A stretch of DNA of 64,000 nt, taken from positions 74,521,465-74,585,464 of the forward strand of contig NC_044572.1 of assembly GCF_901933205.1 (NCBI RefSeq). Reading direction: 5' to 3'. Source of the stretch: Camarhynchus parvulus (taxonomy: Eukaryota > Chordata > Aves > Passeriformes > Thraupidae). Made by a program: the position numbers and the translations under genes. The notes under the pieces are model-generated. The model was given only the letters and a program-made list of their open reading frames with translations, had not been told where the DNA came from and made no database searches. Positions 1 through 64,000 of the stretch are shown here, piece by piece (within the stretch, counting starts at the first letter, position 1; the number at the start of each line of letters is the position of its first letter).

Positions 1-134
1 CATGGTTCTCCGACTCCTTTTGAGAGAAATGCAGAAAACCTCTGGGATGATAGTCGATTGTTCCATTCAAGTAGAGTTAGAACTTGGCCAGAGTTTGAAC
101 TCTACTTGATGGACATCACTTACATTTTAGGCAA

Positions 135-425
135 TCAGGCCACTGTACACCTTGAACCACAATTGAAAATATTTTTTGTTGAGCCTCTCCCCCAAGTTCT
201 TCTCTGTGCCAGCGTCTCTTTTAGTTCGGCCACAGGGTCTTCCGCTGAGCTGCGTGATGGTTTGTCGTGGCCTTCAGGAAACGAGGTGCTCAGGTTGTGG
301 GGGTGTCTAAGGATTTGGTCCTGCAAAATAAACTTCACAAGTTTAATTAGTTTAGCCCTGAAGGTCCGGTTTAACTGATTTAACCGGGCACCATTTAATT
401 TTGCCATCTTTCTTAACTGCTGCAT
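135..425 (-). pseudogene. Possible env 5' fragment overlapping the integrase end
   Basis: A 96-codon frame that begins inside the last codons of the integrase reading frame and continues past its stop in a different phase. This is where class II retroviruses start env. The N-terminal part is basic with a short hydrophobic patch (around LIKLVKFIL), the middle is polar, and the frame stops without any surface-subunit features such as cysteine clusters or glycosylation sites. No furin site, fusion peptide or transmembrane segment is present. It may be only a truncated leader, or a chance frame. Position is the main evidence. Confidence 0.35.
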
Positions 426-2592
426 ACCCTCGCCCTGTGAGTATTAGCCTCCAACCCCGTTCCCATTCCCCCAGCTCATTTTTAATTGAGACCTGCGGGC
501 CTTCCTCTATCACTTTGGTGGCCCAGTGCTTCTGGGCAGGGCTTTTTATTTCTTCTCCCCTAGGGAATTGGTTTAATGCCAGCAGGGTGGTCGCCAGGAT
601 ACGCGCTTGGTCTTTTTGGGGAATGGAATTGGTAAAACCCTCTGTTTTCGCCAGTACCTCTAGCTTAGTTTTTAAAGTTTTGTTTGCCTGTTCAACAATG
701 GCTTGTCCTGTGCTGTTATATGGGATGCCATGTAGTAAGGTGATGCTCCATTTTGAAACGAAGGCTTGAATTGATTTTGATGTAACATTTGTGCCATTGT
801 CAGTTTTAATTTGCCTTGGTATACCCAGCCATGCCATAGCTGTTAACCAGTGCTGGATGGTTGCCTTGGAGTCTGTTTTTTGATGCTGTGTGGCTACAAT
901 CATCCCACTGTAGGTATCCACGGTTACTGCAAGCCATGCTTGAGGTCTCAGTAGTGGACATAATGTGAAATCTGTCTGCCATATCTCGGCGGCTTTGAGA
1001 CCTCTGGGGTTGACACCGCTGGACCACAGTGGTGATTTTTGGCAATAAGGACATGAGGCGACTACGTGCTTTGCATCAGAGGTTGAAATCCCACACCTTT
1101 TCGCGAGTGCTTTCGCCCGAATATGAAGGGATTCATGGAGTTGCCGGGCATCTCTTAGGGTCCACAGCCCTCTCGCAGCGGCATCTGCCTTGTCATTACC
1201 GATCTGAAAGAATCCCTTGACCGGGTTGTGGCTGTTGACATGGATGATGGATACAGTGCCTTCTCGCGAACTGAGTGCCTCCTCCAGCATCATTGCCACC
1301 ATGGACACTGACACACCGGGTCCAGCCATAGCTAGGCAGAGCCTGGCTACAAATATAGAGTCTGTTACGATGTTAAGGTGCTCATTAAGGAACAGACCAC
1401 ATGCCAGTGCCACGGCAGCTGCTTCAAGATGCTGGACTGAAAGTGTGGGATCGGTTGTTTTGACGCAATACCAGTGTTCTCCTGACTGCCATACCACCGC
1501 TGCGGTGGAGGTCAATGAAGATGCGTCTGTGAACACCGTGGGTCCTGCTTGCAGCCGGTCAATTACCTTTGGTGGGAGGTCAATGTCAACAATTGCAAGG
1601 AACTGCGTCCAAGGGGGCTTTGCTGCATAACGAATTTCTCCTCCAAATCCAGCAAGGGCTATGGCAAGGTGCTCTAATATTGTTGATGATTGTGAAGAAA
1701 TCTGCTTGCGAAAGGGCAGATATATCCTGGCGGGTTCAATGCCCAAATGTCTCAGGGCGAGTTTCCTGCCTTTCATAATAAGGCTGCTGAGGCACTCAAC
1801 TCCCGGGGAAAAGGCGCATGATGGTTTTCCCAACACAACCCATTGTATTGGCCGGGCTTTATCAGGGGGTCCTTGGGCTAGTGCTCCTACTCCTCCTTTT
1901 TTTGTAAAGTGGACATACAAGTCGACCTTTCTCTCTCGCTTGTACATATCATCCTCTCTTCCCCCACCGACCGTGCCCACGTCCGAGCTCCCCCCGCTCT
2001 GGGGTTCACCACCCTGCGGTGCGCAAGGCAGAGGCCTCACCCAGGCACCATCAGGCCCTGAAGTAACAGCTTCCCCCCGCGCCTCTGGGCTAACGACTTC
2101 ACTCCGTGCCTCTGAATTAACGGCCGCGCTTCTCACCTCCTCTAGCAGTTCGTCCCACAATGAATGCTTTTTTCCTGTAGCCTGCGCACCTGGGCTCGGG
2201 GGCCGTGAAGGGCGTCCCCGCAGCGGCAGCTCTCCATACTCTGCCACCTCATGATTGGCTGCGGTCTGTCCGGCCATCCCTTCACCCAGCTGGGGCCCCG
2301 CCTTCATGAAGTCCTGCGGGGCTTTCCATTTTTCCCGTTCCGGGCAAACCTTTTGCGGAGCCCGCACAACTTTTCCCCATGATCTAAGGCTTTGCCCCGA
2401 GCCCAAGGACATCACCTCCTCAGCTAAAGCCTGGGTGCACTTGTCCCACACATCCAGACGGAGTAACTCCTCCGGGTGCCCAATTACCCCCATATGCAGG
2501 AGCCTCGATGCAATGAAGATAAAGTCTCCCGCCTTGCAGTCCAACCCCCACTGCCTATGAACCCCTAATACGACCTTGGCGCGAGACTGCAT
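352..2592 (-). CDS. Fused Gag-like / RT-connection / RNase H / integrase ORF of an endogenous retrovirus
   Basis: 746 codons without a stop. Residues ~1-75 look like a helical matrix-type Gag N-terminus, and ~76-215 are a Pro/Gly/Ser-rich linker. From ~225-345 the sequence resembles the reverse transcriptase connection region. RNase H spans ~346-480, with its acidic set at D356 (FTDAS), E390, D411 (VTDS) and D467. Integrase spans ~481-746: zinc-binding H486, H490, C514 and C517; catalytic D541, D598 and E634, with exactly 35 residues between the last two; and a C-terminal W/GRGY domain. Capsid, nucleocapsid, protease and the polymerase core with its active-site motif are absent, so a deletion has joined gag to late pol in frame, probably between residues ~210 and 232. 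An in-frame stop lies ten codons before the chosen Met. The Gag label for the N-terminus is by position and general character; RNase H and integrase are certain. It cannot make a full replication apparatus alone, and expression is unknown. Confidence 0.88.
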   Translation of the reverse strand: MQSRAKVVLGVHRQWGLDCKAGDFIFIASRLLHMGVIGHPEELLRLDVWDKCTQALAEEVMSLGSGQSLRSWGKVVRAPQKVCPEREKWKAPQDFMKAGPQLGEGMAGQTAANHEVAEYGELPLRGRPSRPPSPGAQATGKKHSLWDELLEEVRSAAVNSEARSEVVSPEARGEAVTSGPDGAWVRPLPCAPQGGEPQSGGSSDVGTVGGGREDDMYKRERKVDLYVHFTKKGGVGALAQGPPDKARPIQWVVLGKPSCAFSPGVECLSSLIMKGRKLALRHLGIEPARIYLPFRKQISSQSSTILEHLAIALAGFGGEIRYAAKPPWTQFLAIVDIDLPPKVIDRLQAGPTVFTDASSLTSTAAVVWQSGEHWYCVKTTDPTLSVQHLEAAAVALACGLFLNEHLNIVTDSIFVARLCLAMAGPGVSVSMVAMMLEEALSSREGTVSIIHVNSHNPVKGFFQIGNDKADAAARGLWTLRDARQLHESLHIRAKALAKRCGISTSDAKHVVASCPYCQKSPLWSSGVNPRGLKAAEIWQTDFTLCPLLRPQAWLAVTVDTYSGMIVATQHQKTDSKATIQHWLTAMAWLGIPRQIKTDNGTNVTSKSIQAFVSKWSITLLHGIPYNSTGQAIVEQANKTLKTKLEVLAKTEGFTNSIPQKDQARILATTLLALNQFPRGEEIKSPAQKHWATKVIEEGPQVSIKNELGEWERGWRLILTGRGYAAVKKDGKIKWCPVKSVKPDLQG

Positions 2593-2599
2593 TTCCCAT
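2555..2599 (-). pseudogene. Likely original gag start (Met-Gly, myristoylation-type), out of frame
   Basis: A start codon 7 bases upstream of the long frame opens a 14-codon reading frame beginning Met-Gly-Asn-Ala-Val-Ser. Glycine at position 2 and serine at position 6 fit the N-myristoylation pattern common to class II Gag proteins. The frame then stops at 2555-2557, while the neighbouring frame runs on as the 746-codon ORF. The simplest reading is that gag once began here and a small insertion or deletion moved the start out of register. The frame and residues are seen; the history is inferred. Confidence 0.5.
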
Positions 2600-2639
2600 G
2601 CGCCAGTCCGGGAGCGTTCTTACAGATAGCATAATTGTT

Positions 2640-4929
2640 TTTCCATTCCTGTTCCAGGTCAGATATTTTCCCATGTGGTGCTATTTGCATCTCTTGCTGT
2701 ATAGGATGCTTTAGAATTTCTGCTTAGATCAAGCAAGTGAGACTTAGGACTTAAAGAAAACTGTATGGAAGAGCAAGTGGAGACAGAGCTACACTCTGGG
2801 GCTGCCTGAATGGCTGTAAATGCTAATGGTGTAGGCATCTGAATTGCACCCCTGACAACCAAATGCATGATAAGTTGTTAGCTGTTAACAGGAATGGTCA
2901 AAGTTGATTGTGAACAACAATTTTCAGGAATTTGCATAATAATTCTTCTTGCTCCCTCTGCCCTTTTTATCTCTGTTTTCTCTGCAGTAAGAACTTCACC
3001 TTTCCCTGACACCAATATATATTTTTCTTTACCTTTGTCAAAAGAAAAATAGGACTTTAGATATAAAACCTAATGAAAACTAGTAGACTGTAGGCAGCTA
3101 ATTTGAGAGTCCAGTTTCTGCCTCTGGAAGGACAAGTTACAATTTGTATTAATCTTAACTCTACATAAGTTTTCAAAAGCTTGCATTTTGGTGAAGTTGA
3201 TCCTCTGTAAGGGCAAAAGGTATCTGGCAACAGCATCAAAAAAAAAAAAAAACCTCCTCAGAGGCTTAACAATAAATTTACATGTGATAAATTATATAGA
3301 TTTTTGAAAGGACAGCTTTTAATTTTGAGGTCTCTGGTAACATCAGGCATGGAGCAGAGGGTGTTGGAACAGACAATGTCTAAAGGTAATTATCACTAAA
3401 GTCATCTAGTGATAATTACTGAAAACAGTGGTCATCGAGCAGAAAAGACCATCACAGCAACATTACACTTTCCCATTCTCTCTACCTTTAACATCTTGCC
3501 CTCATGGCACTATTTTCTTCAGTTTTCTCTCCTATTTTGTGCTTTCATAAAGCTTTGCATTCTTCTCCAAAGATCATGAAACTATATTATACAGCATCAT
3601 TTGATGTAGAAAGAATCAAACAGTACATCAAACTCTGTCATCCCTTTCAGCTCTATTCTGTCATTAGAAACAAAACCATGTAGAAATTTACTCAAAAGGT
3701 TATACTTTCAACTATTATAAATATAAAATACCTTTACACTGTATGACAGCATGAGGAAGTCAGCTTTACTTATAAACGAATTATACTTTTTAACTCTCTG
3801 ATGCAAAAAAATACTGAAGATCTTTAGCAGTATCACAAAATATTTCTCATTTGAGATTTTATTTTAACAAAAGGCAATAAATAAAACAAAATTAAGTGAT
3901 GCATTTTCATACAGGAACTCCTTCCATGCAGTAGATTATTCTAAATTATCACAAACACCTTCTCAGTCTTACAGTTTATATTTCTTCTAAAAGTTTATAA
4001 AAGTAGGATCTGGAAAAAATAATACAAGGGTTGAAAAGTCCTAGTTTTCTTTGCATTTGATGTAAAGATAACCATAAAAAAAATTATAATCTTGAACAGT
4101 TTACTCAGATATGCCTCCTTCCCAAACGCTGAAATGCTTCCTAAAAAAATGAGACAATTGCTTCTACAGAAAGACTATAGAACAATTGAGAATCCAAGGA
4201 ATACTTGCTAAAAACCACCAAAACCCATAAAAGGAATAAAAGAAAATATTTTGTGAGCTTTCATTATAAATGTTTCATTACTTGTTGCCTGCTTCATGAC
4301 TAATGTGGATATAGGGCTGTTGAGTCAATTTATGATTTTAGAGGAAGAACTGATTAGAAACAATGAGGATGAAATGACCATTAATGACTGTTAACTGCTG
4401 AAGAAATTATTATGATTGACACACCCAAGGCTACTTAATAAAACAGATTTCCTGCCTTTTTAGATAGTTCTGAAAGTATTAGGTCCCTACAAGATTTGAC
4501 CCTCACTATATGTGCGACAGAACGAGGTTATTATTTCCTCTGGATAACAGTATCCAAGGGAAGGCCGACAGTTTTGGAAAATAAATAGATCCTTGAAGAC
4601 TGAAGAGCTCTAGAGCAGACTGTCCCTCCAAGTTTCTTGACTGAAGAACATTAGTAATTCTTCCAAGCACCCTCCATAATTGCTCATTACTTAAAACGAA
4701 CTGACGAAATGAGGAAAGAAGTGCTAAAATTTTTGAAAGGGAAAGGTGTTAAAGTAAGTATCCTAGCTGCTGCTAATTGAAGCCATAATTCTATGGATGT
4801 AGGATCCATGTACTGGGTTCCACTACAATTCAGGAATTTCCTGAATCAGATGTTTAGAACTGAGGAGGCTATAACTAGAAGGAATTCCTATTGATTAATA
4901 TTTTTCAAATACTTTTTCCTGAATGTTTA
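2640..4929. other. AT-rich non-coding DNA, no feature recognised
   Basis: No open frame here has domain content. Seen: an A-run near 3239-3253 and many short homopolymers. An ATTTGCATAAT-like POU motif lies near 2930. No LTR or primer-binding site is visible next to the provirus. Confidence 0.6.
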
Positions 4930-5005
4930 TTTTTGTCCACTGTTATAGATGGAATGCTGGGCTAAATGGGTCTTGTTCTGATCCAGTACAACAGGTCCTA
5001 CTAAG
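4930..5005 (+). repeat. Old CR1-type LINE 3' tail
   Basis: The stretch resembles the end of ancient amniote CR1 elements: a 'gctgggctaaatggg' segment followed by 'tctgatccagtac'. It is diverged and lacks a clear terminal microsatellite. Assigned by recognition of the family tail, not by alignment. Confidence 0.5.
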
Positions 5006-6168
5006 CAGGTGGATTTTTAGGAATAGGATCTTTAAACAGTAAGGACTTTTCAACCCTAATTTTAACAAAACAGGCATTTTGTCATAGTATTTTTTGCATT
5101 TTGCTGAAATCCACAGGAAAGAAATTGCTTTACTGTTATCCCCTACTTGGTATGCTAATAAATAAATAATACATTAGGCAGTGAGTGCTCTCTCAATCTC
5201 AGTGACTGTTGGTAAAATAAGAGGTGGCCTGCAATCAGGAAGGTATTTTTAGCTGAAGGAACTGCAGCATGAAATGTGATGTTTTAGCTCTAAGATGTCA
5301 GAAGCAAATCCTTATTAATTCTGACCTCTCTATATTATGCATCTTTCTGATCAACTCTCTGGTAGTGCTGCTCTGTCAGACAATGGAGCTTGGGATTCAG
5401 AGTAAATAGACCTGCCAGAGCACATTTCCACTGTGATTGGATCAGAGCCTGGTTGCCATTCGACAGTTTCTTCACCATAAAATTCTTCTCAGTATCTCCT
5501 CAGCCTTGCAAAAAGAAGTTAAACATATCCTGCTATGCAGCAATATTGCAGCTTTACTTGTTGCTTAATGTTTTCACTGATGCTTTCTTCATCATCCACT
5601 GGGCACAAACACTTTAGTATTTTAAACCATCTGTTAAATTAACATACTTTTAAGAAAAGCATGCTTTCATAGCTCCTGTTCAACTTCCTTTACAAAGTGC
5701 ACATTTGCAAGTTGTGTAGTGTCTATGGTGTCTACTCTGAAAGGCCTACCAATTAAGATTTGTGAATATTGAACAATTTTGTTCTTAAAATTCTGTAGAT
5801 ATGAAATTAAGATTACATTCTTAAAACAGAAATGCTGCCACTTTCTCTTTCAGCCTCAGAGAAATTTTATATTCAAGCTTAAGGACCATTTTGCATTTAA
5901 AAGAGACGTATGTGGAGGTTATTCATAATGCCATCCTTCTCAAAAAAACAGTCAGAATTAATTTGTTTGGTCTCCAAGACAACAGCCATAGCTTTCTTAT
6001 GCCAAACAAAGGTTCTAATTAATGTCATCTAGGTATCTGCAGGCATCATTGATGATCTATGGTCTTTTGTGTCTGATCTATCTGAAAAATGCCTGTGTTC
6101 CATAAGCAAAGGGATGATATGTCTATGTTGTGAAAGTAAGCGAACAGATGAAAGTGAGAATAATTAGG
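5006..6168. other. AT-rich non-coding DNA, no feature recognised
   Basis: No convincing gene. The 75-codon frame at 5390-5617 has no recognised domain, and I could not see convincing splice sites around it. Confidence 0.55.
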
Positions 6169-6276
6169 AGTCAGGAGTGTAAAGGACCCATTTTTTCAAA
6201 AGGCAATAGTGATTTTTTTTTGTCCTCTCCATACTTCTGTTGATAACATGAAAATGGGTCCTTTACACTCCTGACT
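6169..6276. repeat. Perfect 26-bp inverted repeat with 56-nt loop
   Basis: The arm 6169-6194 (starts agtcaggagtgt) is the exact reverse complement of 6251-6276 (ends cactcctgact). Pairing stops abruptly at both arm ends. The loop, 6195-6250, includes a run of T. Perfect arms in otherwise diverged DNA point to a recent template-switch or inverted duplication. A stable hairpin could form in DNA or RNA. Confidence 0.9.
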
Positions 6277-6559
6277 ATCAGTTGCTGTTCTTTTGTACAA
6301 CGCTGAATGACCATTATGTTAGATTACCTATGAGTTTTCCCTAGGGTTTTGAGGGCACCTCTGTTCCCTTGCTTAGCTTCTTCTGAAGGAGATCCAGTGT
6401 CAAGATCTGGAGTGCATACCCAGAACATTTCCACTGTTTCTTTCCTTGTGTGCAGCAGGAAATTAATATTGTGTGTTTTTTTTAATTTTCATTGCTTTGT
6501 GGAACTTTGTAGAGAATGCCTAGAGGGTTTGGTGATGGTTTTGTTGGGCCAGCACTGGG

Positions 6560-6760
6560 GTTTTTTTTCAGGGAAAAAAGGTGTTTCTTTGGTTTGTTGG
6601 TTAGTTGGTTTTGTTGGTTTTTTCATTGATTTTGGTTTTGGGTTTGGTTTGGTTTGTTGGAGTTTTGTTTGAGTTTTTTCCATTGTTTGTTTTGTTTTGT
6701 TGGAGTTTTAAAATTTATTTTGGTTTGGGGTTTGATTTGGTTTTCTTTTGTTTTTTTTAG
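6560..6760. repeat. GT-rich low-complexity tract
   Basis: Irregular repeats of ggttt, ttggtt and tttgtt over about 200 bp with no fixed period. Frames on both strands here (Gly/Phe-rich, and Lys/Pro/Thr-rich on the complement) are by-products of the composition. Confidence 0.8.
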
Positions 6761-9700
6761 CATGCTTTGACTGCATGACAACATTATTTGAATTTACTGC
6801 TTTCACAGCTTATGTGGATTGGCAAAGTAGTGTGATGGTTACTTTTACCTGGCTTTTTGGGGTCTTTTTTGCTCTCACTTATCCTGTTAACTGTAGTTAA
6901 GTCCACTGCAGAGAAAGACAGTTTCTCTGCTGTGATATTGTGATATTTTGTTTGGACTGTGTAGGCACTTGAGAAGCTAGTTCAGTGGAGTGTGCTGGGA
7001 TGGCAATGCAGATTGCTGTTGTTGACAATCTTAAGCGTTCTCACTCATTCTTGGTCACAGCAGTCCTGAATTGAGAGTATCAGTTTTACCTCCTTTGAAT
7101 AATGATTTCTGTGCTGTGACTCTCAGCTTAGACGAGTGTGTTAAGAATATAGATATGTGGGAGAAAATAAACCTACTTGCTCCAGTGAGTCCTAAGGAAT
7201 CAGAGGGACTGGGTGCAGCAGGGCTTAATTTCGGATTAGAACCAGTTTGGAAAGATAAATCTGGTTGTGATCAGTAAGACCCCAGATGCATAAATAATGT
7301 GGGCTACACTCTAATCTGATCTGATTCACAGTGAGAGAGTCACAAATAGTGAGTTTTAACTAATTAAACACTAAAATTCTGGATTAATTAAAAAGGAACT
7401 TTCAAGAACACAGGTTCACCAATAGTGCAGCTTACTGGAGCAACAGGTTATAGATTCTTTCAGACTGCTGGTGATAAAGTCACTGCACGTGCAAAATGTA
7501 AGTGTATAGCATGGTGAACAAGAGTTCCTGGGTATACTCCAGTGCAGTTGGATGCGCAAATCTTATAACAGAGGTGTCCTCACTTTGGGGAGCAAAGAGG
7601 AGCAAGCCTCATCCACTTGCATGCAACGTCATCGTATTCTCATCCTCTATTGCTGAGGATTTCAAACGCCAATCTATACTTCTGGAATAAGTGGAGGTGA
7701 GAGTGTTGTCAAATGTTCTGTTACTGCCATCATAAATGGAGAGGTGAGACAATTTATGTGTAAATGAAGGATATCAAGATTTACAAAGAAAGATTGCAAA
7801 GACTGTGGGTCTTGCACAAGGACATAATGAAACTGGGACACATTAGAGTCCCACACTTCCACCTGGGCAACTGCAGAAAAAAGGGCTGTCTGGCTTCTGC
7901 CTGACAACCTGTCACCACCTCAGCAGGCCATCATGTCCACAGAAATCCCATCATACACACAGAAATTCCATTACCTCATATCTCATGAAAATCCCTTTAC
8001 CACATATCTCATTATATATATCATGGCTATAGGCCTCATTCCCACACAGTGTCATAAGCACATTTGGAGACCTCTGGAAGATAGATATTTACCAGTCCCA
8101 AGATATACAGCTTACTTGGACAAATGATCTTTGAAAAGAAAAAAAAAGACGTAGAAACTACATATGGATGTCAGCAGCCCAGATCTTGGAGTAGAGGAAG
8201 GAAGATGAGAAAATTCCAAATAAATTGATTAATTCCTTCTTTTCACACAAATACAACATTTGAAGTCCCCTTCAGGCAATAATGATTATCATGATTCTGG
8301 ATGCCATAAAATCATTTCAGACTGGGGAGACGAAGGATGCAGCACAGTTCAGAATGTGGTGGTAATTTGGCACAGCTGATTGTTTCCTGGGGAATAGGGA
8401 GGGTTGTGATCTTTCACTTTTATTCACATATCTAGAAGAGTGCAATGAACAAGCAGCTCAAAATAATATTATCCTGTACAAGCCATACAGAAAAACTCAC
8501 TGTTTACTCCTGTGAATGTGTCTAAGCACGAAATTCCATTAAAAATGGACAAGAAAAAAACTAGAATTCATTTCTATTTCTGAAGGGTCCCTTTTCTTTT
8601 TGTGCTTGCTTACTTGTTTCTTTTTTGAGGCAAAATAGTTTTGGATTCTATTAGTTGATGCTTTTAACTGCTCTCCACTCACCCCCCTCCAGTGAAGCCA
8701 TGCATTTCCATCCAGGAGGGCTTTGCCTCTTTATTACTTGCTCTGATATGAGCAGCAGCCCATGGAAAGGACTACAGTGAACCATATAATATCATTACTA
8801 TTAATGGGCTCAGGAAGCACAGTCCATGAAAATACACTAGTTCAAGCTTAAAAAAAAAAATTAGAGGTTTTAGAGGTTTTACCTCATCTCATTCAAATGA
8901 TGAATGAAAATGCTGAACCATTTCTACAAGACAGATGAACACTCTGAACTGAGGAAGCATGTTCAGGCAGATTGCATGTGTGAAACCTATGGTTATGAAA
9001 GATGACTGCAGTATCTTTCTGTATCAGTATTAATGATGCTTATAATGCATTCCTGAATATACACATTTGCTTACAGATATAGATAGATTTGAAGGCATGT
9101 CATGCCTTGTGGCTTTTTTCTTTAACTAATGGATTAGTGAAAAAGGCTGCCATAGTTCAGCTTCCTGACTTCACTAATGCAAGTTGAAAAAGTTTGGTTA
9201 TCATTTGACAAATGTTCCTGTCTACATCAAATCCTCTGAACCATGTAAATTTTTATCTAGAGATGTGCCAAAGTACTTGAGAATAATTTGGGCAGCTGCT
9301 GAACTGTTACCCACGAGTTCACAGACAGAACTTTTCACCTCTTCCTTTCTTTCCACTTTAGTAAATTTGGCTAGAAAAATTGTTAGCACAGTGGGGGAAA
9401 CTTGGCTGCACCAAAATATTTTATTTATCTTTTAACATGCTTTTTTGCACCATAGTCACAAATGCACTGACATACTTATATGGTATGCCATGGAAATGCT
9501 GAGATGGTAATATAATACCACAGAATATCCAATATTACTCTTAACTGATTGAACTGCTGATGAACCAATCTATGTGAGCCACACTTCAGTGTTCTCTTGG
9601 TAGACCAGTCCAGGGTAACTTTTTGGATTGTAGACCTTCTTGACTAGCAGATATACTATGAAAAGCTGGCAGCTTGGGAAGAAAACACAAGAGATGCAAC

Positions 9701-11584
9701 AAAAAAAAATCCCATTCTGTGTCCTACTGGCATTCCCTGACCTTGACCCAAAAGAAGTATTGCAGTTACCAGTGCACAGGAAGCTGAGAGTAAGTTCAGT
9801 AGATCCTCACCAGGAAAAGAAGGGCTTCAGGCAGTGAAATTTGCATAGTAAACATTAAATTCAGAACGCTCTCAACTCTGAGCCTCAAGCTCTCTGCCTG
9901 ATAGTGCTGCTACTTCTTGTGCAGCAGGTACTAGAGTGCTGTTTCTTAGGCATATAATTTTATTATATTTACCTTTTAACATACTGTTCTTTCATTGGCT
10001 ACTGTCTGACGAAGATTTTATAAATGAAAGTATTTTTATTGAATAGACCAATGAAAATTGTCTTTTCTCCAATTAGTTCTTATCAGTCTACAACAGCTAC
10101 ATCCTGATGAGGATTTCCAGTTGAGTCAAAATATATTTATATTATATTGGGAAAAAAGCAAGAACATATATTCTAATTTCCATTAGTGATTGCAGACTTG
10201 AAATCATTTGAGATAAATTCTGACAGACGTTTCTTGTGGAAGTTTTGAACCATCATATCAACTTCAAAAAATTAGCATTTAATTGAAGAATATTTATTAA
10301 ATTAAGTTTATGCCTTCAAAATAACCTATTAATTCAGACAGGAGTTGCATGAAGAAATATCTAGAGTAAATGATGCTGGTACTGTCCACCTCTTCAGCAA
10401 AGTATGTCAGGCTCAAACAAACAGATAAAATGATCCAGGCTTAGAACAGATTGAGAGTGATTCTTCATGGATGGCAAACAGAGGCAGCAGAGATTCTTCC
10501 AAGAATAAAATTAAATTGTGACTGCATAGGTGGAGCTGCTGTATATGATGGGATTCTTTACAAGGGCACTACTTTCAAAATTTTACATGTCACAAAATAC
10601 CACTTTGCTTTAAAAAAATGCCAAGTGTAGGCAAAAGAGACTGTCTATATAAAAAGAGAAGCTTGAAATATTTTATGATGTTCAGGCATGAATAGTAGAA
10701 ACAAATGTTAGGTCTCTAAGCAGAATCTGATGTACCCAGAAGGTAAAATATAGACTAAGCAAAGTCCATTAATTTCCCCACCAAACTGGGGCCAAATCTC
10801 TCACCAAACGAATTTATTTAGCGGAAAATGTTGCCCATTAAGACAATATAAATAGCTCCAAACTGTAAAAAATAAATACGTGAAAATTAATAGTCATAGT
10901 TAAAAAGTTGCAATACAAAGCACACAGTAGAGAAAAAAAATATTGTGAAATGTCATTTGAAATAGATAACAGCTAAGAGCTCATTGTTTAGGAAGAATTA
11001 ATTCCAATAAATCTCTTAGCTATGCCATTCAAATATTTCCTGTTGATTTCTTACAATATATATATAGACAAAAATTAGGAAAATATTAAATATACATTAA
11101 AATAACTTGAAAGTTAGTGAATTAAATATTTTAGTCATTAACTTTATCAAATTTACCATGCTTCATTACAATCTTGCATGAATGCTAGGGCTAGAACAAA
11201 CAAATGCCTGTCTAGTCTAAATCACATAATTGGAAATTCTTTTATCACATTCTGTCATTTGTGGTCATGCAAGTTTATACATTTATCTAGGTTTAACTTA
11301 AAAACATAAAGTGATGGAAAAGTCACAATATTCCATTGCAATTTTTTTCCTTAGTTAACTATAAAAATGTGTTTCTGTCTCACTTTTGCTATTATATTCT
11401 GGCTAAACAGATGAAAGGTCCCTCTAAAATTTTTTGTCTGTTTCTTGCATCAGTTTTTACAGATCTTGATCAATACTTAAGAGGAAGCTACCAAGATGAG
11501 AACTGTGAGAGAGCAGATTTAGATTAGATATTAGTAAAAAAAAAAGTCTAAGGTAGTAGGGCAGCGGATCTGTTTGTTCAAAGC
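6761..11584. other. AT-rich non-coding DNA, no feature recognised
   Basis: Small frames at 7071-7277, 7502-7690, 7933-8127 and 9184-9435 lack domains or convincing exon borders. No transposon end or RNA gene was recognised. Confidence 0.55.
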
Positions 11585-11743
11585 AGTCAAGGATGCCCCA
11601 TCCCTGGAAGTGTTCAAGGCCAGGCTGGATGGGGCTCTGAGCAATTTGGTCCAGTGAAAATTGTCTCTGTCCATGGCAGAGGGATTAGAATTAGATGACC
11701 TTTAACATCCCTTCCAACCCAAACTATTCTATGATTCTATGAT
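11585..11743 (+). repeat. CR1 LINE 3' end, 5'-truncated
   Basis: The coding tail of CR1 ORF2 is recognisable (catccctggaagtgttcaag, the SLEVFK-type segment). It runs through the 3' UTR (cccttccaacccaaa) to the diagnostic terminal octamer repeat (attctatgattctatgat, 11726-11743). Only the last ~160 bp are present, typical of 5' truncation. Confidence 0.9.
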
Positions 11744-12643
11744 CCTCTGAATATTTTCACCAAAATCCAGATGCCACATGGAATGAATATATTCAAACAG
11801 TTATTGGGGTTTTTCAGTAAAATACTTATTCTACTTTTGTAATTGTCCAAGCAAACAGAAGATACTTTGCCACTTCAGGATCTTATTTGTGCCTCCATCC
11901 ACTCGTCCTCATCTCCAGAAAAACACAAAAGAAATAGATAAAAGTTCTTATCTATTGTATACAAATCATCTCATCATAGAGATTTCTTCCTGTTTATTCT
12001 TCAGCTCTATAAAAACGTCCAACCATTTTGCTTTAGAGACATTTATTTCTCAGAACAGTGGCTTGCAGCTGCCATTGGGTAGCATCAAGGTGAGAACTGT
12101 GGGTGGAACAGCTCCAGGTCACAGCCTGGGTTTTATCTTAGTTTTTCATCCCAGTTCTCTTATGTACCAAGTGCTCACGTTATTTCTCTGCTTGTCATGT
12201 TATGGACCCCTATTACCATTTCACAGATTTACAAAGGATCAAATCTCTTTTTAGGTTGTCCTCTAAGTTTACTGGACTGCAAAAGTATGATGTAATGGTT
12301 TTTTTTCTTGAGTAGTATGAAGATGTAGTGGATTGACATTGATTGTCTGCTAGCCACTCTCTGAATTCTTCTTGTCAACAGGACATATAGGGAAATAAAA
12401 TGGAAATTCTCAAGGATTGAGATAAGGACAGGGAGAATACTGACAGTAATTAGACCAATAAAATGGACCCATGGACCCAACTTAGGGAAAATTAGTTTCA
12501 TTTCTTGCCAGTTAAAAAGAGCTGGATGGTGAGAAAAAAAAAAAAAAGAAAAAAAAAAGTAAGCCATATTCTCTCCATTCCCCCTTGTTTCCAGTCTCAT
12601 CGTCAGTCCTTCTTTCCTAACAACCTTTTTCTTCACTGAAGGA
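11744..12643. other. AT-rich non-coding DNA, no feature recognised
   Basis: Contains a purine-rich A-tract near 12535-12560. The two opposite frames (11889-12254 plus, 12229-12684 minus) have no recognisable domains. Confidence 0.55.
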
Positions 12644-12658
12644 CACACAGGAATGGGA

Positions 12659-13505
12659 ATGAGAGGGCGGTCAGGCCACAGCAACTCCTTTTTGCCGATC
12701 CTTTCTCCACACGCTTTTCCCTGTTCCAGCTCGGACCATTCCCGGGGCCGCAGGCCAGCCCAGCCCGGCCGGGCTCTCTCCCAGGCCTCAGGGCCATCCC
12801 TGCCGGGTCTCTCCTGCCCCCGGCCCTGCTCCCGCTGTCCCCTCGGGGCTCGCAGGGCTGTTTCTCGCTCGCTTCCCCTGGCTCAGCCCTGGCTCTGGGC
12901 AGCGTTTTGCCCTCCCTTGCCCAGGCTTTCCCCAGGGCTGAGGGGCTCAGCCGTGCCCTGCGCTGGGGCCGCTGCAGCCGCTGGCACCGCCTGGGGCCGG
13001 CCCGGGCAGCCCCGGCACAGCCCTGGTACAGCCCCGGCACCGCCCCGGCACCGCCCCGGCACAGCCCCGGTACAGCCCTGGCACAGCCCCGGCACAGCCC
13101 CGGCACAGCCCCGGCACAGCCCCGGTACAGCCCCGGCACCGCCCCGGCACCGCCCCGGCACCGCCCCGGCACCGCCCCGGTACCGCCCCGGCACGGCCCC
13201 GGCACGGCCTCGGCACAGCCCCGGCACAGCCCCGGCACAGCCCCGGTACAGCCCGGGCACAGCCCCGGCACAGCCCCGGTACAGCCCCGGTACAGCCCCG
13301 GTACAGCCCGGTACAGCCCGGGCACAGCCCCGGCACGGCCTCGGCACAGCCCCGGCACGGCCCCGGCACGGCCCCGGCACAGCCCCGGCGCTGCCGCCAC
13401 CACCGGGGCAGGGAGAGCCCAGTTGAGAGGCCTGAAATCATGAAGATTCCATCAGCTATCGCTTTCTTCCTCAGCTCTGTGCTGTGTTTCTTCCCCATTG
13501 TACGG
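12659..13505. other. GC-rich island with CpGs, possible inserted segment
   Basis: The only strongly GC-rich block in the window, with abrupt edges. It carries many CpG and SmaI-like CCCGGG-type sites and contains the 11-bp minisatellite. The flanking DNA shows a near direct repeat: CACACAGGAATGGGA at 12644-12658 and CACACAGGAAGGGA at 13506-13519, one base shorter. This could be a target-site duplication around an insertion, or chance. It could alternatively be a CpG-island promoter, but I see no exon with a clear donor. Long frames on both strands are low-complexity artefacts. Confidence 0.55.
13010..13395. repeat. 11-bp GC-rich minisatellite (ACAGCCCCGGC unit), G4-prone
   Basis: About 35 tandem units of ACAGCCCCGGC with variants (accgccccggc, acggccccggc, tacagccccgg) and a few 1-bp-shorter copies near 13300. 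Because 11 is not a multiple of three, each frame cycles through all phases, and no unit contains a stop. That explains the long Pro/Gly/Ala/Arg-rich frames on both strands. On the minus strand GGGG runs are spaced by 7 nt (CTGTGCC), which meets the usual G-quadruplex pattern throughout. Confidence 0.92.
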
Positions 13506-13519
13506 CACACAGGAAGGGA

Positions 13520-16500
13520 TTGGAAAGCAAAATTAGGTGTGTTTCAGGGAAATTTTTTTTGTCATAAAGCAAGGATTTGTTGATACATTTAACAGGTTGC
13601 TCTGGATGAGTCTAATTCAAAGTAGAATAAAAATAAACTTAATGTTCAGTGAGTTTTGTTGTTAACTGGTAATGTTTATAGACTAGTAGTAGTTTTTGGT
13701 CAAGGTGTCTCTGTCTTACCTTGATTGTACACTTTTAATCTCCTGGGTATCTCTGTTAAGGAGTTGACAACTGAGGATATAGAATCCTACAGCTTGATGT
13801 TGTTGTTGTTGTTTATACTGATAAAATATTCAAATTGCCTGAAGATAAGATAAAATAAAAAAAAAAAAAAATAAAAAGAACCTAAGGCAGGAAGCAAAGA
13901 CAGAATATCAGGTCATGGAAGTGTTGAGTCTGAGACTCAATGGAGACTCATGGAGACTCAAAGTATTGCTCCCAGAAGGTGTTATTACACAGCTACCTAC
14001 TGCCAAGGCTCCTGAGAGTCAGAGAGAGTGCTGGTAAACCCAAGGTTAAATTATCCTTGATGTTTTGGCTAATTAATTTTCCAAAGAAAATTTTGTAAAG
14101 TATGAAAATTAAGGGGTAGAAATTCTGCACTGGTAAAAGCACATACTTAGAGGAAGCTTTTATAAGGAGACTGAAGATTGAATAAAGATTAAGGGAATAT
14201 GATTTTGTGATGAATGTTTTTTGGATAGGTGTATGTAACACTTAAATAAGAAGTACCAAACAGAGCTACATGCATAAATGTCTATGAGATAATTCTGCTG
14301 TCCTATAAAAAAATAAACCATCCTGGAATGCACTTTTGGCACAACTAAGACTTATCAAGTTAACTAGATCCACAGTGTTATTTCTACATACCATACTTTT
14401 GCAAGTATGTGATGATACTTCATAAAAAGCTGTTAAAGTGTCTTGTCATTTGTGGCTGAAACTCTTTGGCTTGTCCTAGAAATGTCTCCTTTTATTTTTA
14501 ATAAGTACACTCTTAAAAGTACTCAAAAAAGTGCATTACTTTTTCGTAATTCTTGTTATTGTGAAGGTTAGGTAATTTTTAAATTGAGACAAACTTATGA
14601 AGCCATTGGCTTTGTCTACAGAGGACAGGTGTGCTGCATTTTGAGCACAATATGAACATACAGTACATGAATTAAAAGCTTAACATTTCATAGGTAAATT
14701 TTACACTGGGTTATCTCGCCTATATAGTAAATGTCTGCAGAAGAATTCTCAGAAAACAGTTAGAATATATGGAAAACCATTCTATTTTTAACAAAATTTT
14801 AAATCATTTTGGATAGTTAACTTAGGAAGGCTACCACACAGAATGCTCATGTTTACAGCATATAGGATTTCCATACTTTTATTTCCATTGTTAATGTTGC
14901 GTTGCATATTGATTGTCACACATGCATTATTCTTAAATGATGTGTTGTGAGAAGTGTTTGCCAAATTTTGTGAATGAATCCTTAATAGAATAAAAACTAA
15001 TCTTAAAACATTAGATTAAAAAGGTCGAAGAGCAAAGAGAGAAAAGTTGCATATTTCTCAGTAATTTCTTTGAATATAACATTTCCTTAACTCCCATCAC
15101 TCACACATCCCTGATTCACTGACATTACTTGACTCTTTTTAGTAAACCAAAACATTCTACAGATACTATGTTTCATTTCAAGACATGAAAATAATTATTC
15201 TTGCTTATTTCACTTCCAAGTGGAAAAATATGAAATTAACCATATACACCAGTTTACAGTGCCAGTCTGTCTGTACCTTGATAAACAAGAAAGGACAAGT
15301 AATTGGTCCCTGATTCTAGAATTGAGTAGCCCAGACTGGATCACAGCCTGGGGCTTGCTGTCCCTAGAAAAGACTGGCTGTGTCCACATTGCACAACACA
15401 AGAGTGTCAGGAAGTTCTCCTCTGGCCCTAAAACTGGTGTTTTGGTACGTTTGTGTGAGTTGTGTCTGTAGAAATGTGAGACTTGTGTTGTTGCCCACCA
15501 CATTACTCTCTCTGCAAAACTCATTGGTGATGTGCTGTAAACCAGATATGCCATGGAGACATACAGAAGGTTTGACGGCACGAGTGTGGCCGAGCTGTGG
15601 TTAAAAAGAATAGAAATTTATGCAGTCTCTTTAATTGTGCTTATTGAATCATGCCCTGTTATGCACAATCTCTCTTGGTGAGATTCAGAACAGAGCTAGA
15701 AAGCAAGCTATTAATTAAGGAACAGTCAGGAGCCCTATGCTTGGATTCGTTCTTTGGTCTTCTAGAAGTGTGCATATGTACAGGCAATCTCTAAACTGGC
15801 TTCCTTGACCTTGTAAATCTCTGAAAACTTGTAGATTAAGTTCAATATTATTTTGCTTGGGTTTTTTTTTTTTTTCTCTTTCTATTCATCAGCTCTGCCT
15901 TTTTGAGTTTCTGGAATTTAAAGTCTGAGTCTATTTTTATTATTTATTTTTCTATAGAATAAGTGGAAGGCTGAAGTCTTGCTCCTTAATTATCACTTGT
16001 AAAATGAACCTTGCAAGAAAAATCTATCATGCCTGCCTGTTCCCTGATTATCTCTGTGGACACTGTCTTATGGTTATAAATGCTTTTCATCTTTTGATTA
16101 TCCTAGGGCTCTTTGGAGGTTTTATTTGTGTTTGTTTGGGGAGTTGAATCCTTTTTTTTATAGAAGGGACTTAAATTAGCCTTTTTGAAAATCCTGTGGT
16201 TATTCAGTCTAATACAGGATTGGCAGCAATGTGTTTAAAATCATAAATTTTGCAAAACATTTTGCTTCTTACTAGTTAGAAACCACTGTTACTCAGCAGT
16301 GCAGCTCCTATGCTCCAGTCCATTTTTAGAGAGTAGCTGTAACTATTAAAAATTAATATTTTCCAATGACTATTTGATCCAAGAATATGAAACTGTGACT
16401 ACCACCGCAGGCTGTTTATATCAGAAATTTCTTGTGTGATCTTCCCTGATCTCACTTCTATAAACTATCAGCTACAGTGAATGGAATGTAGTTCTTGGTA

Positions 16501-19500
16501 TAATAAGTTCTTTTAATGCATCTTCTTCTACAACGCTTGCTTCAAAGTTTTAGAAAGGGTCAATGAACCCACCTTGACTAAAGTGATATGTATGTAAAAG
16601 AGTTTTAAAAGTTTTCTTCCATAATTTTTTAGTGCATTGGGAAGTCTACGAGTAATTCCACTTTTGACATTAAAAGGGATGTTGATCAGTCCTGTATTTC
16701 TTCCCTTTTGCTTTTTTATCCTTTTTAATCAATCAAATTTGTCATTAAAATTTTTATTGCCAGCATTTTTTCGATGCCTCTGTGACAGTACAATTGAATT
16801 CTGTCAACTGAATTTTATATTCTGTTGTCAGCTTCCTTGTGCTGCTAAAGACATCCTGGAATCAATCTTTAGCATTTCACTGCCTTTCTACATGAGTTGT
16901 CCCAGAATTAGATTTAGTATTTGACATGTTTTTGACGCACTGTAACCAATCCATCTCCTGCAAAAGCTACATATGTCAACATTTTAGGTTTTAACTTCGC
17001 CTTTGCATGCCTCACATACCCTGCAGTACAAAGGGTACCCATCAAGTGAGCCAAACATTTCCCGTGTATTTTGGGGAAAATACAGCTGTGGAACTTCAGC
17101 TATCATATTGACCTACAGTGAATGGTTTACAATTACCTAGAGCTTAGTCCTGTTGAATATTTTAAGAATGTACCTCTCTCTTGAAGATTTCTCATGAACA
17201 TTTTTCTGATTGTACACTGTGTGGAGTCTGTATGTCAAGTTTCATTTTTAAGTCTTTCAGTGATTTTCCATGTGCTTTTACAAAACTTTTAACCTTTTCA
17301 AAGCATGGCCTTATTTCCATGGCAAAATACTGCTCAAATCTGTTAAATTCTATATTAAAAGTATTTTTGTCCTTGAAAACATGGTTTGTCAGCATCATGA
17401 AGACTGTGTGGAAATACTAAAGAATTTTTTTGCCTCCCTGTATTACTATGTATCTGTGCTATTTTTCTCTGATTACAATTGATATTTTTTTTGTCTTCCT
17501 ACCAAAATTATAATATGGTACAACACTACTCTGCAGCTTGTAAAATTTTAATTTCTATATATAAAATCTTCTTGCTGTTGTTTTCTCAGTCTGATGATCC
17601 CAGCTAGGACTGGAATATAAATTAGGATTTCAGAAGCCATTTATATACATCTGTGATTAGCTGATCCAAATGCTGATATAAATAAATGTGAAGTTTTTCC
17701 CCATTTCAAAATTACATGCAAAATGGTATATATCAAGCTCATTTTGTTCTTTACATCTCCATAGGACAGCCTGAAAATTGTGTCAAAATTTTTAATTTGA
17801 CTTTCACTGCTTTATTCAGGAAGAGGGAGAAGAGAATAAGGCACTGTGTTTCTAAACAAGGCAGACTCACAGAGTTTTCTTAGAAAATCTGGGGGGAAAA
17901 AAGTTCAAAAAGTTGAAATTAAAAAAAACAAAAGAAGGAAAATGGGTTTTGCTTGAGACATTTAGTTGTAGACTGTTGAATTTATGCCAGAAAACCAACT
18001 TTTTCCCTGGTGATGGTTTCTTGCTCTATTTGCTTTTTAAGGGATCCAAATATCTGCATGAACAGATTTCATATGTGTTTAAATTATTTCTTGCTGTCTG
18101 TTGGCTTCCTTGAGAGCTCCAGTTGTAACTGAGTGTTCCTCTTTGATTTTATTACCTATATATTTCGCCTTTTTGCTTCACAAAGCATTACTCTTTTCCT
18201 ATATGAGCTTCTGGTGTCTTGCAGGTACAAGTACATTCCTAGATGATTTTTAATAGGGAGTTCATATTTGAGCTCAAAAGGATGATAAGCCTTCATGTCT
18301 CAAACTCAGGAAGCTTTAAAGAAACAGCAGAAACAGAAAAGGAGCAATAGCAATGTATATCTCATAGCTTAATAGCAAAATAACCAATTACCGGCTTAGT
18401 AATCAAAATTACCATATCAAAAGTTTTCCACGACTTGCCTTTTACCCTGTTGCATACAATATACCTGTGGCAGCCTTGGCTGGCTCGAAGGAAACTGCTA
18501 TTATGATTCAGTGTAGACAAAATGAAATTTAAGAACATACAATTGCAGCCTCTTGATGTGGGTGTTTCAGTGAAAGGTAGTAATATTAAGCTCTTGCTGA
18601 GAGCTAACACGGTCCCGCAAAAAACCAGTAACTGCAAGAAGTGTTCTCATGAATCAGCCATTTTGTTAAAAGAGTATTTTAGCAGAGTGGTGTTGACAAG
18701 ATCCATTTCAGCTGAGTGAGAATACCAGCTTTTGCAGATTGATCAACAACATATCATGATAGAATAAATCTGTGAGCAACAGGATAGCAATGACTGACCC
18801 TGCAGTTTGTATATGAAAATACATAACTTATAGTCTACATTATTAGTAGCATACGGCACGACACCAGGTGGGTCAGGAATAATTTCTTAGCATTTATCTG
18901 GAAATATAGCTGGATGGAACATCTTGTGATAGGAGAGAGCAGGGAAAAATGATGTATGAATTTCACAAACAGGATCATAAGCTGTCAGGCAATGATAGCA
19001 GTGTGCAATATTAATATATGCATCTCGCATGGGGAAGTGATAAATGAGACAGCCCTGTGACAAATTGCATAGGCATGTAATAAATAAGTTTACCACATAA
19101 CTCTGCAATTTATCAGATGCCTTTTGCCATTACCTGCCCAATAATCCATCTCTCAGGGATTTATTTTCACAATCCAGAATTCCTCAGCAGCTCGAAACAC
19201 CCTACTTCTTTTAAAGTTCAACCTGTCAAAAAAAACTTTTCCCCTGTTCTCCCTACAATGAGCTAGCCTGGGTTGTTGAACATTAACAGCTTTGATATAC
19301 ATGACAGTATCCTCACAATTCTAACATACAATAATTGCGAAAAATCGTAGTTTGCTGCACTTCACAATGGGCCATGTAACTCTTTATTCTGTTAAAATCT
19401 GTTGCATATGTTCTTTGAAAGTATTTTACTTTTCTATGTGTCTTGTGTAACTATTGCAGTTAGCCGTGTACTGCTTCAGCTGTATTTTTGTGGATTTAAA

Positions 19501-22251
19501 ATAAATACAATATTCCACTTCCTAAGGAATGTGGCCAACTAGCTTTGCCTGCTAAATGAATCTCCCCAAATTTATTAACACCCTTTCATTATCCCAATTA
19601 GTCTGAAACACCATCTATTTCTAATAATAAGTATCCTTCCATCTTTCATCCTTCCATCCTCCCTTGCTTTCTTTCCACTAAGGAACTGCTTCTTAGAAAA
19701 GCTCAAAGCCATAAGCCTGTGTGGATTACTGACTTCAAATGTGTTACTTCATAATTATTACAAGTGAATATCATTTAACAGGTAAGGACATACGTGAGCA
19801 GGAGATGATTTAAAAATGCTTAGGCAAATTATAATTTTCATTTATAAGTGATGTGGTGTTGTGGACATGGTTTCTTGGCAACAGAAGTGTAGGTCTTTTT
19901 CAAGGTAGCATTTGGGGGTGTGGTTATAAGCATTTATGAAATTTCTCAAAGTATGGTTTGTTTGGTTTTTTCCATTTTGAATATCCCCATTTTATCCACT
20001 TTCTTTGAAGATTCCTAGGAAGTCTGTCATAGTGCCCTTACTGGATGCACAAACATTCTCTACTGTTTATTTGTTGTTTGTTTGGTTTTTTTCATAACTA
20101 ATATAGTGAAAATTGATTTAATTTTAGAAATTTCTGATAAATGTTTCAGTGTCATATTTTAAGAACTAATAGTTCCAATTTATTGTCTGATCAACTCCGT
20201 TGCCTCAAACAAAATTTATTTTCTTCAGATTTGATGCTGTGAAAATATTTTAAACCTTACATGGTTTTCCTCATTTGGGATGAAATGGACCTCTAAAAAT
20301 TGATAGAAGCTCTTGTGTCTATGAAAGAGATAAAAATGAAATTTTCATTATTAACTTATTTCCCCAAAAATGGTTAAGAAACCCCATGGTACTTCAAGGT
20401 TCCTATGGTTTTGGACATTGTCTTAATTTTGTAAGACAGAGATATATGGATAAATTTATTTGAAGTCACTTGTAAGTGCTTTTTGTCTGCTGTTCTACCC
20501 TGTATGGTTGGATTAGTAGAATTTTACTATTTTGATTTTATGCAAAAAATTTCTTAAAGGAGAAATTGAATAAAAGCACATGAATAAAAACAAGTTTGGA
20601 TAAGACTGCCTGTATTAGTTTCTCTCACTCTTTTAGACTTTTGAAATCTATCCAAATTCATACTGATTTCCTCTACCTAAATATTAAAGAATTAATTTTT
20701 AGATTTTTTTCACATTTTTCTGTCTGTACTAATGTAGTAATGGTAAGGTCTCTTTTAAGGGAACTTGCCATCTCCGGACAACATGACTGACAAATTATAA
20801 TAGTTTTTAATTTACTGCGTTTGCTGTCCTACTAACCATTTCTACTTGACTTTATGGGCAGCCATGAGTCATCCTTCAGGATAACCAACCATAACTACCC
20901 AGACATTGTGCGTGCCCATGTGTTTTATATTCATAAAGATCAGAAACTGCAGTAATGTGCATAAGGTAAATACGTCTAAGTTACTTAGTATCCTGAAACA
21001 TTTCAGTCAAGCAGTCTTTAAATCTTGAAGCTCAGCATATGCTTGGTGTTTGCTCTAAGTACTGTGTTAGTTAGTGGTACTTCTTGATGAAGGACGTGCT
21101 GTGTCCAAATGATGGCCCGTCACTGTGATGTGGAGGTCACTCTAACTCTTCTTTGGCAGGGTTTGCAATATATAGGCATTTAGCCAGCACAATGTTAAAA
21201 GGTCATAAAATAGGAATTAATTAGGTTTATCCAAGAATGGGCTGTTCCAAATGTCAAGCTAAAGCTTGGCAACATTCTTGACATACTATTCTTCTTGTCT
21301 CTCATTTGGCAAAGCCATCATACTGTAGGCATATTTTACTCATAGCAGTACCAAAACACCTCCTTCTGACCAGACAGAAACTAAACAAAACAAGGTGTTT
21401 GAACTAACTAATTCAAAGGGATTTTTTTTTTTTTTTGGTTGCTTACATAGTTTTGGTGCTTTTAATATGTAATGTCTAGGATCAGTATTCCAAACACCGC
21501 TCCCTTCAGTGAGAGGTGGGCTCGACAAGCTTTTTGAATTCTCTTTGTAGGGATTCAAAGTCTGCAGAGTTCATAATTCATGAGAGGTAGCTGTTGCAAT
21601 AATATTCTCTTTTTAAAAGCTGGTGAACATTCATAGAGATGTGTGCTGCATATGGTCTGCGGACCTGGCCCCTTTGTGAACTCTGGGACTGCTGTTTCCT
21701 CTCCTACCTCACACATGGATTTTCTACTTTGAAATCTCAAGAGGAGAGATGGATTTCATTGAAATATACTGCAGAAACCATCTGAGTTGTCTACTCAGAA
21801 AGGGAACAAAGCTACACCTCTGTGCCTCTGGTTTAGCTTAGCCAAACACCACGTGATCTGACTGCCTTTTAAAGAAAGTTTTAGTGTAGAGAGGGTCAGA
21901 AAACCAAACCTGATTCTCTTGTGTCCCAGGCTGTAGTAACTGTTATATCATCCTCATCATTTGTTTTGTCAGTTGTAGGCAATGAAAGCTTTCTATGTCC
22001 CCGAGTACAGCTTGGGTTTCTGTCTGTTTCTTAAGATTTTGGTTTATATGTTGGGGGAGAATTTAAATAATATGAAGCATGATCTTGAAAATAACTTATT
22101 ATAGATTTCCGTTAGTGCTACCACTGTGAGGGAGGAAAGAAATGTCTTTTTCTTAGTGTGCCATTTATCAATGAGCGCAGTGGCTCAAAGCAATTTTGTG
22201 CTCTTCTCATGTCCCAGGCGTCCTCATATGGATTTTTGCTTCTGCTAGCAG
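13520..22251. other. Long AT-rich non-coding stretch, no gene recognised
   Basis: Contains a (TTG)n microsatellite near 13799-13812, an A-rich run near 13848-13878, repeated 'atggagactca' near 13937-13960, and scattered T runs (15858, 21421). No open frame in this interval shows a domain, and no transposon terminus or structured RNA was recognised. Confidence 0.55.
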
Positions 22252-22289
22252 GATGGAACTCCTAAACACAATCTTGATACTTTGTCTTG
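22252..22289 (+). CDS. Candidate signal-peptide exon of an unidentified gene
   Basis: A weak acceptor (tttttgcttctgctagcag) is followed by G-ATG, then 12 codons with a hydrophobic core (MELLNTILILCL). A consensus donor, G|gtgagt, follows at 22290, leaving phase 1. Small phase-1 exons that encode part of a secretory signal are common in cell-surface and secreted vertebrate proteins. No partner exon was found in the window, and I cannot name the gene. Chance is quite possible, since short hydrophobic stretches before a gtgagt are frequent in 64 kb. Confidence 0.18.
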
Positions 22290-23316
22290 GTGAGTGCTAT
22301 TTATTGACTGCATGGATATTTGTTCTTATAGCACAGGGGCAAAGTCAAAATTATGTCCTACAAAGCACTCCTTACACTTGTGAGTTTCTTTCAATATCCT
22401 GTGAACAGAAGTTTAAATTTTTTTATTAAGAACATTTCATTATTGATCAAGAACCTATCTAAAAGGGCTGAGCCTTCACCATAGAGTTTGCTGAGAACTT
22501 GTGATTTCTTTGGACACTGAACACTAGTAAACAGAATTTTCTTGCAAACCCAGAGAACATTAGCAAAGTTAGAAAGAGCTTCACAGCATATTGTGTAATA
22601 AATATAATAATTTGTGCAGAGAAGAAAACAAGAAGGTATTTTTATTCAGATCAATCAGATTTAATATCTGTATAAATCAGTAAAATATTATTTTCAAAAT
22701 AGGATTTTGAAAGCCTTTCTGAATATGTTCAGAGGTATCAGAACCTGTTGCTTTGTGTTTATGTCATGAAAGATGGTGCCAGGTTCTTCTGTGATTTTCA
22801 GAAGATTTCAGAAATCAATTTTTTTTCATGTGCTTTTATTAGTTTTTTTGTCATTGCAGATACTAGAAGGTGCATGACTTTGGGAATGAAATATATTTAC
22901 ATTGCTTAGCTGCTGTAAATATGAAGTACGTTGAGAGAAAGACAAAGCAATTCCTTCTTGGTTTATACTCTTCTCTTTAAGCTGCCATTGCTAAAGTGGC
23001 ACATAGAGATACCCTTCTTATTTTCTTGTTATTTCTATTGAGTTGGCCAAGTTTCACCAGTTACAGCAGACTACTGATGTGGGGAAAAAAGAAGCATAAC
23101 TACTTTAACTAAGATAATTTCCATTTCTATATTTCACAGCCATAAAATCCCAAGCAAAAGATCTTTGAGCACTTTGATTCAAATTTTGTGTATCCATGTT
23201 TATAACAAATTTTATTCTTGCAGTTTCATCTAAAAAAGTAATGCACCTGATTCACTTAATATGTGAACATCTGTAGTCTATAACTCATGTATTTTTTCTG
23301 ATTTGGGCTTTGGAGC
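22290..23316. other. AT-rich non-coding DNA, no feature recognised
   Basis: No recognisable transposon, RNA gene or exon in this interval. Confidence 0.5.
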
Positions 23317-23338
23317 ATTTGCATATGCAAATTTGCAT
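23317..23338. promoter_or_regulatory. Cluster of three POU octamer motifs
   Basis: ATTTGCAT (23317-23324) abuts its reverse complement ATGCAAAT (23325-23332), forming a perfect 16-bp palindrome. A third ATTTGCAT overlaps at 23331-23338. The octamer is the classic binding site of OCT/POU factors. Binding and function are inferred from the motif only. Confidence 0.3.
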
Positions 23339-23748
23339 ATCTTATTTATTTCTAAGCTTCTGAACTGATTTATATCCATTGAAGATCTGGAGTTTTATGC
23401 AGAAGCATTTGAACCATATTATTTTTTTGTTTGTTTCTTTTGCATTTCTTCTGCTATATGCCTTTAATTAAAAAGCGATCAATGCAATTAACTTGAAAGA
23501 AAAATAAAATATACTTGTTCATATAGTGAAATGTGTCAGCATATGAAGGCATCTTTTTTATGCCAATTCATAGAGTTTTTAATATCCCCTTGGCTTTATA
23601 TTTCATTTGGCCTGTATATTTTCAATCAAATAGAAGAAGATGTAAATACCATATTTTATGTGTTCTTACTTGTTTTGTTAGTAGTACTGTAAGAGATAGG
23701 GAACAATTTGGATGCATTCTGAAAGTAAAGGTAACAAGGAGTTCTGGA

Positions 23749-23812
23749 AAATACAAATTGTATGCAGTATATACAATTTTGTATGCAGAAAATACAATTT
23801 GTATGCAGTACA
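23749..23812. repeat. Three tandem ~21-bp units with internal palindrome
   Basis: Three copies of a tacaattt-gtatgcag unit start near 23752, 23772 and 23793. Each contains a short dyad (tacaaattgta type). Copies differ by one or two bases. Confidence 0.8.
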
Positions 23813-25134
23813 CTTTGTTAAAGTTGTGTTTATAATAACTTAAAGAAATCTCATTTTGCTGCCGGGGAGCATGGAATCAGATTTAGCATCTATTTAAGCT
23901 ACACTTCACTTTTATGAGGAGGAAAATGACACATATGTACATTAATACATATGTTTTTTGGGAGCAGGGGGAGTAGAGGAATAGTTTCTTCAGTTCAGTT
24001 CCAAAGATGAATTAACTATTTAGTTCTATAAACCAATAATTTTTCCTATCCAGTCACATGTGTAGAAGTATCATTTGTAGTGGAAAATGGAAAAAATATG
24101 ATCGCTTGTGGAGGAGCATATTGATACCTCCTTTCTTCTAGTTAGTAAAGTGGCTCTTTGTAGATGAGATTAGTGTGGTACTGAGTGGTATCTTTGGGTG
24201 ATATAAGGAGATATATCCCCTGTAACACCCTTTTTTATCTACTCATGGGGTAGATTAGTAGTGGCTCGGTCACTGTCACTCCAAATAAAACACTAAAATA
24301 ATTATTTTCACAAAAGAAATGATCAGTGGCATCATGTGCTGCTGGAAGGTATGAAGATAACATTAACTTTGAGATAAAATGATCATGAGACTTTGAAAAT
24401 GAAACTGGTCTTTGCTGGGTATTAGCATATCCATTTGGATTTGTCAAACCAGAACAAGGAGCAGTCATAAGGTTCCCTGTGAAGGAGCTGATTATTTACC
24501 TCATCCTCCCATGACAAAGTAATAAAATAACTAAAAATGCACTATGGTAATTCTGTACAATGAAATGACATTAAGAATAGTTTAGATGAGGAGGTAAATG
24601 AATTTAAGCAGAATATTTGTATTGTGAAAATATAACTTAACTGAAAGAAAAGTACACATGACAAGTATGCATTGCATCCTTATCATCTCCTGCCTTGATG
24701 AATGAATTTTTTTTCCCTTGCTGGCTGGTGATGGAGAAAATATCTCCTTGAGAATGTAGCAATCCTTTGATTTGTTTTTTTAGACAAAAAAATACCATCT
24801 CTTCTCTCATAACAGAGAAGTACATTCATTACTTTTGACTGAAAAATGTAATTTAAAGATTACAGTTGTAGTTAACATGGAAATTTGACGTAGAATCTCT
24901 TAAGTAGGGATATAGCAGCTCTGTTCTGAACAAAATTAATTTGGAAATGCCCTCTGTGTGGAAGCGGATAAACAGAAGTACAGTCACTGTTACTTTCCGT
25001 ACCCACCCAAATTCTTTATAGATGATCTGATCTCTCAGGGTCATCTTGTATTAACCTCTACTCAAAGTGAAATCTTAGTGTGTTGCCATTAAAGTTCAGT
25101 GTTTAAGGTTTGAGATACCACCACATTGAACAAC
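23813..25134. other. AT-rich non-coding DNA
   Basis: No gene seen. 24670-24715 contains a segment (cctgccttgatgaatgaa and flanks) that recurs at 28385-28430. Confidence 0.5.
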
Positions 25135-25390
25135 CTTTCTGAAGATAGTGATAAGATCCTCCCTTATTATCTTGGCTGAAGAAGACCAGCTCTCACCACC
25201 TTGCCTCATGTCCTCAAGTCCCCCTTTACCACATTGCTAGCCCTCTGTTGTAGTCACTCCCTTTTCCCAATTTTTTAATACCTTGGAGCCCAAAATGACA
25301 TAATATTACAGATGTGGTCCAGTGGTGCCAAAAAAAGGGAAAGTGGTGGCAACGCTTTTGCTGATACAGCCCAGCATGCTGTTGTTTCAT
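25135..25390 (-). repeat. Degraded CR1 LINE fragment
   Basis: Read on the plus strand it follows the antisense of the CR1 RT C-terminal coding region: a 'gataagatcctccctt' segment, the cctcatgtcctcaagtcccc stretch, 'agccctctgttgtagtcac', 'ggagcccaaaatgacat' and 'cagatgtggtccagtggtg', ending near 'cagcccagcatgctgttg'. It is heavily mutated, so an old insertion. Confidence 0.75.
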
Positions 25391-27309
25391 CATTTCAAGA
25401 TACTGTTTGATGCCTGAAAATTTCTAAAAGTATAGCTCTTAACTCCAAATTTCTTACATCAAAGTGGTACATTGTGTTCATCTTTCTGTAGGGAAATGAG
25501 CCATACTTAAGGAGAGAACAGCTCTTCTTCCTCCAGTGTTGTCTGGTCCATAAAGGTGATGCCTTTTGATCAATTGCTGTCAAATTGTTGTATCCAGAGT
25601 AAGAAGCACAACAAGGCTTCCTATTGTGCCTGCAAAAAACTATGTATTTAAAATTGGAAGCTTTCACATTTGCTTGAAAAGAAGCAATGAAATGACACCT
25701 GCTCTGTCTGAGGATGGCAGAACACAAAGAAGCAGTAAGTTTTATGTTTGCATGGGCTGGTAGGAGAGAAGTAGAAAATAACCTCCACTAAGAAATTGCT
25801 GAAAGTCCTTCTATAAATGTCAGCCTATATATAAAGAAGGACCTACTTATGGTCAACTGCTGTCACTTCTGAAGAAAAAAAAATACATTTTTTCAGTGAG
25901 AATGTTTGGGGATGTATCTGATAATACTCTTCAGGTACTAATGAGCTCACATATTATTTTCTTTTGGCAACATTTTCATAACACCAAAGTATTTTTTACA
26001 AGTTATATAACATCTTATAACAGTTAATTTTTGACATTTTGACAAGCTAAACACATTAGTCCTTGACTGTAGAGGAGATCATAATGTGAAAAAAAAAAGT
26101 GTGATACTTCTAATAGTGGGTGGATTATAGTGTTAATTCTGAGACAAAGTTTTAGTACATTCTGTAAGAGAACACCCAAGGATCCTCCTAATTAGTACAG
26201 AGAGAGTTCGTTCCAAACCTGTCAGAAAAAGCTGGTACACTTTTGGATATTCTGTTTTTTAAGGATGCTTTGCTGATGGGGAGGAGGGAGGAGAAAGCAC
26301 AGAAACAATGTAAAAAATCTCTACACGAGGAATAAATGATATAGAATATTAATGCATCGGTTTCAATGAAGTATTGCTTCTTTTCTTTTCCTTTGAAAAT
26401 CTGCAAAAGAAATTACTAGTTTTCTTTCAAGATTCCAATAATCTTCCACTTGCAGAGATACAATTGAATTCTCCCTCAAACCTATTCAGGAAATACACTG
26501 ATGTCAGACAAGTATTCACTCACTGTTTGCATTATTTATGTAAGACATGCAAATACTTTGCAGTAATATAGCCTCTAGAATTAAGTATGTTGGTATTAAA
26601 TACAACTAGTTCCTTTAAACCATATTATAATAATAACTTTCTGCAGCAGGAGAGATACTGATTAATATCTTTGTTGACCTTTTGTATTGAGCCATTGTTC
26701 TAGCTATCTTCATAATATGAAATTCATGGTATAATTAGTGACTTAGTAAACAACCAGTAACTTAATTTTGCTAAATTTAATTTGGTGAATAATTAGTGGG
26801 TTAAAAAAATCTGATAATCTGACAATTAGCAGATACAACAAACAGCTGAGCTTGTGAGACTTTTAGTTAGTATTTTTATGATTGTCAGTAAGTAAAAAAT
26901 GTTGCATCTGCTCTGTTTTGCAGTTTTGATGGATTTTGTAAACACTATTGGCAGAAATCTATTGAATTTTATGATTACTGAAAACTACAAGCAGAGAAAA
27001 GCAGCTATTCCTTGAAATCAAGAGAGGTGAAAAGGTGGCATTTAAATTGATTTCTGCATGTTCTTTGTGTGGGCTGTAGTTAATATGCTGGCTCCTGAAG
27101 CCAAGGCTGGGAAGAAACAATGGCATGGTATAAAGTCCTGAGTAATTAGTAAGAAGCTGTAATAGTGCAGCTTGCTTTGGACAGGAGGAAGTGTATTTTA
27201 TTAGGTAATAATGATGCCTTAAGTTTTAGTTTTCATATTTTTCAGATTTTGTACTGCCTTAGTGTGTAACTCTGAACTTCATATAGAGTGTCAGCAAGTT
27301 CTTTTCACA
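25391..27309. other. AT-rich non-coding DNA, no feature recognised
   Basis: Small frames (25395-25727 minus, 26188-26406 minus) show no domains. No repeat family recognised. Confidence 0.5.
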
Positions 27310-27655
27310 GCTTAGTTAGACAAAACAATCCTTCTCCAGGCTGAGGGACAGAGGACACCGTTGCAGCTTCGAGCCCAAAAAGTATAAACAACAGTGAATT
27401 GAGGAGTGCAATCTGGGAGGATGGGACTTCATAACCTGGAGCTGTAATTGGACGATTAACCCCAATATGTAAATGGACCAAAACATATAAAAGTGTGAAA
27501 ACTCATGTGAAAACCTGTTGTCCATCTTGAGTGGAGCCATGGCCAGGCTCTTGTACTGCCCAAGGTGCCTTTGAAGACCTTTTAATAAATACCTACTTTA
27601 TTCCTTTAACTCTGTCTAGCCTCTATTCCAGACAGCCTCTCAGGCATCAATAACA
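27310..27655 (+). mobile_element. Solo LTR of an avian endogenous retrovirus
   Basis: Organised like U3-R-U5 on the plus strand: a TATA-type box (catataaaag, 27484-27493), a poly(A) signal AATAAA (27584-27589), then a short U5 ending ...catcaataaca at 27655. The left end near 27314 reads agttagac, close to an expected TGTTAGAC that would mirror the TAACA end. No internal retroviral sequence is attached. I could not find a matching target-site duplication, so the ends are approximate. Confidence 0.75.
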
Positions 27656-30260
27656 GAAGATCATTGAATTTTTATTATTAAATTTATACTTGTTTAGACA
27701 GTACTTGGTAAAAACTAAAATAATTTGGAATTTCTGTTGATTTGGGGTGGTTTCCATTCTCTCAGCTATTGCAGAAAGATGAGTTTATATTCCCTAACAG
27801 TGTTGTGGCATTTTGCCCTGCTTTTTTTATTGCCATTAAAATTATTTATTTTTCTGCTTGTCATTTGCTTAGTAAAATCTTGTCATCAAGTTGTTTGATT
27901 TTGGGTTTATTTTTGAAATTAAGAACTTTTTTTGTAAAGATGCTAGCAGACAATCGGGTTTTCTGTGATGCCAACAAAGATAGGCTGCTTTTGAAAACAT
28001 AAGCACTGAAAATATGTATTTTACTTTGGGTAAAGATATTTGGAGGATGCTTTGACCTGAGGGCTTTGGATTATTATGAGCAGAAGCACTAGCCAGTCTT
28101 AGGAGCAGTGCTTTGAGGAGACAGCTTCTTGTATTGTTAATGTGAGTGATGTTTTATTGCAATACTATTAGGCAAGTTGTAATAGAGGTACTCACCAGTA
28201 AGGCATGGAAAGGGAACCTGTAATCTTGTCACATTCCCACTCTGCTTCAGGTATAAGGACCCTTTATTTGACTATCATTTTCCGTTGCTTCAGAATAGTG
28301 TCTTGTTCCACAGAGGCTGTAAATTTGGCACTGAATGACCACAGCTTAGGATGAGACTTCTACCTCCCTACCCTGAAGCCCATGATTGCATCCTTATTGT
28401 TTCCTGCCTTGATGAATGAAATTTATTCCTCCCTAGATTGTGTGGTATGCAAGTCACAGCCCTCCAGCTTCCCAGACAATTTGCTATTACAATTGTTCTA
28501 TGCACAGATGATTTTGTCTGTTTTCTGTTAGCTTTTTATTGGCCTTCAATAGAAAAAAAAATCCATGCCTTAGAAGTTTGAAACATGGATTAGATTTCTG
28601 CAGTAATTCTTCATGCATGTGTCCTTTTAGCATTGAAAACAATCTAACCATGAAAACAATCTATACATAAAAAAATCTGTCCCCAAAAGAACCAAACTGT
28701 TAGATTAGTAATCTAATACATTTCTCTGCACAAAAATTTGAACAGCTGTACATGAACTATTTGACAGGTGTTTATTTTACCTATTTAAAAAAATCCTTAT
28801 AATTTATTTACATTATGTGTAGGTCTCTTTGGAATTGTTTTCATTTCTGACAGTACATCTGGAAGGGCTTTCTTCCTTTTTCACTTAATTATTTCTTTTT
28901 CTATCATTACCACAAATTTGCATGTCCTTTAATGAAGGACAGGCTAATGGAAGAAGTGTTAATTGTTTGATTTCTTTAGAAGAGATCCACTGAAAAAAAT
29001 CACAGTTAAAATTTTCTGAAAAAGAATAAATGGTATATAAATATGAGGAAATCTCTCTTCAAAAGAACAGCAGTTTATTTCAAAATGATTTTTACAATTC
29101 TTGGCTTTAAACTTGGACCATTCAGTCAATTATACTCTTCTTTCAAAAGTCCTTTCAGACATGTTCTCCCTCTTTTTTGTGTGTTTAAACCAAGAAAACT
29201 CATGTCTTTTATTCTTTTTATGTTTTACCCAATTGGCAAAACCAGTTTTAATCTTTCCTCCTTTTAATGCATCCTTCTGCCTTAGTCTCTTTATTTCCAA
29301 TGTAGGGAAAAGTGGGAACAGTCCTTTATGCTGTGCCATCTCTAAGCTTTGAAGCACTGCCAAACTTCTACTTCAAAGCTGTTTCAAGGCTTCAGCTTTG
29401 TCACAAAACCATCATGTGCAAAGCTTTTACCAACCCACACAACAGTTTAGCTTTTAAAGTGTGTCTTTATTACTGGAGAAAGGTTAACTCTGGTGAGTAA
29501 ATTATCTCTGCAAGTAATAACTTTTCTGCAGTATGTGGGATATACCTCTAGACAATTCTGTTGAATGGGAAATGACTAATCAGTAAATTAAATTACAAAA
29601 AATGGATGGTGTTATATCCTGAGAATTATTTTTATCGTGTAATTTTCCATTTGACTAGTATTCTGTTTCTAAATATCTGAAAGTAATTTTGAAGAAAATT
29701 CTCAACAGATACCCTAAAAGTTTTGTGCTATTGAGTTAAAATACTAAGTAATTTTAGATTTCTAAAGTCATAACAATTCTTTTGTATTTAGATTGTTGTG
29801 TATATATGGAGATCCTATAGATCAGGTTTAAAATACTCAGATTTATAAACATATTAATAATATTAATAAGGTTAATATGGAGGAAAAATATATTTATTAT
29901 TTCTGGTGCAGGTACACCTAGGTAGGTATATGGGCTGTAATCAGTTCATCCCTGCTGAAGCAGGAATCTTCTATCAAGGTTCACATAAATAGATTCTACA
30001 GAGAGCAATAAACTGAGCAGAGTCTGAGTTAGAGGTCTGAATGCCTTACACTGCACACCCAGATGGGCTAAACTGAAGCTTGGCTTTGGAAGGTTTTTCC
30101 TATTAAAAAACCCCAACTAGGTTTTGACCACAAACATACTCTCAAGATCTGACTGGGTCAGAAAATGATTTGAAAATTAAGAAAAAATATTATTCTTGAT
30201 TGGGAATTTTATGATTCTATAGTGGGTTGCTTGGTTATCTTTTTAGAAGTTGAATCCATT
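27656..30260. other. AT-rich non-coding DNA, no gene recognised
   Basis: Frames at 27742-28002 and 29043-29352 are Phe/Leu-rich products of T-rich DNA without domains. Confidence 0.5.
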
Positions 30261-30316
30261 TTTAAATTTCTATTATTAATGTGATAGATTTAAATTTCTA
30301 TTATTAAGGTGATATA
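30261..30316. repeat. 28-bp tandem duplication
   Basis: tttaaatttctattattaa is repeated at 30261 and 30289 with the spacer gtgatagat / ggtgatata between. Two copies only. Confidence 0.85.
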
Positions 30317-33300
30317 AAGTGTGACTTTTTTAACAATGTAAAGAAAAACAGAAAGTAAAGAAATGGTGAAAACCGTGTCTTCTAGGATAATATGGTATTA
30401 ACTGCAAAAGTCTTACCCCTCCTATTTATAGTACTTGAAATAAACTCTATTGGTCAGGTCCATAAAACTCTTTTCTCTACCACTGAGTTAATGCATTCTG
30501 GGTTACTACAGTGGGTCTGCTAACATAAAATGAATGAATGTTAGGGAAGATTTACATCAAGTCTAGCACTATCTGTCTAATGCTGAGTGACCTTCTGTAG
30601 CTGATTAATTGGGCAGATTATTGGGAAAGTAAATGGATAATTTTCACTTTGCAATTACATTTAAGTGACTTATGCACAGGTTAATTCACACACTAAATAG
30701 TCGTTGTCCTTACCTGCCTTAACCCAAATTTAAGGATCAAGTCTCTAATGAAATAGAAAAAAAGTGTAACCCAAGTACTGCTCAGTTTCTTATTTATTTT
30801 TTTCCCCAAGTGCATTGAGGTATAAAATATTATTGGTTTTATCTTTATAATTTTTTAAGTACATTACACACTTTTAACCACTTCCTGAATTTTAATTTGT
30901 GAACATGTGTGTCAAGGCAAAGAATATAGGAAGCTTTGTAACCAGATAAGCTTAGTACAACCTCTGCCAAAGTGACATTAAACAGAATTGCAAATTCAGT
31001 GAAGCTAAATAACTGTCTAAAGTGGGTGGTAAAGAAAATAATGAGGAATGCTTTCAGATCTATTAGCAGCTAATGGAAAAATCAAAAAACAACTCAATGT
31101 GCCTGATGTAGCAGGAAACAGTAAAACATGCTGACTACTGGACCACTGCAAAATATAAAGGGCTGATTAGTAGAAAGCTGTAAAATCTGAGATTTTAAGT
31201 GTTCCAAATAAATCAGTTGCCAACTGTATCCCTGCAACAGGGTTAACTGGACACTCAGGACAGAGATTAGCCAAGCCATTACCAGGAGGAATATTGCTGT
31301 CCACAGATCAGTCACTATTTCCAAAAGTGGAGAACTTCTACTTGATTTAGACTCTCAGGAATATTATCTAGTTCTAATGTCCATTTTTCCAGAGTGTTGT
31401 TAAACTAGAAAAACACAAAAATGACAATTTTGAATGAAAGAGGATTAGCAATTCTGATCATTTCAGATAATGGAAATAATGCTCAATGGTTATAGTAAAT
31501 CATTAAAAGTAGGTAACAAGTAATTTCTGCCTTTTAAATTTTTAACATTAGTTTCCTACAATTAAATTTAATACAATATCTGCATTTAAAAAAAAAAAAG
31601 TTGCTTTGAGCAAAACCCCACAAAAGTGCCTCAAATTTATTTCTGCATAAATTTATAAAAAATAGGTCTTATTATGAAAAAAAAAATCCACATTAAATGT
31701 GTCATACTTTTAAACTAAAAAGGTCAAAAGCAATTTTCACCATTCATAGTGTATTCCTAGGAAACTCTTAATTCAAAGTATAGTTCAGAATGTAAACACA
31801 ACCATAGACCTGTGAGGCTACTTTGACTTTTCACCCTTATTAGAGAACAAGGAATTCTGAAATGCAGTCAATTCCTTCAGGATATAAATATTTGTTCAAC
31901 TGTAATAAAATTCATGGTAGAATACATGTCTCCCTCACTTTTTTGATGGGGAGGCTGTTTGGAACGGCTGCTCATAATTCAGCACTATGCTGTTTGCATA
32001 ATGAGTTGGAAAGGTCTTTGAATAATTGCATTTGACTAATGAAGAAGACATACATCTATTCACCTCAGTTCTGTTGCTTTTGTGGACCCAGATATCTTCC
32101 TTTCTCTTCATATTTTTTGCTTAATGTGTAACTCTGCATGAAGTGTAACACTTCATCACAGGATGCGTGACAACTTTAAACTTAATGCTGACAATTTAAG
32201 TCCTTGTTGCCCAAGAGCTACTAATTTAATTAGAGACTGCTCTGCTGGAATTAACAGGGAAATAAAATATCCCTTCAGAGAAATTTCATTGAAGAAGATT
32301 AAGAGTACAAGTGGAAAAAAGAAAATTACATACACAAGCTTGCTATTTTCCATTGACTTCAAAAAGAGTTTAGAATGACTAGGACATGCCTAGTTGTAGA
32401 CATGTGATGTTAGCTGAGGTGATCTCCCTTTTGTCATTCAAAAATTAATCTTTGGTCTCTCTAGTAGATAGCCATTGATGTTCCATGTAGATGCTTCCAA
32501 GTTTTTGTTGGGAGGGTTTTCTGTGGGGGGACTTTTGGGGGTTTATTTTGTTTTGGTTTTGGTTTGTTTTGCTGTGGGGACTTTTTTTCTTTAATAAAAA
32601 CTACTTTAAATCACTGGGACACCTAATTTTTTTTTCTCCTACTCTTTTCCATCAGCAGTGAGATCTACCTATATGATATCTAATTGAAAATAACCCTCAA
32701 AGTCATATTTGTGGTAGTTAAAAGTCTTTTTACTTGCATGCCAGAAACCTTGCCCAAGAAACTGTTACACCCTCATTGAATAACAGAACTAAATAACATA
32801 TTCTGTAGTTCACCATTATTGTTCCAGTTCTGAATACTCTGTGAAAACAACTTATTTTTAAGTTACACTGTTAAAAATAATATTGGTGACTAATACTGCT
32901 TGATTACTGTGTACAAGTATAATTACTATGTTTCTTGATCAGTAAGAAGATAACTAACTGGAAATAAAGAAAAAATCTCTGGTATATCTGATAACTTGAT
33001 TTTGATCTCCTGTTTAATTTATTTAAATTACTCAGAATTTGCATTAGCCCCACTGAAGTACAGTACTAGACTCCATATCCTAGGTTTCATGTTCCAGGAG
33101 ACTGTTTTGGATGTGGTGGAACTTAGGTCACTTGTCTTGAAAACTATCTGAAATATTTCTGTATTTCATGTTTATAGAGAAGAAAAGTAAACTTACTAAT
33201 TTGGTAACCAGATGCTGATTTAGATTAATTTCTTTTTTCATAAAAAGTAAATATCTATGATAACTTTGTCAAAGATATGAACAAAACCAATTTAAGTAGC

Positions 33301-34410
33301 TCAAACTACTTGAATTAAGAAGCTGAGCTACTTAAATTCTTCCAGTGGTCTCACCAGATCCTTTATAACTGTGCAGAAGAAATTAGGTTATCCTAATTAA
33401 ACCCATTATATGTATAAAAGAATAATGCTTTTAGTCATGCATATGCAGTAGCTAAGTAAATTGTAATATATTTATCATTTTAATAACTAGCTTTTTATTT
33501 CTCTAAATATGCAAATAAGATAGCTGAACTGTCACCACCTCAATTCTCCAGCTACAGATGGTATTAGTGTTGTCAGATCAGCAGGTTAGGAACTTCTCCC
33601 TCACCCCACCAGTGACCTACAACTGACCTGCAGTAAATTGCTAAATCAATGTGTATTTTATTGCAGGTTCACTGGAGATCCCTATCCTTAGGCAAAACCT
33701 TTACACACCATAAATATATTCTGAGTACCTATTTCTTCTTGTCTTTGAACTGACTACATCTGTAGGAGATAATGCATGGGCTGAAGAGAAGTTGTATTTG
33801 AACCCCTCTCCAGCTGCTGACAGCTCGGGCATGGCAGCACAAACCTCCTGGTGGTGTTGCTGGTGAATTGTTGCAGGCTGTGCTGTCGCTGCAGCTGCAC
33901 TGACAACAGCCTCGTGCCTGGTTTAAATGTAGCTGAGACACAGGGACCTGAGGTGCATACATAACATTAATTGCACTGTGTGTGTCTGCAAGGCAAGACT
34001 GACACACCAATGGCCACCCACCCGCAAGATGATTTTATATATCCTCTGCCAGTGCTTTAGAAGAGCTGCTGCTGTCAACATTTAAGTGATGTTTAACAGG
34101 GAAAGGGCAGGCAGAGTACCACTGTGTCCAGTCAGGGCTCAGTGCCAAAAGGCAGGAGTTAGCCGAGCACAGAGCCCATGGCCATTATTAACAATTATCA
34201 TGTTGTGTTTATGGGTCTGCAGGATTCTTATGGCAGTATGTCTGAGCTGATGAGCCAAGGAAAGGGCAGATACCTGGCTTCTCCAGTGAAGTTCATTCTT
34301 CCTTGGTCAATCTCGAGTGCTTAACAGCATGAAAGCCTGATCACGCATGTGTTTGTTTTGCTATGCATCATCCTGACTGCAGCATTGACTAGTAAAATTA
34401 TTAGAGTTCA
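30317..34410. other. AT-rich non-coding DNA, no gene recognised
   Basis: Contains a GT/G-rich patch at 32506-32580 and a POU-like TTTGCATAAT at 31993-32002. 33529-34340 has more balanced composition than its surroundings. A 93-codon minus frame there (33729-34010) is Cys-rich but has no recognised fold. Confidence 0.5.
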
Positions 34411-34815
34411 CAGAATTATGGAGGAGTCTGGATTGGAAGGCACCTTAAAGGTCACCCGTTTCTAACCCCTCTCCCATGGACAGGGACACCTTCCACCAGA
34501 CTAGGTTGCTCAGAGCTCCATGCAACCTAGCCTTGAACACTTCCAGGGATGGATAGGGTGTTCATAACTTCCATGGGCAACCTGTTCCAGTGCCCCACCA
34601 TCCTCACAGTAAAAAAAAAAAAATCGATCTAATCTAAACCTACTCTTTCAATTTGAAGCCATTCTCCCTTGTGCTGTGACTACATGCCCTTGTAAACAGT
34701 GTCTCTACATGTTGCAGGTTCCCTTCCAGTACTGAAAGGCCTGAAGTAGGTCACTCCTAAGCCTTCTCTTTCCCCTGAACAAACCCAATCCTTTAAGCCT
34801 TTCCTCTTAGAGGGA
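34411..34815 (-). repeat. CR1 LINE 3' portion, 5'-truncated
   Basis: On the plus strand it begins with the antisense 3' end (cagaattatggaggagtctg, then ggaaggcaccttaaaggtca). It continues through 'gacagggacaccttccacca' and 'cagtgccccaccatcctcac' into the end of ORF2. A 13-A run sits at about 34611-34623. Moderately diverged. Confidence 0.9.
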
Positions 34816-37800
34816 TGCTCTATGCTTTTAACCAAAAGTTAGCAGAACTTTCATCACTGAAAGAACTTGTTTATGATAATGTACCCTGTGTGCATAAAAG
34901 TAAAAAGCTGGTGTAGGAAAATGTAATCAGAGATATGTAATGTGCCTGATTTTCCCATCTTCCCTAAGCTCAAAGGTTCTGATTTTTTTTGTAGAAATCA
35001 GGGGTTTTCTGCACAGAATCATTTGCTGTATTAGAGCTTGCATTTGGAGAGCACTTTAAAAATCAATTTAAAGAATATATTTTGTCAGTGTCAAGAATTG
35101 ACAGTGGTATTGTTTTCAGTAGTTTCATAGAGCATCTGTCCAGTTATGAGTAGCTATGTGTTGCTGGCATGGAGCTATAATAGCAATTTACAGATTTTTT
35201 TCAAGAGACATCACATATATCAAACATAGGGGAGTTGACACAAAAAGTGACTGTGACTGATCAGTTTACAGGCCCAGTGCAAAGTGCATCTAAGGTACAG
35301 GTTTAGTGATTTATATTTTATTTTAGGAGAGTGTGCTTTCCAGAGGATTGAAGAAGGATCAGTCTTGCATTCTTTAAAGCTTTTGGATAGATACATAGGC
35401 TGGGAGAAAGTGTAAGCTGCTATAACTTCTTATATCACTGTGCTCCAGGTATGGACCGGTTCCAACAGGAACAAAGCACAAAAATGTCTTTGAACATTTG
35501 GTTATGTTATCTAAATGGGCTGCACAAAGGCATGCCATGTGCCTTTTCTGAGGACATTCAGTGTCATTCTGCATAAATAATTGCAGAAGGGAAACACTTA
35601 GCGCCAGAAGCTCACAGTTACCCATGCTTTAAGTGTAATCCAAACATTAGCTATTTATTCATAAGAAATTAACAAATTTTTCCTATCAGCAAAGAGTCTG
35701 AGGGATGTATACAGAGATTAAAATTTTACTCCTGTGTGAAACGACGCAATATATAGTGAAAGACTAAAAGGGAATAAAGCAGAACAAGGTGTAGTAGAGG
35801 AAAGGTTTTATTTCTACTAAAGATGCAGAGAAATAAAAGGACCGAGAAAAGCAATTTACTAAGGAATAAGAAGACCAGAGAACTTTTAATGGTAAAACAG
35901 AATTCACAAAGGTTCAGGACTGTATTGGTTCTTCTTTGACATCCCCATGCTGAATTTTCATAATTCTGAGGCTGAATTATCACAAGGAACTTGAATGAAA
36001 AACTGGGTTTTTTCCCTTATATATTTCTGAGACCAGCTAGGTTCATACTTGACTGTCATACCCTTATCTGTAAATTTGACATGGACTGAGCTGGCAACTA
36101 TGAAATCTCTAGGGAACATGAACAGAAAATCTCCTTGGAGAACTTCAGTTCAATTTATGCAAAATAGATTGTTTGGCACAGGCTACTGAAAACTGAGTTT
36201 AAGCACTTAGTGAGAGACAGATTGTTTTCCAAAATTTTGCCTTTTGAAGCAGGGACAGCACTTATTATTGGAACTGCTATAATTCATGAGATGATCTGAA
36301 GCAGTTTTTTTCTATATGGGGGAGATTTCAGAAAGACATTTGAGAATTCATGCTCTCTCTAAATCACTGGTGAGAACAACAGAATGTCATCCAAAGACCA
36401 TTGCTGTCAATGGAACTGTATTGTCTTCACTAGACACCACAAAGAGCTCTCAGTCTCACATAATCTTTTGTAAATAAATTAAAAATGGGTTGGTAAATTA
36501 GTGATGCTGTGTAGTCGTGGCAGTCTTTTGGGGTATGTAAAAATACAGAATTATATATTCGATAAAATAATGTTCTTTTGTCTTATGCATGTGAAAATAC
36601 ATGAACTAAGTCTCGTGTAAACCACTATCATGACTAAGTGTTAATGCAATTCAAAATGAAAAAAAAAATCTAACTGCAAGAATGAAATTATGTAGAATGT
36701 ACAAATGTTTTTAAAAGAAATTAGGATGCTTCTGTCTTTTAAAATTTATTTATTTTAAATTACCACTTTTCCACATTTTGACATTTTATTCCAATTGAGG
36801 AAGAAAACAAAACAGTAAAAAATTTCACTTTTCAAAAGTATTAAAATTCTTCTGCTTTCCTAGTTCTACTTTTCTTAGTGACTATGAAAGTTATAAGAAA
36901 ACCAACTTTAGTAAAAAAAATATGTACAGGCAAAAAACCTCCCACAAACATACCTCAGCTTCATTTATAAATTGTTGAAAATTAGTACAACCTGAGTACA
37001 ATAGCAATAACTGACATATTATGTATTTTGCATTCCAATCAACAGTGATTTTTTTCCATGTATTGAAGATATGTATAGAACTTATGTAAAATTTCTTGTA
37101 AATCTGCTTTGGATTTTTGTTGGTGGTGTTTTTGGTGCTTTCCTTCTTTCTTTCTTTCTTAAAGCTTTTGTTCAAGTTCATTGATACAAATTGAAAGTTC
37201 CTTTTATTTTAAAAGGCTATTCGAATTGAGCACTGTCTCCCTTAAATTACTTACTGTATCTAAAATACATTGTGAAAGGTAGGCAGTAAAGTGTTCAAGA
37301 TGCAGCACATCCTAAAGTATGTTTCTTACTGAAATCTCTGCTGATAATTTAATGTGATACTCATGCCCTTATGTTCTATCCTGAATCTCATAAATACCTT
37401 CAGCTGTCAGACACTTCTTCACTGCAGAGTTTAACTGGGCTTTTAAATGAGTCCTACTCACTTAAGAAAAATCTCATATAAATGTATTATTGCCTTCATG
37501 CTGGCTTATCTTGGACTAAGGGCAGACATATGAGTTCAACTTTTGCTCTTGGCTGATAACACCATGCTTTGCAGGCAAATTGGAGTTTAAACCACTATGG
37601 TGCAGATAACAGTCCTTTAGTACACCCCTGAAAAGGTCTTCAAACCTATCCTCCAAGAATCCAATAGAAGGGAATTGAGAAGTAACTCAGCTTTTTACAG
37701 CCCAGTTAGTCATAGGGTGCTCTCCCTCAAGGCCTGAGGAGAAGCCCAAGTGAATGTAGTACGAGAAGAGATGAAGGATGGGAAATGCCCTTTTTAACAT

Positions 37801-40287
37801 TTTGTTTAGGAATATGTCTTGCTGACATAGATTATAGGATCATTTTATTTATGCAACTTAGTGCCATGTAAGTAATTGTTCTAAGTGTTATCTGTCAGTC
37901 ACAGTGTGAGCCGTTACTGTTTAATCTGTACATATCTGGAGGGGTACCTTACCATGAAAATGGAATGGTCATTGAAAGATTATGCAATATGTGATTTTCC
38001 CCCACCACCACCCCCTTGATATTGTTTATCAATAGTGTAAGTGCCTTGTTGAGCAGATGTATTCACCCCAGAGAAAGAGGGAAATCTAGTAAGTACTGTT
38101 TTCATGTCTAGTGATAGGGAACAGAAATACCAGTAACATGCCTAGAACCTTTTCTCACACATCCACACAGTTCAGACTGTCTAATCTATATGTGAGTCCA
38201 CAGTGAAAAGGTACAAAACAAGACTGCAACTCAGTAAAGAATGCAACTTTCTGATCAGATGTGGCGCTGATAAAATGTAGTCCTAGAAGGTACTGGGCTA
38301 ATGTAAAATTCATAGTTATTCTGTCTGACTTTCCAGTCTGATGGGAAATCTTATGAACAATGACAGTAAGGAACTGATGTGGAAATAGTCTTCAGTAAAA
38401 ATGAAAGTCTATATAGTTGTGCTGAATTTTCTGAGTTTGTTTGTTCCTAGGTCAGGTTTGTTTCTCTGAGGGAAAAGAAAAAGAGGAGATGAAATAATCT
38501 TCTTCTATATCCAAACCAGTTCTTGAATATTGCTTTTTATGCTCCTCCTTTTTTCTCAGCACATCTTTCTTACATGTCCTCTGTATAGAACTGAGTAGAG
38601 ATATTGAAGATGGTTGCTTTAAAATTTTTCAAGATGGATACAAGATACACCAAAACAATTAGTTTGCTAGGAAGGGGCATAGTTGTATATCCTTGTCTTA
38701 CAGTGCTGTTTGAAGAGACATGCACTGAGTAAAATTAACTATTTTATTACAATCAGAAGCAGGCATGGGTTTAAAAAGTCTAATACCTGATCTGATGGAT
38801 ATGTTGTGCTTACTGATCACCCTAATCCATAATCAGTTTTGGATGTGCATTGACTCAAATGCTGCTTATTTGGGATATTGTTTCTTTGAGGAGGTTTTAG
38901 CCTGCATAGTTAATTATTCAAAAATCTATTGCACATTGTCAGACTGTGAAGGAGCTGCTAGACGTGTGCAAATTCTATATTCAAGGAAAGATTTAAAGGG
39001 TCATCAAAGCAGAATGCAAACAATATGCTGGTTTTCTCAGACAATAAGCAAATCAGAAAACATGGGAAGAAAGCCTGTTAAAGTGTTTCCAGGATGTGGT
39101 GATGATTCCTTTTCTCAAGAATTGCAAAATTTGTATTAAATCTGGGGAGAGGGAGTAGACTTGGAAGGGAGAAGCAGGGAGCACACAGAAATAATCCCAA
39201 AGGAGACCCCTAAAAGGAGAGGGCTTTGTTCTAGACACTTTGGCTGATTCATCTCTGCGTTGTCTCCATAACTGTTACAGGCATCTTTAAGTATTTATTT
39301 TTTGTTTAGTTCGTGCAGCATTGCATTGTAAATATCATGAAACACTGACACTTTTAACTGACAGTTACTTTGAATTTGGAGATTTCTTTGTTGTATATTG
39401 ATGGAAGGAAATATTGTAGAAAAAAATCTGAGTTTAGATTGAAGGCTTGCATGCAGGGTAGTTGAACAGAAGTGTAATATGCAAGGGTACTAAGTTGGGG
39501 AAAATATACCCAAGCCTGCTAGGTTGTTGCTGCAGCTGTTCCCATTGCTTCAACAAAACAGAAATTGAAGCTGGAATGAGTTGTGGGAAGAAGAGAGAAG
39601 CCAAGATATATTCACAGGTAGGACAGGAAGCTAGGAGGCCAAGGGAGTGTGTGCTGGTTTTTGTTCTGCCTTTTAGTGCTACCTACAAGCTGACGATGTC
39701 CTCCTTCTTTTCTTCGTATGTCTGATTCATCAGAACTCATTGTGCTTTTTCTCCCTTTTTGGGTGTCTTTTGTCCCCTACTCTGTTCAGTAACTTCATTT
39801 TGGCATCTCTTACAATTTAATTTTTTGTTTAATCTGAGTGTTGGCTTTCCCTGGTTGGCTTTTCCTTTAATTTGTCCTGCATTTCCTAACCTTGTTGTCC
39901 CAAGATGTTCTGGGACATTTGTTCATCATTTGTTCATCTAGGTGCCATCAATACAAGTCATAATCATGGATTGTCCTTTCCAGTTTGTTCTTTCTGTTTT
40001 TTTGCACATGTGGACATTTCCCATTTATTTTCTATATATAACAATTTTTGTATTTCTATTGCACTTCCTTACAACAGCTCTCCAGCAGATTTTCTGTTGT
40101 TGGGATCTTGCGCTGCATAGTCAAAAGTACACTATGACCTCCAGGCAGTGGAAGTTAAAATCAAGAGGAACAGCTTTAGGGATTACAGTAATCCTACATG
40201 TGAATACATCCATTCTTGCACAAACCACTTACTATGCTGGCAGAAATCTCGAGAGCTAGAAATTGAGAAAATTTGAAATTTTATATC
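34816..40287. other. AT-rich non-coding DNA, no gene recognised
   Basis: A (ctTT)n-type tract lies at 37140-37160. The largest frame (38765-39139, 124 codons) has no domain, no signal peptide and no matching exon borders that I could see. Confidence 0.5.
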
Positions 40288-40575
40288 CTGCTGCAGTTTA
40301 ACACAAGCTGGCAACAAAGCACCGCTCATTTTCTACATTCTATGGTATGGACTTTCCCTTTGGACACTGTCCTGGCCATGTCCCCTCCCAGCTTCTTGTG
40401 CAGCTCCTCACTGGCAGAATATGATACTGAGAAGTTCTTGATTCAGAGTAAGCACTCCATAACAACCACCAAAAAATCAGTGTTATTAACATTATTCACA
40501 TACTGAATCTAAAGCAAAGCTCTGTACCAGTTACTAAAAAGAAAATTAATTCTTTCCCAGCCAAAACGAGGATGT
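40288..40575 (-). mobile_element. Degraded, internally deleted ERVL-like LTR
   Basis: The plus-strand text follows the complement of a common avian LTR: a left end 'cagtttaacacaagctggcaac', a middle part 'ggccatgtcccctcccagct' then 'tcttgtgcagctcctcactgg', and a right end 'ctttcccagccaaaac'. On the minus strand the right end is the LTR start. The promoter-proximal centre of the LTR appears missing. Recognition is by family resemblance. Confidence 0.65.
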
Positions 40576-43500
40576 ATGATTACACTACACATCTTCTAAC
40601 TCTCAAAAACATAAACTACCAAAATTCTTTCTCTGTTAGTCTCCCATCTTAAATGAGAGGTAACATTTGAGGAATGAAGCTTACATTCAGCATAACTAAA
40701 AATATCAGAATCTACACCTCACTGAAAAAGAGAAATTAAAAAGCTGAAGTAATATCTTTGACTCTAAAATAAAATAAGAGTGTTACCTGAGAACTAAATA
40801 AAAGAAGATATAATTTTGGCACTGAAAAAGACAGCAGTGATCACGACAACATTTGAAATACAGTGTGCATTTTTAGGACCTCATTATGATAGAAGTATTA
40901 ATGAAATGAGGCAATAAAGAAAAGGGCAGGAAAGAGCATTTAGAATAGAGACTCAAGGATTTCAGTTATTCAGAAAATTAGATAATCAAGGTTCAAATAC
41001 TAGAAAAAACAGATTAAGCAGGGAAGAGACTGTAAAGGACAATTGATAGAAGATAATTCAAGCTGGTGTCAAGTTAAAGAATCAGATGGCAAAAGTTCAA
41101 GGTCACCTCTTTTCATTCTAGAGTAATTCATAAATGAAAATGCAATAGAAGCCATATTTTGTAAATGTGTGGTGCTTTCATAGTGGACTGATAGCACTTT
41201 GTAAAAACAAATAGAATGCAAATAAACAAAATCCTTCCTTTTTGCAGGGAAAGGATAGTAATTTTTAGGAATCAAAGAAAGAAAGATAATATAAAAGATA
41301 CTGCTGCTTCATAAGGTTCCACATAGGCTCTACACATAGAAAGAAGCTTCATTGTGCCCTGTGAGTCCACTCTCACCCTTGTCCTGCTCTTATTAACCTG
41401 CAGAATATAACGGTTTTATCTTTCAGTTTTATCATGTCTTGTTATATTTAATTTTATGCTGTAGAATCTAGAAGTTAGTATCTTTTAAGAACATAGTAAA
41501 CCCTGTGTTATAGATTTTGGAAACTTGATTGATTGGGTTTTTTTTTTTTTAGTTGCTCTTATGACTCTTGGGAGATTTTACTCAGAATCTCTATGCACTG
41601 AGGATTTACAAGAATGAAAAAATTTTGTTCATTTTTGTCACATCTCACCCAGTGGAAAAAGGTAGGCTGCTTTAATTCTTTCTGTGTAGTAACAGGAGGG
41701 ATAATAACATTTATCCAGGGGTCTTTGCAAATATAACAATATTTATTGGCAACAGCTGAACAGATTTGAATTTGAGACTGAGCAAAACAATCAACAGTAT
41801 CAAAACAACATACATTTGCTCTCACAGAAGGGAAGAGGAAAAGAGAAAGAAAGATATCTGATAGGGATAGTGATAGGGACACAGAAAAAGAAAGATATCA
41901 CTGGCCTTGGATCCAACAACACTGGTCAGTCTATCGTGGTGGTAATCCACTGGTGGTTAATTTTATGGTACCAAAGCACCACAGAATCTATTGTGGAAAG
42001 ACAAATAACAACCCAAAGCTTCTACAAGATTTCCATGTAATGTAATGGCACTGAGAAGGATACTTTAAATAATGAAAAAAATTGACTTAATTTTGGAGGA
42101 GTGCTATCTGCATATAACTTAGCATCCTAGATTATGTTTTACACATATGATTTAACATTTTGCAATTACAATTTTACTAGGGCCAAATGAATCCAAGAAA
42201 CATGGCTATTTCCTTCTGTATTTAAATACTAAAATAATTTACACCATAAATCTATCTTACCAAGTCTGAAGCATTAAAGTGCCAACTGATCCTTTTTTTA
42301 TATAATCAGGGTTACAAAATATCCCATTTTCCACAAACAGCTTTTCACTGTCCTACAATTCTGTCCTGAGAGGAGGACAGAAAAAAGAAATAGGATTTTA
42401 GATATTTTCCTGAAGTACATGGGTGACAGAAAGTTTGGCAGCAAACTGTTTCTGTGATTAGGCTGAAGGACATATGGAACTCCCACACACATCCATTACA
42501 AACGAAGTACATCTATGAAGACTTCCAAAGTGTTCCAGATGCCTCAGACTGAATGCCCTTGTAGTTCAGAAGAAGCTACTGACAGAAATCTTGAACAATA
42601 TGTAGGAAGAATTTGATGCACATGTCTAAAGTCATCTTAGGGTGCTTTTTCAAACACCCTAGACAAGGAGAGCTTATGTAGATAGCAGACAAAGGGAAAT
42701 GTACCATCTCCAAATACAGCTGGTTAAAAGGATACCCCTGTACATTGAAATAAATACTTGCCAGTGATAGCTCTGTGCAAGATCTTCAGGTTCAGAGGTT
42801 TATCTTGCTCAGGGCATCAGTAAGAACGCAGAACTGAAAGAAGCCACCTTCCACCAGATTCTTTGGTGCTGAATGACCTCTGAACAATTCAGGGAGATAG
42901 AGATAACAGAAGCTCTTCTGAGTGAAAGAATAAAGAACTGAAAACCTCACTGAACATAAAGGGAGTCAGGGAGTTGGTAACGATCTAACAGTTCTTCACT
43001 ATGCACTTCACTAGTGTTTCAAACATCACAGCTGGTTTCACATGTACACATCATGGTAAATTAAGTACTTCAGTTGTACTTCCTAATCAAAAATTGTGAG
43101 AGAAGAAAAAGTTAGAAAGGTTAATGCCCCAATACCCAGCAGCTTGCAAAAGCAGGGTGGTGCTTTTCTGAGGCCAGGTCTGAACATCTGAGGACAAAAA
43201 ACTGGAGGCGAAAAAGACTGAGTCTCAAGAGGAGGAATGCATGCCCAGTGATGTTTCTTCAGTACAGTAATTAATGTTAAAAAGACTTCCCCTACACAGT
43301 TCTGACTTCCTTCTTCAATTAAGTAATTGATAGGATTTTGGGGAAGGGCATGTGCATCCTGATCTTTTAATTAGATTGTCAAATTGCTATGATCTGCCAC
43401 AGTTTTCTCTGGTTTTTAAATCTGTATGTGTGAATATAGACTGCGATACTAATTATTCATGTGAGTTTACATGGGCAGTCAGAATGTTCAGATTGCAAAG

Positions 43501-46252
43501 ATCTTCTGGAAGTCATGTATTGCCATCTTCTGCCTAGAACAAAATATTATCTAATTGGTCAGGGCCTATCTGTATGTAATGTTTTTTCTCTCTATGTGTA
43601 AATAAGCACGTTGCCAAATAATTCAAATTTATTATGACTCTTGTATTTATTAATTTGCTGGGTCATCTCTGGGCTTCTTAGTATTCTTGTAGTTGGACAG
43701 CTGCTTGTACTTCTTTTAAAGTTCTGATAATTTTTAAGTAATTACTGAAATCTTTGTCTGCCATCAGATAAAAGAATCCAATAATTTTGGTAACTACAAA
43801 TTACCAAATTGCAAATACAAACACTGAGCAGTAAGTAAGTAAGAGATATATTCAGAGACTCCATTCAGTCCGTTCAGAGACTCAAGATCTTATAGTGGTT
43901 CTGCAAATTGTTTTAATCTTTTTGGTACCATATTTCTGAATGTTAGTTACTTACTAAGGTCAGATTTTATTGCTGATGGCGTTAGAGCATGATATATGGT
44001 GTTTTTTTCATTTGCAGTATTTTTATGTATTTTAAATAAATAATACTTAAATTCAATGACAGTAATCAGCCAGATTTAAAAGACAACATGAACTCTGTAC
44101 AGCATGCACAAAGGTAGTTATTGTAAGGACTAAAGTGTTGTTATGATTATGAATGTAAGAGAGAGCCTGTCAAATCTTTTTTAGAACATTTCTTGTGTCA
44201 ATAGGGATATTTCAAAATATTTTATCATGACTTCTACCAACTTTTTTTTAACCAGTTGTTAAAAAGTTGAATTAATCCACTTATGCATATGACTGCCTTG
44301 CTGGTGCTATTTTGGGTTTGGCATTGTCATGTATCTAGCACACTCTGAGCAGTTCAGAGCAGCTAGGCTTTTTTTGGTTTTTTCTGAATTGTTGGCTATT
44401 CTTGACCAAATTGTTCAAAAACTCTACACAACAAAATGAAAAATACTATATTAACCCCACCCATTCATAATTAATGAAACCTCTCCAGCCAGATAGAATA
44501 GCTTTATAATCACTTTTCCCAAGGTGTAGAGTTTTAGAACAGATGTTCTCCTTCTGTTTCTTTTGATACTAGGAGACATTAAGCAATGTTTGATTTTATC
44601 TGTGAGATATCATAGTAAATATAGTAGCTACATACTCACTACAATTCTTTTCACTCGACTGAGTTGCCAGGAGAAAGAACGGCCTGGAAATATCCAGCTA
44701 TGTTTCTAACTTCTTAAAAAGAAAAGAAATTCAGTGACATGGTAGAGGAGATTTGACAGAAATAATGATCAGTAGTTCCTGAGGAAAATTATTTTGCAAT
44801 TTCAAAAATATGAAAAGATTTAAAAAATTATATATAAATTACGTAATCAAATCTGATTATCCAAACCATTGTAGGTGTTATAGTAGATGGGACACTGGAG
44901 TGCTTAGACAAAGATATGAATTCCCAGACTGCAGATAATCTGAAAGAGGCAATTTTAGAAGGTTGCATTGAGATCAAACACTGCATTATAGTTTTATCTG
45001 TCCGATTCAGGAGTTGGAAAAGGCTGACAAAAGTCTCACAACGAATTTACAACAAACTACACATTGAATAGAAGTAAATGCGTGTTTCTCTGAGTGACAT
45101 TTCTTCTATTTTTTCTTCTCTCGGAAGTGGAATTACAGGTTAATTGACACTAACACAAGTGCTGGCTGCAAAACACAAAATACTGCTGAGTTCACAAAGG
45201 CATTTGCAATTGCTTTTTTGGAAACATAATGCATTCCTGTAGAAAATGCTGTTTTAATGTAGCATAAAAATACAATTTAATCTCCAAGCAGGTGTGACTG
45301 TAAATGGGGAGAAAGTGTAGTTACTGTTCTTTCTTGTTATCGATCCCTCTAGTTATTTTGCCTCATCATAAGAATTATAGTTTTTATAGCATCAGAGCTA
45401 ATTCATGCACCAGAAATGGATGATTATATTTATCTTTTTATGCAGAAATAATAGTTACACATTCTACATTTACAAGAAACACTACTGGTTAGAAATTTCA
45501 TTTCTGAAGTTAAATAGCTAATATGTTGGATGTAGGATAGGACAGATGGTTAAGTAGGTAGAGCATCAAGTTACTGGGCCATGACAGTGATGCAATACTT
45601 AAACAGGAAATGTTCCTCAATCTGGTCACCTATGAGCATATGTATTCCTTCTATTTTTTTTGAAAGCAAACACTAGTGTTTGCAATGATATGCTTCTAAA
45701 CAATTTCACTTTTTTCTTTATCTGCATTGCTTCAAAACTTGAGAAATAAGAGAATTAAAATGTACTTATTAACATTTATTTATCTCAATGTGAATTAATT
45801 GCAGCAATGCATATGGTTTTATTCCTATAGAGAATTAGTTTTTTTAATACATTTTATTATTATCATTATCTATAGGCCTAATTTAGCTGCTCTTATCTGT
45901 ATTCACAGCAATAGCAAATTTATTATTTCTGTGAACATACTACTTGGACTACCTACAGGGATTTCTCTCCTTTGCACAGAGTAATTTGTGAATTTTCATG
46001 GTTACCTGAAAATTGTTATTACTACTAATCTAGAAAACTCTTGGAGAACCACAAAACAAATATTATGATAAAGAATTGTCAGAAATACTTGTTGAGATTG
46101 AGATAACAATTTCAGGACATTGGTATCTAGTTTCCCAAAACTCTATGCTTTTAAAATTATTAGATGTTATATCAACTTGAGGAGTCTTTATATAGGCCAC
46201 AGCTGTTGTTAAAAGTAAATAGTATTATCTAGGATGAGCAAATTGATGAGGA
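40576..46252. other. AT-rich non-coding DNA, no gene recognised
   Basis: Contains a GATA/GAAA-rich patch at 41830-41900 and a T-run near 41540. 42480-42960 is less AT-rich and could be an old repeat, but no family was recognised. Confidence 0.5.
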
Positions 46253-46376
46253 ACATGTAATTACTGATTTCCTGAAAATGTCCTGGTTTACGACTTTTTA
46301 GCTATTTAAAAGTTTACATGTAATTACTGATTTCCTGAAAATGTCTGGTTTATGACTTTTAGCTATTTAAACATTT
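46253..46376. repeat. 63-bp tandem duplication
   Basis: Copy one (46253-46315) and copy two (46316 to about 46376) both start acatgtaattactgatttcc and both end in agctatttaaa. They differ by a few single-base changes and two 1-bp deletions. Confidence 0.9.
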
Positions 46377-48189
46377 AAACCTTATCAATGAGAAATCACT
46401 GAGAATTAGACTAGAATTCAGGTTTTTAATTTCGAGACTCTAGTATAAATATTCAATCTGTATTACTCTGGGCTTTGTGATGGGGAGAGAGGGAAAATCT
46501 GCTTATTCATGATCATACTCAACTTCTTGACTGTGCTTGTTTCCTGGAATATTCTGTCTCATTCATCATAAGCTCTACACTATTTACCACCTATGAAGTA
46601 CAGATCTAACTGGAAACAGAATTTCTATGCTTTTTTTTTAATGGAAACCAGTTTAATGAAGTAGCAGATACCACTTGGAAATAGAATGAAACCTGTAACT
46701 ATATGATGATATAGTCACAAAGTGATGAAAATAAATATCCTTTAATTTTGATGAACATTGCTACGTCCTCTTAATGCTGTTGTAACATCATCTTTCAATG
46801 TAATGTATATATTAATGCTCTTTGGTTCAAAGAATTATTATTTGAGCTATCATAGTACATTGAAATAAAAAGCATGAGATCTGCAGTGGTTAAGATTTCT
46901 GAAGAGATGACCTAGACAAGGTTAATATAAAAAAAACTAATTTTGACTGTCTGCTCTTTGCAGAGAATGAGTTAAAATTGATTTTTCTGGCCCAGTTTTT
47001 AAGGACTGCTATATTCCTTTCCTTGTGCTCAATGTCCACTTATACTGTCATTTCTCCGGAGAGATGAAAATTGAAAGAGATAAAAAAGTCAACAGGATGG
47101 AAGTATTATTCTGGTTGGGAAAAACTGGAATTTGTGACATGAAGAGATAAAAGACTGGTTTAGGTTTTTAGAAGGAATCTGTTATAAAGCCAGAAGTGGT
47201 AAACCAGATGCATTAAGTACGAAAATGCAAGAATTTCATCTATAGTACAGCTATCATCATCAAGCTCTCCATTATGTGAATTCTTAACTTTCTATGGAAA
47301 CAATAGAGTAATTTTCTCATTTATGATGTCTTTATTTAAAGAAACCCAGGAGATGTTCTGTAAGTGTGAGGCTGTTCGTCTTCTTGGTGACTGGATTAGA
47401 TGTGGAATCTTCTGTGATATTGGCTCAAGTCCTATTACAACTCCAGTAAATTCACAGCAACTATGGTAGAAAATTAATATGATGAGTCTTGTATAATCAC
47501 TGCTAGATTTTTTTTCTTTTTGAAGAATTATTAAAAAAAACCAAAAAACAAAAACCCTAAAAATCCACACTCCAAACCCTGAAATCCTCCCTGCATGTGT
47601 TTCAAGTCTCTGTGCAGATTCAGAACTCAAATTTTTTTAACCTCATTCTCCAATTGGAGCAAAACTAGTGGCAACAGCAGATTGTTATTCTCAGAATGAG
47701 CAAAAGGCATGGAGCAGATGTGATGCCTCTCTGAGCAAACAATATCAGAGCCATGAGGCAAGCAAGATACTCTAGGAAGCATGATTTTGGCTTTGTTATT
47801 CCCTGTGCTGGAGAGGGCAAAACTGCTTATAACCGGTAGAACAGCTGTTAGTGCATTCAGCTTCACTCAATTGTTTGTAAGTAGCAGAGAGATGTGCATC
47901 ACTTGGGGCACTCAGCGTCAAAGTCACTGGAGGTTTCTTCATATCTATGTTATACATTCTAAAAGAAGAAAATATTATATTTACTGTCTTCCTAGCAGAG
48001 GTCTCTGAAACTTCATTGTGTAATGCATACAGTAAATGGAATGGCACTGGAAACCTTCCTCTGCTTCTAAGCCCTAGGCATTATTATTTGTATTAATCTA
48101 TTTCTGACAATAGAAGAATATATTACATGCTGTTTTATAATCAAATATCCATTTGCATAAGCTGAAACTAGTGATTTTTCCCCAGAGAT
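46377..48189. other. AT-rich non-coding DNA, no gene recognised
   Basis: The 112-codon minus frame at 47292-47630 includes a C/A-rich stretch and no domain. No repeat family recognised. Confidence 0.5.
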
Positions 48190-48555
48190 TTCACAGAAAC
48201 AATTAGGTTGGAAAACACCTCTGAGATCATCAAATCCAACTTATGACCTAACATTGTTATGTCAGTAGACCATGGCACTATGTGCCATGGCAAATCTTTC
48301 CTTAAGTATTTCCAGGGATGGTGACTCCAGCACCACCCCAGGAAGACCATTTCAAAATCTAGTCACCTTTTCTGTGAAGAATTTTTTCCTAATGTCCTAC
48401 CTAATCCTCCCATGGTACAGTTTAAGCCTGTGTCCTCTTGTCCTGTCACTGGTTGCCTGGGAGAAGAGACCAACTTCCACCTGGCTACAACCACCTTTCA
48501 CGTAGCTCCAGAGAGTGATAAGGTCACTCCTGAGCCTCCTCTTCTCCAAGCTAAA
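48190..48555 (-). repeat. CR1 LINE, 3' half (ORF2 C-terminus and 3' UTR), interrupted copy
   Basis: The minus strand encodes the conserved CR1 C-terminal stretch ([31 protein letters not shown]) up to a stop at 48397. The frame then shifts into SPSLEILKE-like codons and the 3' UTR, with ggttggaaaacacctctgag on the plus strand marking the end. It continues at 49815 on the other side of an LTR insertion. Dead copy. Confidence 0.92.
48551..48555. repeat. Target-site duplication, left copy (CTAAA)
   Basis: CTAAA directly precedes the LTR start TGTCGTGG. The same five bases follow the LTR end at 49810-49814. Confidence 0.85.
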
Positions 48556-49809
48556 TGTCGTGGGTTTACAGGAAGCAGGTTTTCTGGGAATGGAGTGGCC
48601 AGAGGCCAATAGGTGTCCAGATTTTAAATTGACACCAGGCTTGGCCACTGAGGGTGGATGCGCCTCTGAGAACACAGGGGTTAGAAGCAGAGCACTCCCT
48701 TGGGCTCTCTCTTTGATTTCCGGCCAGCAAAGAGGCAAGGCCTCCCCTGCCCGGCTTCGAGCTGGGTGGGGGAGAGGAACACCTGCAGCCCGGCAGAGGT
48801 AGGCCTGACCCCTCAGGATGGAAGGGTGGTGGGGGCACCAGGAGGCGTTGGGCAGCCCCCCCCCAGGAGAGACAGAGGGAGAGAGGCCCCGAGAAGATTT
48901 GGGCAGCCCCCCACTAGAAGATGAGAGAGAGAAAGCTGCTACGGGCCTGTGGCCTTGAAGTGATATCAGCCTGTGAAGAAGGAGGGGGAAGGGGGGAGTG
49001 CAGCAGGGAAGGAACCTGGCTGAGTGCAGAAGTTTGTTAACCCCTTTATGGACAATGAAGACCTCACAGAGCATTTGGACCTTTCCCGGAGGGGAGATGG
49101 AGTGAATGATAAAGAGGAAATGGGCAAGAGAATGACAGTCAGAGCAGTGAGTGAGGCTGGGAGAGTAAAGAAGAGGCCGGAAAGAGATGATGGAGTAGCT
49201 GGTTGCTGGACTCTTTTTGGTACAGCCATGGACAGAACCATGCTTCCTCGCGACACAGAGGCTGCATGCAGGGGGGAGGCGATGGCTCAGAACTGAGAGG
49301 GTTCAGTTTTGGAGACCACCCGGCCCCAGGGGGTAGACAAGTATGGGGGGGACAAGAGGTCCCGAGATGAGAGAAAACTGTGCTTTTTTTGGAACTGGTC
49401 AAAGCACCCTTAAAAGGATAACCCTTGAAGCAGCTCTGTTCCTTGTCCAGTGGTGAGAGCGCTGGGCATGCAAGGAAGAGGTCACCATGGCCCCAAGAAG
49501 GACTCCTCTCCTCTTGATGGACTGAAATTGAGTATTTACAGGGTGATGGATGGAGAGTTGAAATTTGGAAGATGTATTGGAAATGTGGTGGGGGGAGGAG
49601 GAAATGCTTTTTGTGGAGTTTTCATTTTCCAGGTGTGTGTGTGCGTGTGTGTGTGTGTGTTTTTTTTTTCCTTTTGTAGTTTAGTTAATAAACTTTTTTT
49701 TCTAAGGCAGAGGCCTGCTTTGCTTATTTCCTGGTCACATCTCACAGCAAACACCAGGGAAGTATATTTTCATGGGGCACTGGCATTGTGCCAATGTCAA
49801 ACCATGACA
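48556..49809 (+). mobile_element. Full-length solo LTR (1254 bp) inserted in a CR1
   Basis: Starts TGTCGTGG and ends CCATGACA, giving imperfect inverted termini (TGTCGTGG against TGTCATGG), and is bracketed by CTAAA. The plus strand has an AATAAA signal at 49687-49692 followed by ~117 bp of U5-like sequence, and a GT microsatellite (49633-49660) just upstream. A TATA-like 'ttaaaagg' lies near 49411. Composition is more GC-rich than the surroundings. There is no internal retroviral coding sequence, so it most likely arose by LTR-LTR recombination. The family is probably ERVL-like, judged by its termini. Confidence 0.88.
49633..49660. repeat. GT dinucleotide microsatellite
   Basis: (gt)n with one gc interruption, followed by a T-run, inside the solo LTR. 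Confidence 0.9.
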
Positions 49810-49814
49810 CTAAA
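49810..49814. repeat. Target-site duplication, right copy (CTAAA)
   Basis: Matches 48551-48555. Removing the LTR and one copy restores a continuous CR1 text (ccaagctaaacaacccc). Confidence 0.85.
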
Positions 49815-50600
49815 CAACCCCAGGTCCCTCAGCTGTTCCTTGTAACACTTGTGTTCCAGACACTTCACCAGCTCTGTTCAGTTTTTCTGGACGCTTTCTG
49901 GAATTTCAATGTCCTTCCTGAACTGAGAGGCCCAGAAGTAAATACAGCACTTGAGATGTGGTCTCACCAGTGCTAAGTATGGGGGGAAAATCACTGCCCT
50001 GGTCCTGCTGGCCGCACTATTGCAGATCCTGGCCAGGATGCCATTGGTCTTCTTGGCCACCTGGGCACAGCTGGCTCACGTTCAGCTGCTTTGGATCAGT
50101 CTTTTTCCACTGGACAGCTTTCCAGCCACTTTGTCTCTAGCCTGTAGCCCTGCATGGTGTTGTTTGTGGCCAAAATGTAGGACCTGGTACTTTGTTTTGT
50201 TGAACCTTATGCTGTTGGTATTGGCACATCAATCCAGCCTGTCCAGTCCTGCTTGCAGGGCCTTCCTACACTCCAGAAGATTGACACTGTGACTCAGCTT
50301 GGTGTTATCTGCAAATTTGCTAATGCTAGACTCAATCCCTGTGTGCAATTCATCAAAAGATGCATTAAACAGGACTGAGCCCAACACTGAGCCCTGGGGT
50401 GCACTACTATTGACTGGTCACCAACTGGATGCAGCACCATTCATCACAACTCTCTGGGCCTGGCCATCCAGCCAGTTCTTAACCCAGCCAACAGTGCAGC
50501 TGTCCAAGCCATGGGCTGCCAGCTTTTCCAGGAGAATGCCATGGGAAATGACACACGCCAGTGTTAAGGCTTTGCTTGAGTCCAGATAGACTACATCAAT
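49815..50600 (-). repeat. CR1 LINE, reverse transcriptase part of the interrupted copy
   Basis: Minus-strand reading gives RT pieces in order from 50600 leftward: YLDSSKA (motif A region), LLEKLAAHGLD, WVKNWLDG, PQGSVLG, then KFADNTKL (about 50303-50320), where the usual FADD box has its second Asp changed to Asn. Further on are KKTNGILARI and RPHLKC. Stops and frameshifts interrupt it (for example before PVNSSAPQGS). The 5' end is truncated near 50600. Non-functional. Confidence 0.92.
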
Positions 50601-53578
50601 TTGTATGTAAATGTAATAAGCTTAGGTGCATGTTTCTTGTCCTCAAGGAACTCTGCTGTCTACAGAATCATTACAGGTCTTTTCTGTTCATCCTATATTT
50701 GGAAATTTAATATTCTATATTCTATTTGTATTTTGTTCAATTTCTAAGCAACATTTTTATAGAGGACACAGCAACCTTATCCACTATTTCCAAAATTGTA
50801 CTAGGAGAAGAATAGGTGCAGAAAATACTTATAGGTCATGAAAGGAAAGATAGAGCATTACTTTTTTAAAACTGAAGCAGGTATTGGATGGATTTTCATG
50901 TCAGTCTTTCATACAGATTAATTCCATGCTAGACCAATGAGAATTGTGACATATATTAAGTTTTACTGAAAATTGGTAGTTCCAAATAAAACTGTTTCAG
51001 TGCTTAACCTAATTTCTGAGAATGGGAAAAATATGTAAATTTCTTAATGATTTTTGATAGTGTTATATCTTTAGCAGTATTCAATTTATACAAAACCAAT
51101 GATATTCAAATTTGCAAAGTTACTTTACAGGGCTCTACTAGCATGGTAAAATATTCACAGAATTTTGTGTTCATCATGAGATGAATCATGCAACAGAAGT
51201 AAGAGCAACTGACTCACTGTGATTATGATTTGGAGCATATTTAAGTATTTGTTCACTTGATCATGTGTATAATCCAGTTAATTAAAATTATACTACTAAT
51301 TAGGATATGTGTGTTTAAATATTTGTATGCTTTTGTTCCACAATAAAAGAAAATCTCATATAAAAAGATGGAGAATAGTGCTGAAATGGTTGAAGTTATT
51401 TATGGATGTTTGTGCAAAATACAACAAATAATGGGATCAGGAGAACTTTTTGACATACAGCCCTTTCTGTGTTGCTGTGACATAAATCACTTGTAACACC
51501 TGTGGAGTTGTCTCACTGAAGGGAATGAATTTGCACTGCTGTGAAATTACTGAAGACATAGAGAGAATAAAGCCCTATTCCTGTCATTGAAATATCTGGT
51601 AAGTGTGGAGCATACTTGTTATTTGATTTGCCCAGCCCTAATAACAAGTCCCATCTGTTTTGTGAGGCCTGTGAGTCATAGTGCCTCCTGCATAAGTCAT
51701 CTCTCTGAGTATCTTTCATTTTTATTTTTAACATAAAAAGAAGCCAAAGCAATAAAATGTAATCAATATACTTTGTAATTCTTGTTTATTAGAATTGCCT
51801 GGTAATAATTTTTATATCATAACAATGCAGTAATTTCTCATAAGTTTATTATATTGAAAGAGTAATCTGATAAAGTGCACAAATTGCCATTAGACCTTCA
51901 GAGTACAGTGTCACTTTTTTTCTCTCTATAAAATACACCAGATTAATGTCTGCTTACCCTTTTCTATTGTTCAGTTGTGAATATAGTTAAGAAAATCTCT
52001 GCTGCAGGAATGATGCTTCTCTGCAGTGACTAGATGTTTATTTTATTGGTATCTTTATCTCTAGGCAGATTGTTATTTGTCAGATGTTTGTCATTCTGTA
52101 GTAACAAAACCTGGTGACTCATCCAACAAAGAAACTTTCAAGTAGATCCCAAACTCTTTTGCTGAAACTGAAAAAACAGTAATTTAATGCATTTAAATTC
52201 CAGCAAGGGATCCAGGGACTTCCTTGCATATACCATTGCCCTTGAAATGATAGCAGCAAACCTAACTAAAGGCCACCTACATAGCCATGTAACCAGAAAA
52301 GGCAGAAGGAGGCAGATTCTGTACATTAAATCCACTTTGAATAAATACAATTTCCACCTGTAATGTTAATGGAGCAGAAAGAGTAAAGATTTTTTTCTGA
52401 GATAGAAAAACAGAGTCCCAAAACAGGCTGTATGATGGAAGAGGGGGGCAATACACAAGCAGAAAGGAAAAGGCTCCTTCATGTTGTCCTCCTTTTTCCT
52501 TCAAGCAAAATATTTTCTCGTACACCAGTGGCAAGAAGAATAGGCAATATGCAACTAATATTTTTTAGTATGATAATTTAAAAACTGCAAGAACACAGTC
52601 TTGTGTTTTCAAAATACCTCTTTTAACTGACATTTTTCATGTCATGTTTTTGGCAGGTTTTGGGTTTTTTTAAGAATGCAAGCATTTCTGTAGCTTAGGG
52701 CAGATATTACATGTTTTCAGTGTTAATGTATGCTTATATATATGTTTCCTGTAGACTTCTGTAATGTAAAGAATAAATATAAAAACCCTGTCCCATTTAT
52801 CTAATTAATAGGGTGACTTCCCATTTGTTGCCAAGAATTTCTATTTGAGGCAAAATTTGTTTCTATCTTCCATTTGTCTTTTTTATGAGAAAACAGATTG
52901 TGGAATTCTATGGGTAGGGTTTTCAGAGTGTTTTCTTACAATCTCTGAAGCTTTCATCTCAAGGTAAAATTCCTCAGGTTTGAATTCTGCCAAAATTCAG
53001 AGCCTATTTTGCTGTTTTCTTTTGAAGGAAAAAAAAATCAGTATTTTTGCTATCTTTTGTGAGCTGTGATGGATCCTCAGTGAGCTTAGCTTATGTGTGG
53101 TCAAAAGCACAGAGAACATCATGATAAACAGGAAATACTTTCTCTGGGAAGAAGTAGGCAATGACTGTTGAAGTAGCACCTGCCTTTGCATGCCTGTCAG
53201 AGAGCCCAAAGATGCTTTTTCTGCCAGAGAATTCAAATGCAAGAAAGAACGAAGGTAAGAAATATATTTCTTGCCTCAGTGCAATAATCTGTCATTGGAA
53301 TAGCTGATGTTGGAGCTGATGGAGAAGAAAGAGAGGAAAAAGTGCCCTAAGTATGCATGCATCTTTGAGGATATTTATGTGTGCACGTGTGGAGAATTGG
53401 CTAATGAGGGAGTAAACAGGTTTACATTCATACATAGTTTGATAGAGGTGAAACAGATGGGCTGCTGAGATTTACCAGTAGGAGATTTCCTGTATAAACC
53501 TTTAATACCATTTATGGTATTAAAAATATGTGGCTGTTATATTTTCCTGTGTTGCTGCACAGTTCTAACATTGTTTTT
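50601..53578. other. AT-rich non-coding DNA, no gene recognised
   Basis: No domain-bearing frame and no recognised repeat. Ordinary intergenic or intronic sequence. Confidence 0.5.
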
Positions 53579-53705
53579 CATAGAATCATAGAATGGTTTG
53601 AGTTGTGAGGGGCTATAAAGATCATCTAGTTCCAACCCCCCTGCAGAGGGTAGAGACACCTTTCACAAGACCTGGTTGCCCACCCAGCATTAGAGAGTTC
53701 AGTAC
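53579..53705 (-). repeat. CR1 LINE 3' end fragment
   Basis: Begins catagaatcatagaatgg (antisense of the CR1 terminal octamers), then 'gatcatctagttccaaccc' and 'ggtagagacacctttcacaa'. About 125 bp. Confidence 0.92.
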
Positions 53706-53773
53706 AGACAACCCACTGACATAATTTCATTATTTTTCAAAGTCTGTAACCAAATGGCAACAATCTTATACTG

Positions 53774-54012
53774 AAAGAGGGTAAATTTAGATTGGACATA
53801 AGGACAAAGGGCTTTTTATGATGGTGGTAGTGAGAGACTGGAACAGGTTGTCTGGAGCTGTGGATACCCCATCACTGGAAGTGTTCAAGATCAGATTGCT
53901 TAGGACTTTGAGCAACCTGATAGGTATTGGTAAATGTCCCTATTCCTGGCAAGCAGGTAGACTACATGGTCTTTACAAGTCCCTTCTAACCCAAATCATT
54001 CAATAATCTAAA
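53774..54012 (+). repeat. CR1 LINE 3' end fragment, opposite orientation
   Basis: Encodes the CR1 ORF2 tail (VRDWNRLSGAVDTPSLEVFK) followed by 3' UTR (cccttctaacccaaatcatt). It lies head-to-head with the minus copy at 53579-53705, about 70 bp apart. Confidence 0.9.
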
Positions 54013-56004
54013 TTTTTATGGCTTCTCCTTTCCACAGAATAAAGACATTGTGAAAAGAGGAGAAGAAGTGTGGAGAGTTTTAAAAATTTGGAAACCGAAC
54101 TGTTTACATAGTCCACAAATTTCTAAAGCATGGACCCCATCCCTGTAACCCTCTTGGATAAGCCTGCATAGACTATTTGTGAACTAGAGGCAAAACTAAG
54201 CATCAATAAGATAAATGCATGTTTCATCAAATAAGCTTCCCAGAGAAAGTGCATTGAATGAAATCACCTGTGCCTTCCTGATAATAAGTTTATATGTATT
54301 TGCCTATCTTTTCATCATTCTATAAATATTTTAATTTGAAAAAATCTAACTAAGGCAGTTTCAGAGGACTGAAAACCACAAGTTTTGGTTCTGAGCAAAA
54401 AGGAAGTTGTTTGCTTCAGCTGAATGTTTAGTAATGCAATGTCTATGGCCAGAAATAAGAAGCAAAATACAAAAGAACTTTTTTGGATGCTTTCTCTCTA
54501 CATTTACTCTTCTCTAAATGCAGGTCCTATTATATAGGCATTGCGTCTCTTATGACTTTAAATAATAGGAGGATCTGATTTAGCACATGCACAGGTTTAT
54601 TGATGAGTAGTATTTTATTGTCTCTTTAATTTTGAATTTATTCATTTTTTTTGAGATAGGGATAATCCAATGAAATTTTTCAGTGAAACATACAAACCCG
54701 TTTTTCATTAACTGATGACTTATAATGTTTGCTCAGATTCTTAAAGTAATTACTGTAATGAAACTCATATAGATGCAAGTAAAAGGCATTGTACCTAATT
54801 AAAACCTTATTAAATATATTTGGACACTATTGAATTGAATACAACAAATAACAAAAAATCATTAGAGACAAAACTAACATCTGTTTAAGCTTGATTGCAT
54901 TTTTCCTCACATTGTTTGCTAATTCCCTCTCTATTTGAGACTTGTTTTATACTAACATTTTACACATTTTAAGTAAATATAACCCAAGACAGTTTTCATT
55001 GTTGCTTATGGCAAAACAAAGAAACTATTTAGCCAAAAGATTCGCATTCTAGATTTGCCTTTCAAATATTCCTATAGTCTAAATGAAATCCAATGTGGAA
55101 CCATCATTTTTCATTCCTGCTTTCATTCAGTGCCAAAATACAGGCTCTGTGCTCCATGTTAAGTAAAACAGCTACGAGACTTGAGGTGTATATGACTCCC
55201 ATTTTTGCATCTCCCCGCTGCCCAGTTGACAAATTTTATGAAAAAAATGGGCCCTCATCCTCTCCCCATTTGTATCTTCTGCTGTCAGGCTTCAAGGCTG
55301 TACCAGAAACGTTGGTATTTATGCAGTTCTTGACTTTGATGGAAAAGTCAAGAGGCACCTTAAGAAACTCCTGCTTCTCCTCTGGCTCTTTGTCATTGCC
55401 ACAACAGTTGTGTTAATGTTATTCTGTATAGGCTGTGTTACACACCATATTACTGAAAAGGTCCATCTCAAATAGAACCTCAAAGGTGGGTTATTTTAAT
55501 CGCTAAAAATTCCCCCCCTTTTTTTTTTTTTTTTTTTTGTTCCCATAGTATGTTCTCAATAACAGCTGTACTAGCACAGAGGAGGGTGCAGGTGAGGTTT
55601 AAATATTGCACCAGAAAAAGATGTTACAGTAAGTGACAGGATTTTGTCTTTTCTGTATGGATTTTCTGTTTGTTTTTTACTTTTCTTTTTCTCCTTTGAT
55701 TATTTATATAGTTATTGCCCAGAAGTCCCATTTAAGCCTTCAGGTGTAGAAGTCTAGGTCAAAGCAAGTCTTTCTGACAGCATGTGTTAGAACATCGTGC
55801 TAGGCTAGGTTAGGATATGCTCACCAGAAAGCATAAAATGTCCAGGTGGTATTGGATAACTAGAGATAGTAGGGGACTGCCTTTTTCAGCTCTGAGTCAC
55901 CAATGCAAACCCAAATAAGGTGTCAAATAAAGTCAATTTTGGCCAGTTATGAACTCAAAAAAATGTTGCAAAGGTTTACACTGAATTTTTTTTTTAAGAT
56001 AATG
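54013..56004. other. AT-rich non-coding DNA, no gene recognised
   Basis: Contains a T-run at 55518-55539. The 107-codon frame at 55093-55416 has no domain. Confidence 0.5.
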
Positions 56005-56930
56005 TATGTGGTATTTTAATTCTGGACCAAAATTAAACTCCAAATAAGCCACCCCCTTCCCCCCAGTCCCTACAGCAAGAGAGGGACAAAAGCAGAGGTT
56101 ATGGATTAAGAAAACAATTTACTGAAAGCAAAAAGCAATTGAATAAGAAAAGCACAGTAATAACAACAATATTAATGAAAAAAGGGCACAAAAAGATAAG
56201 ATGATTTACAATCAAAAAGGTATTTGTAAACAAATTTAGTTCCATGTGGCTGCTGGGACAAAAGCAAGGTAGCAGCTGTTCCTGTGAGCATCACCACATG
56301 GTTTCCCAGACAAAGACAACATGGAGGGTGCTCCTTGCAGCAGGTACTCCCATCCCTGAGCCTGAAACAATGACAAACAATGATGGACAAATCCCAACAA
56401 ATCTGGATTGTCTGCACAGTACCGCCCATTTTTTTCCAGACCACTGCACACTGCTGATTCAAATCCATGTGGGACTGACACTTCAGAGCTCCACCCTGCT
56501 CCACATGGCACAACTCAGCTCCTTCTGGCTCAGTTCAGCTGGAATTGGGCTCACCTCTGCGGCTCCGTTCCCTAGAGGTTAGGGTCCATTCCCTATGGTG
56601 TGGGTTTGGGATTAGGGTTAGGGCTAAGCAGCTGGCACTGCTTTTCAGCACTGTGTGTTGGAGCTGCATCTCAGTGGAATGGGGAGGGGATGGGGAACCT
56701 CAGAGGATGTGTTTCACAGGGCTGATCCTGGCAATCTCCCCCCAATGAAGAGAGGGAGACAAAATGATACACTTCCAGGGGTACTTTCCTTTTTCTTCCC
56801 CCAAAGCCACCCTCCCCCAGTGATGATGTACGTGGTACAGAACCTGGCCATGCCTGCACTGCTCCTAAGTTTCACCCCCTCTTTGCAACCAGGATGACAC
56901 AGTTTGCACAGATTTATTAATTGAAAAAAA
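56005..56930 (-). mobile_element. Probable LTR of an avian ERV
   Basis: On the minus strand the left part reads like an LTR end: a ctttcagtaaattgttttc poly(A)-region segment, then 'cataacctctgcttttgtcc', a G-rich run (complement of acccccttccccccag) and gtttaattttggtccag. The middle is GC-richer with CT-rich and purine-rich blocks, consistent with U3. No target duplication or exact right end was identified. Overlapping ~110-codon frames on both strands have no domains. Confidence 0.6.
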
Positions 56931-57616
56931 TACAATTTAAACAGTAATCCTCCAGGGCAGAATGCTGTGACATTTCAGGCCATCTAAGTATTTTCTCAGG
57001 AGTTGCCATTTAAAACTAAATTGGTTTCCTATGAGGAATTCCCTTTCTGTTGCCATCTACTCATTCAGTGGGTAGCACTTTTGATCTGCCTCTTGGATGA
57101 CCAACAGTGTGTTTCAGCAAAGGTTTTTCAAGCAGGGTAAAAATCACTAACCACCGAATTGTAACAGAGGAGCTGACTTCTAGGCAAAAGAAAAAAGCAA
57201 GCATTGAAACCTGTCACTAGTATGGTTCCAGAGATGTTAAACATCTAAGGGACAGGCAAATTGCCTAATAAAACCCAGAAATATGAGCAGTTATTTACAT
57301 AGACAAAAAGAATGATACTAAGTATAGTAAATATTAATTATGCTTATGAACATATTATAATTCACTTTATAAATTAAGTCCAGCCTGTATTTTTAGCTTT
57401 ATCTTTCTAGCTACAAAAATACACATTTTGACACTTTTTAGATAATAGTGCTTCTTGAGTATACATTCACATATTATATCACTTTGCATACTAAAAATAA
57501 TAAATTTTCAAAGAAACAAACAAAAAAAAAAAACATGAAAACAAAAAAAACCCAAACAATTTAGAGGAGGCAAAGCGTTTTATAAAAATCCCAGCAAATA
57601 TAAACTATACCTGTTG
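56931..57616. other. AT-rich non-coding DNA, no feature recognised
   Basis: Nothing recognised. Confidence 0.5.
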
Positions 57617-57633
57617 GGAAAAAAAAAAAAAAA

Positions 57634-57675
<42 letters not shown>

Positions 57676-57720
57676 AAAAAAAAACCCAAAAAAACCAAAA
57701 AACCCCCCAAAAAAGCAAAA
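57617..57720. repeat. Adenine-rich tract (~100 bp)
   Basis: Long A runs broken by single or few C bases, ending in aaaaaccccccaaaa. Its length may be unreliable in the assembly. The Phe-rich minus frame over it is an artefact. It is not attached to a recognised retrogene. Confidence 0.9.
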
Positions 57721-60700
57721 AGAAACCCCTATCTGTGGGAAAAAATGATAAAATTTAACCAATTAACCACTATGCAGTTTTAAATCATGTGAACAAAAGT
57801 AGTCATAAGTATCCTTTCAATGCATAAATGGAAAAATTCATATCTTGTATAAGCACTTGTATTTTTCCTTTGAAGAATGACCTAAGGAATTTAAACACAG
57901 GGAGACATCCCCAAAATAATAATTTTATTTGAAATAACAGAAGAAAAATATTGCAAATTATCCTTATGCCTTTTTAGTTGTTGAAAACAGTGATCTTATG
58001 TCACTCATTCACTCATTCACTGTCATTTAAGATAGCTTCTTTAGTATTACCTAGTGTTAGTAAAGGATTACAATCTCAATCCATTTTGCCAACTTGATGA
58101 TCCATTAATATGCAGGTTAGTTTCAGAATGAGGCAGTAAATTCAAACCTATATTGTTTTGATATTGCACACAACATCAGTTTTATTTTTTTTTCTTATTT
58201 ATTTAACTGTATCTAGTAGATAGCATCAGTGGATCACTGAAGTGTTTTACTAGGCCACTTTCCCAAACAGTAAAAGTTTCCATTTTCCCTTAGACTGTTG
58301 TCATATGTTCTGTTCCCATAAAACCTGTGAACATGACAATCTATAACCTGAATACCCTTTTTACAAGTGTAGGGTTTTTTTTCCAGCTGCCTCCACTCAT
58401 CTGCGTCAGTCTGTGAACAGCACTTCTGAACACTTTTTAATATTCATCATATACAATGTGTTTAGATATGAGAGAGGATAGGATTAGGCCCTTAATGTGC
58501 TTTCCCTTCCTTTTCTTTCTTTGAAAAACAAACAATAAACCCTGCAATTTGCACTCAAATCATCCTCAAATACCTAGTCTGGTCTCATAGTGGATGAGTG
58601 TAAAGTAGGTGGCACAGCTAAGTCAATGATGTTTAGAGTGTGAGGTTTTGCTTATATTATGTATTTATTCATGTTAGAAGAGCTTTTTGAGAAGTGCTGT
58701 CTAGTGCTTTGCTGTCAACGTGCTCAGGAGTAGCAAGCACTAGGATTTTTGGATTTCAGTACTTCAAAAACCAGCAGAGGCAATGTTCCAATGTCTTTTT
58801 TGATTTTGTCACTCAGAATGAAAAATCTCTCTACTATTTAGTGTAACTACTGTGACAGAATAGAATCAGTTGATAAGGGCTGTCTCTTTAAGTAGTCAGG
58901 CAGGTATTTTTAATTTTTATTCTAAGCCTTGCAAATTGCAGAGCAATAAGTGAAAAAACAGTAGAGCAAAAGGTACCCTGTTGTTGCTGAGAATACTGTT
59001 ATTGTTAACTTCATCTGTTCTAGTACTTGATCTTCATAGAAACAGTTAGAAACAGAAAGAAGAAGCATTCTTAATCTGATGTAGCTGTAATAACTATGTT
59101 TATTTGAAACAAGGTATTGATTAAATAGACACTGTGAATTAAATAACTTTAGTTCTGACCTTTCTTCTTCTGCTCCCAAAGTATGATGCAATAACAAGAT
59201 CTTTATTCCAAACCACCTCATTCTGTGATCCAGTTCAACAACTATTTTACTTATATTGATCATTATTCAGTCAGGGTCACATATCTCATTTGGTGAATGC
59301 TATGCACATCCATTATTTTTAGACTCAGTGAAGTTTCTGGACATGTATTTATGTAGTTAATAAAGAATCGGTAATTCTGTAATTTTCTGTTTGCTGGGAC
59401 TTACCAAACTACTTGCAACTGCAAATCATCAAATATGTTTTGTCACTGTAAACCCTGAATGTGTTTTATCTCAGTCACAATATTGTGGGAATGGCAAAAA
59501 GTTTGCTGCTATTCAGTTCAAAGATAAAGGTGTTATCAAAAATTCCTTGGTATTCCCTTCAGTCAATCCCTAGAAAATCTTGCCTTGGTAAGTGTCTCGA
59601 TTATATCTCTGCTACAGAGGAGATTTGAAAATATTCTTTATGGAAAAGACTGTGTTAAGATTGAACAAATGTTATGAACAATTTTTATTGAACAAATCTT
59701 GTGTTATGAATATTAGATTCTCTGAAAATTTTGTGATAATGGCTCAGTTATAATTGTATTCATTCAGAGTAAGAGTTGGTGGTTAAAAAGCTAACTAGTG
59801 TCTAAGAGACCCTAATTTAGTTCTCTGCTAATACATAGTTTCTCTGCATGAATGAGAAAGTACTTAGAAGAGCCTTGTGAAAATATTCAAGGCAGTTAGA
59901 GGAAGCTTCACAAATGCAAAGTTGACCATATTTTGATAATTTAGAAAGTATACTTTAACTCTCACTGTTTTATTAGCACAGAGTACCAATAAAAGTACCT
60001 CTTTAAACTTTGGGGTTTGGGGTTCTTTTATTGTGTATACGTATTCTTACACTTGCACTTTGTATATTAGCTATCTGAAGGCTTCAAGGGATTCTCCTGT
60101 ATACTCACACAATCTGGAAAAAATAGTTGGCTGTTCCCCTCAGTTAATGGACTCTATTAAAATCTTTTCTACTCAGTCTTCATTTAGTGGTTCTCAATTT
60201 CTCTGGCTGGAAGATCTCTGAAGTCAACAGGTGTCTCTTTTGGGCTCTTCACATGACGTATATTCAGGCTGAAAAAGTCATAAAAATTCACTTTAGTCAA
60301 AAGGGTGATTGAAAATCCCACTGTCATCCATTAAAGACTATCAGATACATATACTCCCTTTGTAGGAATGCCTCTCCTCCACATAAATTGTGGCAGCATG
60401 GTAATAATAGCTAAGTAATAACAATTACTAAGCATATACATATTTCTTTATTTGCTTCTCAAGACATCCAGCCTGAATTTTATGCAGACCTCCAACCTAC
60501 CCAGTTGCAACCAACTGCAAATGCTGAAAGTTCTGAAATGAAACTTCCCCTTTCCCTGGATTGCTGCTTCAGCAATCACACAGCTTTTCCAAACATTATA
60601 ATATTAATATTCACAGATTTAGGCAAGAGGAGGGGAAAAAAGAAGAAATGTCTATATATCCATTAGGTTTGATTATGCTTTTATTTTCTTAAATCAGCTT

Positions 60701-61517
60701 CAGCCTGTCTTCTTCTAGAATGGTATTTAAATCATGGCAGTCACTTAAGAGTGAAGACTGGTTGAGCTGTGGAAATCCTGTAGTTGTCCATTGTCCTGGG
60801 CTGCCTTTCCTTTATTTTTCTTTCTGTTATAGGATAAGATCATAATCTATAATCTTGACTGTCTCAGGTTCTTGTGTTTTCTTAGAGAAACTTGACAGTG
60901 TGTTCATGTTTTGTGATACCTATGGAAAAGGCATGAGGAAAATTGACACAGCATGTGTAAAATCCCAGGGCCCATTACGTGTCAAAAGCAATGTGAATGA
61001 TGTTGCCATGGATAAATCAGGAAGTATGTCTTAATGTAGATTCTGTGTTTATTTAACATTTGTCTTGCTCTTACAAGTCCACTGACAAGTGTTGCGTTAG
61101 TCTCAAGAGATGAAGTGTGCTTTTTCCTTACCGTCTTACTAACTTCGCTGGTTTGTCTGCACACTTTTATGGATATACACAGTGCAGTTTGCTCTGCCTG
61201 TGAATTTACTGAGAGGATGTATTCTCCCCCACATTCTATTAGAAAGCTAAACAGAAACTACAATGATGGCCTCCCTCTTCCAGCACCTTGGTGTGCCAAC
61301 TGTTATAAACTCAATACAGCCATTATGAACTGAATGCAGAAAGGTGTCTTGTTCTGTGACTTTTTTACTGACAGCCTGAATGTATCCTCCCTCCAAAGAA
61401 AGGTTTCATTTTATGTCTCCTAAGCTTTAGTTGCAATTGTCCAGGCTGTTAGAGCTTCATATTATTGGAATCACATTGCTGCTGGCTTCACAATGCAGCT
61501 GAAATTGGTCATTGATC
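57721..61517. other. AT-rich non-coding DNA, no gene recognised
   Basis: Includes a short cattcact octamer repeat near 58003-58022. No gene, RNA or transposon recognised. Confidence 0.5.
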
Positions 61518-61607
61518 CAATAGTGTGATTATAAATATGGCAGCTGGATGGTTGGCACACTATTTACAATAGTGTGATTATAAATATGGCAGCTGGATGA
61601 TTGGCAG
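61518..61607. repeat. 49-bp tandem duplication
   Basis: caatagtgtgattataaata and the following 20 bp (tggcagctggatggttggca) occur at 61518 and again at 61567 with a single-base difference. The spacer, cactattta, is present once. Confidence 0.9.
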
Positions 61608-62899
61608 CTTCTTTATTGCACAGTGTGCATATTGGAAATGTCTGTGTCTGAATCCCAATGTAGATGCTTTCCTCTATTGCAGGTATGTGTTTACTGTATG
61701 TGTAGCTTTTTTTCTTTTACTTTGCTGTCCTGTTCAATTGTTGGACATTCTTCATTTATTATTTTATTTCTATGTTCTTGAGTGAGTGTTCCATCCTGCT
61801 TACTATACTTTATATCAGTAGCTACAAATACTTACACAGTAGTGCAGTGCAGATATTGTTTAACTATCATTAAACTTGTGACCACTGAAGCTGAATAGAA
61901 GTCATACAGGCTTGAGAAGTTACCCAGATTTTCAGGGAATTTTTCAAGAATGTATCAAACTTTATGTTGCAGTATCTTTACTGATATGTCTCTCACTTAA
62001 AAGTAACTTTACTGTTTTTGGGCTGGGGGTTTTTTATGATGATGGTGATTCAGTTTCCGTTGTTTTTTTGGAATAAGTTTCCTTATTGTTGTTCTGTTTG
62101 ATTACTTTCTCACAGAGATTGCTCATGTTAGATAATGAGTTTGTCTCTAATTAAGAAAGCTGTACCATTCCAGAATATTTATATGAAGGTCAGCTTTAAT
62201 CTAGTCGACTTTTGTTTTGATTCTTGGCTTCAAATGAAAAATTGTGTCTCATTATTTTGAGAGTTATATTACTCATTATACAACTTTACCAGGTGTAAAC
62301 ATGTTTTCATTTCTAGCATCCTTTATATTAATTTCTCATTGCTTCTTCAGTGAAATAGAAAAAAAATCCACTTATCTTCCATGCAGACTCATTTTTGGTA
62401 CCATTTACAGTGTTTTCTTTTCCTTTCTTTCTTCATCTGGAAATCTGGTTTACCATGTAGGTTAAGTTTTTCTATTCTCTAGTCTGAGATTTTAAAAGCT
62501 GTGTAGTTTGACTGTTGTTTTTTCTTTTTAGTAGGCCACATTGTTCATGGCTCTTAATACCATGTTTCATTCATTGTGTGCTGGTTAATTATTACATCAA
62601 ACTAGAGGTTTCCTTTTATTTTATTTTTAGAGCTTTTCTTACCAAAATGTGACTATTACAAGCAGAACAGTATATTCACTCAGTTTCACACTCTAGCAAC
62701 CTCTTCCGTGCAAGTTCCATGTCATTAGCCAATGCTGATAATAAAGAGAGAAAATTATAGAGTGAGAATCTATAGATCTTACGTACTACTTTGGACTCCT
62801 AATACCAAAGTGTCACAAAATGAGAATAGGAATCAGGCTTTGCATTTAAAAGACCAGTGAAATAGGTGGTTACATAAAATAGAATTTCAAATAACAACC
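61608..62899. other. AT-rich non-coding DNA, no feature recognised
   Basis: Nothing recognised. Confidence 0.5.
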
Positions 62900-63250
62900 C
62901 TGCATTGTGGAGTTGTGGGTTGGAGACAGACACACAACACAACAGACTGAGGAGCCATCAGCAAACAGCCACAAGTTTATTATGGTTGCCTTTTTTATTA
63001 GGGCTTTGGATTTCCCAGGTTAGATAGTTGATCGAATGGGACCTCTCTCCACTCAGTTCTCAGGCCAGTGGTGTGTCTGCATCTAAGATTGAACAGGGCT
63101 GCCTGAGGTCTCTGTTACCTCTTTTCTAGAGTGAGCGAGGTCAGCTGAATTGGATTTGTTGTGGCCAGATTTACCTTGTTCAGCTACAGACTAGCTGTAG
63201 TGTGAAAAGCCCAAATCTGGAAAACCCTAAGAATCTATTTAATTATGATG
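62900..63250 (-). mobile_element. Possible LTR remnant
   Basis: On the minus strand an AATAAACTTGTGGCTG segment (complement near 62971-62986) resembles a poly(A) signal and R/U5 start. It is followed by a CA-rich end with 'acacacaacacaacag' on the plus strand. Composition differs from the flanks. No target duplication was found; boundaries are estimates. Confidence 0.42.
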
Positions 63251-64000
63251 CTTCATTTAAAGATTAAAGCTAAGGTCAGAAACATAATATTTCTGTGATA
63301 GTTTTCTAGTTCACAATGTCTCTGTTTCATGCTAATAGAAGCAACTACTGTATATACTGTTTTTCCTAAGATAAAATCAGAAACAGAAACGTTAAGTGGA
63401 AAACTTAGGGGTAGAGGATGAGAAACACAAATAAAATTAATGTCTCACTGCTGTACTTGTTTAGGCCTTAATTCAGAGCTAAGTGTCAGCTTCATTCCAT
63501 TTTATTCCCTCTTATCTTTCCATTAATAGGGGAATTACTCTATTGCAGAAATAAGGTGTATCTAGCACCCTACTTACACTATATTTAATTACAGTGAGAG
63601 AGAACAAAAATAATTTAGACTGAAAACACATATTGAAACTCGAACACAGCCAGCATGTCTGGTCCTGCCGTTTCCTGAATGAAAAGTGTTTGAAGTGCAT
63701 TTGTCTCTCATTCTTTTTATCATTTTCTGGTAATTGCTTTTGATTCTTTCAGGATCAGTGCAGAAATAGATTCTGTAAATCCATCCAAAGACTTGGTTTT
63801 AACCAGTGTTAAAAGAAGTAAATAAATAGGTGAAGTTTTTCTCTCTCTTAACAGGAATTCAATGCAATATATCTAACATTCATATTGAGTCTTCTTTGTA
63901 CTGAATTCTTATGAAATTGAATTTATATAGAACTGATTCTTTTTGGTCTCAAAGGTATCTGCATGGCATTAACTTATAGAGAAAAGTGTTATTACCATCT
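63251..64000. other. AT-rich non-coding DNA, no feature recognised
   Basis: Nothing recognised up to the window end. Confidence 0.5.

What the first reader, a model, noticed from the sequence alone, without database searches (positions are those of the whole stretch)
352..2592. Retroviral frame fusing a Gag-like N-terminus directly to RNase H-integrase
A single 746-codon frame skips capsid, nucleocapsid, protease and the polymerase core and joins the two parts in phase. A deletion of several kb would keep frame only one time in three by chance. The product would be an unusual matrix-like plus RNase H plus integrase protein. It could be a non-autonomous retroviral lineage mobilised by relatives, a retrocopied spliced RNA, or a one-off deletion.
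Basis: partly seen in the sequence, partly recalled or inferred. Interest (0 to 1): 0.75.

Follow-up and report, generated by a model that had tools for sequence, protein, structure and literature searches.

The report
Deleted bird retrovirus spread by helpers
A bird chromosome carries an old retrovirus copy that lost the middle of its genome but kept an unbroken matrix-RNase H-integrase reading frame, and copies with the same scar at other sites indicate that this crippled form was spread with borrowed proteins, much like a well-known deleted element in mice.

Summary
Window 352-2592 (minus) is one open frame of 746 codons: alpharetrovirus-like matrix plus linker (residues 1-222) joined directly to RT connection, RNase H and integrase; capsid, nucleocapsid, protease and RT core are missing. 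The host genome could be searched. The junction lies in 4 copies at 3 separate insertion sites. The C5 copy has two LTRs, a primer-binding site and a 6-bp target-site duplication; the window copy has its 3' LTR just outside the window and has lost the 5' LTR. So this is not a one-off deletion but a small non-autonomous lineage that must have borrowed proteins. Relatives with the missing part show a 2-nt overlap (GG) and no GT/AG at the breakpoints, against a spliced RNA. Closest known case: mouse IAP 1Delta1, also a gag-pol fusion moved in trans. Since the deletion, integrase took fewer amino-acid changes than expected (18 N: 18 S, P 0.009) while matrix plus RNase H look neutral (57: 24); this hints that integrase stayed useful, but rests on three copies. 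In passing: sister elements in the same genome carry captured adducin-1 mRNA.

The parts
352..2592 (-). open frame of 746 codons, matrix+linker / RT connection-RNase H-integrase fusion
   Evidence: domains
1927..2592 (-). gag part: matrix (M domain) and linker, residues 1-222; the last about 20 nt (1928-1950) cannot be assigned firmly
   Evidence: DNA homology of relatives' gag ends at 1950-1955
1926..1927 (-). gag/pol junction with a 2-nt overlap GG
352..1926 (-). pol part: end of RT (connection), RNase H, integrase, residues 223-746
1171..1539 (-). RNase H domain (residues 352-474)
1036..1149 (-). integrase zinc-binding domain (residues 482-519)
712..993 (-). integrase catalytic core (residues 534-627)
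   Evidence: residues D541, D598 and the E634 outside the Pfam match read, their role recalled
298..351 (-). continuation of the pol tail, interrupted by three stop codons
321..322 (-). AG of a putative env splice acceptor (tttattttgcag)
   Evidence: relatives' gene models join here, inference
243..320 (-). env leader remnant
   Evidence: 0 of 100 shuffles reach the match to P0044 or P0045; 8 of 100 for P0095
198..233 (-). short env transmembrane remnant joined to the leader (internal env deletion)
   Evidence: 0, 3 and 4 of 100 shuffles for three relatives; a second TM piece further on was no better than shuffles
1..197 (-). rest of the 3' part; the element runs on to a 3' LTR outside the window at about C2:74520734-74520964
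2593..2620 (-). last piece of the 5' leader; retroviral homology stops at 2620, 5' LTR and primer-binding site lost
   Evidence: leader of L027/L028; CpG o/e 0.99 (3 CpG in 58 nt) against 0.11 beyond 2650

Best explanation
It is one copy of a small, non-autonomous family of an alpharetrovirus-like (avian 'ERVK') endogenous retrovirus. A relative that had probably already lost most of env suffered a deletion of about 3 kb from the gag linker to the RT connection, most likely a template switch at a short overlap during reverse transcription (inferred). The product kept LTRs, primer-binding site and 5' leader. Its RNA was then packaged, reverse-transcribed and integrated at new sites by Gag and Pol of fuller relatives (inferred from copies with the same junction at different sites, one with a target-site duplication). 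The junction happens to keep frame, so copies could make a matrix-RNase H-integrase fusion. The window copy has lost its 5' LTR; its frame is still open. That the fusion protein helped its own RNA in cis, as reported for mouse IAP 1Delta1, is possible but not shown.
For: Genome search with 201 nt around the junction: 4 of 10 matches span it, at 100, 95, 93 and 92%; the junction is aligned identically in all four. L027 (C831) and L028 (C5) match the whole element at 95% and have a second LTR; L028 is flanked by CAGTAG on both sides. 3' flanks of window, L027 and L028 are unrelated. L030 and L031 carry gag and pol with the missing parts. All 4 of 19 RNase H-integrase matches that are 95% or more identical carry the deletion. 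The retained protein lacks capsid, nucleocapsid, protease and RT core, so it could not replicate alone.
Against: Only 3 insertion sites: L026 and L027 share 200 nt of flank at 98.5%, so they are one insertion in duplicate. Only L028 shows a target-site duplication; L027 begins inside its 5' LTR at the contig start and the window copy has none. No fuller relative closer than 86% was found, so the direct helper is unknown. Relatives are 75-86% alike, so the parental bases at the breakpoints are not known exactly. Mobilisation in trans was not observed.
Confidence: 0.9

Rival explanations
1. The same family, but with the fusion protein doing work in cis: integrase, tethered to matrix, aided integration or packaging of its own RNA, so integrase stayed under selection after the deletion.
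For: Private changes in the three copies: integrase 18 N: 18 S against an expected N share of 0.70 (P 0.009; 0.014 with CpG weighting; about 0.026 after correction for three regions); matrix+linker 34:14 and RNase H 23:10, as neutral; integrase against the rest P 0.039. Pairwise integrase dN/dS 0.34-0.41. IAP 1Delta1 precedent (passages).
Against: Three copies, 36 integrase changes; two stops and three frameshifts in L028, one frameshift in L027; recombination with relatives under selection could give the same pattern; matrix and RNase H look neutral.
Confidence: 0.28
2. The window copy is a domesticated host gene coding a matrix-RNase H-integrase protein.
For: The frame is open although the window branch carries the most private changes (53 against 43 and 23) and none of 6 disabling changes (P 0.03). 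RNase H and integrase motif residues are present (roles recalled).
Against: On the window branch matrix (18 N: 9 S) and RNase H (10: 2) look neutral. The 5' LTR is lost. At sites invariant in 14 relatives it has 12 private changes, between 19 and 10 of two other bird copies. No expression data.
Confidence: 0.04
3. A retrocopied spliced viral RNA.
For: The junction is clean and in frame.
Against: No GT after the gag side or AG before the pol side in L029-L034 as aligned; the env acceptor lies unspliced behind integrase; copies have LTRs and L028 a target-site duplication.
Confidence: 0.02
4. A one-off deletion or assembly error at this locus.
For: The window copy alone lacks its 5' LTR.
Against: The same junction in C5, C831 and C878.
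Confidence: 0.02

Closest known systems
Mouse IAP 1Delta1 elements (class II ERV)
   Same: Deletion across gag and pol giving one gag-pol fusion ORF; env lost; non-autonomous, moved by proteins of fuller relatives; multiple copies (passages of PMC6466679 and PMC7411935).
   Different: Another retroviral group (alpharetrovirus-like), other breakpoints: here capsid, nucleocapsid, protease and RT core are all gone (about 3 kb, against 1.9 kb in 1Delta1). Cis help is reported for 1Delta1, not shown here. Few, old copies here.
Defective chicken alpharetrovirus-like elements (EAV-HP, ART-CH)
   Same: Bird elements of the alpharetrovirus side with lost genes; for EAV-HP a helper is believed to be involved (passage of PMC4607243). 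The deleted structure of ART-CH is recalled.
   Different: Other sequence group; no matrix-RNase H-integrase frame is reported in what I saw.
Other matrix-to-RNase H/integrase junctions in the same retroviral group: L057 in this genome; gene model P0063 of an antbird (Willisornis vidua)
   Same: Matrix-linker followed by the end of RNase H and integrase (P0063; L057).
   Different: Other breakpoints: L057 resumes at pol residue 458 in another frame; P0063 starts at the end of RNase H and may owe its junction to gene prediction. So separate events.

Membership tests
Alpharetrovirus-like endogenous retrovirus (avian class II, 'ERVK') | Integrase closest to Rous sarcoma virus type | tested here: met
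   7jn3 E 3.4e-88, against 6e-39 for the next other group (3jca)
Alpharetrovirus-like endogenous retrovirus (avian class II, 'ERVK') | Retroviral M-domain matrix at the Gag N-terminus | tested here: met
   Single sequence below Pfam cut-off (18.9 against 25 bits); profile and fold find RSV matrix
Alpharetrovirus-like endogenous retrovirus (avian class II, 'ERVK') | LTR pair, primer-binding site and target-site duplication | tested here: met
   Met in family member L028; the window copy has only the 3' LTR. The site reads as tRNA-Phe (recalled), not the tRNA-Trp of avian leukosis virus (recalled)
Non-autonomous deleted ERV of the IAP 1Delta1 kind (by mechanism) | Deletion fusing gag and pol in one frame | tested here: met
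Non-autonomous deleted ERV of the IAP 1Delta1 kind (by mechanism) | Several insertions with the same junction | tested here: met
   4 copies, 3 sites
Non-autonomous deleted ERV of the IAP 1Delta1 kind (by mechanism) | Mobilised in trans by full-length relatives | not testable with these tools
   inferred from the missing genes; relatives with gag-pol exist
Non-autonomous deleted ERV of the IAP 1Delta1 kind (by mechanism) | Fusion protein acts in cis | tested here: inconclusive
   integrase 18 N: 18 S, P 0.009, three copies
IAP (by descent) | IAP sequence (betaretrovirus side) | tested here: not met
   closest to RSV-type proteins of birds; no direct comparison with IAP was made
Retrocopied spliced RNA | GT/AG at the parental breakpoints | tested here: not met
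   on relatives 75-86% alike
Domesticated host gene | Purifying selection over the whole protein | tested here: not met
   matrix+linker 34:14 and RNase H 23:10 as neutral
Domesticated host gene | Expression and an orthologue in other species | not tested
   no RNA data or other bird genomes at hand

The most novel reading that the evidence does not exclude
A retroviral lineage reduced to matrix-RNase H-integrase, with no capsid, nucleocapsid, protease or RT core, kept its integrase under selection: the fusion acted in cis on its own RNA or DNA while everything else was borrowed. It would be an avian counterpart of IAP 1Delta1 with a far more minimal protein.
Probability: 0.28. Interest if true: 0.72.

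Novelty: new variant of a known kind. Interest (0 to 1): 0.55.

Why it matters
Deleted retroviral forms that borrow proteins cause most new IAP insertion mutations in mice (passage); I saw no worked-out case of this build in birds. Here relatives with the missing part, the breakpoints, the copies and sister lineages sit in one genome, so the question whether a gag-pol fusion earns its keep in cis can be tested by comparison. The same retroviral group in this genome also carries captured cellular mRNA, which makes it a compact record of how retroviruses delete, borrow and capture genes.

Tried and rejected
Relatives' DNA in public collections: two viral-contig scans found none; one genome-contig scan found 6 bacterial loci at 23-36% identity, set aside. 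Eight best-scoring integrase loci of the own genome (L007-L014) did not match the element by blastn at E 1e-5. The N-terminal region alone found no protein at E <= 0.001; the search with P0039 residues 1-600 did. The joint alignment A3 misaligned gag with pol and was not used. Rfam: nothing at gathering thresholds in the window. A first alignment of L026 gave a false 30% divergence because L026 lacks window 218-1259; that row was dropped and replaced. Keeping frame (1 in 3) was considered as evidence of selection and rejected. A genome-wide LTR count was asked for repeatedly and never answered, so the number of LTR-only copies is unknown; a gag search did not complete either. No recombination test and no likelihood branch test were run.

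Full report
WHAT IS THERE. Window 352-2592 on the minus strand is a single frame of 746 codons. In 500 shuffles of window 1-2700 the longest ORF was 241 codons. Pfam finds RNase H, the integrase zinc domain and the integrase core, and a sub-threshold retroviral M domain. The integrase is of Rous sarcoma virus type (7jn3, E 3.4e-88). A protein search (7,994 candidates scored) gave 77 relatives; those with a named source are bird proteins, except one opossum protein (P0075); the best are 83-84% identical, from Hirundo rustica. In a protein tree of 20 sequences the window groups with Hirundo and zebra finch copies (support 89).

THE N-TERMINUS IS GAG. Residues 1 to about 214 align to bird Gag proteins, several with capsid domains. 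A profile of 16 sequences finds RSV matrix. The AlphaFold model of residues 1-131 (mean pLDDT 71, block means 76-95 up to residue 80, low after) has RSV matrix as its four best Foldseek matches, though none with E under 0.001.

THE JUNCTION RECURS. A search of the own genome with 201 nt around the junction gave 10 matches: 4 span it (window; C878, 95%; C831, 93%; C5, 92%), 3 match only the pol side and 3 only the gag side. The four junctions align without difference in place. L027 (C831) and L028 (C5) align with the window element over its full length at 95% and have LTR sequence beyond the point where the window copy stops. L028 is flanked by CAGTAG on both sides. The 3' flanks of window, L027 and L028 are unrelated; L026 (C878) and L027 share theirs at 98.5% over 200 nt, so they are one insertion in duplicate. 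Hence 4 copies, 3 insertions. L026 lacks window 218-1259, which holds all of integrase, and matches only up to 2441. Over RNase H-integrase 19 places match; the 4 that are 95% or more identical are these same four; two at 93% cover only the integrase end; the nearest place that covers all of it is 86%.

ANATOMY. The element's 3' LTR lies outside the window, about C2:74520734-74520964, after a purine run. There is no 5' LTR: homology stops at window 2620, and CpG o/e falls from 0.99 (3 CpG in 58 nt) to 0.11. In L027 and L028 the 5' LTR is followed by a primer-binding site reading TGGTGCCGAAACCC, which I recall as tRNA-Phe. Behind the integrase stop the pol tail goes on with three stops, then a putative env splice acceptor and an env leader (0 of 100 shuffles as good for two relatives, 8 of 100 for a third) and a short transmembrane piece (0, 3 and 4 of 100); a further transmembrane piece is no better than shuffles. 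L030 and L031 also show only the transmembrane end of env, while L029 and L058 keep more of it. The env loss therefore probably came first, as in IAP (inference).

HOW THE DELETION AROSE. The pol breakpoint lies at window 1927; gag homology ends at 1950-1955. In short stretches, gag relatives read ...AAAGAGG|GGAAAGA, pol relatives ...CCGG|TCGA, the deleted copies ...GAGAGG|TCGA. The overlap is GG; no GT follows the gag side and no AG precedes the pol side. A canonically spliced RNA is thus not supported; the relatives are only 75-86% alike, so parental bases may have differed. Intramolecular template switching by RT is a known source of deletions (passages of PMC3187697), and is my inference here.

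AGE. LTR pairs differ by K2P 0.042 (L027, 5 of 123 sites; its 5' LTR is cut by the contig start) and 0.087 (L028, 16 of 195). With a bird rate of 2-3e-9 per site per year (recalled) this is roughly 7-22 million years. The window copy cannot be dated this way.

IS THE FRAME USED? It is open in the window, has one 1-bp deletion in L027, and three indels plus two stops in L028. None of these 6 disabling changes lies on the window branch, which has the most private substitutions (53 against 43 and 23; P 0.03). Private changes since the deletion: matrix+linker 34 N, 14 S; RNase H 23 N, 10 S; integrase 18 N, 18 S (two stops not counted). Expected N share 0.70; integrase P 0.009 (0.014 with CpG weighting; about 0.026 after correction for three regions); integrase against the rest P 0.039. 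Pairwise dN/dS agrees (integrase 0.34-0.41; matrix and RNase H 0.8-1.3). Integrase may have remained useful, or recombined with relatives under selection; three copies cannot decide. Against host use: matrix and RNase H look neutral, and at sites invariant in 14 relatives the window has 12 changes, between those of two other bird copies (19 and 10).

COMPARISON. What it works like: mouse IAP 1Delta1, a gag-pol deletion that fuses the frames, is non-autonomous, and whose fusion protein is reported to help in cis (passages of PMC6466679 and PMC7411935). It is not a member of IAP by descent. For the chicken element EAV-HP a helper is believed to be involved (passage of PMC4607243). High ERVK activity in Passeriformes is described in the abstract of PMC11009239. 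I saw no report of a matrix-RNase H-integrase lineage in the listings of ten searches, which cover only open-licence papers.

SISTER LINEAGES. L032-L034 hold gag up to nucleocapsid (L033 from residue 144 on) and resume at the integrase C-terminus (window 614), with a foreign piece between. L054 and L055 have LTRs at both ends, are 95% identical to the window element in their 3' part (window -730 to 614), and hold a piece of adducin 1 before the same window-614 junction (PDB match Adducin 1, E 1.9e-62). In the host the matching adducin pieces lie apart over 8.6 kb of C4; in L055 they are joined: a captured spliced mRNA. Host-mRNA capture by ERVs is known from crocodilians (passages of PMC4299795).

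Noticed in passing
L054 (C31:27291500-27300999) and L055 (C663:177000-186499), between matrix and integrase C-terminus: LTR-flanked sister elements carry part of the adducin 1 mRNA: PDB match E 1.9e-62; the host pieces lie apart on C4:9634657-9643303 and are joined in the element. L055 lacks about 0.5 kb that L054 has.
   Followed up: yes
L032, L033, L034, just before the junction at window 614 (L034 about 2943-3340, minus): A second foreign piece (MTSASTKVGEIFSAA... in L034, in frame behind the gag zinc knuckles), which I recall as chromatin protein BAP18; no tool confirmed it (best PDB match a SANT domain, E 0.045). L054 keeps 63 nt of its end behind the adducin piece, as if adducin was added to such an element.
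   Followed up: partly
L057 (C16:34507500-34516999), about 2450-5829: Another short element of the group with matrix-linker followed by pol from residue 458, in another frame, LTR to LTR about 3.4 kb: a separate deletion of the same sort.
   Followed up: partly
query 1313-1567 (window 360-614): Five places begin at exactly the same base (C31, C663, C20, C2, C3), a shared second junction; C1:5439961 begins 14 nt later with different sequence before it.
   Followed up: partly
window 6169-6276: Perfect inverted repeat: 26-nt arms, 56 nt between.
   Followed up: no
window 12932-13400: GC-rich minisatellite with an 11-nt unit, which opens long chance ORFs on both strands.
   Followed up: no
window 11591-11742, 34408-34552, 53578-53682, 53862-53915, and ORF 48397-49074 minus: Related dispersed repeats, by recall CR1-type LINE ends; the 225-codon ORF reads by recall like the end of a CR1 polymerase, Pfam gave no match over its cut-off.
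   Followed up: no
G000, many contigs, C31 often: The genome holds many integrase cores of other ERV groups, several in open frames over 1,000 codons (150 of 602 candidates scored).
   Followed up: no
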